A stretch of DNA of 43,391 nucleotides, taken from Coriobacteriia bacterium (GTDB lineage: Bacteria; Actinomycetota; Coriobacteriia; Anaerosomatales; SLCP01). The notes beneath the pieces were generated by a model that saw only the letters and a program-made list of their open reading frames with translations, made no database searches and was not told the origin of the DNA. The translations under genes were made by a program, and so were the position numbers. The stretch lies in the NCBI GenBank assembly GCA_030603745.1, contig JAUVXE010000007.1, positions 1 through 43,391 of the forward strand, written 5' to 3'. Positions 1 through 43,391 of the stretch are shown here, piece after piece; position 1 is the stretch's first letter, and the number at the start of each line of letters is the position of its first letter.

Positions 1-385
1 GCACGCCGACCTGACGGGCGAGCAGGATGTGCTCGCGGGTCTGCGGCATGGGGCCGTCGGCGGCCGACACCACGAGGATCGCGCCGTCCATCTGGGCGGC
101 ACCCGTGATCATGTTCTTGACGTAGTCAGCGTGACCGGGGCAGTCGACGTGCGCGTAGTGACGGTTCTCGGTCTCGTACTCGACGTGGGCGATCGCGATG
201 GTGATGCCGCGCTCGCGCTCCTCGGGAGCCTTGTCGATGTCCTCGAACGCCGTGAAGTCGGCGAAGCCCTTCTCGGACAGCGTGCGGGTGATCGCCGCGG
301 TCAGCGTGGTCTTACCATGGTCGACGTGACCGATGGTACCGATGTTGACGTGCGGCTTGGTGCGCTCGAACTTCTTCTTGGCCAT
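1..385 (-). CDS. tuf: Elongation factor Tu, N-terminal part (runs off the left edge)
   Basis: EF-Tu is the GTPase that delivers aminoacyl-tRNA to the ribosome. The translated minus strand begins [20 protein letters not shown] and contains the P-loop GHVDHGKT, the switch region with ERERGITI, and the G3 motif DCPGHADY. About 128 residues are present; the rest lies beyond position 1. The ATG at 383-385 is preceded by AAGGAGG at a good distance. It is the last gene of a tRNA-Tyr/Thr/Met/tuf unit read from the promoter near 931-960, like the tRNA-tufB operon of Escherichia coli. No separate strong promoter was seen in the 135 bases between tRNA-Met and tuf. Confidence 0.97.
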
Positions 386-520
386 TGCTCCTCCTTACGA
401 GACCTCTCCGACGGGCCCGGCCGCCTGACCGGTCAAGAACCGTCCTTAAGATACTCTGTCTCTCGTCCTGCTGACATCTACCGTGAACGCGCGGGCCACA
501 CGAGCCCTGCGTGTGTGACC

Positions 521-596
521 TGGTAGCGGTGACTGGATTCGAACCAGTGACTCCACGGGTATGAACCGTGTGCTCTAACCGCTGAGCTACACCGCC
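521..596 (-). tRNA. tRNA-Met (CAT)
   Basis: The minus strand folds as a cloverleaf starting GGCGGTGTAGCTCAG and ending with an encoded CCA. The anticodon stem CACGG/CCGTG encloses the loop TTCATAC, giving anticodon CAT. The T-arm contains GGTTCGAATCC. The first acceptor pair is G-U. A CAT anticodon could also belong to a tRNA-Ile whose wobble base is modified by TilS; elongator tRNA-Met is the simpler reading. Confidence 0.93.
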
Positions 597-651
597 GTAT
601 CGACCCGCCGCGGACCGTTCAGGCCGGCCGGACGTTCGGGTCGAGTGTCGC

Positions 652-728
<77 letters not shown>

Positions 729-773
729 ATGGGACAGCGGGAGGAACGGTGCTCCTCCACGCTGATGGATCGC

Positions 774-858
774 TGGTGGGGGCGCCAGGATTCGAACCTG
801 GGTAGGCATAGCCAACGGGTTTACAGCCCGTCCCCTTTAGCCACTCGGGCACACCCCC
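774..858 (-). tRNA. tRNA-Tyr (GTA), long variable arm
   Basis: The minus strand starts GGGGGTGTGCCCGAG and ends CGCCCCC-A-CCA. The anticodon stem ACGGG/CCCGT encloses CTGTAAA, anticodon GTA. At 85 nt with an extended variable arm it is a class II tRNA, as bacterial tRNA-Tyr is. It is the first gene of the tRNA-tuf unit. Confidence 0.95.
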
Positions 859-930
859 ACAAAAAAATAGACTCGCTGTGAGCTTTTCAAGTTGCGTGCG
901 TCCCGGCCGGTCCGGCCGAAAGGCATACGG

Positions 931-960
931 ATAGTACTCCATCGATTCTACGAGTGTCAA
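931..960 (-). promoter_or_regulatory. Promoter of the tRNA-Tyr/Thr/Met/tuf unit
   Basis: On the minus strand a consensus -35 TTGACA (955-960) is followed after 18 bases by the -10 TACTAT (931-936). Transcription would start about 70 bases before tRNA-Tyr. This is one of the best sigma-70-type promoters in the window, as expected for tRNA and EF-Tu genes. Confidence 0.75.
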
Positions 961-1020
961 CGACGACCACGCCTCCGGGCGTGCCTATCCCGGCGCCGGT
1001 GGAGCCAGCTCTCGTGCCAC

Positions 1021-1434
1021 TCACCTCCCCACCCGCTCGTCGGTCACCCGCAGTCGCCGCGAGAGCACCTCGAGCAGCTTGATGGCGATCGAGGGATGCC
1101 GTTCGAGCAGGGCCTTGAAGTCCCAGCTCGAGAGCATGAGGCACACCGTGTCGTCGAGCGCGCGGATCGTCGCCGAGCGCGGGGCGTTGTCCAGGAGCGA
1201 CATCTCGCCGAAGAAATCCCCGGCCCCGAGGGCGCCGAGCGAGGCACCGTCCCGCACGATCTCGACCCTCCCGGAGATGATGAGGTAGAAGGCCGTGCCC
1301 GGCGTGCCCTGGGTCACGATGATCTGACCCTGCCGGTACTCACCGCGCTGCGAGAGCGCCTCGATGGCCTCGATCTCCTCGGCGGCGCAGTTCGCGAAGA
1401 GCGGGACCCGGGCGAGGAAGTCCGTGTGGGACAT
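1021..1434 (-). CDS. Stand-alone cyclic nucleotide-binding domain protein
   Basis: A 137-residue protein made almost entirely of one CRP/FNR-type cNMP-binding fold. The phosphate-binding cassette is visible at about residues 75-90 (FGEMSLLDNAPRSATI), with the Glu and Arg that normally contact the cyclic nucleotide. No helix-turn-helix follows; the chain ends about 45 residues after the cassette, so this is a binding or adaptor module and not a transcription factor. The ATG at 1432-1434 gives the usual N-terminus; a longer frame upstream is unlike the family. It is divergent from a nucleotidyl cyclase, so the pair may form a local signalling module (inference). The ligand cannot be read from the sequence. 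Confidence 0.85.
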   Translation of the reverse strand: MSHTDFLARVPLFANCAAEEIEAIEALSQRGEYRQGQIIVTQGTPGTAFYLIISGRVEIVRDGASLGALGAGDFFGEMSLLDNAPRSATIRALDDTVCLMLSSWDFKALLERHPSIAIKLLEVLSRRLRVTDERVGR

Positions 1435-1553
1435 CGGGGGTACCCCTTCTAGGTGTCGTCGGATTCGACCCTGTACTGCAGACGTTCCCCCGGATATCGG
1501 GCACAATAACACCCGACATCCCGCGACCCCGACCAGCGAAGAGGTGAGCGTGC

Positions 1554-3092
1554 GTGCGCGGAGCGCCGAGACGGAGGAACGAGCCGGTCCTGCGCTGGCT
1601 CAGGGCGGCGCTCTTCGCCGCGGTCGTCTGGATCGGGCTGGCCCTTCTCGGGTCCACCCCTGCCGCGGCCACCCCCCTGTTCGCGGGCGCCGTGGGCATC
1701 CTCTCGCTGCTGTCCCCGGGGAGCGCCGTGCTCGCCGCGATCGCCGCGCTCTCCCTCCCCGTCCTCGCGGGCGACCTGGTGACCGGTATCGTCTTCCTCG
1801 TCGTCGGCTTCGCGGCGATCCAGTATCTCTCGCAGGGACGCGCCCGCGTCTTCCTGCTCGTCGCCGTCGCCGTCCTCCTCTCCTGGGCAGGACCGCTCTG
1901 GGCCGCCGCGGCGCTCGCGGGCCTGATCCTCGGCGCGTCGGAGGGAGCGATCGCCGCGATGGTCGCGTGCATCGCGGTCCAGGTGGCGGCGATCGTCGCA
2001 GGGGAGCCGGGTATCGGGCTCGTCTCGAGCGGTGCCACCGACGGGACCGCCGTGCTCGTCCCGCTCGAGCCCGGCACCACGGTCCTCGGCTTCGGCTGGC
2101 TCGGCGCGGCGGTCGCCGATCTGAGTCCCTCGCGGCTGATCGAGGCGTTCGGCGCCATCGACGCGGCGCCGCTCCTCCTCCTGCAGCCGCTCGCATGGGC
2201 CGCCGGAGCCGCCACCGCCGGCCTGCTCCGACGTGACGCGGGCGAACGGCCGCGCGCGCCCTTCGGCCTGCTGGCTGCGGCGGCGGGGGTCCTCGTCGCG
2301 ATGCTCGCACACCTCGCCGTGCTCGGCGCGTTCGACCGGGCTCCGGCGATGGCCGACATCGCTCCGGCGGCACTCGCCTCGCTCGCGGTCGCGCTCGCGG
2401 TAGCCGCGCTCTCCGAGTGGGTGTTCCCCCCGGTGCCGGCGTGCGCGCGCCCTGCGGCGCGCCCCTCGATCAGCGCCGAGGACGCCGACGTCGACGAGCT
2501 GCTCAGTCTCATCTCGAAAGCCGAGGAGGAGCTCGCGAGCAAGCACACGGTCGAGTCGACCGTGATGATCACCGACATGAAGTCGTTCTCCGAGATGACC
2601 GAGGAGGACGGCAGCGTCAACTCGGCCAAGGCGATCCAGCGCCACCGCGACCTCTTGATGCCCCTGATCGCCGAGGCGGGCGGGAGCGGGAAGTCGACCG
2701 GCGGGGACGGCCTGGTCGCCGCATTCCCGGACCACGCCTCGGCGGTCGGAGCCGCAGTCGCGCTCCAGCGGCGGCTCCGTGAGCACAACGACTCGCACCC
2801 GCTCGAGCGCGACATCGTGATCAGGGTCGGCATCGCGTCGGGCGAGGTCGTCCTCGACCGCAACGGGAGACCGTTCATCGGGACCGCGCTCAACCTCGCG
2901 GCGCGCATCATGAGTCTCGGCGACGGCGGACAGATCCTCGTGTCTCACCCGGTCGGAGAGGCGGCCCGGGCCGCCGGGGCGCGCACGGCCGCACACGGCA
3001 CGTTCGAGCTCAAGAACATCACCGAGCCGGTGAGCGTGGACGAGGTCCTGTGGTACGACGGGCAGGAGCCGCTCGCTCCCGCGTGCGGGTAG
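1554..3092 (+). CDS. Membrane-anchored class III adenylate/guanylate cyclase
   Basis: A 512-residue protein. Residues about 15-290 form several hydrophobic segments, predicted transmembrane helices of no recognised sensor family. A short linker follows, then a class III cyclase catalytic domain at about 335-500. Visible catalytic positions are metal-binding Asp341 (VMITDMKSFSEM) and Asp385 (GGDGL), Lys380, and Asn447 and Arg451 in GTALNLAARI, so it looks active. The ATP/GTP-selective residues are not clear, so the product (cAMP or cGMP) is open. The GTG start at 1554 has AAGAGGTGA upstream. The gene interrupts the sigH-to-tuf interval on the opposite strand and is divergent from the cNMP-binding protein at 1021-1434. 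Confidence 0.87.
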   Translation: MRGAPRRRNEPVLRWLRAALFAAVVWIGLALLGSTPAAATPLFAGAVGILSLLSPGSAVLAAIAALSLPVLAGDLVTGIVFLVVGFAAIQYLSQGRARVFLLVAVAVLLSWAGPLWAAAALAGLILGASEGAIAAMVACIAVQVAAIVAGEPGIGLVSSGATDGTAVLVPLEPGTTVLGFGWLGAAVADLSPSRLIEAFGAIDAAPLLLLQPLAWAAGAATAGLLRRDAGERPRAPFGLLAAAAGVLVAMLAHLAVLGAFDRAPAMADIAPAALASLAVALAVAALSEWVFPPVPACARPAARPSISAEDADVDELLSLISKAEEELASKHTVESTVMITDMKSFSEMTEEDGSVNSAKAIQRHRDLLMPLIAEAGGSGKSTGGDGLVAAFPDHASAVGAAVALQRRLREHNDSHPLERDIVIRVGIASGEVVLDRNGRPFIGTALNLAARIMSLGDGGQILVSHPVGEAARAAGARTAAHGTFELKNITEPVSVDEVLWYDGQEPLAPACG

Positions 3093-3178
3093 CGAGGCGG
3101 CGCGCCGACGCCCGCGGTGCCGACCCCCGGGAAGAGAGCGAGGCCCCCGTCCTTCGGACGAGAGCCTCGGCGATCCCG

Positions 3179-3253
3179 TGGAGCTGGCGGAGGGATTCGA
3201 ACCCACAACCTACTGCTTACAAGGCAGTTGCTCTGCCGTTGAGCTACGCCAGC
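3179..3253 (-). tRNA. tRNA-Thr (TGT)
   Basis: The minus strand starts GCTGGCGTAGCTCAA and ends CGCCAGC-T-CCA with a fully paired acceptor stem. The anticodon stem ACTGC/GCAGT encloses CTTGTAA, anticodon TGT. It lies just downstream of sigH, where many relatives place a tRNA or rpmG-secE-nusG. Confidence 0.95.
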
Positions 3254-3263
3254 GGCGCGCCCT

Positions 3264-3293
3264 ATTGTAGACGCGCCACCGAGGGCCTGTCAC
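3264..3293 (-). promoter_or_regulatory. Promoter of tRNA-Thr (TGT)
   Basis: On the minus strand GTGACA (3288-3293) and TACAAT (3264-3269) are 18 bases apart, and the -10 ends about 10 bases before the tRNA. This gives the tRNA its own promoter, independent of sigH. Confidence 0.65.
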
Positions 3294-3299
3294 CGTGGC

Positions 3300-3950
3300 T
3301 CAGCACATGCGGCAGCGGTCGATCTGCGTCTCGATCTTGCGCTTCACGCGCTGGAGCGCGTTGTCGACGGACTTGGTGTGACGCCCGAGGGCCTCGGCGA
3401 TCTCCTGGTAGGAGCGCCCGTCCATGTACATCCGCAGCACTTTCGCCTCGAACGAGGAGAGCGACTCGGTGAAACCCTTACGGATGAAGTCCGTCTCCCA
3501 CGCCGCGATGACCACCTGGGCGGGGTCGCACACCTGCTTGGCGGCGAGGATGTCCTCGAGCAGACGCTCGCCGTCCTCCTCGGCGGTCGCCGGACGGTTG
3601 AGGGACACGTAGCCGTTGAGCGGCGTGTGCTTCTGGCGGGTGGCCGTCTTGATCGCGGTGATCATCTGGCGCGTGACGCAGAGGTCCGCGAACGAGCGGA
3701 AGCTCGACTGCCGCGTGGGATCGTAGTCCCTGATCGCCTTGAACAGGCCGATCATGCCCTCCTGGATGACATCGTCTCGGTCACCCCCCACCAGGAAGTA
3801 CGACCGCGCCTTGCATCTGACCAGCGTGCGGTACTTCCTGATGAGCGCGCTGGATGCCTGCTGACATCCCCCTTGCGCCGCTCTGACGAGCTCAAGCTCC
3901 GATCCGCGCGCAGGCCCAGGCGTGCGCGCGACATGCCCTTGTGCGTTCAC
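3300..3950 (-). CDS. sigH: RNA polymerase sigma factor of the SigH (Spo0H) family
   Basis: A 216-residue sigma-70-family protein closely matching SigH of Bacillus. Region 2 contains KYRTLVRCKARSYFLVGGDR, DDVIQEGMIGLFKAIRDYD and the -10 recognition helix ITAIKTATRQKHTPLN. Region 4 contains DGRSYQEIAEALGRHTKSVD. In Bacillus SigH drives transition-state and early sporulation genes; in non-sporulating actinobacteria its role is unclear, so no sporulation function is claimed. The GTG start (3948-3950) has GGGAGG eight bases upstream. It closes the yac gene block, the same neighbourhood as in Bacillus (rlmB-yacP-sigH), but is separated from yacP by 178 bases holding its own candidate promoter. Confidence 0.92.
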   Translation of the reverse strand: MNAQGHVARTPGPARGSELELVRAAQGGCQQASSALIRKYRTLVRCKARSYFLVGGDRDDVIQEGMIGLFKAIRDYDPTRQSSFRSFADLCVTRQMITAIKTATRQKHTPLNGYVSLNRPATAEEDGERLLEDILAAKQVCDPAQVVIAAWETDFIRKGFTESLSSFEAKVLRMYMDGRSYQEIAEALGRHTKSVDNALQRVKRKIETQIDRCRMC

Positions 3951-4038
3951 TCACAATCCCTCCCGTAGCACCCCCGTGGTATCCATGAGGGGAAGGATGG
4001 CGCCGCCGGCAACGGCACCGTGGACGGTCCGCACCTCG

Positions 4039-4067
4039 ACCATCCCAGTACGGTAACGGGGTGTCAA
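4039..4067 (-). promoter_or_regulatory. Candidate promoter of sigH
   Basis: On the minus strand a consensus -35 TTGACA (4062-4067) is followed after 17 bases by a weak -10, GATGGT (4039-4044). It lies in the gap between yacP and sigH. A 7-bp inverted repeat abuts the -35 on its upstream side. Confidence 0.5.
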
Positions 4068-4068
4068 C

Positions 4069-4093
4069 GGATTCTCACGATACTGAAGAATCC
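4069..4093 (-). repeat. Inverted repeat abutting the sigH -35 element
   Basis: The arms GGATTCT (4069-4075) and AGAATCC (4087-4093) are perfect complements separated by 11 bases. The repeat lies one base upstream of the putative -35, where an activator or repressor could bind. It could also form an RNA hairpin behind yacP, but no T-run follows. Confidence 0.5.
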
Positions 4094-4128
4094 TGACCGG
4101 ACGAGCGGTCGGCCCGACGCAGGAGCGG

Positions 4129-4659
4129 TCAGTCTCCCGGCGAGGCGCCGCCGCGCGCCCACTCGGCGAGCCGCTCGGAGATCCCGGGGTCGACCCGTTC
4201 GGCAAGCGTGGTCCGCCGCCGGCCCACGGGGTTGGCCTCGGCGCGCTCGGCGTGCTCGACCGCGAGGTCACGGGCGAAGCCTGCCGCCGAGAGGCGCACG
4301 ACCCGCGCCCCGAGGACGGCCCACTGGGTCTGCGCGTCCGAGGTGACCACGGTGACGCTGTCGCCGTCGGCGCGATGACGCGCGGCGCGCTGCTCGATCA
4401 CCGAGTCGGCGGTCACGCCGAACGGCGAGAACACGACGGTCACCCCGGCGACCTCATGCTCGGCGCCGTCGGAAGCGGGGTTGCCGCCCCCGTCGAAGAC
4501 CACGGTGGCCGAGGTCCCGGGGTCGAGCGCGGAGGCGACGTCGGTGACGAGCCGGGAGCGCGCGATGTCGAGGTCCTCGTCGGCGAGCGCGGCGTACGGG
4601 CCCGATGCCGCCCGCAGCACGTTGTAGCCGTCGACGATGAGGACGGTCCTGCCGCTCAT
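4129..4659 (-). CDS. yacP: YacP-like NYN-domain ribonuclease
   Basis: A 176-residue NYN/PIN-like nuclease of the YacP family, whose Bacillus member (Rae1) cleaves mRNA on ribosomes. The N-terminal strand and active-site Asp appear as VLIVDGYNVLRAA (about residues 5-17); later acidic positions appear in VVFDGGG and VVTSDAQTQ, the usual NYN pattern. The ATG at 4657-4659 overlaps the rlmB stop in an ATGA, indicating translational coupling. Whether this homolog is ribosome-associated like Rae1 is inferred only from family membership. Confidence 0.87.
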   Translation of the reverse strand: MSGRTVLIVDGYNVLRAASGPYAALADEDLDIARSRLVTDVASALDPGTSATVVFDGGGNPASDGAEHEVAGVTVVFSPFGVTADSVIEQRAARHRADGDSVTVVTSDAQTQWAVLGARVVRLSAAGFARDLAVEHAERAEANPVGRRRTTLAERVDPGISERLAEWARGGASPGD

Positions 4660-5393
4660 CGGCGATCCGCCCCTCGCCGGACCCACTCGAACGCGAGCAC
4701 GGTCGCCGCCTGGGCGACGTTGAGCGAGTCGACCCTGCCGGCGACCGGCAGTCCCACCAGGAAGTCACAGGCGCGCTCAGCGAGGCGGGACAGTCCTGCC
4801 CCCTCCGAGCCGAGCACGAGCACGATCCGGCCGTCCAGAGGCGCGTCCCACACGGACTGCGAGGCGGCCCCGGAGGCTCCCGCGATCCAGTAGCCCTCCT
4901 CCTTGCAGCGCTCGAGCGCCCGCACGAGGTTCGGCTCGCGGATGACGGGCAGGTAGCTGACCGCCCCCGCCGAGGTCTTGTGGGCGACCGCTCCCACGGC
5001 CGCCGAGCGGGCCTTGGGGATGATCACGCCGTCCGCGCCCGCAACCTCGGCGCTGCGGACCACCGCGCCGAGGTTGCCCTCGTCCGTGATGTGGTCGAGC
5101 GCGATCAGGAGCGAGCGCTCCCGGCCCTCGGTCGCGCGGAGCACCTCTGCCAGGGGCGTGTACTCGAACGTGGAGACCTCGGCCATCACGCCCTGATGGG
5201 CGCCGCGGACACTGCGCTCGTCGAGGGTTCGGCGGGCGACCGGGCGCACCGGCACGCCCCGTTCGGCGGCGAGCGCGCGGATGCGCGAGATCGGCTCGCC
5301 CTCGAGCCCCTTGGCGATGAGCACCGCCGAGACCGGGACCTCGCCGCGGAGGGCCTCCGTCACGGCGTTGCGGCCCTCGACGAACGAGCTCAC
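4656..5393 (-). CDS. rlmB: 23S rRNA 2'-O-methyltransferase RlmB (TrmH family)
   Basis: A 245-residue SpoU/TrmH-type methyltransferase that methylates G2251 (E. coli numbering) of 23S rRNA with S-adenosylmethionine. The N-terminal substrate-binding domain starts FVEGRNAVTEAL. The trefoil-knot motifs are ALDHITDEGNLGAVVRSAEV, VLVLGSEGAGL and LPVAGRVDSLNVAQAATVLAFE, with the conserved Asn, Arg, Glu and Ser residues. It starts four bases after cysS and overlaps yacP by four, so it is central to a cysE-cysS-rlmB-yacP operon. The gene mrnC, found between cysS and rlmB in Bacillus, is absent. Confidence 0.93.
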   Translation of the reverse strand: MSSFVEGRNAVTEALRGEVPVSAVLIAKGLEGEPISRIRALAAERGVPVRPVARRTLDERSVRGAHQGVMAEVSTFEYTPLAEVLRATEGRERSLLIALDHITDEGNLGAVVRSAEVAGADGVIIPKARSAAVGAVAHKTSAGAVSYLPVIREPNLVRALERCKEEGYWIAGASGAASQSVWDAPLDGRIVLVLGSEGAGLSRLAERACDFLVGLPVAGRVDSLNVAQAATVLAFEWVRRGADRR

Positions 5394-5397
5394 GGAC

Positions 5398-6891
5398 TCA
5401 GCCCCCCTGACCGAAGGTGACGCGCGCGCCGTGGGGCGTGTCCTCGATCACGAAGCCGAGCCCCGCCAGCCCGTCTCGCACCGCGTCGGCGGCGGCCCAG
5501 TTACGGTCGGTCCGGGCAGCCGCGCGGGCGGCGAGCAGCGCCTCCACCGCGGCGGCCGGGTCGTCCCCGGAGTAGTCGGCGAGCTGCGCGGCGAGGTCGA
5601 CCACCTCGCGCGGGTACGCGGTCCGCCGGGCGGCCTGGATCTCGAGGCCGAGCGCGCCGAGGGAGTCGACGAGCACCGACTCCACCTCGCCGAGCGCGGC
5701 GAGCGCCGGCGCGGTGAACGCGGTCTGCGAGCCCATGAAGGTGTTCGCCGCCCGCGCGAGGTCGAAGAGCACCCCGAGCGCGCATGCGGTGTTGAAGTCG
5801 TCGTCCATCTCGGCGATGAACCGCTCGCGGGCGGCGGCCGCGTCCCCGGCGAGCTGCGCCGCGTCGCCTGTCTCGCACTCGTCGACGCAGGGCGTGGTGC
5901 CACGGGCCCACCGGATGTTGCGCACGAGCGTCGCGATGCGGTCGTAGGCGGCCTGCGCCTCGTCGAGACGGTCGAGCGAGAAGTCGAGCGGGCTGCGGTA
6001 GTGGGTCTGCAGCATGAGCATGCGGACCACCGGGGCCTCGTAACGCTCGAGCACGTCGCGCAGGAGCATGAAGTTGCCGAGGGACTTGCTCATCTTCTCG
6101 GCGTTGACCTGCAGCAGGCCTCCGTGCAGCCAGTAGGTCGCGAAGGGCCGGCCCGTCGCCGCCTCGGACTGGGCGATCTCGTTCTCGTGGTGCGGGAAGA
6201 TGAGGTCGGTCGCGCCACCGTGGATGTCGAAGGAGGGCCCGAGTTCCTTCTCCGACATCACCGAGCACTCGAGGTGCCACCCCGGGCGCCCCTCTCCCCA
6301 CGGGCTCGGCCAGTGCGGCTCGCCGGGCTTGGCGGACTTCCAGAGCGCGAAGTCGAGAGGGTCGCGCTTGCGCTCGTCCACGTCGACACGCGCGCCCGAG
6401 CGCATCTCGTCGATGTCGCGGCCGGAGAGCTTGCCGTACCCGGGGAAGGAGCGCACCGAGAAGTAGACGTCACCCTCGACCTCGTACGCGTGTCCTCCCT
6501 CGATGAGCCGCTCGACCATGTCGATCATCTCGGGGATCGTCTCGGTGGCCCGGGGCTGCACGTCGGGACGGCGCACGCCGAGGCGCCGCATCGCGTCGAG
6601 GAACGCCTCGGTGTAGGTCCGGGCGACCTCCTCGGCGGAGGAGCCCTCCTCGGCGGCGCGAGCGATGATCTTGTCGTCGACATCGGTGATGTTCTGGACG
6701 AACGTCACGTCGAAGCCGCGCCATGTCAGGTAGCGCCGCAGCACGTCGAAGGAGAGAAAGGTGCGGGCGTTGCCGATGTGGATGTGGTTGTAGACGGTCG
6801 GCCCGCACACGTAGAAGGAGACCGCCCCCGCCTCGCGGGTGACCAGGTCCTCTTTACGCCTCGTCAGCGTGTTGTACACGCGGATCGTCAT
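5398..6891 (-). CDS. cysS: Cysteinyl-tRNA synthetase
   Basis: A 497-residue class I aminoacyl-tRNA synthetase that charges tRNA-Cys. The N-terminus contains YVCGPTVYNHIHIGNART, with the first zinc-ligand Cys and the HIGH-type motif HIHIGN. Further zinc ligands appear in WHLECSVMS and FPHHENE. The KMSKS loop is EKMSKSLGN. The C-terminal DALR domain follows. Length is normal for the family. The ATG at 6889-6891 was preferred over an in-frame GTG 12 bases upstream because GAGGG lies at proper spacing before it. It sits about 30 bases behind cysE, so cysteine synthesis and cysteinyl-tRNA formation are probably co-transcribed. Confidence 0.96.
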   Translation of the reverse strand: MTIRVYNTLTRRKEDLVTREAGAVSFYVCGPTVYNHIHIGNARTFLSFDVLRRYLTWRGFDVTFVQNITDVDDKIIARAAEEGSSAEEVARTYTEAFLDAMRRLGVRRPDVQPRATETIPEMIDMVERLIEGGHAYEVEGDVYFSVRSFPGYGKLSGRDIDEMRSGARVDVDERKRDPLDFALWKSAKPGEPHWPSPWGEGRPGWHLECSVMSEKELGPSFDIHGGATDLIFPHHENEIAQSEAATGRPFATYWLHGGLLQVNAEKMSKSLGNFMLLRDVLERYEAPVVRMLMLQTHYRSPLDFSLDRLDEAQAAYDRIATLVRNIRWARGTTPCVDECETGDAAQLAGDAAAARERFIAEMDDDFNTACALGVLFDLARAANTFMGSQTAFTAPALAALGEVESVLVDSLGALGLEIQAARRTAYPREVVDLAAQLADYSGDDPAAAVEALLAARAAARTDRNWAAADAVRDGLAGLGFVIEDTPHGARVTFGQGG

Positions 6892-6922
6892 CTCGTCCCT
6901 CACTCACCGTCGGTCGCGGATG

Positions 6923-7690
6923 CTAGAACGTGCAGGTCTCGCCCTCGGTCGCCGGCGGCGTGGCGTCGCCCCCACCGGCCGCGGCGCCGACCTCTCCTGC
7001 CGATGATACCGCGCCGCGGACCGGGAATGCGGGCTCGCCTCGCTCCGCCCCCTCGGCCTCGTCGCGCGCGAGGCGCGCCTCGAGCCGGTCGATACGCCGC
7101 TGCACGCACCGGAACATCTCGACGACCGGGTCGGGCAGGTCCTCGTGGTGCAGGTCGATGGCGTCGATCCGCTCTCCCTCGCGCACCACGACCCGGCCCG
7201 GGATACCCACGACCGTGCAGTTGGGCGGGACGTCGTTGACGACGACCGCGCCGCCACCCACGCGGCTGCCCGCGCCGATGGTGATGTCCCCGAGTACCGC
7301 CGCGCCCACGCCCACGACCACGCAGTCCTCGAGCGTGGGGTGGCGCTTGCCGCGTGCCTTGCCGGTCCCGCCGAGGGTGACGCCCTGATAGATGGTCACG
7401 TCATCGCCGATGACGCTCGTCTCGCCGATGACCACTCCCATGCCGTGATCGATGAAGAAGCGGCGTCCGATCCGGGCGCCCGGGTGGATCTCGACACCGG
7501 TGAGGAAGCGGGCCTGCTGCGAGAGCCACCGCGCGAGCCCGAGCCGGCCGTGCCGCCACAGCCAGCTGGTCACGCGGTGCCACCACACCGCGTGAAGGCC
7601 CGGGTAGTTGAGCAGCACGCTCCACGTCGACACGGCGGCGGGGTCGCGCTCTTTGACCGCCCGGATATCCTCTCTGAGCCGCTGGGGCAT
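6923..7690 (-). CDS. cysE: Serine O-acetyltransferase
   Basis: A 255-residue protein that makes O-acetylserine from serine and acetyl-CoA, the first step of cysteine synthesis. The left-handed beta-helix appears as hexapeptide repeats from about residue 66 ([20 protein letters not shown]). Catalytic residues are visible in [12 protein letters not shown] and [16 protein letters not shown]. The last ~60 residues are a polar, low-complexity tail ending GETCTF. It could vary in function, because the far C-terminus of CysE normally binds cysteine synthase and carries feedback control. The ATG at 7688-7690 has GGGAGGA upstream. A TTGACA promoter precedes it, and it leads the cysE-cysS-rlmB-yacP operon. 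Confidence 0.93.
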
Positions 7691-7760
7691 GCTTCCTCCC
7701 GGCGCCGCGCGCCTGCCGACCCGACCGTGCCGATTCCCTACCGGAACACTATGGATTCAG

Positions 7761-7789
7761 ACTATCGCCCCGGGGCGGGCCGCTGTCAA
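7761..7789 (-). promoter_or_regulatory. Promoter of the cysE-cysS-rlmB-yacP operon
   Basis: On the minus strand TTGACA (7784-7789) and GATAGT (7761-7766) are 17 bases apart. The -35 begins just past the ispF stop, giving a leader of about 60-70 bases before cysE. No T-box or other cysteine-responsive leader structure was recognised. Confidence 0.55.
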
Positions 7790-7793
7790 ACCC

Positions 7794-8267
7794 TCATACC
7801 TCGTCGAGCAGGACCACGGCCCAGGCGGCGGCTCCCTCACCGCGGCCGGTGAAGCCGAGGCCCTCGGTGGTGGTCGCCTTGACGCCCACGCGCTCGCGGT
7901 CGACGCCGAGCGCGGCCGCCAACCGGTCGCGCATCGCCTCACGATAGGGAGCGACGCGCGGACGCTCGAGAGCGAGCACGGTGTCGGCGTCCTCGAGCTC
8001 GAATCCGGCACTGCGGACGAGGGTGACGACGCGCTCGAGGAGCGCGATGCTGTCGGCCCCCGCGAAGGCCGGGTCGGTGTCGGGGAAGTGGTGGCCGATG
8101 TCGCCGAGGCGCGCCGCGGAGAGCAGCGCGTCCATGAGCGCGTGCGTGAGGACGTCGGCATCGGAGTGTCCCGCGAGGCCCGTCTCGGCGGGGAGCTCGA
8201 CGCCGCCGAGGACGAGCGGCCTGCCCTCGGCGAACGCGTGCACGTCGAAGCCCATCCCGACCCTCAT
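7794..8267 (-). CDS. ispF: 2-C-methyl-D-erythritol 2,4-cyclodiphosphate synthase
   Basis: A 157-residue enzyme of the non-mevalonate (MEP) isoprenoid pathway that cyclises CDP-ME 2-phosphate and releases CMP. Zinc-binding and substrate motifs are clear: GMGFDVHAF with Asp and His at the N-terminus, GHSDADVLTHALMDALL, GDIGHHFPDTDP, and the C-terminal KATTTEGLGFTGRGEG. Length is normal. The ATG (8265-8267) overlaps the ispD stop in an ATGA, so the two MEP enzymes are translationally coupled. As in Bacillus, ispD-ispF follow yacL; gltX, which comes next in Bacillus, is absent. Confidence 0.96.
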   Translation of the reverse strand: MRVGMGFDVHAFAEGRPLVLGGVELPAETGLAGHSDADVLTHALMDALLSAARLGDIGHHFPDTDPAFAGADSIALLERVVTLVRSAGFELEDADTVLALERPRVAPYREAMRDRLAAALGVDRERVGVKATTTEGLGFTGRGEGAAAWAVVLLDEV

Positions 8268-8986
8268 CGGCCTTCACCATGCCCTCTCGCCCGCAGGACC
8301 GCCTCGACGAGCGGCAGATCGCCCTCGACGGTCACCTTGATGTTGTCACGTGGCCCCTCGACCATGGCCACGGTCGCGCCGGAGCGCTCGACGAGGCTGG
8401 CGTCGTCGGTCCCCTCGCGGTCCTCGGCGGCCGCCCGCTCGTAGGCGGCGCGCAGGACCGGCTCGCGGAAGACCTGCGGGGTCTGGGCGACCCAGTACCG
8501 GCTCCGGTCGGGCGTCTCGACGATGCGGCCGGCCTCGACCACTTTGAGCGTATCGAACGAGGGATGGCCCACCACGACGCCGCCGAGGTCCGGATGGGCG
8601 TCGAGCACCGCGAGCGCGGCGTCGAAGGTCGCCGGCTGCACGAGCGGCCGTGCGCCGTCGTGTACCGCGATGTGGGCGTAGGCGCCCGGGGGCACCTCGG
8701 CGAGACCGGCGGCGACCGAGTCCTGGCGGCGCTCGCCCCCGCCCACCAGCCGCACCTCGGCGTCGGCGGGCTGAACGGGCCCGAGCGCGGCGGTGTACTC
8801 CTCGAGCCGGCCGGGGTCACAGACGACGACCACGAGTCCGGCCCGGGCGACGCCGAGGCACGCCTCGAGCGTGAGCGCGAGCACGGGGCGACCCGCCGCC
8901 TCGGCGAGCTGCTTGCCGCCCGGCCTGCCGAAGCGCACGCCCCGCCCGCCGGCCACGACGACGATCGCGAGGTCGCGATCAGGCAT
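8264..8986 (-). CDS. ispD: 2-C-methyl-D-erythritol 4-phosphate cytidylyltransferase
   Basis: A 240-residue nucleotidyltransferase that joins CTP and MEP to give CDP-ME in the MEP pathway. The CTP-binding motif near the N-terminus reads VVVAGGRGVRFGRPGGKQL; further family signatures are GGGERRQDSVAAGL, VHDGARPLVQP, TPQVFR and TDDASLVE. Its start (ATG 8984-8986) overlaps the end of yacL by eight bases, and its stop overlaps ispF. Confidence 0.96.
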   Translation of the reverse strand: MPDRDLAIVVVAGGRGVRFGRPGGKQLAEAAGRPVLALTLEACLGVARAGLVVVVCDPGRLEEYTAALGPVQPADAEVRLVGGGERRQDSVAAGLAEVPPGAYAHIAVHDGARPLVQPATFDAALAVLDAHPDLGGVVVGHPSFDTLKVVEAGRIVETPDRSRYWVAQTPQVFREPVLRAAYERAAAEDREGTDDASLVERSGATVAMVEGPRDNIKVTVEGDLPLVEAVLRARGHGEGR

Positions 8987-10052
8987 CGGTGTCCTCCTCC
9001 ACTGCGCCGAGGAACCGCGCGAAGATCATCCGGCCGGCGGAGGTCTGCAGGACCGAGGTCACCTCGGCGTCGACCTCGGAACCGACGTGCTCCTGACCCT
9101 CGGCCACCACGACCATGGTGCCGTCCTCGAGGTAGCCGACGCCCTGACCGCGCTCCTTCCCCTCCCGGGCGAGCCGGAGACGGAGACGCTCGCCGGGCAG
9201 GTAGTTGGGCCTGAGCGCGGTGGCGAGCTCGGCGAGGCCGAGGACGGCCACCCCTCGGACCCGGGCGACGCTCGTGAGATTGTGGTCGGCCGTGACGATC
9301 ATCGCGCCGGTCGCGGAGGCGAGTTCGAGCAGCTTGCTGTCAACGTCGGGGACCTCGGGGAAGTCGGTCTCGAAGACCTCGACCCGCGTGGCATCGTCGG
9401 CGCGGAGCCGCGCGAGCAGGTCGAGGCCCCGGCGGCCGCGGGCGCGCTTGGTGTCGTCGGCCGAATCAGCGAGCGTGTGCAGCTCGCCGAGGACGAAACG
9501 GGGCACCCGCACGTCGCCCTCGAGCAGGCCGAGGGCGCGCAGCTCGGCGAAGCGTCCGTCGATGACGGCGCTCGTGTCGAGGACCTTGGTCCGGGGACCG
9601 TCGCAGGGTGCGGGCTCCTCGGCGAGGCTCGGCACGACGCGAGCGAAGTCGGAACGCTTGATGAGCGCGATCCGCATGCCGGTGTAGCCGAGCATGAAGA
9701 AGAGCACCGCGGTCGCGAAGGCGGCGACCCAGACGGGCTCGATGAAGCGGAGCGGCTGGCTCACGAGCCACGCGATGACGAGGCCGGTCGCGAGCCCGGC
9801 GACCGCGAGCACGATGTCGGCCGGAGCGATCTCGTGGAGCCGCTCCTCGACGCGGCGGAACGCCACGGCGAGCTCACGGCCGAAGATCCCGCCGAGGACG
9901 TACCCGATCGACCACCCGAGGATGATGAAGATGAAGATGACGAGGTATTCGGGGTAGCCGATCTGGTCCGACCAGTCGACGAGTCTCGATGCCGCGAACC
10001 CGCCCAGCGCACCCGCTGACACGAAGACGAACCGGGTGATGTGGACGATCAT
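8979..10052 (-). CDS. yacL: PIN/TRAM-domain membrane protein, YacL family
   Basis: A 357-residue protein with about four transmembrane helices in residues 1-130, a PIN-type nuclease domain at about 150-280 starting KVLDTSAVIDGRFAEL with further acidic residues in SKLLELA and TADHN, and a C-terminal TRAM RNA-binding domain (about 290-350). This is the YacL architecture; the family is usually next to disA. No substrate is established from sequence. The ATG at 10050-10052 has no visible ribosome-binding site, whereas a strong GGAGGGAG lies about 50 bases upstream, in front of an out-of-frame GTG at 10099-10101. The chosen start still gives the expected N-terminus. Confidence 0.9.
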   Translation of the reverse strand: MIVHITRFVFVSAGALGGFAASRLVDWSDQIGYPEYLVIFIFIILGWSIGYVLGGIFGRELAVAFRRVEERLHEIAPADIVLAVAGLATGLVIAWLVSQPLRFIEPVWVAAFATAVLFFMLGYTGMRIALIKRSDFARVVPSLAEEPAPCDGPRTKVLDTSAVIDGRFAELRALGLLEGDVRVPRFVLGELHTLADSADDTKRARGRRGLDLLARLRADDATRVEVFETDFPEVPDVDSKLLELASATGAMIVTADHNLTSVARVRGVAVLGLAELATALRPNYLPGERLRLRLAREGKERGQGVGYLEDGTMVVVAEGQEHVGSEVDAEVTSVLQTSAGRMIFARFLGAVEEDTDA

Positions 10053-10159
10053 GGGCGTCTGACGCAGAGGCGCAGAGGGGATGCCGCCGTTGCGCCCTCA
10101 CCTCCCTCCAGTCGCAAGCCGCACGCGCGGGTGCGGCGGAACACGGGTTTCCTGCCTGG

Positions 10160-10168
10160 ATTCTAGCA
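10160..10168 (-). promoter_or_regulatory. Candidate extended -10 promoter of yacL-ispD-ispF
   Basis: On the minus strand TGC-TAGAAT lies about 110 bases upstream of yacL, in the 160-base gap behind disA. No good -35 is present, so it would be an extended -10 promoter. The leader is GC-rich with several short hairpins. Confidence 0.35.
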
Positions 10169-10212
10169 CGCGGAGGGCTGCGGCCGGGCGGGACCGGGCG
10201 GGCCGGGCGCCG

Positions 10213-11274
10213 TCAGGCGCGCGCCTGCCGGCGGATGCGCTCAAGCCCGCCGGTGACCGCGATCGCCCGGCGCTCCCCCACGCCGTCGACCTCGTCGAGG
10301 TCAGCCACCGTCGCCGAGAGGATGCCGCTGAGCGTCGAGTAGCGCTCGACGATCCGCGTGATGACCGAGGCCGGCAGCATCGGGATGCGCTTGAGGACCC
10401 GGATGCCCCGGGGCCGCAGGTGGTCCTCGGCCGAGTGGATCTCGCCGTCGAGCCCGAGTACCGCGGAGACGATCGTCGGCTCGAGGAGCTGCTCGGTCGT
10501 GAGCGCACCGATCTGGGTCCGGATCGCGCTCACGCGGCGGGGCGCGCGGTCGCGCGCGTAGTCGCGCAGGACGAGCACGTACTCCTCGTCGACGTTGGCG
10601 GTCAGCTCCTCGGCCTGCATCCGCACGAGGCGGCCCTCGGTGCCGAGCTCGGCGATGTAGCGCGCGACCTCGCGGGCGGTGCGCTGGACGAGCTCGAAGC
10701 GGCCGATCACCTCGGCGACGTCACCGAGGGTCACGAGGTCGTCGAACTCGAGCTCGGTGAGCCGGTCGAGCGTGTCCTCGAGCCGCGAGCGGTAGCGCTG
10801 GAGGGTCTGGAGCGCCTGGTCGGCCTTGGCGAGGAGCACCTCGATCTGGTCGAGGATGACCCGCTCGCCGCCGAGGTAGAGGCTGACGACCTCCCGTCGC
10901 TGCGAGATCGAGATGACGAGCGCGTCGGTCTGACGGCTGACCCGCTCAGCGGTGCGATGACGCATCCCCGACTCCGAGGTCTCGAGCGAGGGGTCGGGCA
11001 CCAGGTGCACGTTGGCCCGCAGGATCCGGTCACAGCCCGCCTCGAGGATGATGGCGCCGTCCATCTTCGCGAGCTCGAAGAGGCGCTGCGGCGTGAACTC
11101 CGTGTCGATGGTGAACCCGCCGTTGCACAGCGGTTGCACGGGTTCGTCGTCGCCGATGACGATGAGCGCGCCCGTACGCGCGGCGATGATGTAGTCGAGA
11201 CCCTCGCGCAGCGCGGTGCCGGGGGCGACCTTCTCGAGCGCGGCCCGCCACCGGGGATCGGTCTGCGGATCCAT
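10213..11274 (-). CDS. disA: DisA, diadenylate cyclase / DNA integrity scanning protein
   Basis: A 353-residue protein that makes c-di-AMP from two ATP and pauses synthesis on branched DNA. The DAC domain (about residues 10-150) shows the metal-binding motif MDGAIILE and the ATP-binding RHRTAER. A helical linker follows, then a C-terminal helix-hairpin-helix DNA-binding region (VADLDEVDGVGERRAIAV). Length is normal. The adjacent codons GTG (11275-11277) and ATG (11272-11274) are both possible starts after GGAGGGAG. It follows radA, as in Bacillus, where RadA and DisA interact, so the pair probably links repair status to c-di-AMP. Confidence 0.96.
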   Translation of the reverse strand: MDPQTDPRWRAALEKVAPGTALREGLDYIIAARTGALIVIGDDEPVQPLCNGGFTIDTEFTPQRLFELAKMDGAIILEAGCDRILRANVHLVPDPSLETSESGMRHRTAERVSRQTDALVISISQRREVVSLYLGGERVILDQIEVLLAKADQALQTLQRYRSRLEDTLDRLTELEFDDLVTLGDVAEVIGRFELVQRTAREVARYIAELGTEGRLVRMQAEELTANVDEEYVLVLRDYARDRAPRRVSAIRTQIGALTTEQLLEPTIVSAVLGLDGEIHSAEDHLRPRGIRVLKRIPMLPASVITRIVERYSTLSGILSATVADLDEVDGVGERRAIAVTGGLERIRRQARA

Positions 11275-11360
11275 CACGCGCTCCCTCCGGCCGGGGCCTG
11301 CATCGTCTCACCCCGGATTCTGCCAGAGTGCCGCGCCCCGTGCCACCGCGTCGTGCGACC

Positions 11361-12719
11361 TCAGCCGAGAAGCCCGGCCAGATCGGCGACCGTGGAGACC
11401 GCGGAACGGCGCGCGCCGGGCGGTAGGGTGACCGAAAGAGGCAGCGAGGCGACGATGGTGGTGAGCCCCTGCCGCGCGGCCTCCTTCGACCGGGTCTCGC
11501 CGTGCGAGACCGGCCGGATCGCGCCCGTGAGCGCGACCTCGCCGAACGCCGCGACCTCGAGCGGGACCGCGCGGTCCGCGAGCGCCGAGGCGAGCGCCAC
11601 CGCGAGCGGCAGGTCCACGGCCGGCTCGGCCACGCGTACGCCGCCCGCTATCGACACGTAGACGTCGTGCGCGGAAAAGGCGAGCCCCGCCCGGCGCTCG
11701 AGCACCGCGATCACCTGGAGGAGCCGCGCGGTGTCGAGCCCGGTCGCGAGCCGCCGGGGCACCTGCAGGTAGCTCGGCGTGACAAGTGCCTGCACCTCGA
11801 CGAGGAGCGGCCGAGACCCCTCCATCGCCGCCATGACCACCGAGCCGGGCACCGCGCGCTCGCGCTCACCGAGGAGCAGGGCGGCCGCGTCACCCACCGG
11901 GCTGAGTCCGCGCTCGCCCATCTCGAAGATCCCGATCTCCGAGATCGGGCCGAACCGGTTCTTCACGGCACGCACCACCCGGAACGCGTGGTCACGGTCC
12001 CCTTCGAAGTAGAGCACCGTGTCGACCATGTGCTCGAGCACCCGCGGCCCGGCGATCGCGCCCTCCTTGGTGACGTGCCCGACGAGTACCGTCGTGACGC
12101 CGAGGTCCTTCGCGATCCGCATGAGCCGCGCGGTGGTCGCGCGCACCTGCCCGACGCTGCCGGGCGCGCCCGCGAGCTCGGGGTCGTAGGCTGTCTGCAC
12201 GGAGTCGACCACGAGGAGCCCGGGAGGCTCGTCGCGCACGGCCCGCTCGACCGCGGAGATGTCGGTCTCGGGCACGAGCTCGATCCCTTCGGCCGAGGAG
12301 TCGGTCCTGCGCGCCCGCATCCCGACCTGGGCCGGGGACTCCTCGCCGCACACGTAGAGAACCCGCTGATCCGAGCGCGCGAGCCCAGCGGCGACCTGCA
12401 GCAGCAGCGTGGACTTCCCGATGCCGGGCTCCCCGCCGAGGAGCACGAGCGAACCGTGCACGAGTCCGCCGCCGAGGACCCGGTCGACCTCGCCGATGCC
12501 GGTCGAGACGCGACGCTCCCCGGTAAGGCCCACCTCGCCGAGCGGGACCCGGGTCGCGGCGGCTCCGGAGCTCACCGCTCGCCCGCCGACCGTGGCCGTC
12601 TGCGTGACGACCTCCTCGACGTAGGTGCCGAATTCACCGCAGTCCGAGCAGCGGCCGAACCACTTGGGCGCGGTCGCACCGCACGACTGACATCGCCAGA
12701 CGCTCCGGGCGCGCGCCAC
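11361..12719 (-). CDS. radA: DNA repair protein RadA (Sms)
   Basis: A 452-residue RecA-related ATPase and helicase that processes branched recombination intermediates. The N-terminal zinc finger has CQSC (residues 10-13) and CSDC (24-27). Walker A is GGEPGIGKST (about 95-104). The RadA-specific KNRFG motif is present (VKNRFGP). The C-terminal Lon-like domain includes the pattern PAVDLPLAVALASA. It starts at a GTG six bases behind clpC, so clpC-radA are co-transcribed. An 83-base gap separates it from disA. Confidence 0.96.
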   Translation of the reverse strand: MARARSVWRCQSCGATAPKWFGRCSDCGEFGTYVEEVVTQTATVGGRAVSSGAAATRVPLGEVGLTGERRVSTGIGEVDRVLGGGLVHGSLVLLGGEPGIGKSTLLLQVAAGLARSDQRVLYVCGEESPAQVGMRARRTDSSAEGIELVPETDISAVERAVRDEPPGLLVVDSVQTAYDPELAGAPGSVGQVRATTARLMRIAKDLGVTTVLVGHVTKEGAIAGPRVLEHMVDTVLYFEGDRDHAFRVVRAVKNRFGPISEIGIFEMGERGLSPVGDAAALLLGERERAVPGSVVMAAMEGSRPLLVEVQALVTPSYLQVPRRLATGLDTARLLQVIAVLERRAGLAFSAHDVYVSIAGGVRVAEPAVDLPLAVALASALADRAVPLEVAAFGEVALTGAIRPVSHGETRSKEAARQGLTTIVASLPLSVTLPPGARRSAVSTVADLAGLLG

Positions 12720-12725
12720 CTGCCG

Positions 12726-15287
<2,562 letters not shown>

Positions 15288-15311
15288 GCGTGGATGCTCC
15301 TCGTATCGTCA

Positions 15312-15330
15312 CGACCCGTTCGACGGGTCG
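15312..15330 (-). repeat. Perfect palindrome in the clpC leader
   Basis: The arms CGACCCGT (15312-15319) and ACGGGTCG (15323-15330) are perfect complements around three bases. The element lies between the putative -10 and the ribosome-binding site, where it could be a repressor operator or an RNA hairpin. Confidence 0.55.
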
Positions 15331-15352
15331 GCGTGGTCTCCCCGATATGGAT

Positions 15353-15358
15353 AGTATA
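15353..15358 (-). promoter_or_regulatory. Candidate -10 element of clpC-radA
   Basis: TATACT on the minus strand matches the -10 consensus at five of six positions. It is the same hexamer used by the greA promoter. No convincing -35 lies 16-18 bases upstream, so an activator or another sigma factor may be needed. Confidence 0.45.
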
Positions 15359-15412
15359 CCCGCACCCTCTGACGGCGGGGCCTTGACGACGAGGAAGCAA
15401 CTCGGGTGCCAT

Positions 15413-15439
15413 GGATGTGAGCGTCTGCGACTCACATCC
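15413..15439 (-). promoter_or_regulatory. CIRCE-like 9-9-9 inverted repeat between lysS and clpC
   Basis: The arms GGATGTGAG (15413-15421) and CTCACATCC (15431-15439) are perfect 9-base complements separated by exactly 9 bases. This is the geometry of the HrcA operator CIRCE, but the arm sequence differs from TTAGCACTC. It lies about 55 bases upstream of the clpC -10. It could alternatively be a transcript-end hairpin for lysS, although no T-run follows. Confidence 0.5.
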
Positions 15440-15478
15440 GGGAGGACGACGGAGCGCCGTACCCAGAGCGCGATCGCA

Positions 15479-17011
15479 TCAGGTCGACTCGGGCCGCATC
15501 TGAGGGAAGAGGAGCACGTCGCGGATGGACGCGCTGTCGGTCAGCAGCATGACCAGGCGGTCGATGCCGATGCCGAGTCCTCCCGCCGGCGGCATACCGT
15601 ACTCGAGCGCGCGGAGGTAGTCCTCGTCGAAACCCATAGCCTCGTCGTCACCGATGGACTTCGCCTCGGCCTGTGCAGCGAACCGCTCGCGCTGGTCGAC
15701 CGGGTCGATGAGCTCGCTGAACGCATTGGCGATCTCGCGGCCGAGGACGATGAGCTCGAAGCGCTCGGTCAGCTCGGGCTCCCCCGGCTTCTTCCGCGCC
15801 AGCGGCGAGGTCTCGAGCGGGTAGTCGGTCACGAACACGGGACCGGTGAGGGCGTGCTCGACGAGCTTCTCGAAGAGCTCCGTGATCAGCTTGCCCCGGC
15901 CCCACCCGTCCTCGACCGGGACGGCGTGACGCGCGCAGAGCGCGGCGAGCTCTTCGCGGGAGCGCGCGAAGGAGACGTCCTCGCCCGCGGCCTCGCTCGT
16001 GAGCTCGATCATCGTGCGGCGCGGCCAGGGCGCGGCCAGATCGAGCGCGGTGCCCTGGTACTCCACCACGGTGGTGCCGAGGACCTCCTCGGCGATCGAG
16101 GAGATGAGCGACTCGGTGAGCTCCATCATGCCCTCGAGATCGGTGTAGGCCTGGTACGCCTCGAGCATCGTGAACTCGGGGTTGTGCCGAGGCGACATGC
16201 CCTCGTTGCGGAAGTTGCGATTCACCTCGTAGACGCGTTCGAAGCCGCCCACGAGCAGGCGCTTGAGGTAGAGCTCGGGGGCGATGCGCAGGTAGAGCTC
16301 GATGTCGAGCGCGTTGTGGTGTGTCACGAACGGACGTGCGGTGGCGCCGCCGGGGATCGGGTGCAGCATCGGGGTCTCGACCTCGAGGAAGCCGCGGCCG
16401 TCCATGAAGCGGCGGATGGCGGAGATCACGCGGAACCGGGTCTCGAAGACCTGCCGGACCTCGGGGTTCGCGATGAGGTCGACGTAGCGCTGACGGTAGC
16501 GCGTCTCGGTGTCGGTGAGCCCGTGGTACTTCTCGGGCAGCGGGCGGAGCGACTTGCTGAGGAGCGTGACCTCGACCGGGGCGACCGACAGCTCCCCACG
16601 GCGCGTTCGGAGCACCTCGCCCGTGGCGCCGACCCAGTCGCCGAGGTCGAGCTCGCGAACCGCCGCGAACGCGTCCTCGCCGAGGACGTTCTGCCGACAG
16701 AAGAGCTGGAGGTCGCCCGTGGCGTCCCGGATGACGAGGAAGGCCGCCTTGCCCTGGTCGCGCTTTGCGACGAGACGACCGGCGACGGAGACGGTCCGGC
16801 CGGTCTCCTCCCCGGGCTCGAGCGCGCCGTAGCCCTCGGCGAGCCCGGCGGCACGGTCGGTCACCTCGAAGCGGGAGACGTAGGGCTCCGCGCCGCTCGC
16901 GCGCAGGGCGTCGAGCTTCGTGCGGCGGACCGAAGCGGCGTCCTCGTGCGACGCCTGCGCCTCGCCCTGCTCGATGTCCCCGGCGTGCGGGGCGCGGTCG
17001 TCGGCGCCCAT
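15479..17011 (-). CDS. lysS: Lysyl-tRNA synthetase, class II
   Basis: A 510-residue class II synthetase. The first ~35 residues are a polar extension. An OB-fold anticodon-binding domain follows (about 70-160, with [16 protein letters not shown]). The catalytic domain has motif 1 around FLEVETPML, motif 2 [18 protein letters not shown], and motif 3 [13 protein letters not shown]. Length is normal. The ATG (17009-17011) is seven bases behind greA, so greA-lysS form an operon. In several actinobacteria lysS likewise lies close upstream of clpC. Confidence 0.97.
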
Positions 17012-17018
17012 GGTCCGC

Positions 17019-17492
17019 CTAACGCGAGATCTTCTTGACGGTGTACTCGAGCACGCGCCCTGACGGCGTCGAGACCTTGACGCTCTCGCCCTTCTTGGCG
17101 CCCATGATCGCCTGGCCCACCGGGGACTCGTTGGAGATGCGGTCGCGGGCGGGGTCCGCCTCGGCCGAACCGACGATCTGGTAGAGGTGCACCTCGCCCG
17201 TCTCCGCGTCCTCGAGCTCCACCTTGCTGCCGAGGCTCACGCGGTCGGACTTCGCCGGCGACTCGATGATCGTGGCGTGCGAGAGGATCTGGTTCACCTC
17301 GGCGATCCGGCTCTCTACCCAGGCCTGCTCGTTCTTGGCGTCATCGTACTCCGAGTTCTCGGAGATGTCCCCGAACTCCTTGGCCTCCTTGATGCGCTCG
17401 CCCACCTCTCGGCGGCGAACCGTCTCGAGGTGGTGGAGCTCCTCTTCGAGCCGTGCTTGGCCTTCGGGGGTGAGGACTACTTCTTTGTGCAT
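17019..17492 (-). CDS. greA: Transcription elongation factor GreA
   Basis: A 157-residue factor that enters the RNA polymerase secondary channel and stimulates cleavage of backtracked RNA. The N-terminal coiled coil contains EAKEFGDISENSEYDDAKNEQA, whose acidic tip (Asp and Glu of DISENSEY) is the functional end. The C-terminal FKBP-like domain includes ISNESPVGQAIMGAKKGE. The ATG at 17490-17492 gives the standard start (MHKEVVLTPEG); a TTG 21 bases upstream adds residues not seen in the family. It has a clear promoter and a hairpin-containing leader. Confidence 0.96.
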   Translation of the reverse strand: MHKEVVLTPEGQARLEEELHHLETVRRREVGERIKEAKEFGDISENSEYDDAKNEQAWVESRIAEVNQILSHATIIESPAKSDRVSLGSKVELEDAETGEVHLYQIVGSAEADPARDRISNESPVGQAIMGAKKGESVKVSTPSGRVLEYTVKKISR

Positions 17493-17555
17493 GACCTGCG
17501 GACTCCCGTTCAAAGCGATGTCGCGCGCGCCGCGCGCCCGGCCTCAGCAGTAACG

Positions 17556-17587
17556 CACGGGCTGCCCGATGAACGGACAGCCCGCGT
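17556..17587 (-). other. Hairpin in the greA leader
   Basis: On the minus strand GGGCTG (17578-17583) pairs with CAGCCC (17559-17564). The stem is extended inwards by a U-G and two G-C pairs and outwards by a bulged CACG/CGTG. It begins about 10 bases after the expected transcription start, roughly 60 bases before the GreA start. No U-run follows, so it is not a plain terminator. Confidence 0.5.
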
Positions 17588-17600
17588 GAATGTCCACGAG

Positions 17601-17628
17601 AGTATACCCCATCACCCGCGTTTCGCAA
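17601..17628 (-). promoter_or_regulatory. Promoter of greA-lysS
   Basis: On the minus strand TTGCGA (17623-17628) and TATACT (17601-17606) are 16 bases apart. It lies in the 158-base gap between tatA and greA and gives a leader of about 100 bases. Confidence 0.6.
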
Positions 17629-17650
17629 GGCGAAGGGAGGGAAGGACCCG

Positions 17651-17863
17651 CTACTCGTCAGATTTCGATGCCTTGGAGACGGGAGCCTCGTCCTCGTCGT
17701 CCTCGAGATCGTCGCCCTTGCCGTCGACCCCGTCACGGATCGCCTTCATCGTCTTGCCGATCGACTTGCCGAGCTGCGGAAGACGGCTCGGGCCGAAGAG
17801 AAGCAGGACCACCACGAGGATGATGACCCACTCCATTCCGCCGGGAAGACCCAAGACTGCCAT
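17651..17863 (-). CDS. tatA: Twin-arginine translocase subunit TatA family
   Basis: A 70-residue protein with one N-terminal transmembrane helix (about 11-26), the hinge FGPSRLPQLGKSIGK with the conserved Phe-Gly, an amphipathic helix, and a short charged tail. It forms the protein-conducting part of the Tat system, which exports folded, often cofactor-bearing proteins. The ATG at 17861-17863 has GGAG seven bases upstream. It follows rex by about 90 bases on the same strand; no tatB or tatC is in the window. Confidence 0.92.
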   Translation of the reverse strand: MAVLGLPGGMEWVIILVVVLLLFGPSRLPQLGKSIGKTMKAIRDGVDGKGDDLEDDEDEAPVSKASKSDE

Positions 17864-17952
17864 ATCGGTTCTCCAAATCCTTCGGTTACCTGTGCGAATC
17901 GTACGCGGCCCCTGCCGGGGGCCGGTTGCTCCCATACCCGCCCGCTAGGATA

Positions 17953-18615
17953 TCACTCCGCATGTACCGGTGCTATTCGCTCCGCCCGGGACAGGTAGTA
18001 CAGCGTATGCAGCAACTCCCGCACCGGGTCGGTGTTATGGAGCATCACGTGATCCGGGACGCGCACCATCGCCGACGAGTAGTTGAGGATGACCCGGATG
18101 CCGGAGGAGGCCATGAGGTCGGCGACCTCCTGCGCCGCGTCCTGCGGCACGGCGATGACCCCGATCCTGACCTGCTGCTCGCTCACGATGCGCTCGAGTT
18201 CGTCGATGTGCCGGACGACGAGGCCGCCCGCCCGCGATCCGACCTTGGCGCGGTCCTTGTCGAGCACGGCGACCACCGAGAACCCCCGGGCGCGCAGCCC
18301 GTCGTAGGAGGCGATCGCCGAGCCGAGGTGCCCGGCGCCCACGAGCACGATGCGGTGCATGTGGTCGGAGCCAAGGATCGACTGGATGTGCTCGATGAGC
18401 AGGAGCACGTCGTAGCCGACGCCCCGCTTCCCGAACTGCCCGAAGTGCGTCAGGTCGCGGCGGATCTGTGCGGGGTTGACGTCGGTGAGCTCTCCGAGGC
18501 GCGCCGAAGAGGTCGTGGTCTCCCCCTGCTGCCGCAGCTGGAGAAGCACGCTCAGGTACGCCGGTAGGCGCTCGATCACCCCTTCGGGGATCCGCGCCGC
18601 GTGATCGCCGTTCAA
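17953..18615 (-). CDS. rex: Redox-sensing transcriptional repressor Rex
   Basis: A 220-residue repressor that senses the NADH/NAD+ ratio. The N-terminal winged helix contains IPEGVIERLPAYLSVLLQL and NPAQIRRDLTHFGQFGKRGVGY, the Rex signature. The Rossmann domain has VLVGAGHLGSAIASYDG, and the C-terminal swapped helix ends the protein. Length is normal. The start is a TTG (18613-18615) behind a G-rich ribosome-binding region; no ATG or GTG gives a complete N-terminus. A palindrome of Rex-operator size sits between its own -35 and -10, suggesting autoregulation. Confidence 0.94.
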   Translation of the reverse strand: MNGDHAARIPEGVIERLPAYLSVLLQLRQQGETTTSSARLGELTDVNPAQIRRDLTHFGQFGKRGVGYDVLLLIEHIQSILGSDHMHRIVLVGAGHLGSAIASYDGLRARGFSVVAVLDKDRAKVGSRAGGLVVRHIDELERIVSEQQVRIGVIAVPQDAAQEVADLMASSGIRVILNYSSAMVRVPDHVMLHNTDPVRELLHTLYYLSRAERIAPVHAE

Positions 18616-18646
18616 CCCCTACCCCCTGGTACGAAGAACCACCGAT

Positions 18647-18676
18647 ATAGTAACAATAGTTACAAGGTTCGGACAA
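18647..18676 (-). promoter_or_regulatory. Promoter of rex
   Basis: On the minus strand TTGTCC (18671-18676) and TACTAT (18647-18652) are 18 bases apart. The spacer is AT-rich and filled by the inverted repeat at 18648-18665. Confidence 0.6.
18648..18665 (-). promoter_or_regulatory. Probable Rex operator in the rex promoter
   Basis: On the minus strand TTGTAAC-TATT-GTTACTA forms an 18-base site of 7-4-7 geometry with a perfect inner inverted repeat GTAAC/GTTAC. Known Rex sites have the same size and symmetry (TTGTGAA-N4-TTCACAA and variants). It occupies the space between -35 and -10, so bound Rex would block polymerase. Confidence 0.55.
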
Positions 18677-18718
18677 GGTACTTCCTCGAGGGAGGCGACC
18701 GGTCGCGGCCGGTGGCGC

Positions 18719-19837
18719 TCAGAGCGATGCGCGCCTGATGCGCGAGACGAGGTCCGCGCGGGTGATGATGCCGACGAGGCGCCCGTCGCGAACCACGAGC
18801 AGCGCGCCCGGCTCGGTCGCCGAGAGCCTAGAGAAGACAGACTCGGCGGGCGCGGATTCGTCGACGAGGAGCCGGGCGAGGTCGCGGTCGGTGACCTCGT
18901 CGACGGTCGTGGTCGCCCACTCGTCGCGGGGAACCCGCTTCACGTCGGAGAGCGAGACGAGCCCGACCACCGACCCGCCCACCTCGACGGGGTACCGGCT
19001 GTGCCGACCGCCGAGGAAGTACTCCTCGGCGAGCCGGTCGAGCGTGATCGCGCCCGGCGCGATGACCGGGTCGGGCGACATCACTGAGCCCACGCGGACA
19101 CCCTCGAGCGTCGCCTTGAGCAGCTGCTGCCGGTAGGACCCTTCCGCGATCATCGCGATGAACCAGCCGATGAGCCCGAACCAGATGAGATCGAGCGAGC
19201 CGCCGAGGACCCCGAGCACCGCCAGTGCGACCATGGTGTAGCCGATGAACTGGCCGGCCCGGCTCGCCCACAGCGTCGCCTTGAGCTGGTCGCCGGTGAT
19301 GCCCCACAGGATGGCGCGGAGCACCCGTCCACCGTCGAGCGGGAATCCGGGGAGCAGGTTGAACAGCGCGACGAAGAAGTTGATGAAGGCCAGGTACTGG
19401 AAGGGCGCCCAGACGACATCGCTGATCCCCGCCGCCGCGAAGACCACGTAGCCCAGATAGAAGAGGGCCGCCAGCACGAAGCTCGCGAGCGGGCCGGCGA
19501 GCGCCATGACGAATTCGCGAACGGGACTCGTCGGTTCCTCCTCCATCTGGGCCACGCCGCCGAACATGAAGAGTGTGACCTTCTCCACCTTGATGCCGCC
19601 GGTGCGCGCGACGAGCGAGTGGCTCAGCTCGTGCGCCACGATCGAGGCGAAGAACAGGAGTGCGGTGATGATGCCGCTCAGGACGTTGACGGCCGGCGCG
19701 CGATCGGGGAACTCGCCCGGGAAGTAGGCGAACGACAGCGACGTCGCCACCAGGACGAAGATGATCAGCCACGTCGGGTTGATCTCCAGCGGTATGCCGA
19801 AGAGCCGGCCGAGACGCAGTGAGGGCAGGTTGAACAC
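18719..19837 (-). CDS. Site-2-protease-type M50 metalloprotease with two CBS domains
   Basis: A 372-residue intramembrane zinc protease of the FtsH-independent M50B type that carries C-terminal CBS domains. The zinc-binding HELSH lies in transmembrane segment 2 (SIVAHELSHSLVARTGG) and the third ligand in LLPGFPLDGGRVLRA. About six transmembrane helices occupy residues 1-235, followed by two CBS motifs (about 245-370; VMSPDPVIAP and a second ending VGIITRADLVSRI) that often bind adenine nucleotides. Substrate unknown. The GTG start abuts the mtnP stop. It is co-directional with mtnP and rex. Confidence 0.92.
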   Translation of the reverse strand: MFNLPSLRLGRLFGIPLEINPTWLIIFVLVATSLSFAYFPGEFPDRAPAVNVLSGIITALLFFASIVAHELSHSLVARTGGIKVEKVTLFMFGGVAQMEEEPTSPVREFVMALAGPLASFVLAALFYLGYVVFAAAGISDVVWAPFQYLAFINFFVALFNLLPGFPLDGGRVLRAILWGITGDQLKATLWASRAGQFIGYTMVALAVLGVLGGSLDLIWFGLIGWFIAMIAEGSYRQQLLKATLEGVRVGSVMSPDPVIAPGAITLDRLAEEYFLGGRHSRYPVEVGGSVVGLVSLSDVKRVPRDEWATTTVDEVTDRDLARLLVDESAPAESVFSRLSATEPGALLVVRDGRLVGIITRADLVSRIRRASL

Positions 19838-20632
19838 CTAGAAGCTCGCTCCCTGCAGGGCGCTCGCGCACACGCACTCGCGCTCGGTGGGCAGAGCGGG
19901 GATCATGCGGTACAGGAGGTTCTTGACCTTCTCGTTGTTCTCGTTGAAGACGCGGACGACCTCGTCGTTGGTCACCGGCTCGGCTCCCTCGGCACCGGCG
20001 TCATGGTCGGTGATGAGGGAGATGTTGCAGTAGCAGATCTCGAGCTCCCGTGCGAGGTAGCACTCGGGATACTGGGTCATGTTGATGACCTCCCAGCCCT
20101 GCGAGGCGAACCAGCGCGACTCGGAGCGGGTCGAGAACCGCGGTCCTTGGATGACGACCACGGTGCCCTCGGGGTGCGCCGTGATGCCGAGGTCGACGGC
20201 GGTGTCATAGGCGACGGAGCGCATGGTGGGGCAGTAAGGATCTGCGGCCGACACGTGCGTGGTGACCGGCCCGTCGTAGAACGTGTCGGCCCGGCCGTTG
20301 GTGCGGTCGACGAACTGGTCGCAGATCACGAAGTGTCCGGGCTCGATGTGGGCCTGCAGGGAGCCGCAGGCGTTCGGGCCGATGATGCGCTCGACCCCGA
20401 GCTCCTTCATCGCCCACAGGTTCGCCCGGAAGTTGATCTTGTGAGGCGGAAGCGAGTGGTCCTTGCCGTGCCGCGGCAGGAACGCGACCGTCCGGCCGCC
20501 GATCTCGCCGTACATCACAGGGGAGGACGGCGCACCGTAGGGCGTGGTGACCTTGAACTCCCGCGGGTTGTCGAGCAGCTCGTAGAAGCCGCTGCCGCCG
20601 AAGACACCGATCTCGGCCTTGGGGTACTGCAT
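19838..20632 (-). CDS. mtnP: S-methyl-5'-thioadenosine phosphorylase
   Basis: A 264-residue purine-nucleoside phosphorylase-family enzyme that splits methylthioadenosine into adenine and methylthioribose 1-phosphate for methionine salvage. Visible motifs are IGVFGGSGFYELL at the N-terminus, the phosphate-binding FLPRHGKDHSLPPHKINFRAN, GPNACGSLQ, QGPRFSTRSES, and the substrate-site INMTQYPECYLARELEICY. The ATG at 20630-20632 has GAAGGAG eight bases upstream. Some family members prefer inosine or other nucleosides; the NMTQYPE context favours methylthioadenosine. A SAM hydrolase lies 1.1 kb away. Confidence 0.92.
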   Translation of the reverse strand: MQYPKAEIGVFGGSGFYELLDNPREFKVTTPYGAPSSPVMYGEIGGRTVAFLPRHGKDHSLPPHKINFRANLWAMKELGVERIIGPNACGSLQAHIEPGHFVICDQFVDRTNGRADTFYDGPVTTHVSAADPYCPTMRSVAYDTAVDLGITAHPEGTVVVIQGPRFSTRSESRWFASQGWEVINMTQYPECYLARELEICYCNISLITDHDAGAEGAEPVTNDEVVRVFNENNEKVKNLLYRMIPALPTERECVCASALQGASF

Positions 20633-20712
20633 GTGACTCGCTCCTTCACGACGACATCCGATGACGGTGTTCCCGCCCACGGGCGATTGTAGTCCATCCG
20701 CTTCCCGGACGC

Positions 20713-21714
20713 TCAGGCGCCGATCAGTCCGTGAGCCTCCTCCAGGTCGGGGATCTCAGTGCCATTCCCGAGTGCGGAAGGCGCGTAGAGCGGTCTGCGG
20801 AAGAGGTTGCTCGCATCCGTCCACCGCTCCTCCACGAGCGCCGGCCCTCCCGTGAGCGCGATGAAGCCGTCCGCCTTGGCGTCGAGGTTGTCGGCGTGGT
20901 GAAGAAGGAGCGCCTCGATGGTCGATGGCCGCTTGGGCGAGCCCCACTCCAACTCTCCGTGGTGCGCGAGGATCGCGTGCGAGAGTCGGGTGACGAGGTC
21001 CGCGGGCAGGGGTCGCCCGAGTCGTGTCGCCGCCTCGCGGACCCGCCGCTCCGAGAGCACCACGTGCCCGAGCAGCCGCCCCTCGTCGGTGTAACCGACC
21101 GCGGTGTCGTACGTGAGCTCATCGACCTTTCCGATATCGTGCAGGAGCGCTGCCGTGACGAGCAGGTCGCCGTCGACCCGCTCGTAGGTCTCGCCCAGGG
21201 TGCGGCAGAGCGTTGCGACGGCGATCGTATGCTCGATCAGTCCGCCGAGGTACGCATGATGATGCGTCCGGGCTCCCGGGCAGCTCACGAACCGAGCGAA
21301 GAACTCCTGGTCGCCGAAGACCGCCTTGAGAAGGCGCCGCAGCTCCTTGTCGCGCACCGTGGCCGCGACGGCCTTGAACTCCGTGAGCACCTCGCTCCGC
21401 TCGCGCCGCGACGACTGGAGCAGGTCGGCCGGGTCGTACTCGCCGGCCGGGGCCAAGGCGTCGACCGAGACGCGTTTGGCGCCCCGGAACCGGGTCACCA
21501 CGCCGCTGACCCTCACGACGGTCCCCGTGGGCACGGAGGCGGCCGACGGGTCCGGCCGGAAGAAGACCGCGGACATCCGACCGGTGCGATCAGCGAGCTC
21601 GAGCGCGAGATACGCCTCTCCGGTCCTGGTAGAGCGCATCTCCTTGGAGCTCAGGTGGAACACGCTGTCGACCCGTGAGCCCTCAGCAAGCTCTCGCAGG
21701 AACTGGCGCTTCAT
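20713..21714 (-). CDS. yhaM: YhaM-family 3'-5' exoribonuclease (OB fold + HD domain)
   Basis: A 333-residue protein. Residues about 12-95 form an OB fold (YLALELADRTGRMSAVFF), and residues about 145-310 an HD phosphohydrolase domain with the metal motif ALLHDIGK and further His/Asp positions in GHVVLSE, AILAHHGELEWGSP and LLHHADNLDAK. This is the YhaM/Cbf1 layout; Bacillus YhaM is a Mn-dependent 3'-5' exonuclease acting on RNA and single-stranded DNA. The ATG (21712-21714) has GAGGAGG upstream. The gene name rests on architecture. Confidence 0.88.
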   Translation of the reverse strand: MKRQFLRELAEGSRVDSVFHLSSKEMRSTRTGEAYLALELADRTGRMSAVFFRPDPSAASVPTGTVVRVSGVVTRFRGAKRVSVDALAPAGEYDPADLLQSSRRERSEVLTEFKAVAATVRDKELRRLLKAVFGDQEFFARFVSCPGARTHHHAYLGGLIEHTIAVATLCRTLGETYERVDGDLLVTAALLHDIGKVDELTYDTAVGYTDEGRLLGHVVLSERRVREAATRLGRPLPADLVTRLSHAILAHHGELEWGSPKRPSTIEALLLHHADNLDAKADGFIALTGGPALVEERWTDASNLFRRPLYAPSALGNGTEIPDLEEAHGLIGA

Positions 21715-21777
21715 GACGAGCCTCCTCGCATCGATCCATCTTTCTCCCGATGGTATCGATGCGGTGTGACACCGGGC

Positions 21778-22587
21778 TCAGCCTGCGAGCCCCCTGATCC
21801 TCGCGGTGGCACCCGGTTCGATGCCGTAGCGGTCAGCCGCGCTCCCGGTGCGCACGGAGAGCGTGAGCCATCCGGACGAGTCGACGAGCGCCACCGGCTC
21901 GCCCTCCCCCACGTCGGCGAACGTCTGCCCGAACGGGACCTCGAGGGCGAGATGGCCGAGCCCGATCTCGAGACGAGTGGTGGCGAGCCCCAGGTCCTTG
22001 AGGTCCTCGGCGGCGACCCTGAGCCTCAGCGAGCCGAAGCGGTCGCACTCGAGTACCTCGGCGACCACCCACTCGCCGTCCATCACCGTGTTCGCGAAAG
22101 GCGCAGGGGTGAGCTCATCGGGCGGTACCGGGGTCCCGAGCGAGGCCGGCTCCACCCCGCAGGCGAGCGCGGCCGCGGCCGGAGCGAGCACGTCGCGCGC
22201 GTGGAAGGTGCCGAGGGGCCGCCGGAAGTCGATCTTCGAGGGGTCGACCGCGTAGGCCGCCTCCACGCCGCCCGCGCGCTCGGCGGCGAGCATGAGGACC
22301 CCGTTGTCGGGCCCGACGAGCCGTGTACCCGCGCCCGTGAGCACGCACAGGTCCTTCCGCCCTCCCCCGACGCCGGGATCGACCACGACCAAGTGGATCG
22401 CCTCGGGGAGCTGGTAGACCCCCGCCGCCGCGACGCTGGCCCCCTTGCGGATGTCGAAGGGCGGGATCTGATGACCGAGATCGACGATGCGGGCGAGCGG
22501 ACACGCGCGATGGATGACGGCGTGACACACGCCGACCCACGTATCCTCGAGTCCGAAATCGGAGACGAAGCACACGATGTTCTGCAC
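21778..22587 (-). CDS. SAM hydrolase / SAM hydroxide adenosyltransferase (DUF62 family)
   Basis: A 269-residue member of the family that hydrolyses S-adenosylmethionine to adenosine and methionine. The N-terminal SDFGLEDTWVGVCHAVIH carries the conserved Asp; HLVVVDPGVGGGRK and RLVGPDNGVLMLA complete the active site, and a C-terminal beta-barrel domain follows from about residue 165. Two GTG codons are close together; the one at 22585-22587 has GAGGAG nine bases upstream and was chosen over 22591-22593. It shares the strand with mtnP, so both act on SAM-derived nucleosides. Confidence 0.88.
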   Translation of the reverse strand: MQNIVCFVSDFGLEDTWVGVCHAVIHRACPLARIVDLGHQIPPFDIRKGASVAAAGVYQLPEAIHLVVVDPGVGGGRKDLCVLTGAGTRLVGPDNGVLMLAAERAGGVEAAYAVDPSKIDFRRPLGTFHARDVLAPAAAALACGVEPASLGTPVPPDELTPAPFANTVMDGEWVVAEVLECDRFGSLRLRVAAEDLKDLGLATTRLEIGLGHLALEVPFGQTFADVGEGEPVALVDSSGWLTLSVRTGSAADRYGIEPGATARIRGLAG

Positions 22588-22709
22588 GGGCACACACTCC
22601 TCGGCAGCAGCGACTTCCGGTCGACTCTGATACTACACCGCTGGCAGGATGTGTGCCGGGCGCACGGATGGACTACCATGGACCCAGGAACTCACGCGGG
22701 GAGGCTGCT

Positions 22710-23174
22710 ATGCGCATCTGGGGAGCACGTCAGGCGATGAGGCTGGCATCGGTCGCCGCCCTGTCCGCGATCATGTCGGTCGCCGCCGCCGGGTGCTCGA
22801 GCCCCACGTTCGTCCTTGTCGACGAAGGACGATCCTACACCCTCGACGAGGTTGCTGCGCTCCAGGCGACCGTCGACCGTCCCGCCGCGGAAGGCCGCCC
22901 GGTCGCCGAAGCCGCCGCGCTGCGCAGGGAAGCGCTCATCGAGGCTCGGGGCGCCGGAGCCACCGGTGCCGAACTCGCGGAGTTCGTGACACGCACGGTG
23001 CCAGACAACGGCCGCTCCGTACCCTACTACGGCGAAGCCGCGGTCATCGACGGCGTCCCCGCCTGGGTGCTCCTTGAGATCTGGGGGGCCGAGGAATCCG
23101 TGCTCGAGAACACGCGCGCCTGGGCGTTCGACCGCGAATCGGGCGCCGTGCTGTTCTCCGCCTCCGGGCCCTGA
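22710..23174 (+). CDS. Predicted lipoprotein of unknown function
   Basis: A 154-residue protein. The N-terminus has basic residues, a hydrophobic stretch (about 11-29) and AAAGCSS, a plausible but weak lipobox with Cys as first mature residue. The rest is soluble, mostly helical then beta, with no recognised domain. The ATG at 22710 has GGGGAGG five bases upstream. It is a lone plus-strand gene between minus-strand genes. Function unknown. Confidence 0.7.
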   Translation: MRIWGARQAMRLASVAALSAIMSVAAAGCSSPTFVLVDEGRSYTLDEVAALQATVDRPAAEGRPVAEAAALRREALIEARGAGATGAELAEFVTRTVPDNGRSVPYYGEAAVIDGVPAWVLLEIWGAEESVLENTRAWAFDRESGAVLFSASGP

Positions 23175-23194
23175 CCCTCGCCGGGGGCCTCATC

Positions 23195-23575
23195 TCACCC
23201 CGCGAGCCGTAGTCCCGCGCGTCCGGCGCCGAGGCACGCGGCGAGTTCCTCCGTGACACGGGCCTCGTCCGCTCCCGAACGGCGCAGGTCGGCGGCGAGA
23301 GACGCCGCGATGATCCGGCGGCGGTACTCCGCGGCCCCGGGCGCATTCGAGCGTACGGCCGCGCGCCTGAGCACCCCTGCGAAGTAGGCGGACACCCGCC
23401 TCTGGTCATCCCGCCCGGACAGCAGCGGTCCGAGATGGGCGAGGTTCCTGGCGGTCACCGCACGCGCCTGACCGGCAAGGGCGCCAGGGACGCCGCTCTC
23501 GCACTGCACGCGGGCGACGAGGGCGTCGAGGAACTCCTCGAGCCCCGGGGCCGTGAGCGTGGTCTGGACCGGCAT
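23195..23575 (-). CDS. Small unknown protein behind a LexA box (possible SOS gene)
   Basis: A 126-residue, mostly helical, Ala/Arg-rich protein without signal peptide or transmembrane segment. I do not recognise a family. The ATG (23573-23575) has GAGAGGAG directly upstream. Immediately before that ribosome-binding site lies a perfect 14-base LexA-type palindrome (23591-23604), and no other gene is placed to use it. This suggests DNA-damage induction (inference). Roles in damage response such as division control are possible but not shown. Confidence 0.7.
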   Translation of the reverse strand: MPVQTTLTAPGLEEFLDALVARVQCESGVPGALAGQARAVTARNLAHLGPLLSGRDDQRRVSAYFAGVLRRAAVRSNAPGAAEYRRRIIAASLAADLRRSGADEARVTEELAACLGAGRAGLRLAG

Positions 23576-23590
23576 CTTGACTCCTCTCTC

Positions 23591-23604
23591 CGAACACCTG
23601 TTCG
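23591..23604 (-). promoter_or_regulatory. LexA (SOS) box
   Basis: The sequence CGAACACCTGTTCG holds the GAAC-N4-GTTC core of the Gram-positive LexA/DinR box, and its two CGAAC/GTTCG arms are perfect. It lies 16 bases upstream of the start of the 126-residue gene, next to the ribosome-binding site, downstream of a possible TATGCT -10. Confidence 0.75.
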
Positions 23605-23635
23605 AAGAGCATAGGATGCCGGTCTGACAGGAACG

Positions 23636-23875
23636 CTACAGCGGGATGATCACCGAGATCGCCGAGCGGTTCAGCGCCACGTACTCGGCCTCGTAGAGCA
23701 GTTCCGCGGTCTGCAGGTCGAAGACCTGCGCCTGGGTGATCGCGAAGAACTCCTTGGCCTTCGAGTTCAGGGCGTCGGTCAGGCGGCTGTCCTTGAGGAC
23801 ATGCATGTCGCCCTCGATCCGGTAGACCGGCGTCGCGACGATGACCCGTACCCGATCCTTGTCCGTGTAGACCAC
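23636..23875 (-). CDS. Small conserved-looking protein, unknown function
   Basis: A 79-residue soluble protein (MVYTDKDRVRVIVATPVYRI at the start) with alternating beta strands and a helix; it ends AISVIIPL. It looks like a small beta-rich domain seen in uncharacterised actinobacterial proteins, but I cannot name a characterised family. The start is a GTG (23873-23875) with GGAAGGGG five bases upstream. It is followed on the same strand by the LexA-controlled gene and preceded by the DUF2085-like gene. Confidence 0.7.
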   Translation of the reverse strand: MVYTDKDRVRVIVATPVYRIEGDMHVLKDSRLTDALNSKAKEFFAITQAQVFDLQTAELLYEAEYVALNRSAISVIIPL

Positions 23876-23939
23876 TCCGACCCCTTCCTCTCGACCCTAC
23901 CGCCGAATCTAGCGCATCGCGGCCCGCCGAGGAAGGGAC

Positions 23940-24617
23940 TCACGCCGCGAGGCCGAGGACCCACCCTTTGAGGACCGCGCTCAGCCACAGCTCGAGCAGT
24001 GTGAGCACGAAGGCGATCAGGAGCGGCGTCCCGAGATCGCCGACGGACCGGGCCCGGCGCTCGAACGGCGGCAACAGCGAGACGATCACGAGGTTGACCA
24101 CGATGAAGGTGAACAGGATGGAGCCGGCCACCACGACCGGGTAGAGCGCACCGGCAAGCGGCGCGAGCCACCAGATGGCGGCGAAGGCGAGCGGCAACGA
24201 CACCACGAACGCGGCGAACCGCGAGGGGCTCCCGAGAACCCTGTCACGCCCCGCCTCGGCCCACAGTTCCATGTTGAGGACCGGGAGCAACCAGGCGGAG
24301 ATCGCGTACCCGGTCAGCAGGCCGGTCACGAGCCGGATAGCGTTGGTGGTCGGCCGTATGCCTGCGTACGAGGTCACCCCGTCGAAGACCATCGCCGCAA
24401 CCCCCAGGGCGAGCAGGACACTCACCACGGCCGGGGGCATCCGCGTGGGCCGGTCCCGGTGGGTCCACTGCAGCACGAGGAACGCGATCATGAAGCCGAG
24501 GTAGATCCCCGTGTCGCGCGCGCACACCGGCAGCTGGACCGAGGCGCCGAAGAACGACCGCTCGGGGAGCTGGTGACACAGGCCGTAACCCACCGCATCG
24601 AGCAGCGACTCAAGCAC
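23940..24617 (-). CDS. DUF2085-like integral membrane protein
   Basis: A 225-residue membrane protein with about five or six transmembrane helices. The N-terminal GYGLCHQLPERSFFGASVQLPVCARDTGIYLGF is the DUF2085 signature, where conserved Cys, His and Arg-Asp residues surround the first helix. Function of the family is unknown; the Cys/His pattern suggests a metal or redox role. The GTG start has AGGAGG four bases upstream. A terminator for tRNA-Pro lies immediately ahead of it. Confidence 0.82.
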   Translation of the reverse strand: MLESLLDAVGYGLCHQLPERSFFGASVQLPVCARDTGIYLGFMIAFLVLQWTHRDRPTRMPPAVVSVLLALGVAAMVFDGVTSYAGIRPTTNAIRLVTGLLTGYAISAWLLPVLNMELWAEAGRDRVLGSPSRFAAFVVSLPLAFAAIWWLAPLAGALYPVVVAGSILFTFIVVNLVIVSLLPPFERRARSVGDLGTPLLIAFVLTLLELWLSAVLKGWVLGLAA

Positions 24618-24627
24618 GCGTCCTCCT

Positions 24628-24667
24628 GAAACGAAACGGCAGGCCGGTCGCGAGAACCGGCCTGCCG
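24628..24667 (-). terminator. Rho-independent terminator behind tRNA-Pro
   Basis: On the minus strand perfect 12-base arms (24656-24667 and 24637-24648) with a 7-base loop are followed by TTTCGTTTC. It ends the tRNA-Pro transcript; the next gene begins only about 10 bases further. Confidence 0.8.
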
Positions 24668-24680
24668 TCGTGCGTTCGAA

Positions 24681-24757
24681 TGGTCGGGATGGCGGGATTC
24701 GAACCCACGACCTCTGCGTCCCGAACGCAGCGCTCTACCAAGCTGAGCCACATCCCG
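24681..24757 (-). tRNA. tRNA-Pro (CGG)
   Basis: The minus strand starts CGGGATGTGGCTCAG and ends CATCCCG-A-CCA with a fully paired acceptor stem. The anticodon stem CTGCG/CGCAG encloses TTCGGGA, anticodon CGG. It is 77 nt with encoded CCA. Confidence 0.95.
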
Positions 24758-24837
24758 ACGAGGCGGTATGATACACGCTCCCGACTTCCAGGGCAAAGAG
24801 CGGATCTCGCGATCGCTCCGGTCGCGCCCAGAGCACA

Positions 24838-24868
24838 GGAAAGGCCCCCTCGGCGAGGGGGCCTTTCC
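24838..24868 (-). terminator. Rho-independent terminator behind the multiheme cytochrome gene
   Basis: Perfect 14-base arms (24838-24851 and 24855-24868) around a three-base loop; the arms end in AAA and TTT, so the hairpin can act on either strand. It lies about 30 bases past the cytochrome stop. Confidence 0.85.
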
Positions 24869-24899
24869 GTTCACGCTACGCGCTCTTGGTGCGGACGTC

Positions 24900-26969
24900 C
24901 TACCGGCGGCTCAGCCCGACGTGGCACTGCGCACACTCGGTGGGCTCGTGGCACGAGAAGCACGGCTGGGCGCCGGTCTGGCGCACGATCGCCGGGTGCT
25001 CGAGCGTCCACGGGCGGGCACCGGTGGCGCCCTCGTGGTGGCAGTTGTCGCAGAAGAGCTGGACGTGGCAGTTCGTGCAGACCGGCTTGGTCAGGCTGCC
25101 ATCCTGGAATCCGGTGGCATGCGTGTCCTTGAAGTCGGCCGGGTGCGGGATCTCGATGCGGTGGCAGTCGACACAGAACTGTGCCTGCAGGCCACCCTCT
25201 CCGTGGCAGTACGCGCAGTTCTCAGGCTTCTCGTTGAAGGCCTGCGGGTGCGCGGCCGGGGTGTCGAGCGCCGGACGGCGGACGAAGTCCGCGGCCTGGT
25301 GCGACGTCGGCACCACGGTGAGGCTGTTGTGGCAGTCCACGCAGAACTCGCGGTTATGGCACTTGTCGAAGCAACCCTCGCCGCCGATGTCGTTGACCAC
25401 GTTGGCGTGGACCCTCAGCCACGGCTGACCGTCGATCGCGCCCTCGTGGTGGCAGTCGCTACACAGCTCGACGAAGGTGTGGCAGTTGGAGCACACGTCC
25501 GGATCCTGACGACCCGTCGCGGCGTGGAACTCCTTGAAGTCCTGCGGGTGGGGCATCTCCAGCACGTGGCAGCCCTGGCAGAACGTGGAGTTCGCACCGC
25601 CGTCGCCGTGACAGACCTCACACGCGGTGATCTCGGTCTTGGCGGACTCGGCGTGCACGCCGATCTCAGCGGCAGGCTTCCTGAGCCAGTCAGCGGCCTG
25701 GTGCGAGGTCGGGATCGGGTTCAGCGCCGTGTGGCACTCCTGGCAGTAGGAGATCTCGTGGCATGCCTCGAGGCAGCCCGGCACGCCGTTCGTGCGAACG
25801 GCCGCGGCGTGCTGCTCCTGCTCCCAGGCGACGTCGGTCTGGAACTCCCAGTTCGACGCGGTGCCGTGGTGGCAGCTGTCGCAGAAGTACGGGTCGACCG
25901 AGGTGTGGCACATCTCGCACTTCTCGGCCTGGGTCGCGACGAGTTCCGGATGGGTCTTGGTGCGGAACTCGGTCGGGTGCGGCATCTCCATGCCATGGCA
26001 GTCCATGCAGAACTGCGACTCGATGTGGCACGTCGAGCAGTATCCGACGGCAGCAGGGGCCGGGAGGTGCTCGATGCGCTGGTACATCGGCGCATCGTCG
26101 GCAAGCTCCCCGCCATCCGCAGCGTACGCGGAAGCGACGCCGAGCGCCGACTCCTCGGTGCCCTCGTCCTCCGCCGCCTCGTCCTCGGCGGCCTCTCCTG
26201 AACCGGTCGCCGCAGCCTTGGCCTCGATGTCCTCAAGGGCCATGTCGGCGTGACCGCGCGGATAGAAGTCCGCGACGAGGTGGTTGGAGGGCTTGAGCTC
26301 GAAATCGGGCGTGTGGCACGCCGAACACGCGCCCGGTGCGGGGATGCCGCCCGGGGACTCGTCGGTCAGCGTGTGGCACCGGAAGCAGGCCGTCATGAGC
26401 ATGAAGTCGTCATGCTTCTGGTTCGGCTCGCCGGTGTTGGGGTCGGTCAGCGTGAGGTCGAAGTCCTCCTTGTGACCGACACGGTTGTGACAGACCGTGC
26501 ACCAGATCTCCGCCTCGGAGTGCACATCGTGATCGATCAGGATGCCGGGACTCGGCGTGATCACGCGGTTCTCCAGGTTGTGGCACTGGGTGCACTGCTT
26601 CTCCGGGAAGTACTTCTTGCTGAGAGCGAGGTGCGAGCCGGGGTTGAGCGGCAGATGGAATTTGTTCGTTGCCGTCAGGTAGAGCTCGCCGAGCGCCTCG
26701 GCCTTCTTGAGTACGAACCCGATCGGAGTGATGCCCACGGGCACATGGCACGCCATGCACGAGACCTGGGAGTGCGTGGACCTGTCATAGGCGATGATGG
26801 AGTCGTCCTGGACCTTATGGCAGACCTCCGCGCAGAACCAGTAAGTCGATGTCACCCCCAATGCTGTGACGACGAACGCGGCCAGCACCAGGACCACCAC
26901 ACCGGTCCAGATGATGTACCGCGGTCGACGGACCGGATCCTTGAATCCGGCCAGCGATACTTTCGCCAT
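24900..26969 (-). CDS. Membrane-anchored 24-heme cytochrome c
   Basis: A 689-residue electron carrier. One transmembrane anchor (about 19-41) is followed by an N-terminal part resembling NapC/NrfH quinol dehydrogenases with six heme motifs (46-219), an acidic Ala/Glu/Asp linker (about 245-295), then three related units of six heme motifs each (about 311-449, 450-584, 585-685). In total 21 CxxCH and three CxxxCH (CAEVCH, CLEACH, CFDKCH) give 24 candidate hemes. Each later unit repeats signatures such as EMPHP/EIPHP, CxxCHH and PTSHQAAD. It probably takes electrons from menaquinol to the cell exterior or a terminal reductase (inference). The second ATG (26967-26969) has the better-spaced GGAG. 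Confidence 0.93.
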   Translation of the reverse strand: MAKVSLAGFKDPVRRPRYIIWTGVVVLVLAAFVVTALGVTSTYWFCAEVCHKVQDDSIIAYDRSTHSQVSCMACHVPVGITPIGFVLKKAEALGELYLTATNKFHLPLNPGSHLALSKKYFPEKQCTQCHNLENRVITPSPGILIDHDVHSEAEIWCTVCHNRVGHKEDFDLTLTDPNTGEPNQKHDDFMLMTACFRCHTLTDESPGGIPAPGACSACHTPDFELKPSNHLVADFYPRGHADMALEDIEAKAAATGSGEAAEDEAAEDEGTEESALGVASAYAADGGELADDAPMYQRIEHLPAPAAVGYCSTCHIESQFCMDCHGMEMPHPTEFRTKTHPELVATQAEKCEMCHTSVDPYFCDSCHHGTASNWEFQTDVAWEQEQHAAAVRTNGVPGCLEACHEISYCQECHTALNPIPTSHQAADWLRKPAAEIGVHAESAKTEITACEVCHGDGGANSTFCQGCHVLEMPHPQDFKEFHAATGRQDPDVCSNCHTFVELCSDCHHEGAIDGQPWLRVHANVVNDIGGEGCFDKCHNREFCVDCHNSLTVVPTSHQAADFVRRPALDTPAAHPQAFNEKPENCAYCHGEGGLQAQFCVDCHRIEIPHPADFKDTHATGFQDGSLTKPVCTNCHVQLFCDNCHHEGATGARPWTLEHPAIVRQTGAQPCFSCHEPTECAQCHVGLSRR

Positions 26970-27048
26970 AGACATCTCTCCTCGCTCTGCCTCGGTACTA
27001 CGACGACGTTATCTTGTGAATCACGGCACGATGCCGCTCATCGGAACA

Positions 27049-27077
27049 ACGATAGCGAAAGCGGGTTCCACACTCAA
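27049..27077 (-). promoter_or_regulatory. Candidate promoter of the cytochrome gene
   Basis: On the minus strand TTGAGT (27072-27077) and TATCGT (27049-27054) are 17 bases apart. The leader of about 75 bases contains TTGTGAA on the opposite strand (27014-27020), a Rex-like half-site. Confidence 0.45.
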
Positions 27078-27162
27078 TACGAAAACCGCTGGTCGCTTCG
27101 GAGGGAGACACTCCTCTCCGTACTACTCTTTCTGCACGGACCCCTCCGCTCCTGCCGACAGC

Positions 27163-27627
27163 CTAGCCCCGGAGCCGAAGCACGAGCGACACCTCGACGG
27201 GGGCCCCCTTGGGCAGCGCGGCCACGCCCACTGCCTCCCGCGCGTGGCGCCCCGCGTCGCCGAACGCCGCGAGCAGCACGGCGCTCGCCCCGTCGACCAC
27301 CGATGGCTGATCCACGAACGTGTCCGCCGAGGCGACGTATCCCGTCAGCCTCACGGCGGCGGCGACCTCGTCGAGCGCGCAGACGGTCGCGGCGGCCGCG
27401 AGCGCGTTGAGCGCGCACGCGCGGGCACACTCACGCGCGATGTCGAGCGACACCTCGCCGCCCACGGTCCCGCTCGTGATGAGCCGTCCGCCGACGAGCG
27501 GCAGCTGGCCGGCCGTGAACACGAGTTCGCCGGCGCGCGTCGCCGGGAGATAGTCGCCGAGCGCGACCGGCGGGTCCGGCAGCGAGAGGCCGGCCTCGGC
27601 GAGCCGCCGGGCCACCCCGCCCGTCAC
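27163..27627 (-). CDS. RidA/YjgF-family protein
   Basis: A 154-residue member of the YjgF/YER057c/UK114 superfamily. It starts [24 protein letters not shown] and contains [24 protein letters not shown] and [18 protein letters not shown], typical of the longer RidA-like subfamily. True RidA deaminates reactive enamine intermediates using a conserved Arg near the C-terminus; that Arg is not obvious here (PKGAPVEV), so another activity is possible. The GTG start overlaps the chemoreceptor stop in a GTGA, so both are co-translated. Confidence 0.85.
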
Positions 27628-28790
27628 GAGCGCACGCTCCCGAGCGAGTCGGCGAGGCGGTCGAGATCCATGATCGCCGAGGAGATCTGTCGCGAGGTCT
27701 CGGCGGCCTGGCGGCTCACCTGTGCCACCTCGCGCATCGAGACCACCACCTGGTCCGAAGCGGTCCGCTGCTGCTGCGTCGCGATCGAGATCTGCTTCGC
27801 GGCGTCGGTGGTCTCCTCCACCTGGCTCACGATGCGGTCGAGCGCGTCGGCGGTCCGGTGGGCGAGCTCTTTGCCCTCCTCCACCTTCTTGGCGGCGCGC
27901 TCGGTCGACATGATCAGCGAGGACGTCGACGCCTGGATCTCGCGGACGACCCGGCCGATCTCCTGCGTCGACTCGGTGACCGACTCCGCGAGCTTGCGGA
28001 TCTCCTCGGCGACCACCGCGAAGCCCTTGCCCGCCTCACCGGCGCGCGCGGCCTCGATCGCGGCGTTGAGCGCGAGGATCTTCGTCTGCTCGGCGATCTC
28101 GTCGATGATGGTGAGCACGCGCCCGATCTCCTGGCTGCGCTCGCCGAGGGCGAGGATCCGGTCGGACGACGCCTGGGTGGTCGCGCGGATCTCGTCGATG
28201 CCGTCGGCGGTGTCTGCGACGGTCTGCATGCCCTCCTCGGCGCTCGCGAGGGTCCGCTCCGCCACCGCGACGACCGAGGAGGAGTTCTCGGCGATCTGCT
28301 TGGAGGTCTGCGCGAGCTCCTCGACCGTCGCCGAGGTCTGCGAGACGGCGGCCGCCTGCTCGGCGGCCCCGGAGGCCTGCTGCTCGGTCGCCGCGAGCAC
28401 CTGGGCCGTGAGCGACCGGATGTCGTTGTTCACCGACTGGACGCGCTGCAGCAGTCCACTCGCCCGCCCCACGGCCTCGAGCAGCGCGGCGCGCATCGCG
28501 GCGGTGTCCCCCTCGGCGGTCGCCGCGACCCCCATCCGCGATGCGACCTCGTCGAGCACCTCGCCGAGGAGCCCGCGGGACACGCGGTCGGAGATCAGAT
28601 AGCAGAAGAATCCGAGCACGAGGCCCGCGCCTACGGAGGTCGCCCAGAAGGCGACGAGCGCCGCGGTGCTCCGCGCATCCACGAACAAGCCCGCCACCAG
28701 CGGGAAGAGGCCGCCGACCACCGCTCCGCCGAGGAGCATCGGCGCGAGCAGGGTGCGCATGGAGCGTCTCGCCAGTTTCGTGTTTCCCAC
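27624..28790 (-). CDS. Methyl-accepting chemotaxis protein without an external sensor domain
   Basis: A 388-residue chemoreceptor. Two transmembrane helices near the N-terminus are separated by only a few residues (about [10 protein letters not shown]), so there is no periplasmic ligand domain. The cytoplasmic coiled coil contains the hairpin-tip signature [42 protein letters not shown] that contacts CheA/CheW. It may sense membrane state, energy or a partner protein. The GTG at 28788-28790 gives a short basic N-terminus before the first helix; an ATG at 28758-28760 is the alternative. It is divergent from the ferredoxin/selenoprotein operon. Confidence 0.9.
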
Positions 28791-28872
28791 ATCGACCCCC
28801 GTCTGATGGCCCGTGCCGGGCGGATCCTCCGGCAATCGTAGCAGCACACGGTGTTCATCGGCATACCCGATG

Positions 28873-28901
28873 TTGCGGGTTGATACCCCTTGGGGTATTC
28901 T
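28873..28901 (+). promoter_or_regulatory. Promoter of the ferredoxin/selenoprotein operon
   Basis: TTGCGG (28873-28878) and TATTCT (28896-28901) are 17 bases apart. The spacer and the -10 are overlapped by the palindrome at 28883-28898, so a bound repressor would exclude polymerase. Confidence 0.5.
28883..28898 (+). promoter_or_regulatory. CsoR/CstR-family operator
   Basis: ATACCCCTTGGGGTAT is a perfect 7-2-7 palindrome of the G/C-tract type bound by CsoR-family repressors (copper-sensing CsoR, persulfide-sensing CstR; general form ATACCC-N4-GGGTAT). An imperfect second copy, ATACCCG-N6-CGGGTTG, lies directly upstream. No CsoR-family gene is in the window. Confidence 0.6.
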
Positions 28902-28936
28902 GCTCCGATGAACGGAACCGCGCCGAGGAGGCATCG

Positions 28937-29140
28937 ATGACCACGTACCACATCGACCTGTCCATCTGCGACCGATCGCCGGGCTGTCCGGCACGCCGCG
29001 CATGCCCCCAGGGCGCCATCGTCCCGGTCGAGGGCGGAGCGTATCCGGGAGGCGCGGGGTACACAGTCATTGAAGAGCGGTGCACCGGATGCGGCGCGTG
29101 CATGAGGGCCTGCCCTGCCCGGGCGGTCTCCGCGCGATGA
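28937..29140 (+). CDS. Small ferredoxin-like 4Fe-4S protein
   Basis: A 67-residue protein. The C-terminal half has a complete CxxCxxCxxxCP motif (Cys49, 52, 55, 59) for one [4Fe-4S] cluster. The N-terminal half has Cys11, Cys17 and Cys23-Pro with wide spacing, so a second cluster would be atypical or lost. ATG 28937 is preceded by GAGGAGG. It is the first gene of a two-gene operon controlled by the CsoR/CstR-type operator. Its stop overlaps a possible start of the next gene, whose preferred start is 12 bases further on. It probably supplies electrons to the selenoprotein or its substrate (inference). Confidence 0.85.
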
Positions 29141-29151
29141 AAGGGGTCCCC

Positions 29152-29490
29152 ATGACCGATCCGAACGTCGTCGTCGACGTGTTCGACCTGCCCAGCCAGA
29201 CCGCGTGCTACAGCGGCGGATGAGGGCCCTCGTGGTCTCCGGAGGAGATCACCGAGATCATCCGCGTCGAGATGGAGCGCCGCTTCGGCGACGCCGCGAC
29301 CATCCGCTACCACGACGTCGGTGAGGAGTCAGTGCGCGCGGAGCACGCAGCGGTCCTCGACGAGATCGACCGGAAGGGGCTGCTCTACCCGGTCACCGTG
29401 ATCGGCGGCGTGCCGGTATACGACGGCGCGGTGTCCTATCCGGGGATCTTGCGAGCCGTGCGCGAGCGCCTCGAGCGCACGCGCGCCTGA
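29152..29490 (+). CDS. Thioredoxin-like selenoprotein with in-frame TGA (Sec24)
   Basis: A 112-residue protein if the TGA at 29221-29223 is read as selenocysteine. Read through, the frame gives CYSGG-U-GPSWSPEEITEI, a Cys19-x4-Sec24 redox pair, followed by a continuous thioredoxin-like fold ending YPVTVIGGVPVYDGAVSYPG. The layout recalls the YuzD-type disulfide oxidoreductases. Codon use and protein sense continue unchanged across the TGA. A bacterial SECIS-like hairpin follows at 29232-29252. The ATG at 29152 has AAGGGG five bases upstream; ATG 29137 is an in-frame alternative. If the TGA stopped translation, only a 23-residue peptide would be made. The Sec insertion genes (selA-D) are outside this window. 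Confidence 0.8.
29232..29252 (+). promoter_or_regulatory. SECIS-like stem-loop behind the in-frame TGA
   Basis: Arms GTGGTCTCC (29232-29240) and GGAGATCAC (29244-29252) form nine pairs (one G-U) closed by the loop GGA. The loop begins 17 bases after the TGA and starts with G. These features meet the published bacterial SECIS criteria (loop 3-14 nt, stem 4-16 bp, 16-37 nt from UGA, G in the first two loop bases). An outer CTC/GAG helix with one bulge can extend it. Confidence 0.7.
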
Positions 29491-29518
29491 AGCGGCACGA
29501 GCACCGCGTCCGGCCGGA

Positions 29519-29815
29519 CTACCCTCTCGGCCGCACGCGATCGAGGAACATGCCGACGAGGCCCTTGGACATGAACTGGTCCCACGCGCTCGCGCCGGCC
29601 TGCGCGCCGAGCTCCCGGTCGTAGGCCGCGCGGCGCTGCGGGTCGGAGAGCACGCGGTAGGCCTCGTTGATGGCGTGCATCCGCTCGGTCGCCCGGCGGC
29701 GTCCGCTCTCCGGCGTGCGGTCCGGGTGGTACTTGAAGCACAGCGCGCGGTACGCCTTGTCGACGACCTCGGGCTCGGCCTCGGGGCGCACCTGCAGCGT
29801 GCGATAGTGGTCCAT
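29519..29815 (-). CDS. J-domain protein (DnaJ-like)
   Basis: A 98-residue protein that is essentially one J domain, MDHYRTLQVRPEAEPEVVDK at the start, with the HPD motif in FKYHPDRTPE and helix IV YRVLSDPQRRAAYDRELG. Such proteins stimulate DnaK ATPase; without the zinc-finger and substrate-binding domains of DnaJ it is a specialised co-chaperone. About 25 extra residues follow. The ATG at 29813-29815 has AGGAG upstream. It follows the penicillin-binding protein gene by about 20 bases on the same strand. Confidence 0.9.
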   Translation of the reverse strand: MDHYRTLQVRPEAEPEVVDKAYRALCFKYHPDRTPESGRRRATERMHAINEAYRVLSDPQRRAAYDRELGAQAGASAWDQFMSKGLVGMFLDRVRPRG

Positions 29816-29835
29816 GTGTCTCCTGTCGCCCCCGC

Positions 29836-31809
29836 TCAGTGGATCGGACACTCGGCCGCTGGGACCTGCTCGGGCAGGAGCAGCATCCGCTCGACCCGCG
29901 GGCACCGCGGACCCTCGAGCGCCCCGCTCTCGGCACATACGGCCACGAGGACCGGCTCCGCCGCGCCCGGGACCGCGCCCGCCGGGGCCGCGGCGACCGC
30001 CCGAGCCATGTGGTCGCGCCAGATCTGAGCCGGGAAGCTCCCCCCGGTGACCTGGATGCCCCGCACGTCCACCATCTCCACCTGGGCCTCACGGTGTCCC
30101 ACCCATACGGCGGTCGAGAGGCCCTCGGCCCAGCCCACGAACCACGCGTCCCGATAGGATTGGGTGGTGCCGGTCTTGCCTGCCGCCCAGACCTCGTCGA
30201 GACGCGCGGCGGTGCCGGTGCCGTTCTCGACCACACCGTGGAGCATCTCCGCCGCGGTCCGCGCGACGCCCGCCTCGAGTGCCCGGAGCGGCTCGCCCCC
30301 CTCCGGCTCCCAGACGACTTCGCCGCGGTCGTCGAGGACGCGGTCGATCCCGGTCGGCGGATGAGCGAGGCCGCCGGTCGCGATCGTCCCGTACGCCGAG
30401 GCCATCTCGAGCGGCGTGACGCCCTGCGACAGCCCCCCGAGCGCGATCGCCGGGTTGGGCTCAAGCGGGCTCGTGATGCCCATCCGCCTCGCGACGTCGA
30501 CCACGTCCTCGGCGCCGATCTGCATGATCAGCCGCGCGTAGACCGCGTTCACGGACCAGTCGGTCGCCGCCCTGAGCGTGAGCGAGGCGCTGGTGGCGTC
30601 GTTCTCGTAGTTCTGCACGTTCCACACGCCGTCGGCCACCTGCACCGAGTAGGGCGTCCCGGCGTAGACGCTGTCGGGCGTCACGCCCTCCTCAAGCGCG
30701 CGCACGAGCACGAACGTCTTGAACGCCGACCCGGGCTGGCGACGTGCCTGGGTCGCGAGGTTGTACTGGTCGCTCGCGTAGTCCCGTCCCCCCACGAGCG
30801 CCAACACGCGCCCGGTCGACGCCTGCACCGTCACCACCGCGGTCTCGGGGTCGTCAGGGCCGCCGAGGCGGGACGCGACCGCCTGCTCCGCGCTCTGCTG
30901 CAACGCGGGGTCGAGCGTCGTGTAGACTCGCAGCCCGCCGGTGTAGACCGCCTCGGAGCCGAGTCGCCCGATGAGGTCCTGCTTCACCCACTCGACGAAG
31001 TAGGGCGCCCGGGCCGGGACCGCCGCGGGCGGCGCCAGGCCGAGGGGGGCTGCGAGCGCCTCACGCTCCTCGGCGGGCGAGATGTGCCCGAGTTCGGCCA
31101 TCTTGCGGATGACGGTGTCGCGTCGCTCGAGCGCGGCCTCGGGGTCGCCGATCGGGGAGTAGCGGCCCGGCGCCCGGATGACCCCCGCGAGGAGGGCCGC
31201 CTCGGTGAGCTCGATCTCGGAGACCGGCTTGCCGAAGTACCGGCGCGACGCCGTCTGCACGCCGTAGGCCCCGTTGCCGAAGTAGGCCACGTTCAAGTAC
31301 GCCTCGAGCACCCGGTCCTTGTCGGCCTCGCTCTCGAGCTGGTAGGCGAGCAAGACCTCCCGCACCTTGCGGCCGAACGTCCGCTCACCGTCCGTGAAGA
31401 GCAACTTCACGAGCTGCTGCGTGATCGTGCTGCCGCCCTGGCGCACCTCGCCGGCCCCGGCGTTGACGCCGGCGGCGCGGATCACCGAGCGCAGGTCCAC
31501 GCCGCCGTGCTCGTAGAACCGCTCGTCCTCGATCGAGACCACCGCGTCGCGGAGCACCTGGGGCACCGCCTCCATGGGGACGATGGTCCGGTCCTGCTCG
31601 CCGTGCCACTCCGCGAGGACGGATCCGTCGGCTGCGTAGACCACCGAGGTGCGCGAGGTGTCGTAGTTCGCCGAGGGACCCCTGAAGTCCGGCAGCGTGA
31701 GGGAGAGCCGGTAGAGGTAGAGCCCTCCGGCCAGCGAGATGAGGGTGAACACGGCCAACACGCTCGCCGTCACCGTGAGGACGGTCATGAGTCGATCGGA
31801 GACGCGCAC
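29836..31809 (-). CDS. Class A penicillin-binding protein (PBP1a-like)
   Basis: A 657-residue bifunctional peptidoglycan synthase. One N-terminal transmembrane helix (about 9-35). The GT51 glycosyltransferase domain shows VVSIEDERFYEHGGVD and QGGSTITQQLVK. The transpeptidase domain has the active-site SxxK in RRQPGSAFKTF, the SxN in DWSVNAVYA and the KTG in WAAGKTGTTQS. A short C-terminal region contains two Cys. The GTG start (31807-31809) gives the expected short cytoplasmic tail; its ribosome-binding site is weak. Confidence 0.95.
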   Translation of the reverse strand: MRVSDRLMTVLTVTASVLAVFTLISLAGGLYLYRLSLTLPDFRGPSANYDTSRTSVVYAADGSVLAEWHGEQDRTIVPMEAVPQVLRDAVVSIEDERFYEHGGVDLRSVIRAAGVNAGAGEVRQGGSTITQQLVKLLFTDGERTFGRKVREVLLAYQLESEADKDRVLEAYLNVAYFGNGAYGVQTASRRYFGKPVSEIELTEAALLAGVIRAPGRYSPIGDPEAALERRDTVIRKMAELGHISPAEEREALAAPLGLAPPAAVPARAPYFVEWVKQDLIGRLGSEAVYTGGLRVYTTLDPALQQSAEQAVASRLGGPDDPETAVVTVQASTGRVLALVGGRDYASDQYNLATQARRQPGSAFKTFVLVRALEEGVTPDSVYAGTPYSVQVADGVWNVQNYENDATSASLTLRAATDWSVNAVYARLIMQIGAEDVVDVARRMGITSPLEPNPAIALGGLSQGVTPLEMASAYGTIATGGLAHPPTGIDRVLDDRGEVVWEPEGGEPLRALEAGVARTAAEMLHGVVENGTGTAARLDEVWAAGKTGTTQSYRDAWFVGWAEGLSTAVWVGHREAQVEMVDVRGIQVTGGSFPAQIWRDHMARAVAAAPAGAVPGAAEPVLVAVCAESGALEGPRCPRVERMLLLPEQVPAAECPIH

Positions 31810-31897
31810 GGGGCACCCACCACACGCTCGGGGTCGAGTACACTACCGGTGCGGGAGCGGAGTGCCGCGGCCCGGAGTGAAGGAGTCCGATGCCCGT

Positions 31898-32446
31898 ATG
31901 GTAGCACGGCCCCAACGGCCCCGAACCGACCTCACGGCGCTGACCCATGGCGTCTTCGCCCGGTGGCGGCGGGCCCTCGACGCCCTCCTGCACCCGACCG
32001 TGCGGACCGTGCGCACGGCTCCGGCGCTCACCTGCGGACTCGCCGCCCTGGCGGCCGGGACGCTCGCGGCCGGCACCCTGTCGGGGGCCCCCGATCCCGT
32101 GACGGCCTGGCGCGCGGCCCTCGGCCTGCCCCTGTGGGCGGCGGTGCGCCTGGTCGTCTTCAGGATCGTCTCACCCGGCACGGTGCGGGTGCCACGCGGG
32201 GTGATGGTCGAGGCATGGGCGTGGAGCCTGCTCCCGTTCGTGGTCGCGGTCGGGCCGTGGCTGCACGCCGCGGCCTTCGTGGCCTCGGCAGGCGTGTGCG
32301 CCCTCGTCCTGCGCCGCAGGGGCGCCGGTCCGCGAGAGGCGGTCACGCTCACGGCGTGGGTCTACGGGTTCCAGGTCGCCGCCGTCGCGACCGTGTGGCT
32401 CGCCCGCAACGTGGTGCTCGCGGGACGGATCATCCTCCCCGCGTGA
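31898..32446 (+). CDS. Predicted integral membrane protein, unknown
   Basis: A 182-residue protein with about four hydrophobic segments from residue 40 on (ALTCGLAALAAGTLAAGTL, WAAVRLVVFRIV, LLPFVVAVGPWLHAAAFVASA, VYGFQVAAVATVWLARNVVLA). No family is recognised; the overall layout is faintly like Yip1-type proteins. ATG 31898 was chosen; AAGGAG lies 12 bases upstream, rather far, so a GTG at about 31877 is an alternative. It is divergent from the penicillin-binding protein gene. Confidence 0.65.
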   Translation: MVARPQRPRTDLTALTHGVFARWRRALDALLHPTVRTVRTAPALTCGLAALAAGTLAAGTLSGAPDPVTAWRAALGLPLWAAVRLVVFRIVSPGTVRVPRGVMVEAWAWSLLPFVVAVGPWLHAAAFVASAGVCALVLRRRGAGPREAVTLTAWVYGFQVAAVATVWLARNVVLAGRIILPA

Positions 32447-32466
32447 CCGAGCCCGAAAGCCGGCGC

Positions 32467-33369
32467 TCAGACCGCGGGCATCGTGTCCGCCGCCCGGGCC
32501 CGCATCTCGGCGACGACCACGCCGACGATCACCAGCGCCGCCCCCGCGAGCTGCACCGGCGAGAGCCGGTCGCCGAGGACCACCGCCGCCAGCGCGATGG
32601 TGAACACTGGCTCGAAGGTCGAGAGCAGCGACGCCTGCGCGGTGCCGATCCGGGAGAGCGCGCGCAGGTAGAGGATGATCGCGGCGAACGTGGGCAGCAG
32701 GACGATCCCGCCGAGAAGGGCCCACACCTCCCACGTCCACGAGGTGGTCGAGAGCGTCGACCCCGTGCCCGCCGCGACGACCGCGAACAGGACCGCGCAG
32801 ATGGCGAACAGGTAGGTCATGAGCACCGGGCGCGAGCGGCCCGGCATCCAGCGGTGGGAGAGTATCGTGAAGCTCGTGTAGGCGGCAGCGGCGCCGAGCC
32901 CGAGCAGCACGCCGGCCATGCTGACGCTCCCGGTCGACGAGAACGGGTCGACCACGAGGGCGCAGCCCGCGAAGGCGAGACCCACCGCGAGCATCCTCGT
33001 CCCGTCCATCGGCCCCCAGCCGAAGACCCAGTCGAGCACGGCGACCATCGCGGGGTAGGTGTAGAGCAGGACGGCGACCACCGATGCGTCGGTGAACCGG
33101 AGCGCGATGAAGAAGCAGAGCGAGGCGGCGCCGTAGCCTGCGACCGCCAGGACCGCGAAGCGGGCCAGGTCACCGGCTGACACCCGCAGCGAGCGCGGAC
33201 GAGTCACCATGAGGTATCCGCCGAGCAGGAGCGCGGCCAGGCCGAAACGCCAGGCGAGCAGCTGCAGCGGCTCGGCGCCGCGGTCGTAGGCGAGGCTCGT
33301 GAAGATGGCGAGCGTCCCGAAGCACGCGGCCGACACGGCGACCGCGATCAGTGCCGTGCGACGCTGCAT
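32467..33369 (-). CDS. EamA/DMT-family transporter
   Basis: A 300-residue inner-membrane protein with ten predicted helices formed by two EamA repeats (about 5-140 and 150-295). Typical signatures are LAWRFGLAALLL, VVAVLLYTYPAMVAVLDWVF in the first half and AQASLLSTFEPVFTIALAAVVLGDRLSPVQLAGAALVIVGVV in the second. The family exports amino acids, nucleotides and other metabolites; the substrate is unknown here. The ATG at 33367-33369 has GAAGGGAG four bases upstream. A weak TTGACC promoter lies in the divergent gap with the VanZ-like gene. Confidence 0.9.
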   Translation of the reverse strand: MQRRTALIAVAVSAACFGTLAIFTSLAYDRGAEPLQLLAWRFGLAALLLGGYLMVTRPRSLRVSAGDLARFAVLAVAGYGAASLCFFIALRFTDASVVAVLLYTYPAMVAVLDWVFGWGPMDGTRMLAVGLAFAGCALVVDPFSSTGSVSMAGVLLGLGAAAAYTSFTILSHRWMPGRSRPVLMTYLFAICAVLFAVVAAGTGSTLSTTSWTWEVWALLGGIVLLPTFAAIILYLRALSRIGTAQASLLSTFEPVFTIALAAVVLGDRLSPVQLAGAALVIVGVVVAEMRARAADTMPAV

Positions 33370-33489
33370 GCGACTCCCTTCGGGTACCTCGGCCACGGGA
33401 GCACACCATGCCACTCGCGCGCCTGCCGGGTCAACGCCGCGTGGTAGACTCGGGCGTCCGGACACTGAGGATGAGAGGACGAACGTCCC

Positions 33490-33888
33490 GTGAGACCCCC
33501 GCTCAGGCCGCCGCTCGGCCGTCGCCAGGCGTGGATGGCCTCGATCGCGTGGATGGCGGTGATCTTCGCGCTCTCGTCGATCCCCGGCTCACAGGTGCCG
33601 AGCGGCGGCGGGACGCTCGCCCACTTCGGCGTCTACGCCCTCCTCGGCGGGCTGCTCCTGCTCGCGTTCCTCAACGAGGCGGAGACGGCGGGCAGGGCGC
33701 TCGCCTACGCGATCCTCGCGTCCTCGCTCTACGCGGTGACCGACGAGCTCCATCAGGCGTTCGTGCCCGGAAGGGTGCCCGACACGTTCGACTGGGGCGT
33801 CGACACGCTCGGCGCGGCCTTCGGCGCCTCGGTGACGCTGCTCGCCCTCAGGTTCGTTCACAGAAACATCGGGCGGCGCGCTGAGTGA
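33490..33888 (+). CDS. VanZ-like family membrane protein
   Basis: A 132-residue protein with about three or four transmembrane helices. The family signatures are HFGVYALLGGLLLLAF and YAVTDELHQAFVPGRVPDTFDWGVDTLGAAFGA. VanZ confers low-level teicoplanin resistance in enterococci, but most relatives are uncharacterised, and no resistance role is inferred. GTG start at 33490. Confidence 0.87.
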   Translation: MRPPLRPPLGRRQAWMASIAWMAVIFALSSIPGSQVPSGGGTLAHFGVYALLGGLLLLAFLNEAETAGRALAYAILASSLYAVTDELHQAFVPGRVPDTFDWGVDTLGAAFGASVTLLALRFVHRNIGRRAE

Positions 33889-33894
33889 TAGAAT
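33886..33894 (+). promoter_or_regulatory. Extended -10 promoter ahead of the radical SAM gene
   Basis: TGA-TAGAAT, a TGN-extended -10, overlaps the end of the VanZ-like gene and lies about 70 bases ahead of the next start. The -35 is poor. Confidence 0.45.
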
Positions 33895-33961
33895 CGCCCC
33901 GAACTCCCGGCCGGCGCCACCGCCGGATCGCCCGCTTCACCGAGCACCGGAGGCCCGCCGA

Positions 33962-35410
33962 ATGACCATGCGCGTCGCTCTTGTCACTCCCCCCTACCAC
34001 AGCGGGGTCGTCGAGACCGCCGGGCGGTGGCCCAACGTCGCGTTCGTCTACATGGCCGGCGCGCTGCGTGCGGCGGGTTTCGAGCCCGTCATCTACGACG
34101 CCATGACCATGGGTCACACGCTCTCCGATATCGCCGGTGAGCTCGAGCGCATCCGCCCCGACATCGTGGTCACGAGCGCCTACACGCCGTCGTACCCGAA
34201 ATCCGTGGACCTGCTGCGGATCGCGAAGGAGGTCGTCCCCGGCGTCGCCACCGGCATCGGAGGCGTGCACGCGCACTTCATGTACGAGGAGGTGCTGACC
34301 CGCGACGGCGACGTGGTGGACTTCGTGCTGCGGGGCGAGGGCGACGTGACCCTGCCCGAGCTCGTCCGCTGCCTCGACGCGAAGGACGATCCCGCAAAGG
34401 TCGCCGGCATCGCCTTCATGCGCGATGGCGCAGTGCACGCGACGCCGGCGCGCGCCTTCGTCGCCGACCTCGACACCCTGCAGACCGCGTGGGACCTCGT
34501 GGACTGGTCGATCTACCAGTTCTTCCCCAAGCCCGACACCAACCTGGCCGTGGTCTCCTCGTCGCGCGGCTGCGACCAGGCGTGCTCCTTCTGCTCGCAG
34601 CAGGCGTTCTGGATGCGCAAGTGGCGCGCCCGAAGCGCCGAGCACTTCGTGAACGAGCTGCAGATGCTCCACGAGCGGTACGGCGTGGGCGTGATGATGC
34701 TCTCCGACGAGACCCCGACCCTCGACCGGCAGCGGTGGGAGCGCATCCTCGACCTGCTCATCGAGCGCGACCTCGGCCTGGACCTGCTCATGGAGACCCG
34801 GGTCGACGACATCCTGCGCGACGAGGACATCATGGAGCGCTACCGTGCCGCGGGGATCGACCACATCTACGTCGGGGTCGAGCGCACCGACCAGGCCACC
34901 CTGGACATGTTCAAGAAGAACACCGAGGTCCAGATGGGCAAGCGCGCGCTCGACCTCATCAACGCGCAGGACATCATCACCGAGACCAGTCTCGTCCTCG
35001 GCCTGCCCGACGACACGCCCGAGACGATCCAGGCCACGTTCGACCTCGCGGTCCACTACGACCCTGACCTCGCGTTCTTCCTCACCATCGCCCCGTGGCC
35101 CTACGCCGACATCTACGAGGACCTCAAGCCGCACATCGTCTCGTGGGACTACGAGGACTACAACCTCGTCGCGCCGGTGGTCAAGCCCAAGGCGATGGAG
35201 GTCGACGAGCTCATGAAGCTGGTCATCGACTGCTATCGCAACTTCTACATGGGCAAGCTCAAGCGCGTCCCGTCGATGAGCCGCGTGAAGCGCGAGTACT
35301 TCATGATCACGATGAAGCTGCTCATGGAGAACAGCTACCTGCGCCAGCACATGGGCGGCCTCGGCAAGATGCCGACCGAGGTCGACTCGCTGTTCAAGCG
35401 CTACCTGTAG
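33962..35410 (+). CDS. B12-binding-domain radical SAM protein
   Basis: A 482-residue protein. The N-terminal half (about 1-150) is a cobalamin-binding Rossmann fold (VALVTPPYHSG, DIVVTSAYTPSYP, GIGGVHAHFMYEE). The radical SAM domain has the 4Fe-4S motif RGCDQACSFCSQQ (CxxxCxxC), followed by a TIM-barrel (MLSDETPTLDR, GIDHIYVGVERTDQ, TSLVLGLPDDT). The layout is that of BchE-like and P-methylase-like enzymes that methylate or cyclise unactivated carbons; the substrate is unknown. ATG 33962 has CGGAGG eight bases upstream. It stands alone, convergent with pilT. Confidence 0.92.
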   Translation: MTMRVALVTPPYHSGVVETAGRWPNVAFVYMAGALRAAGFEPVIYDAMTMGHTLSDIAGELERIRPDIVVTSAYTPSYPKSVDLLRIAKEVVPGVATGIGGVHAHFMYEEVLTRDGDVVDFVLRGEGDVTLPELVRCLDAKDDPAKVAGIAFMRDGAVHATPARAFVADLDTLQTAWDLVDWSIYQFFPKPDTNLAVVSSSRGCDQACSFCSQQAFWMRKWRARSAEHFVNELQMLHERYGVGVMMLSDETPTLDRQRWERILDLLIERDLGLDLLMETRVDDILRDEDIMERYRAAGIDHIYVGVERTDQATLDMFKKNTEVQMGKRALDLINAQDIITETSLVLGLPDDTPETIQATFDLAVHYDPDLAFFLTIAPWPYADIYEDLKPHIVSWDYEDYNLVAPVVKPKAMEVDELMKLVIDCYRNFYMGKLKRVPSMSRVKREYFMITMKLLMENSYLRQHMGGLGKMPTEVDSLFKRYL

Positions 35411-35480
35411 CCGCGCGCGGGCAGGCCTCGCGGTCGCAGCGCCGGGTCGTCACCGCATCCCCGGCAGCATCCCTGATCGA

Positions 35481-36584
35481 TCAGTAGATGCCGCTCTCGG
35501 CCGCCCGCTGCGGGTCGACGCCGAGCTGGCGGACCTTGATCTTGAAGTCGTGCGCGTTCGCCGCCATGGCGATCGCGTCGTCGAGGGTGATCTGTCGGTC
35601 CTGGTAGAGGCGCAGCAGGCTCTGATCGAACGTCTGCATGCCGTAGTACTCGCCCTCTTCCATGGCATCCCGGATCAGGTAGGTCTTGTCGGGATCGTTG
35701 ATGTACTCGCGGATCGTCCCCGTCATGACCATGACCTCGACCGCCGGGACGAGCCCCCCGTTGATCGACGGGATGAGCCGAAGGCTCACGATGCCCTTGA
35801 GCGTCGAGGAGAGCATCAGCCTGATCTGCTTCTGCTGGTAGGGCGGGAAGAAGTCGATGATGCGGCTGATCGTCTCGGTCGCGTCGATCGTGTGGAGCGT
35901 CGAGAAGACGAGGTTGCCGATCTCGGCGGCGGTGAGTGCGGCGGAGACCGTCTCGTGGTCCCGCATCTCGCCGATGAGGATCACGTCCGGGTCCTGTCGC
36001 ACCACGTGCCGGAGCGCATCGGCATAGCTCTCGGTGTCGATGCCGATCTCGCGCTGGTTCACGATGCACTTCTGGTCGGCGTGCAGGACCTCGATCGGGT
36101 CCTCGACCGTGACGATGTGGCCCTCGCGCGTCGCGTTGATGTGATCGATCATCGCCGCCAGGGTGGTCGTCTTGCCGGATCCCGCGGTCCCGGTGACCAG
36201 CACCAGCCCGCGGGGCTCATCGGCGAGCCGACGCACGACCGGCGGTAGGCCCAGTTGCTCGATGGACGCCCGGTCGGTCGCCACCCGGCGCAGCGTCATT
36301 CCCACGCTGCCACGCTGGTGGAAGACGTTGACCCGGAAGCGCCCGACACCCGAGAGGGAGTAGGCGAAGTCGATCTCGCGGTGGTTCTCGAACGAGGCCC
36401 GCTGGCGCTCGTCCATCATCCCGAGCGCGAGGACCTTCGTCTGCTCGGCGGTCAACGGCTGTAGTTCGCGCAAGACCACGAGCTTGGCGTTGAGCCGGAT
36501 CGCAGGAGGGCTCCCGACCTTCACGTGCAGGTCGGAGCTCCCCTTCTCGGTCATCAGCTTGAGCAGGCCGTCGATCTCTGCCAT
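35481..36584 (-). CDS. pilT: Type IV pilus retraction ATPase PilT
   Basis: A 367-residue hexameric ATPase that powers pilus retraction. The N-terminal PAS-like domain starts IDGLLKLMTEKGSSDLHVKVG. Walker A is GTAGSGKTT, slightly unlike the common GPTGSGKST. The Asp box holds VTVEDPIE, Walker B is VILIGEMRD and the His box STLHTIDA. The C-terminal AIRAG-like region is present as a variant. The ATG (36582-36584) follows GTGAGG. No other pilus genes are nearby; the chemotaxis operon 4 kb upstream might steer pilus-based motility (inference). Confidence 0.93.
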   Translation of the reverse strand: MAEIDGLLKLMTEKGSSDLHVKVGSPPAIRLNAKLVVLRELQPLTAEQTKVLALGMMDERQRASFENHREIDFAYSLSGVGRFRVNVFHQRGSVGMTLRRVATDRASIEQLGLPPVVRRLADEPRGLVLVTGTAGSGKTTTLAAMIDHINATREGHIVTVEDPIEVLHADQKCIVNQREIGIDTESYADALRHVVRQDPDVILIGEMRDHETVSAALTAAEIGNLVFSTLHTIDATETISRIIDFFPPYQQKQIRLMLSSTLKGIVSLRLIPSINGGLVPAVEVMVMTGTIREYINDPDKTYLIRDAMEEGEYYGMQTFDQSLLRLYQDRQITLDDAIAMAANAHDFKIKVRQLGVDPQRAAESGIY

Positions 36585-36658
36585 CGAACCTCACCCCGGT
36601 ACGCGTGTGCGAGACACGGAAAGCATACCGCACCCGGTGCGCCGACCGACAGGGTGGC

Positions 36659-37702
36659 CTACGGGCGAACCGCCCCCACGTAGTCGCGGCGTGAGCCGAG
36701 CGACGCGATCTTGACGACGTCGCCGGTCCGCGGCGAGTGGATGTAGCTGCCCCCGCCCACGTAGATGCCCACGTGGTGGATCGGGCTGCCGAAGAACACG
36801 AGGTCGCCGGGTTGGAGGTTGGCGCGTGAGACACGCTCTCCGGCACCGTACTGGGCACGGGAGGAGTGCGGCAGCGAGACGCCCACCTGGCGGTAGACGA
36901 ACATCGTGAACCCGCTGCAGTCGAAGGCGTTGGGCCCGGAAGCGCCCCAGCGGTACGGGGCGCCGAGGTAGCGTTTGGCGATGTTGACGACCTCGGTCCG
37001 GGGCGCGCGGGTGGGCGGCGGGAACTCGCGATCGTTCGCCACCACGGGAGTGCTGCGCGAGATCGCGGCGCGGGCCGCGGCCTCCGCACGGGCGCGCTCG
37101 GCTGCCTCGATGCGGGCGATCTCCTCTTCGAGCCCGGCGAGCATCCGCTTGCGCTCGGCGAGACGCTGCTCGACGGCGGCCTTGTTCGACGCCATCTGGT
37201 CGAGCGCGGTCTTGGCCTCGGCCTGCTTGACCGCGAGGCGTTCCTCGGCGGCCTGGGCCTCGGCGCGCGCGGCTGCGAGCGCCTCGATGTTGGCGGCCTC
37301 GCGCTCGTTCAGGGTACGCAGGAAGTCCCACGTCGCCGCGAACTGCTCGAAATCACGGGCGCCGAGGAGGACCTCGATGAAGCTGAAGGGGCCGGTGCGG
37401 TACATCGACGCCGCGCGGGCCTCGAGCGAGTCCTGCAGCGAGGCGATGATCTCGTTCTGCTCGGCGATGAGGGCCTGGGTGGCGGCGATCTCGACGGTGA
37501 GGGCCTCGTGGGCGGCGCGGGCCTCGTTGAAGGCCTCGGCCGCGATCTCGACCTCTCGGTCGAGCGCGTCGACCTGCTGCTTCACCGCTCGTGCCTGCTC
37601 CCGCTTGTCGGCGGTCGTAGGGTTGGCGTACGCGGGCACCGCGCCCAGGGTCAGGATGAACACCAGAAGTACTACGAGGAATGTGCGTCTGTGGGTACTC
37701 AG
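36659..37702 (-). CDS. Secreted NlpC/P60 peptidoglycan hydrolase with coiled coil; probable CTG start
   Basis: A 347-residue secreted cell-wall hydrolase. Signal peptide about 1-25 (STHRRTFLVVLLVFILTLGA then PAYA/NP). A long coiled coil (about 30-200), as in PcsB and CwlO, precedes the NlpC/P60 domain, whose catalytic Cys lies in NAFDCSGFTMFVYR and His in IHHVGIYVG. It would cleave D-glutamyl-diaminopimelate bonds. The start appears to be CTG (37700-37702), seven bases after GGAGG; a GTG at 37757-37759 lies upstream of the predicted transcription start and would spoil the signal peptide. Confidence 0.88.
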   Translation of the reverse strand: MSTHRRTFLVVLLVFILTLGAVPAYANPTTADKREQARAVKQQVDALDREVEIAAEAFNEARAAHEALTVEIAATQALIAEQNEIIASLQDSLEARAASMYRTGPFSFIEVLLGARDFEQFAATWDFLRTLNEREAANIEALAAARAEAQAAEERLAVKQAEAKTALDQMASNKAAVEQRLAERKRMLAGLEEEIARIEAAERARAEAAARAAISRSTPVVANDREFPPPTRAPRTEVVNIAKRYLGAPYRWGASGPNAFDCSGFTMFVYRQVGVSLPHSSRAQYGAGERVSRANLQPGDLVFFGSPIHHVGIYVGGGSYIHSPRTGDVVKIASLGSRRDYVGAVRP

Positions 37703-37745
37703 AACGCTACCTCCATGTCTTGGTTCCGGAACACACAACCGTCTG

Positions 37746-37774
37746 ATTCTACCACGCACGGCCTCTCAGGCCAA
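37746..37774 (-). promoter_or_regulatory. Promoter of the NlpC/P60 gene
   Basis: On the minus strand TTGGCC (37769-37774) and TAGAAT (37746-37751) are 17 bases apart, with TG extending the -10. The -35 overlaps the end of the upstream peptidoglycan-binding gene. Transcription would start near 37738. Confidence 0.65.
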
Positions 37775-38650
37775 CGCGGCGCACAGCGAGTCGAGCAACC
37801 GGACGGCGAGCTGTTGGGCCTCGCGCTCGCCTTCGGATACGGCCGGCATCTCGAGAGCAATCGCCGTGCCGGGACCCTTCCGGGCCTCGATCGCGGTGCG
37901 GAATCTGAGCGCGAGAATCGCGGTGTCGTCGATGTCGAGCCCGACCACCGGGACCGCCGCGTCGGGCGCATCGCCTGCCGGACGAAGCCACAGGACGATG
38001 TCCGCCCCGGCGGCGCCGTCGTCGGCGAGGAACACGCGGGCCGCGGGGTCGGTGGCCAGGGCGAGGTTGACCGATCGGGCCGCGACCTCGCCGGCGAGCG
38101 CGCCGGTCGCGCGAAACGCGATCGACCGCTCCCCCAGCACGGCGGCCGCACGCGCGGCCGCGACCGTGGCCGCGCCGAGGGTGACGTCGCCCTTGCCCTC
38201 CCATACGTGGCGCAGGTGCTCCAGCGCGCGCACGGTCTCCTGGCCCACGATCCCGTCGGCGGGCTGCCCGCTGTTTCGCTGGAACTCGCGCACGGCACGC
38301 TCGGTGAACGGACCGAAGATCGAGTCCGGCGCGCCGCATGAGAAACCGAGGGCGTTGAGCGCCTCCTGGAGCACGCGCACGTCCCGGCCATGGAAGTACG
38401 GGACGCGGAGGTAGAGCATCCGGTCGCCGAGGGTGAAGGTGGCGTCCACGAGCGCCGCCCAGGTCTCCGGACCGACGATCCCGTCCTCGGAGAGCAGCTC
38501 CTGGCGCTGAAAACTCACCACGGCCTCCCGGGTACGGCCGAGGAAGACCCCGTCGACGCCGGTGGGGCCGAGATCGTGACCGAGCGAGAGCAGCCGCCGC
38601 TGGACGTCCTCGACCGCCGCACCCCGCCCGCCGGGCAGGATAGGCTTCAC
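37766..38650 (-). CDS. Protein with two tandem peptidoglycan-binding domains
   Basis: A 294-residue protein. Two PG_binding_1 domains are clear: about 8-70 (VEDVQRRLLSLGHDLGP, DGIVGPETWAAL) and about 88-148 (VRVLQEALNALGFSCGAP, DGIVGQETVRAL). The C-terminal ~140 residues look like a worn amidase_3 fold without obvious catalytic His/Glu (weak inference). No signal peptide is visible, so it may be cytoplasmic or use another route. The GTG start overlaps the GGDEF gene stop in a GTGA, so it belongs to the che/GGDEF operon. Confidence 0.85.
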   Translation of the reverse strand: MKPILPGGRGAAVEDVQRRLLSLGHDLGPTGVDGVFLGRTREAVVSFQRQELLSEDGIVGPETWAALVDATFTLGDRMLYLRVPYFHGRDVRVLQEALNALGFSCGAPDSIFGPFTERAVREFQRNSGQPADGIVGQETVRALEHLRHVWEGKGDVTLGAATVAAARAAAVLGERSIAFRATGALAGEVAARSVNLALATDPAARVFLADDGAAGADIVLWLRPAGDAPDAAVPVVGLDIDDTAILALRFRTAIEARKGPGTAIALEMPAVSEGEREAQQLAVRLLDSLCAALA

Positions 38651-40119
38651 TGTGCGATCCTCACCTGGTTCTTGCCGTCGCGCTTGGCATCGTACATCGC
38701 CTTGTCGGCGGCGTCGACGAGCTGCGTGCTCGTCGCGGCATGGACCGGATAGGTAGCGATACCCACCGAGATCGACTTCCTCACCGAGGCGGGCTCCTCG
38801 GCGACGTGGAAGACCGACTCCTCGACGCTGCGCCGGACCCGCTCTGCCACCGAGAGCGCGCCCTGCGTGTCGGTCTCCGGGAGCACGATCACGAACTCCT
38901 CGCCGCCGTACCGGGCGGCCACGTCGATCTCGCGCAGGTTCTCCCGGACGATGTCGGCGACGGCGCGGAGCACCTCGTCGCCCCTCGGGTGCCCGTAGCG
39001 GTCGTTGAACTCCTTGAAGTCGTCGATGTCGAGCATCACGAGCGAGAGCGGGTGCCTGAAACGGGCCGCCCGCTCGACCTCGGCCTCGAGGCGCTGGTGG
39101 AAGTAGCCGTGGTTGTAGAGCTCGGTGAGCCGGTCGGTCACGGAGAGGCGCTCGAGCTCCTGGTGGAGCAGCGCGTTCTGCAGCGAGAGCGCCGACTGGT
39201 TGCCGATCACCTGGAGGCGGTCGAGCTCGGTCTCGGACAGCTCGCGGTAGGTCGACGACGCCACGACGAGCACGCCGATCACCTGCTCGCCGCTGCGGAG
39301 CGGGACCGCGGCCTGGGAGCGCACGTCGGCCGGGTCGATCGCCCACGCCGCCGAGCTCGCCCCGAGCGCGACGTCGTGCTCCTGCACGAGCCCGCGCCGG
39401 AACGTCTCGCCGAGGATCGTCTCCGAGACGCCGACCTCCTGACGGTACGCCCTCTCGGACCGGCCCTGCGACGCCCGGAGCCTGAAGACCGCCTCGTCAC
39501 ACTCGTAGAGGTAGACGCACGAGATCTCCGCGCCGAGGATACCGTTGGCTCCGTCGACGATGAGACTGCAGACGTCGTCGACGGTGCTGTACGAGGTCAG
39601 CGCCTTGAAGAACTCGTGCGTGAAGAAGATCTCGGCGAGCCGGCTCTCGAGTTCGGTGTTGGAGCGCTCGAGCGCCTCCTTGCTCGACTGGAGGCGCCGC
39701 TCGTGGCTGCGGATCTTGTCGTAGGCCACCTGCAGCTCGACGAAGAGCTTCTCCTGCTCCTCGCCCCGCTTGCGCGCGACCAGGAGGTCCCACACGAGCT
39801 CGGACCCGGCCGAACCGAAGATCTCGACGCCGGCCGGCTTCTGGGCGTGCAGCGCCGCGTGGATCCGGGGGTCCTCGGACATGTCCACGATAAGGTCGAG
39901 CCCCCGCAGCTGGAAGATCTCGGTGTGGTCCGGGGTCACGAAGACCCCGAGGTCCTCGGCGAGACGCGCGGCGGGCGCGGAGGGTGCCGCGCAGGCCACC
40001 GCCGCGACGTACACGTTCTCGATCTCGCTCAGGAGACGCAGGATGGAGGCAGCGCGAAGGTTCCCGCCCACCATCGCGATGGTGAGACGGGCGGTGTCCG
40101 CCCGGGCTGCCGGGCTCAC
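38647..40119 (-). CDS. GAF-GGDEF diguanylate cyclase with Rossmann-like N-terminal domain
   Basis: A 490-residue protein that makes c-di-GMP. The N-terminal ~110 residues (TIAMVGGNLRAASILRLL, LDLIVDMSEDPRIHAAL, VEIFGSAG) look like a dinucleotide-binding Rossmann fold of dehydrogenase type. A coiled coil (about 125-175), a GAF domain (about 185-325) and a GGDEF domain follow. The active site is YGGEEF, with the inhibitory I-site RxxD (REID) five residues ahead. It could read NAD(P) state or another nucleotide (inference). The GTG at 40117-40119 has AGAGAGG upstream; an in-frame ATG at 40138-40140 lacks a ribosome-binding site. Co-directional with cheD. Confidence 0.88.
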   Translation of the reverse strand: MSPAARADTARLTIAMVGGNLRAASILRLLSEIENVYVAAVACAAPSAPAARLAEDLGVFVTPDHTEIFQLRGLDLIVDMSEDPRIHAALHAQKPAGVEIFGSAGSELVWDLLVARKRGEEQEKLFVELQVAYDKIRSHERRLQSSKEALERSNTELESRLAEIFFTHEFFKALTSYSTVDDVCSLIVDGANGILGAEISCVYLYECDEAVFRLRASQGRSERAYRQEVGVSETILGETFRRGLVQEHDVALGASSAAWAIDPADVRSQAAVPLRSGEQVIGVLVVASSTYRELSETELDRLQVIGNQSALSLQNALLHQELERLSVTDRLTELYNHGYFHQRLEAEVERAARFRHPLSLVMLDIDDFKEFNDRYGHPRGDEVLRAVADIVRENLREIDVAARYGGEEFVIVLPETDTQGALSVAERVRRSVEESVFHVAEEPASVRKSISVGIATYPVHAATSTQLVDAADKAMYDAKRDGKNQVRIAQ

Positions 40120-40177
40120 TGTGCCTCTCTCGTGCTGCATGATCACGTTCCCGAACGAGTTGGAATCCTTAACATTC

Positions 40178-40702
40178 TCACAGACGCTTGATGCCGTAAA
40201 GGTAGCTGCGGACCACGAACTCGCCGGAATCGAGGTGCAACTCGACCGTTCGCGCGTGTGACCCACCTACATCTTCGGCAATCAGGGGCACTCTCGCGAG
40301 TGCCAGTCGTTCGCGGACCTCCTCGGCGTTGCGCTTCCCGATCGCCGAGAAGCTCGCATCGCTCGCGAACATCGCGGCGCCTCCGGCGATCTTCGCCACG
40401 AGCCGGCGGCGCAGCGATCCTCGCGCCACCAGCTCCTCCACGAGCCGGTCGACCGCGATCGACGCGAACCGCGACTCGGCCCCGTTCATGACCGTGTCCG
40501 ACGGCCTCGGCAGCATGATGTGGGCGAGCGCGCCCTGCCGGAGCAACCGATCGTACACCGCGACCCCCACGCACGACCCGAGCGCCGGAGTCATCAGGTA
40601 GTCCGGGTACTTCGCGGCGCGGAGCTCCCCCATCCCGACCTCGACGCGGTTCGGGTCCGGCTCGCAGCCGATCCCGATGTCTTCTTCCGGCGGCACGCTC
40701 AC
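40178..40702 (-). CDS. cheD: Chemoreceptor glutamine deamidase CheD
   Basis: A 174-residue protein that deamidates receptor glutamines and binds CheC. Catalytic Cys and His are visible in TPALGSCVGVAVYD and GALAHIMLP; VAKIAGGAAMF and GKRNAEEVRERL are further family motifs. The GTG at 40700-40702 overlaps the cheC stop in a GTGA. Two further GTG or in-frame starts slightly downstream are possible. CheC and CheD form an adaptation pair that, in Bacillus, responds to CheY-P. Confidence 0.94.
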   Translation of the reverse strand: MSVPPEEDIGIGCEPDPNRVEVGMGELRAAKYPDYLMTPALGSCVGVAVYDRLLRQGALAHIMLPRPSDTVMNGAESRFASIAVDRLVEELVARGSLRRRLVAKIAGGAAMFASDASFSAIGKRNAEEVRERLALARVPLIAEDVGGSHARTVELHLDSGEFVVRSYLYGIKRL

Positions 40703-41310
40703 ACCATCCCCAGTTTGCCGAGGATGACCTCGAGGCTGCGCGGCTCTGGCAGGAAGAACAGGCCCATCCCGACCGACGTCTCCTCGTCGGACAGGCGGGT
40801 CCGCACGAGTGCCGCGGAGGACGCGAACATGCCGACCTCCGTCGTAGCCACCTGAAGGATCGCCCCGGCCATGTCGAGCGCGAACGCCGGCTCGGCCGGC
40901 AGCACCTCGAGGTCCGCGAGCCGGCCGATGGAGGCGAGGTAGGCGGCCTGGAGGATCGCGAACACATGCGTGACCGAGGTCTCCTCGGCGTGCCCGAAGC
41001 TCACGGTCGTGCCCCGGGGACGGTCGTGCATGAGGTCGACCAGGTCGAGCGCGTCGCCCCGGGAGGCCATGAGCAGGATGCCGCCCTCGACCTCGCCGAG
41101 CAGCCGGCTGTAGACGGCTGCCACCAGTCGCTCGGGGCCGCCGAAGACCGCGGGCACCTCGACCAGCGGGACGATCTCGAGTGCGGGCTGCGCGACGTCG
41201 ATGGGCCTGCCGAGGAGCTGCGACAAGGCAGTCGCCGCATGTCCCGCCCCGATGTTGCCGACCTCGCGCAACGCGTCGAGCTGGAGTTCGCTCAGGTCCT
41301 CGAGTCTCAC
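40699..41310 (-). CDS. cheC: CheY-P phosphatase CheC-like protein
   Basis: A 203-residue protein of the CheC/CheX/FliY phosphatase family. The first half has the active motif DALREVGNIGAGHAATAL (Asp-x3-Glu-x2-Asn). The matching helix in the second half (SVTHVFAILQAAYLASIG) lacks the Glu and Asn, so only one active site is intact. The GTG start overlaps the cheA stop in a GTGA. With cheD immediately behind it, a CheC-CheD complex is likely. Confidence 0.91.
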   Translation of the reverse strand: MRLEDLSELQLDALREVGNIGAGHAATALSQLLGRPIDVAQPALEIVPLVEVPAVFGGPERLVAAVYSRLLGEVEGGILLMASRGDALDLVDLMHDRPRGTTVSFGHAEETSVTHVFAILQAAYLASIGRLADLEVLPAEPAFALDMAGAILQVATTEVGMFASSAALVRTRLSDEETSVGMGLFFLPEPRSLEVILGKLGMV

Positions 41311-43322
41311 CGGGGATCCTCCTCACGACCGACGAACAGGGTTCTCGGGTCGAGCACGAACGCCATGCCCCCATCGCCGAGGACGGCCGCCCCGCCCAGG
41401 CCCTTGATCTCGCGGAAGACGCGCGGCATCGGCTTGACCACGATCTCGGTCCTGCCGAGGAGGTCCTGGACGGTGAGCGCGCGGGTGACGCCAGGCCCGC
41501 TCTGCAGCAGGACGATGTGCTCGTCGTCGCGCGGAGGCGCGAGCGGCGCCGCCTCCCCCATGAGCGCGTCGAGGCGGTTGAGCGGCACGACGCACCCGTC
41601 GCGGACGATCACCACCGGTGCGCCGTCCACGGTCCGCACCGGCAGCTCGCGCGGGCCGACCACCTCGTCGACCGAGGAGAGGGGGAGCGCATAGCGCTGG
41701 CGGCCGTCGCTCACCAGCAGCGCCTGGATGATGGCGAGCGTGAGCGGCAGCGTGAGGGTGATCGACGTCCCCTCCCCGAGCCTTGAACGCATCGTGAGCG
41801 TCCCGCCGAGGTGCTCGATCTTGCCCTTGACCACGTCCATCCCCACGCCTCGGCCCGAGACCTTGGTGGCCTCCTCGGTCGTCGAGAAGCCCGGCGCGCA
41901 GGTCAGCAGGAGGATGTCCTCGTCCGAGTGGGCCGGACGGTCCTCCTCGGCGACGAGGCCGAGCGAGACGGCCTTCGCCCAGATGCGTTCGACGTCCATG
42001 CCCTTACCGTCGTCGGACACGGTGATCCGGACGGTGTCCCGCTCGCGGAGCGCCTCCAGGCGGATGAGGCCGCAGCCAGGCTTGCCCTGACTCTCGCGTG
42101 CGGCGGCCGGTTCGATACCGTGATCGATGCTGTTACGCAGCAGGTGCACGATCGGGTCACCGATCTCGTCGAGCACCGTACGGTCGAGCTCGATGTCGAC
42201 GCCTCCAAGCTCGAACTCGACCTCCCTTCCGAGGTCACGCGCGAGGTCGCGCACCATGCGGGGGAAGCGGTTGAAGATGTTGCCCACCGGCACCATGCGC
42301 GTGAGCATGACCTCGTGCTGGAGCTCGCCCGAGACCCGGTGCAGGTCCTCGAGCGCCTCGTCGAGTTCACGGGAGTCGATCCGCGCCGCGAGCGCGTCGA
42401 GCCGGGCGCGCACGGTCACGATCTCGCCGACAAGGTCGACCATGGTGTCGAGGTGCCCGATGGAGATGCGCACCGTCTGGGTCTCCGAGAGCTTCGGGAT
42501 GGTCGCCCGGCGTCGTCGCGAAGGCTGGCCGGCCGCGGGGTCGGGCTCCGGGGCGCCGGGGGCGCACGTCCCGTCCCCGGCGGAGGTGTCGGGCACGCAG
42601 GCAGGCGCGGCCTCGCTCGCCTCGATCTCGGTACGCTCGACCTCGCTCACGCCGAGGACGGCGGTCTCGATCTCGCGCGGCGTCGACACCGACTCGACGA
42701 TGACCGCGAAGTCCCGCTCGAACCGCTCGTCTTCAAGGTCGCGCGCCGAGGGGACGGTGTCGATCACCGACCCCATGTGGCTGAGGCGCTTGATGACCAT
42801 GTACGCGCGGACCGCCTTGAGCACGCACGACTCCTCGAGCGTGACCCGGACCTCGAACCGCGTCGCCCCTCCGTCGGGGGCCCGCTTCGGCTCCGGGCCA
42901 GCCGGCCCGGCGGACTCCGGCTGCTCGCCCGGGCCGGAGCCGAGAGTGGCGGCCTCGAGCGCCGCCGCCAGGCCGGTCACGTCGAGCCCGCTCCCGCCCG
43001 AGGACTCCTCCTCGATGAGCGTGCGGACCTGGTCGACCGCGGTGAGCATGAGGTCGATGAGCTCCGGCGTGACGGGCAGTGACTCGCTTCGCACCCGGTC
43101 CATGAGCCCTTCCATGCGGTGGGTCAGGTCGGCGGTCCGCTCGTAGCCCATCGTGGCCGACATCCCCTTCAGGCTGTGGGCTCCCCGGAACACCGTCTCG
43201 ACCGGCGCGCGGTCGTGCGGCGCGCGTTCGAGCGCGAGCAGCCCCTCCGTGACCGACTGGAGATACTCGGCGCTCTCCTCGAGGAAGATCTCCTTATAGG
43301 CGTCCATGTCGCCCACGGTCAC
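41307..43322 (-). CDS. cheA: Chemotaxis histidine kinase CheA
   Basis: A 671-residue kinase. The P1 HPt domain carries the phosphorylated His in FRGAHSLKGMSATMG. A CheY/CheB-binding P2-like region lies at about 155-240, then a Pro/Ala-rich linker, the P3 dimerisation helices (IGHLDTMVDLVGEIVTVRARL), the P4 ATPase domain with N box HLLRNSIDHGIE, G1 DDGKGMD and G2 SGRGVGMDVV, and the CheW-like P5 domain at the end. GTG 43320-43322 overlaps the cheB stop in a GTGA, the same coupling seen at every junction of this operon; GTG 43314-43316 is better spaced from GGAGG and is an alternative. Confidence 0.95.
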   Translation of the reverse strand: MTVGDMDAYKEIFLEESAEYLQSVTEGLLALERAPHDRAPVETVFRGAHSLKGMSATMGYERTADLTHRMEGLMDRVRSESLPVTPELIDLMLTAVDQVRTLIEEESSGGSGLDVTGLAAALEAATLGSGPGEQPESAGPAGPEPKRAPDGGATRFEVRVTLEESCVLKAVRAYMVIKRLSHMGSVIDTVPSARDLEDERFERDFAVIVESVSTPREIETAVLGVSEVERTEIEASEAAPACVPDTSAGDGTCAPGAPEPDPAAGQPSRRRRATIPKLSETQTVRISIGHLDTMVDLVGEIVTVRARLDALAARIDSRELDEALEDLHRVSGELQHEVMLTRMVPVGNIFNRFPRMVRDLARDLGREVEFELGGVDIELDRTVLDEIGDPIVHLLRNSIDHGIEPAAARESQGKPGCGLIRLEALRERDTVRITVSDDGKGMDVERIWAKAVSLGLVAEEDRPAHSDEDILLLTCAPGFSTTEEATKVSGRGVGMDVVKGKIEHLGGTLTMRSRLGEGTSITLTLPLTLAIIQALLVSDGRQRYALPLSSVDEVVGPRELPVRTVDGAPVVIVRDGCVVPLNRLDALMGEAAPLAPPRDDEHIVLLQSGPGVTRALTVQDLLGRTEIVVKPMPRVFREIKGLGGAAVLGDGGMAFVLDPRTLFVGREEDPR

Positions 43323-43391
43323 ACCCTCCCCCGAAGCGACCGCCGAATCTCGACGGCCACCAGGCCGAGGGGGACCACGTGCCGCACCGCG
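43319..43391 (-). CDS. cheB: C-terminal end of a chemotaxis protein, probably methylesterase CheB (partial)
   Basis: The last 23 residues of a frame that enters from the right edge read AVRHVVPLGLVAVEIRRSLR-GRV before a TGA. The HVVPLGLVAVEI pattern is typical of the CheB C-terminus (VVPLxxIAxEI), and cheB commonly precedes cheA. The stop overlaps the cheA GTG. The call rests on a short tail and on context. Confidence 0.55.
   Translation of the reverse strand, partial: AVRHVVPLGLVAVEIRRSLRGRV

Follow-up and report, generated by a model that had tools for sequence, protein, structure and literature searches.

The gene at positions 24900–26969 on the minus strand of the window, which here denotes the whole 43,391-nucleotide stretch of DNA analysed, encodes a 24-heme cytochrome of 689 residues counted from the start MAK. 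The open reading frame gives 691 residues if read from 26975, and the conserved start MAK was placed at 26969 by ortholog alignment. Translation revealed 21 CXXCH and three CX3CH motifs, 24 in total, with 48 of the 48 cysteines lying inside heme motifs and none outside. The motifs are arranged as 6+6+6+6, hemes 1–6 forming an N-terminal head and hemes 7–12, 13–18 and 19–24 forming three tail units termed U1, U2 and U3; this arrangement and the start at 26969, both put forward in an earlier note on this DNA, were confirmed by the motif count and the ortholog alignment. Exactly 24 motifs with near-fixed intra-unit spacing recur in 39 Anaerosomatales genomes, which excludes chance. Comparison of the whole protein with solved structures by phmmer gave no match, family profile searches matched no catalytic-domain family, and a promoter and terminator scan around the gene yielded no useful result. 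The mean pLDDT of AlphaFold2 models was 41 for the full protein with 12 orthologs and 60 for one hexaheme unit with 35 sequences, values too low for claims on fold or heme distances.

Statements at the genome level are based on family searches and fetched stretches of genome. The order was sampled with 69 Anaerosomatales genomes (Coriobacteriia lineage OPB41), the present one being 2.14 Mb in size. Complete copies with exactly 24 motifs were found in 39 of the 69, including the present genome, and are spread over 14 of the order's 16 families; two further genomes have 23 regular motifs plus a single position with a lengthened spacer. One metagenome-assembled genome (MAG), G003, encodes an 18-heme ortholog of 6+6+6 architecture (L107, 278–2113), the last unit of which looks as if U2 and U3 had been fused in frame. 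In G019, a tandem frame with 18 hemes (L105) was rejected: its tail is identical to that of the next gene at 389 of 389 positions and it runs into an N gap, so it was taken as a scaffolding duplicate. The 24-heme proteins of L094 and L097 show longer C-to-CH spacings, possibly unusual heme motifs, in their last unit. Among 396 genomes sampled across the phylum, matches at E 1e-60 appeared in four, all from Anaerosomatales, and no 24-heme gene was found in the other actinobacteria of that sample. Public contigs encoding relatives are labelled mostly Coriobacteriia or Anaerosomatales.

The locus is syntenic across relatives, with chemoreceptor and RidA-like genes before the 24-heme gene and a DUF2085 protein after it. 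In the window, these neighbours on the minus strand are a RidA/YjgF-like protein (27163–27627, PF14588), which lies upstream in several relatives, and a DUF2085 membrane protein (23940–24617, PF09858), the conserved downstream neighbour, neither having a known link to the cytochrome; a tRNA-Pro(CGG) gene (24681–24757, minus strand) is interposed on the downstream side here. The 24-heme gene is single and stands outside any cytochrome cluster, so its neighbours name no partner, which weighs against the reading proposed below.

The head (26244–26969, minus strand) is NrfH-like over hemes 1–4 and cytochrome c7-like over hemes 4–6. Contig C10 of the same genome encodes a 12-heme sister, in which a head ~84% identical to that of the 24-heme protein is followed by one hexaheme unit. 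A hydrophobic stretch at approximately residues 18–40 (26850–26918, minus strand) aligns with the membrane helix of NrfH and is expected to be an uncleaved membrane anchor. In the genome scan, the 24-heme protein exceeded the cut-off of PF03264 (50.5 bits versus 24.1); this family was missing from the hmmscan output for the full protein, though it was listed for the 12-heme sister, whose head scored 54 bits against a cut-off of 24. The top solved-structure match of the head profile was NrfH of Desulfovibrio vulgaris (2J7A, E 2.2e-5), and together with the PF03264 score it bears out the NapC/NrfH-like anchored head described in the earlier note. The NrfH equivalog TIGR03153 matched the head with an E value of 5e-10 and 39.5 bits, under its curated cut-off of 134.2 bits, and PF14522 (cytochrome c7) matched residues 146–221, over hemes 4–6.

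The heme-1 motif (26817–26834, minus strand) is CX3CH followed by K-V. All aligned orthologs and the 12-heme sister carry CX3CH-(K/S)-V at heme 1, and the NapC/NrfH signature CXXCHxM is absent, leaving the quinol site without signature support, which counts against the preferred reading. NrfH possesses K82 and D89, which we take to be the lysine and acidic residue of its quinol site. In the profile alignment to 2J7A, in which gap placement is uncertain, the invariant Lys 89 of the present head (26703–26705, minus strand) lies two columns off NrfH Lys 82, and no conserved acidic residue occupies the position of NrfH D89 in the aligned heads. A more distant 12-heme paralog in the same genome carries CGSCHEM at heme 1, suggesting that the 24/12-heme family probably arose from a canonical NapC/NrfH-like head and that such a head was probably ancestral to the CX3CH heads. 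Besides the sister, contig C3 (L056, 12144–13484 and 18387–19721) encodes two 12-heme paralogs with a head plus one unit, one of them with a canonical NapC-type CXXCHxM heme 1. When motif residues were fixed and the rest shuffled, the head compared with any unit gave z values of -0.4 to -0.6, ruling out that the head is a fourth copy of the hexaheme unit.

Head and tail are joined by a stretch at 26052–26243 (minus strand), delimited by the heme 6 to heme 7 distance and by its composition. It is acidic in the present protein, as had been noted before, and spans 66–140 residues among orthologs, consistent with a loop or flexible linker. The tail itself consists, on the minus strand, of U1 (hemes 7–12, 25719–26051), a linker containing His 423 and His 439 with conservation of 1.0 and 0.97 (25635–25718), U2 (hemes 13–18, 25317–25634), a second linker with the invariant His 557 and His 574 (25230–25316), and the C-terminal U3 (hemes 19–24, 24909–25229). 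U1, U2 and U3 are mutually homologous beyond the motif residues: with the motifs fixed and the rest shuffled, their pairs gave z values of 6.7–11.1, and none of 2000 shuffles scored as high. The proposal in the earlier note of three homologous units made by internal duplication agrees with these scores and with the unit trees described below.

Of the histidines outside the motifs, 23 are conserved at 0.97–1.0 among 31 aligned 24-heme proteins and 11 at 0.95–1.0 among 22 aligned 12-heme proteins; the two extra units of the 24-heme protein add exactly 12 motif histidines and 12 other histidines. The conserved non-motif histidines thus number one fewer than the hemes (23/24 and 11/12), leaving one heme without a conserved distal histidine. 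The C-terminal unit holds four conserved non-motif histidines of its own in both 24- and 12-heme proteins, the linkers preceding U2 and U3 hold two each, and the head holds two after heme 6. On the simplest reading, each unit would take two histidine ligands from the preceding segment, which would lock the units together, and His 423 and His 439 are perhaps the distal ligands for the following unit. On the same reading, the heme lacking a distal histidine would most likely be heme 1 of the head. M190 and M192 are invariant in the head, and one of them could be the ligand of the odd heme in place of an open heme, a point against the preferred reading. As judged from sequence, the histidine pattern agrees better with a wire in which one heme is open and possibly faces quinol than with a reductase. 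In the 12-heme sisters of L045 (6001–7086), L125 (G007) and L046, a CX5CH-like CYRAEGCH replaces the CXXCH of others and is a possible unusual heme motif.

The 12-heme sister occupies a different setting. On C10 the gene order is a 15-heme gene encoding a doubled-CXXCH cytochrome, the 12-heme sister, a B12/radical-SAM protein, MenG/UbiE two genes after the sister, and an amidohydrolase related to aminofutalosine deaminases, and the 15-heme/12-heme gene pair is conserved in relatives. Positions 36001–56000 of C10 in the present genome, G000 (L055), hold an EET-like cluster with ResB, CcsA and a 43-heme protein of ~1800 residues. The cytochrome c maturation system to which the earlier note had tied its proposal is thus present, ResB and CcsA both being found near the 12-heme paralog. 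Three giant multiheme proteins of this genome, with 21, 9 and 43 motifs (L061, 8898–12851; L055, 1–1977 and 5032–10470), resemble one another at the C-terminus, in a stretch with WP at its end that may be a surface-anchoring domain.

MqnA and MqnC were detected over curated cut-offs and a UbiA-type prenyltransferase is also encoded, which together with MenG/UbiE gives the genome genes of the futalosine menaquinone route. According to PMC9686372, respiratory quinones were 'not detected' in either of the family's two cultured members, which counts against the preferred reading. This result for cultured Anaerosomatales stands in contrast to the futalosine genes observed here (G000, C11 79089–82103, C10 and C14), and the chemotaxonomic quinone result may deserve re-measurement.

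The history of the gene differs between tail and head. In the unit trees, U1 (100/98), U2 (99/97) and U3 (98/93) each fall on one side of a branch, indicating one old triplication of the tail unit that preceded the diversification of the order and has been retained since; the single unit of the 12-heme protein (V) was not rejected as one clade either (p-AU 0.138). The tails show no mixing between 24- and 12-heme genes. In the head tree, by comparison, a 24-heme head often groups with the 12-heme head from its own genome, 10 label changes are needed, 8 of them forced by supported branches, and forcing the 24-heme heads into one clade was rejected (p-AU 9e-7). In two MAGs, the contigs of the 24- and 12-heme genes both terminate in an identical run of 99 bases within the head, which is what merging of an assembly graph at an identical sequence should produce. 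These patterns point to a mixing of the two heads through repeated gene conversion, which would have kept them alike. Parallel adaptation of both heads to a shared membrane, quinone or partner is an unlikely account of the head pattern, though a competing one for part of the signal. It draws on the synonymous sites of paired heads, which in most genomes lie close to what codon usage would predict, meaning that most exchanges are old and that in many genomes they may be absent; against it stand the forced label changes and rejected topology, the at least 99 identical bases shared in two genomes with third positions included, and the tails, which lack such mixing. Dating the exchanges by synonymous sites was abandoned as uninformative, the sites being near saturation. 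No report of gene conversion of multiheme cytochromes was found in the open-licence literature, the coverage of which is incomplete.

Taken together, we favour, with a probability of about 0.6, a reading in which the protein is a membrane-anchored, quinol-oxidising cytochrome with a lengthened output arm: menaquinol is oxidised at the head and electrons pass via the head and the 18-heme tail in the direction of the cell wall. The NrfH-like head, with its N-terminal helix, would be placed at the outside of the cytoplasmic membrane, where electrons from menaquinol would enter at the single heme without a distal histidine, cross the bis-His hemes of the head and then the 18 bis-His hemes of the three tandem units, and move outward toward other multiheme cytochromes and the wall. 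In this scheme the tail arose when one hexaheme unit was duplicated ahead of the order's diversification, and the 12-heme sister probably feeds a different, dedicated cytochrome cluster. Within this scheme we infer the oxidation of quinol, the identity of the open heme, the sharing of ligands between units, the continuity of the chain, the direction of transfer and the acceptor. The extracellular electron transfer hinted at in the earlier note fits a multiheme-rich actinobacterial lineage in which one cultured case reduces Fe(III) (PMC9686372).

Two other functions were weighed. The 24-heme protein might instead be a membrane electron store, a capacitor that would buffer electrons from quinol during a shortage of acceptors; a single chain with 24 hemes and a solitary gene without a dedicated acceptor would suit such a role, but the unit order, spacing and histidine pattern fixed over the order suggest a defined path and the 12-heme sister sits in a cytochrome cluster, and although storage is compatible with both observations, we regard it as quite unlikely. 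A terminal reductase, in which the open heme would be catalytic for a soluble acceptor such as sulfur compounds or metal oxyanions and be fed by the other hemes, is very unlikely even with one heme lacking a conserved distal histidine and one cultured relative that reduces sulfur and thiosulfate and not Fe(III) (PMC9686372), because no catalytic-domain family was matched, the odd heme belongs to a protein with a head alignable to NrfH, a quinol dehydrogenase, and the 12-heme sister shows the same odd count; the 'unusual reductase' of the earlier note lost ground likewise, since a conserved distal-His candidate exists for every heme except one.

Current models for the passage of electrons through a thick Gram-positive wall invoke several separate cytochromes. 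Under the wire-like reading, a 24-heme chain that is fixed across the order and bears a probable quinol-oxidising head would let one protein, open to expression and measurement, cover part of that distance. A stronger form is doubtful, though worth stating: one polypeptide would lead from the quinol pool across much of the Gram-positive wall, its 18-heme arm locked by shared histidines with no separate carriers for that stretch, and the cell would maintain two arm lengths on one head under continual homogenisation by gene conversion. With their common head, the 12- and 24-heme proteins provide a ready-made series of lengths, and one open heme in each member is the sharp prediction of the histidine count. 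Two features should interest specialists, namely the strictness of the 24/23 and 12/11 counts and the exchange of heads limited to that domain, which, if true, is an unusual case of concerted evolution confined to one domain of a respiratory protein.

Wire-like multiheme proteins made by tandem duplication of a small module are known from the GSU1996-type dodecaheme cytochromes of Geobacter, which are soluble periplasmic proteins of triheme c7 repeats without a quinol-oxidising membrane head. The 24-heme protein shares with them the tandem-duplicated module and differs in its membrane head and hexaheme units. Its likeness to NrfH, NapC and CymA lies in the N-terminal helix and first four hemes, which align with NrfH (2J7A), and possibly in the invariant lysine near NrfH Lys 82; the differences are CX3CHxV in place of CXXCHxM, two extra head hemes and the 18-heme tail.

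A comparable Gram-positive system is ImdcA of Thermincola (Tfer_0070/TherJR_1117), a membrane-bound inner-membrane decaheme cytochrome for which EPR suggests one high-spin heme, the potentials of which suit menaquinol, and which was proposed to oxidise the quinol pool and hand electrons to other cytochromes (PMC7911101). Both are membrane-anchored multiheme proteins of Gram-positive bacteria with proposed quinol oxidation and possibly one odd heme, whereas ImdcA has 10 hemes instead of 24 and no triplicated hexaheme tail was reported for it. A membrane anchor, a multiheme ectodomain and ResB/CcsA were likewise found here, the Gram-positive wall being taken from cultured relatives: PMC9686372 describes OPB41 isolates with a Gram-positive wall and 17–18 multihemes each, one of them an obligate Fe(III) reducer. 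For a wall of 20–80 nm, the number of six-heme proteins needed end to end has been put at 4 to 16 (PMC7911101), and four hexaheme groups in one chain correspond to the low end if extended, a comparison rather than a measurement.

PMC9686372 also describes 'quinol oxidizing' multihemes of Anaerosomatales clustered with cytochrome biogenesis genes and Rex, an arrangement resembling the cluster of the 12-heme sister. They are homologs of putative quinol-oxidising multihemes of Carboxydothermus ferrireducens (PMC7829351, PMC9686372); the genes in these papers are clustered, unlike the solitary 24-heme gene, and the main text searched does not mention a 24-heme protein. The kind already known is the inner-membrane quinol-oxidising multiheme cytochrome, and the 24-heme form is a variant of it.

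Follow-up and report, generated by a model that had tools for sequence, protein, structure and literature searches.

A conserved CsoR-type operator links a ferredoxin–selenoprotein operon to a putative CstR-like regulon of reductive thiol proteins in the Anaerosomatales

The window, a stretch of 43,391 nucleotides from a Coriobacteriia bacterium of the order Anaerosomatales, contains a short operon in which a ferredoxin gene is followed by that of a selenocysteine (Sec) protein related to DUF1462/YuzD, and the promoter of this operon holds a palindrome which recurs in promoters throughout the order. From the DNA evidence it is well supported that this palindrome serves as operator for the one CsoR-family repressor encoded in the genome, and it is probable that persulfide or polysulfide, acting through this single CstR-like protein, derepresses a reductive and selenium-dependent regulon for the disposal of sulfane sulfur. 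With less assurance, although on balance we favour it, the regulon may be described more fully as one built for reduction, in which a ferredoxin-coupled Sec-YuzD protein, from a previously unlisted selenoprotein family, stands beside a CcdA-fed rhodanese–Sec-thioredoxin, and in which an N5 operator serves for autoregulation and an N4 operator for most targets. The operator, the single repressor, the membership of the regulon, the autoregulatory site, the selenocysteine and the thioredoxin fold are each supported by sequence comparison or modelling. In other words, two selenoproteins and a ferredoxin appear to be tied to a thiol-reactive repressor by a DNA site conserved across an order, which gives the Sec-DUF1462 family a testable function and suggests how sulfur-reducing anaerobes might handle persulfides without oxygen-dependent enzymes.

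The site (Table 1) had been described in the initial annotation as a perfect palindrome lying inside the promoter and overlapping its -10 element. The arms are indeed perfect over 7 bp, but the TT centre means that the sequence is not strictly self-complementary, its reverse complement being ATACCCCAAGGGGTAT. The placement within the promoter is borne out, in that a -35-like and a -10-like hexamer are separated by a 17-nt spacer and the last three bases of the operator are the first three (TAT) of the -10. Across the 58 homologous promoters that could be aligned, the flanks of the operator are not conserved save for the TTG of the -35, which is the sole conserved block on its 5' side, and the -10 itself, which mostly reads TATACT, TATAAT or TATTAT. 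An imperfect second copy, also claimed to lie just upstream, is present in the letters, with two mismatches and an 8-nt gap, but it was rejected as a conserved element because its frequency in the 58 promoters is no higher than in shuffled sequence, and it is most likely a product of chance.

Table 1. Features of the window, with operator-linked features elsewhere in the same genome (prefixed with their locus).
Feature	Position	Strand	Details
Upstream 'second copy', ATACCC-N8-GGGTTG	28863–28882	.	ATACCC at 28863–28868, GGGTTG at 28877–28882; judged chance
-35-like hexamer	28873–28878	+	TTGCGG
Putative CsoR-family operator	28883–28898	.	ATACCCCTTGGGGTAT; 16 nt, N4 class, ATACCCC-TT-GGGGTAT
-10-like hexamer	28896–28901	+	TATTCT
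4Fe-4S ferredoxin	28937–29140	+	67 aa, 7 Cys; Pfam Fer4, 37.1 bits
Predicted Sec DUF1462/YuzD-like protein, thioredoxin fold	29152–29490	+	112 aa; C19-x4-U24 (CYSGGUGPSW)
In-frame TGA read as selenocysteine (U24)	29221–29223	+	Invariant in 63 homologues
SECIS-like hairpin	29232–29252	+	GTGGTCTCC-GGA-GGAGATCAC; about 10 nt 3' of the TGA
Five tRNA genes	524–858, 3182–3253, 24684–24757	-	
csoR	L007:6272–6604		CsoR-family repressor gene
Operator of csoR (N5 class)	L007:6629–6645		ATACCCCTGGGGGGTAT; 17 nt
Operator of rhodanese-thioredoxin (N4 class)	L009:3884–3899		
Membrane-anchored rhodanese-thioredoxin	L009:3935–4642		In-frame TGA, ...TDW-U-PAC

A scan for the same palindrome through the whole 2.14-Mb genome, as had been proposed, returns five exact matches to ATACCCN4GGGTAT, all of them in promoters, where between 0.006 (dinucleotide model) and 0.045 (single-base model) would be expected by chance; the reversed pattern, used as a control, gives none in that genome. 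Exact scanning of 69 Anaerosomatales genomes places N4 sites in 67 of them, about 284 sites in total when the table is summed, and the reversed pattern is absent from all 69. Conservation of the palindrome upstream of homologous operons had been set beforehand as one of two points on which the assignment should stand or fall, the other being a CsoR-family regulator in the genome, and the exact operator precedes 58 of 63 homologous Sec-DUF1462 genes, with a single mismatch in two more. Two Sec-DUF1462 homologues from outside the order (L103 and L104, ca 34% identical and from another part of the class) have no operator, and neither does the Sec gene (L099) of genome G085. These counts come from exact matching, by which degenerate operators are missed. 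A looser scan, for TACCCN4GGGTA with up to two mismatches, matched 397 times per strand, fewer than the 659 matches of the reversed pattern, such that weaker sites are not callable and the exact sites alone were used.

The genome contains one csoR-family gene, on contig 14, the product of which scores 92.6 bits against PF02583 (CsoR/RcnR, DUF156; cut-off 22.8), and the family of regulator called for by the palindrome is thereby present. Its own promoter carries a 17-nt variant of the site, of the N5 class, and a site of this class precedes csoR in 30 of the 33 copies examined. By exact search of nine genomes, the N5 site occurs once per genome in seven, in each case close to csoR, while G016 has a second N5 site before CcdA and G037 has none. 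Inverted repeats with a C/G run, the hallmark of the operator type, are found at the five N4 promoters and, in the 17-nt form, at csoR. Moreover, the only Anaerosomatales genomes without sites, G059 and G085 (94% and 96% complete, and from different families), are also without csoR. In all, five genomes of the order have no detectable csoR; the other three retain their sites, are 73–91% complete, and may simply have csoR unassembled. The association of site with csoR has a Fisher p of 0.0024 over 51 good genomes, a value to be read in the knowledge that related genomes are not independent, although both losses fall in separate families. Taken with the variant in the csoR promoter, the paired losses uphold the original assignment of the palindrome to the G/C-tract operators of CsoR-family repressors, and the repressor would presumably bind there.

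The ferredoxin–selenoprotein operon itself is as first described. A search of 296 genomes of the class yielded 63 homologues of the Sec protein, all of them with TGA at the Sec position of the C-x4-U motif (at two of the homologous loci the matched stretch holds two TGA codons), and the ferredoxin accompanies 51 of the 63 by motif scan, keeping across the family an unusual first motif, CDRSPxCPxxRxCP. The hairpin 3' of the TGA has the stem GGTCTCC/GGAGATC and the loop GGA, occurs with the same sequence in nearly all of the 63 and is predicted in most. In two distant homologues the top pair changes from C-G to A-U with pairing kept. This conservation is only partly evidence for an RNA structure, since the same stretch encodes the nearly invariant WSPEEIT. 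A tRNA-Sec gene (72.1 bits) is found in the same genome, and the protein thus has the conserved in-frame UGA, the SECIS-like hairpin and the tRNA that are the features of a predicted bacterial selenoprotein. Rfam finds only tRNAs in the window. The protein matches PF07315 (DUF1462) at 28.0 bits (cut-off 25) and has no NCBIfam match. Its structural model (pLDDT 88.1, low at residues 18–23 in the active-site loop) adopts a thioredoxin-like fold, and the best match of the model in the PDB, S. aureus SA0789/YuzD (1xg8, E 1e-4), agrees with the Pfam assignment. A 2026 inventory of prokaryotic selenoproteins contains no DUF1462, YuzD, PF07315, CsoR or persulfide (PMC13188914), and among open-licence full texts no paper was found that combines selenoprotein with DUF1462 or with CstR.

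Beyond this operon, the remaining N4 sites of the genome precede a thioredoxin and a DUF302 protein within the csoR cluster, CcdA, a membrane-anchored rhodanese-thioredoxin, and a Tat-signal 4Fe-4S protein with a cytochrome b. The rhodanese-thioredoxin is the second selenoprotein of the regulon (WUPAC), its Sec codon being TGA in all nine of the genomes compared. In these nine, the csoR cluster, the rhodanese–Sec-thioredoxin and the ferredoxin/Sec-DUF1462 pair are operator-linked without exception, and CcdA in six. Some members are not specific to sulfur: an SBF/ACR3-like transporter lies behind an exact operator in five genomes (L064, L108, L112, L115 and L120), a GlcD-like FAD-linked oxidase adjoins one in three (L060, L119 and L123), both being features of other genomes, and a CDF efflux gene stands beside the csoR operator. 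The usual markers of CstR regulons, namely SQR, TusA, persulfide dioxygenase and TauE, were not seen among the operator targets. Judged from their predicted functions, the thioredoxin–DUF302 pair, CcdA, the rhodanese–Sec-thioredoxin and the ferredoxin with Sec-DUF1462 form one reductive thiol system.

Three effectors had been suggested for the repressor: Cu(I), persulfide and formaldehyde. The last finds no support in the targets. For copper, the protein aligns without gaps across both cysteines to the copper sensor CsoR 4m1p and to 7mq1, a structure deposited as csoR which we take to be the CstR of S. pneumoniae. The Cu-ligand histidine of 4m1p is Ser in the repressor and Asn in 7mq1. Indeed, all csoR copies inspected have Ser or Ala at this position, and in several of them the preceding His gives way to Tyr or Phe, such that the C-H-C ligand set of Cu(I) is here C-S-C, which argues against copper and fits the pattern of CstR. 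A sensor of copper or some other soft metal, with the regulon as a copper or thiol-stress response, is very improbable in this light; such a reading would draw on membership of PF02583, on a weak similarity to RicR/CsoR, and on an HMA copper-chaperone-like gene adjoining the ccdA operator and the CDF gene noted above, but the HMA gene lies upstream of its operator rather than behind it, and no copper ATPase follows any of the exact sites characterised in the nine genomes. The two cysteines at CstR positions, which are conserved in the order, the missing His ligand and a rhodanese among the targets place the protein with CstR on sequence features and targets, although no NCBIfam equivalog takes it in by score, and its cysteines would be expected to undergo the di- and trisulfide chemistry by which CstR is defined. 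Rhodanese, thioredoxins and CcdA among the targets point to sulfane sulfur, and reactive sulfur, as persulfide or polysulfide, is the most likely effector.

Thioredoxin-fold proteins also serve against oxidants and metalloids, and two further readings have to be weighed with this in mind. Were the effector arsenite or a related thiol-reactive metalloid, the Sec-DUF1462 protein would be a metallochaperone akin to ArsD, which is found among its structural neighbours and as a sub-threshold Pfam match (E 0.14); a third soft ligand would be to hand in the C-terminal Cys, which is likewise conserved, and the SBF transporter is related to ACR3. The transporter, however, reaches only 101 bits against the ACR3 cut-off of 283, YuzD/SA0789 and not ArsD is the best structural match, no arsenic gene is among the targets in the window's genome, and neither rhodanese-thioredoxin nor CcdA has an arsenic function, all of which leaves this reading improbable. 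Somewhat less so, if still unlikely, is a general response to disulfide or oxidant stress, in which the two cysteines would answer oxidation (diamide, HOCl, O2) rather than sulfane sulfur specifically. Thioredoxin and CcdA are generic thiol reductants, and TTHA1953, the CstR-like CsoR protein found in Thermus, binds DNA less strongly once disulfide-linked, its binding not being lowered by NaHS (PMC10318464). Against this, the rhodanese domain, with its linkage to the operator in every one of the nine genomes, handles sulfane sulfur, and the CstR homologue YrkD loses DNA binding upon treatment with elemental sulfur (PMC9918477). Reactive sulfur is also in keeping with what is known of Anaerosoma tenue, a cultured member of the order that grows by respiration of elemental sulfur and thiosulfate, with sulfide as the product (PMC9686372). 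Parvivirga, another cultured relative, does not reduce sulfur compounds, and the tie to sulfur respiration is therefore not an absolute one. Overall, the initial proposal of a small system for reactive sulfur, copper or another thiol-reactive agent is sustained, with reactive sulfur favoured through the C-x-C pattern of the repressor and the targets.

In the model that follows we infer the binding of the repressor, the identity of its effector, which way electrons flow and which substrates are reduced. The reduced repressor, with its two reactive cysteines, would sit on ATACCCN4GGGTAT, covering the spacer and the -10 and blocking RNA polymerase. Rising persulfide or polysulfide would link the cysteines, the repressor would leave the DNA, and the dispersed regulon would come on together: ferredoxin and Sec-DUF1462, thioredoxin–DUF302, CcdA and the membrane rhodanese–Sec-thioredoxin, along with, in the window's genome, the Tat-exported Fe-S protein and its cytochrome b. 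The repressor would restrain its own gene through the 17-nt N5 operator, with most targets using the 16-nt N4 form. Inside the cell, electrons would pass from ferredoxin to the presumably cytosolic Sec-DUF1462 protein; outwards, they would run from thioredoxin through CcdA to the rhodanese–Sec-thioredoxin on the outer side. Both branches would reduce sulfane sulfur to sulfide, by a reductive route rather than one of SQR and dioxygenase, such as might suit strict anaerobes.

Comparison with known systems places the regulon closest in kind to CstR/YrkD of Staphylococcus, Streptococcus and Bacillus licheniformis (PMC9918477), with which it shares the CsoR family, GC-tract inverted-repeat operators, two conserved cysteines without His at the Cu position, and a rhodanese among the targets; unlike theirs, it is dispersed and reductive, and includes two selenoproteins and a ferredoxin, while neither SQR nor a dioxygenase, TusA or a sulfite exporter was seen among its targets. 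TTHA1953 of Thermus thermophilus, a CsoR-family regulator of Sox genes, likewise has a dispersed regulon that includes a thioredoxin and a sulfur theme, but its operator, TACNNTACN4GTANNGTA, is without a G/C run and its targets are Sox oxidation genes (PMC10318464). With the copper sensors CsoR/RicR it has in common the family and the kind of operator, and in M. tuberculosis, too, the cso site overlaps the -10 and -35 (PMC10318464); the differences lie in the ligand set and targets set out above. The Sec protein shares fold and Pfam family with SA0789, and differs in the selenocysteine of its C-x4-U motif and in its operon with a ferredoxin. The closest parallel to the outward branch is TsoB, the rhodanese/DsbD fusion-like selenoprotein of the Tso system, which likewise comprises a rhodanese, a DsbD/CcdA membrane part and a Sec-thioredoxin, but as one fused gene in an operon, whereas here the parts are separate genes under a common operator and score 24.9, 42.8 and 45.4 bits, each in a protein of its own, against the NCBIfam cut-off of 805 for TsoB.

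A search of plasmids with the repressor returned matches all below 60% identity and with generic names. In three other genomes, tandem CsoR domains are apparently fused within one open frame (L118 of G037, L067 of G081, and G129:C10:8299-8814), the frame being some 200 aa in G037 and G081 and 620 aa in G129.

Follow-up and report, generated by a model that had tools for sequence, protein, structure and literature searches.

Gene callers routinely miss or truncate the genes of selenoproteins, which contain selenocysteine (Sec), the rare 21st amino acid. To date, 119 prokaryotic selenoprotein families and subfamilies have been compiled in a 2026 catalogue (PMC13188914), in which the bacterial SECIS (bSECIS) element is modelled as a hairpin with an apical loop of 3-9 nt, an upper stem of 4-16 bp, a G in the first two loop positions (mostly then G or U), 16-37 nt between the UGA and the loop, and a minimum free energy (MFE) of at most -7.5 kcal/mol. 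Three kinds of described proteins are closest to the one reported herein. First, thioredoxin and the Trx-fold selenoproteins of the UxxC and CxxU types (PMC13188914) share the Trx fold, the position of Sec near the first helix and the UGA with a bSECIS element, whereas the motif in the present protein is C-x4-U and not CxxC, CxxU or UxxC; the conserved Pro of its YPVT motif probably stands where the cis-Pro of thioredoxins would be expected. Second, DUF1462, a family of unknown function with the solved Staphylococcus aureus protein SA0798/SA0789 (1xg8), shares the thioredoxin-like fold, the length and a Cys in a similar place, but 1xg8 shows a CxxC-like spacing, has no Sec and is about 16% identical. 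Third, the arsenic metallochaperone ArsD (PF06953; 3mwh, 3kgk and 3ktb), in which Cys12, Cys13 and Cys18 are reported to be essential for chaperone function (PMC4562236), shares the fold, and its Cys13-x4-Cys18 corresponds to Cys19-x4-Sec24 of the present protein; however, Cys18 is here Sec, Cys13 is kept, the equivalent of Cys12 is absent, and the host has no ArsA.

In the present study, the gene at 29152-29490 of the window (the whole analysed stretch of 43,391 nucleotides, which forms the first 43 kb of a contig from a Coriobacteriia genome of about 2.1 Mb) is proposed, with a probability of about 0.9, to encode a real selenoprotein with a thioredoxin fold of the DUF1462/ArsD kind, the insertion of Sec itself being what we infer. 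In other words, what appears at first to be a gene interrupted by a stop codon is almost certainly intact, with this codon being read as Sec, and a gene common to almost a whole order would otherwise be overlooked. The 119 families of the catalogue include neither a DUF1462- or ArsD-like member nor a C-x4-U motif (PMC13188914), no model of the NCBIfam release of June 2026 matched any of the subfamilies tested, and no report on ArsD, DUF1462, GGUGP or Coriobacteriia selenoproteins was retrieved from freely accessible journal papers. Bacterial Trx-fold selenoproteins are known, whereas this family and its active-site arrangement, a C-x4-U pair added to a fold of the DUF1462/ArsD type, appear to be new.

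Results

Reading frame and coding character

The features of the locus are collected in Table 1. When TGA is translated as Sec (U), 29152-29490 reads MTDPNVVVDVFDLPSQTACYSGGUGPSWSPEEITEII...RTRA, with C19 and U24, so that the frame described in the original prediction, from ATG 29152 across the TGA to 29490, was confirmed on translation. This ATG coincides with the start positions of most homologues, and a second possible in-frame start, ATG 29137, overlaps the stop of the ferredoxin gene (ATGA), which lies 11 bases before ATG 29152. Without recoding, the only open reading frame visible to a gene caller has 72 aa (29272-29490), in agreement with the earlier expectation of a truncated downstream part. 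The GC contents at the three codon positions are 0.61/0.43/0.91 for codons 1-23 and 0.73/0.47/0.92 for codons 25-112; thus, both halves look coding because of their GC-rich third positions, as had been claimed from codon bias.

Table 1. Coordinates of the features at the selenoprotein locus
Feature	Position	Strand	Basis
Small Fe-S (4Fe-4S type) ferredoxin gene, probably co-transcribed	28937..29140	+	Pfam Fer4 / Fer4_7 above cut-off; directly upstream in about 50/61 homologous loci
Shine-Dalgarno-like AAAGGGG, five bases 5' of ATG 29152	29140..29146	+	Sequence
Proposed selenoprotein gene, 112 aa, Sec at residue 24, C-x4-U motif, thioredoxin-like fold	29152..29490	+	Homologues in about 100 genomes; fold prediction
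Cys19 codon, presumed resolving thiol of the C-x4-U pair	29206..29208	+	Cys in 61/61; lost in distant homologue L111
In-frame UGA, proposed Sec codon of residue 24	29221..29223	+	TGA in 61/61 homologues examined at the DNA level (order and class), and in further families
Bacterial SECIS hairpin core	29232..29252	+	Arms 29232-29240 and 29244-29252, loop GGA 29241-29243; covariation, synonymous-site constraint, published model

Taken alone, an open frame around one TGA is weak evidence for recoding. Table 11 assigns TGA as a stop, and frames of this kind are common in the GC-rich window, where 48 TGA codons have an ATG-open stretch of at least 20 codons before them and at least 80 codons after them; both facts would suit a pseudogene, or a genuine stop after a short upstream peptide. 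The frame is nevertheless more than chance, because the homologue and its TGA are conserved across genomes, and the conservation of the protein in about 100 genomes, the invariant TGA, the synonymous constraint and the covarying hairpin after the TGA, all of which are described below, make a pseudogene or a true stop highly improbable. A changed genetic code, in which TGA would be read as Trp or Cys, has a negligible probability: the frame would be open under any reassignment of TGA, but tRNA-Sec and the sel genes are present, and the reading was rejected because the selenoprotein gene itself terminates in TGA (29488-29490), as does the ferredoxin gene (29138-29140).

Conservation of the TGA among relatives

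The main sample comprised 99 genomes, namely the host and its relatives. A homologue was present in 63 of them (the host and 62 relatives), with a TGA within the match in 63/63, and a Cys form at the Sec site was observed in none of the 63 homologue-bearing genomes among the 99 searched. The DNA was read for 61 of the 63 homologues (loci L009-L069), the other two being scored with one TGA in the match; codon 24 was TGA and residue 19 was Cys in all 61, and the motif was mostly C-x-S/G-G-G-U-G-P-S/T-W. When the sample was widened to 398 genomes of the class, the same 63 carriers were returned and again no Cys form. Sampling of the phylum added 20 genomes in which a TGA occupies the corresponding position (families f46, f48, f54 and f98), together with two true ArsD proteins (L112 and L113) that carry Cys at the Sec site, and sampling of the class of genome G616 gave 27 genomes, each with one TGA in the match, of which 17 were new. 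In total, about 100 genomes of one phylum have a homologue in which the equivalent codon is TGA, and no clear Cys orthologue was found among them, one divergent homologue (L089) being ambiguous. The more distant true ArsD, with Cys at this site, agrees with the earlier idea that the TGA sits where a redox Cys is expected, and a sequencing error, which had been named as a possible refutation, is excluded because independent genomes carry the same TGA.

The Cys form of the motif was sought in 84,980 species with a query back-translated with Cys codons and therefore blind to TGA forms; the four matches obtained, three of which were read out, appear to be fortuitous and in other frames. The homologue search of plasmids gave no match. 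One further candidate, L110, was dropped as a homologue: its match was weak and partial, and the hairpin was absent. The distant homologue L111 lacks Cys19 (MDMWRGGGU), and therefore the redox pair is not universal. Sec24 is better conserved than Cys19, consistent with Sec being the essential residue. The lack of a clear Cys orthologue is unusual and suggests that selenium is essential to the chemistry of the family, and why some proteins keep Sec and never revert to Cys becomes a testable question through it.

The hairpin after the TGA

The hairpin GTGGTCTCC-GGA-GGAGATCAC has 9 bp and a folding energy of about -12 kcal/mol (-12.0 kcal/mol for the 9-bp stem), and its loop is separated from the UGA by 17 nt. 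A nine-pair hairpin with a GGA loop at SECIS distance had been noted before, and it agrees with all four constraints of the bSECIS model (3-nt loop and 9 bp, GGA, 17 nt, -12.0 kcal/mol). In other homologues, the loops are GGC, GUC or UGA, the spacing from the UGA to the loop is 17-22 nt in other families, and the bare stems of some are weaker than that of the window. The energy is ordinary for the composition (z -0.91 against shuffles); MFE z-scores fail to separate the hairpin from the background and were left out as support, and the argument for a SECIS element therefore rests on evolution.

Two observations make up this argument. First, synonymous choice is constrained where the codons enter the hairpin. 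At +5, Ser is encoded by TCT in 57/57 sequences, whereas TCT accounts for 7% of Ser codons elsewhere in the gene, and the third base of this codon is paired in the stem. At +6, Pro is encoded by CCG in 58/59, compared with 38% elsewhere in the gene, and the G of this codon is the first loop base. Several synonyms are in use at codons +1, +2, +3 and +10. In three members of the order, ACT replaces TCT and one stem pair is broken. Second, the stem covaries. The loop-closing pair is C-G, U-A, A-U or G-C across the families, and the second core pair is G-C, U-A, G-U or U-G. Among 23 cores (distinct variants in an ungapped alignment, so that the counts are of variants and not of independent events), 96.2% of cells were paired compared with 83.7% after shuffling (0/500 shuffles as high), and double changes were observed in 23 cells compared with 8.0 in the shuffles; slid controls gave 32-57% paired, at most 56.5%.

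Selenocysteine machinery in the host and relatives

The search for sel genes that had been proposed as a check was run, and selC (72.1 bits, above the cut-off), selB, selA and selD were found together at 96.0-101.1 kb of the contig to which the window belongs. The selD gene of the host also contains an in-frame TGA (LTELSSKAGUAAKWGPEDL), which lies within KAGUxxK, the usual Sec site of SelD. Among the relatives, selA was present in 52/63 genomes with the gene compared with 17/36 without it (Fisher p 5e-4, with relatedness ignored), and in 21/23 genomes of the distant matches. In 11/63 carriers, mostly fragmented assemblies, no selA match was obtained; the near-complete G053 and G055 are among them, and tRNA-Sec matched strongly in only 3 of these 11. 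Broken contigs are a likely explanation, as the sel cluster would fall past the contig ends. The distance from selA to the selenoprotein gene is about 50-70 kb in many relatives (the sel cluster of the host lies at C20:96-101 kb), and, to judge from this spacing, the contig that carries the gene in G053 and G055 appears to stop before the expected site of the cluster.

Fold and nearest families

A model was computed with AlphaFold from an alignment of 18 sequences, with Cys in place of Sec, and a thioredoxin-like fold was obtained (pLDDT 88.4, pTM 0.81), the loop carrying C19 and U24 being the least certain part. The structural matches were 1xg8 (Z 9.6, 103 residues, rmsd 3.4), ArsD 3mwh (Z 8.8) and 3kgk (Z 8.6), and thioredoxins (Z about 8-9); most of these Z values lie within about 1 of each other, and therefore the fold class is firm and the order within the class is not. 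By profile, DUF1462 (PF07315) matched residues 24-102 with 28.1 bits against a gathering threshold of 25, and matched all 18 aligned members, with distant subfamilies below the cut-off. ArsD reached 12.9 bits, far below its cut-off of 27, with weak matches in 13/18 aligned members, and no Pfam match to Thioredoxin (PF00085), with its WCGPC-type CxxC, was obtained. Thus, the original designation as thioredoxin-like was right for the fold; the families closest to the protein, however, are DUF1462 and ArsD and not thioredoxin. The family thereby gives a handle on DUF1462.

Discussion

The conserved TGA, the covarying SECIS element and the sel genes together support the reading of this gene as a selenoprotein gene. 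Herein, we propose the following mechanism. First, SelB and tRNA-Sec, directed by the hairpin right after the UGA, would insert Sec at residue 24. The active site would then consist of the Sec24 selenol and of Cys19, five residues earlier, on the loop after the first strand. Second, Sec24 could attack a disulfide, a persulfide or another oxidised or soft-electrophile substrate, and Cys19 might resolve the resulting bond as a selenenyl sulfide. Third, a partner may re-reduce the protein, possibly the adjacent ferredoxin here and thioredoxin in some distant relatives. The protein is thus probably a small selenol-thiol (C-x4-U) redox protein, in which catalysis, electron donor and substrate are inferred, and the best reading of the whole is a new, Sec-only family of such proteins.

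The gene neighbourhood bears on this function. Downstream of the selenoprotein gene, a gene of the DUF362 Fe-S type is found in 15 loci, and a convergent gene with a DnaJ domain comes next in many others, the window included. In family f54, a thioredoxin gene lies upstream and an FmdB-like zinc-ribbon gene downstream in all six loci (L118, L120, L121, L131, L132 and L133, among L114-L133). In family f48, a gene for a ThiI/tRNA-thiolase-like ATP pyrophosphatase (NFACT-R_2 domain) precedes in nearly every locus examined (L095, L102, L105 and most f48 loci among L114-L130). Most neighbours share electron or thiol transfer, and therefore a selenol-thiol redox role is favoured; the partners differ between families, and therefore the electron donor is uncertain.

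The ThiI-like neighbour of f48 would also fit a protein that carries sulfur or selenium as a persulfide or perselenide, in other words chalcogen trafficking and not classical disulfide exchange, and a selenol close to a single Cys would be well suited to such chemistry. In the order to which the window belongs, however, this neighbour was not seen and a ferredoxin adjoins instead, and we consider a carrier of this kind quite unlikely.

The resemblance to ArsD raises the possibility of a chaperone for soft metals or metalloids, in which Sec24 and Cys19 would ligate an arsenite-like metalloid and pass it to a partner. Sec and Cys19 align with the ArsD residues Cys18 and Cys13, the true ArsD proteins L112 and L113 are the next matches of the profile, and the fold matches that of ArsD (Z 8.8). 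In addition, the divergent homologue L089 lies within an arsenic-type cluster with two ArsA-like ATPases, a zinc ribbon and an SBF/ACR3-type transporter. Against a chaperone, full-length ArsA was found in 4/99 genomes and was absent from the other 95, including the host, in which only a P-loop fragment matched, and no ars genes flank the gene in the host or in nearly all relatives; the equivalent of ArsD Cys12 is not conserved, and the neighbours are redox proteins. The known ArsD mechanism cannot operate in genomes that have no full-length ArsA, and an arsenic-chaperone role coupled to ArsA is therefore disfavoured. A metalloid chaperone is thus possible but unlikely, and a selenol-thiol redox protein is preferred. 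A broader reading, which we regard as doubtful, would see in this Sec-only family, spread over several classes of one phylum, a fold of the ArsD type in which selenium replaces the metalloid-binding Cys18, so that the selenol might handle a soft-metal, metalloid or chalcogen substrate beyond the reach of any Cys version.

The locus of L089 (family f88, G621:C6, about 36.7-40 kb) deserves separate description. At the aligned site, it has C-x4-C, and an in-frame TGA stands nine codons before the aligned Cys, followed by a hairpin of -11.6 kcal/mol. From these features, it is possibly a Sec-containing ArsD, and its position in the arsenic-type cluster suggests that a relative of this fold probably serves arsenic handling somewhere in the group.

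Several minor observations were also made. In the ferredoxin encoded beside the selenoprotein gene, the first Cys cluster is unusual (C-x5-C-x5-C-P) and the second is normal (CxxCxxCxxxC). A short gene that by eye looks like DUF523 stands before the ThiI-like gene in L102 and L105. Finally, a large multihaem c-type cytochrome with many CxxCH motifs and, by eye, a NapC/NirT-like start is encoded at 24900-26975 on the reverse strand of the window, and similar multihaem cytochromes are found near the selenoprotein gene in L068 and L069.
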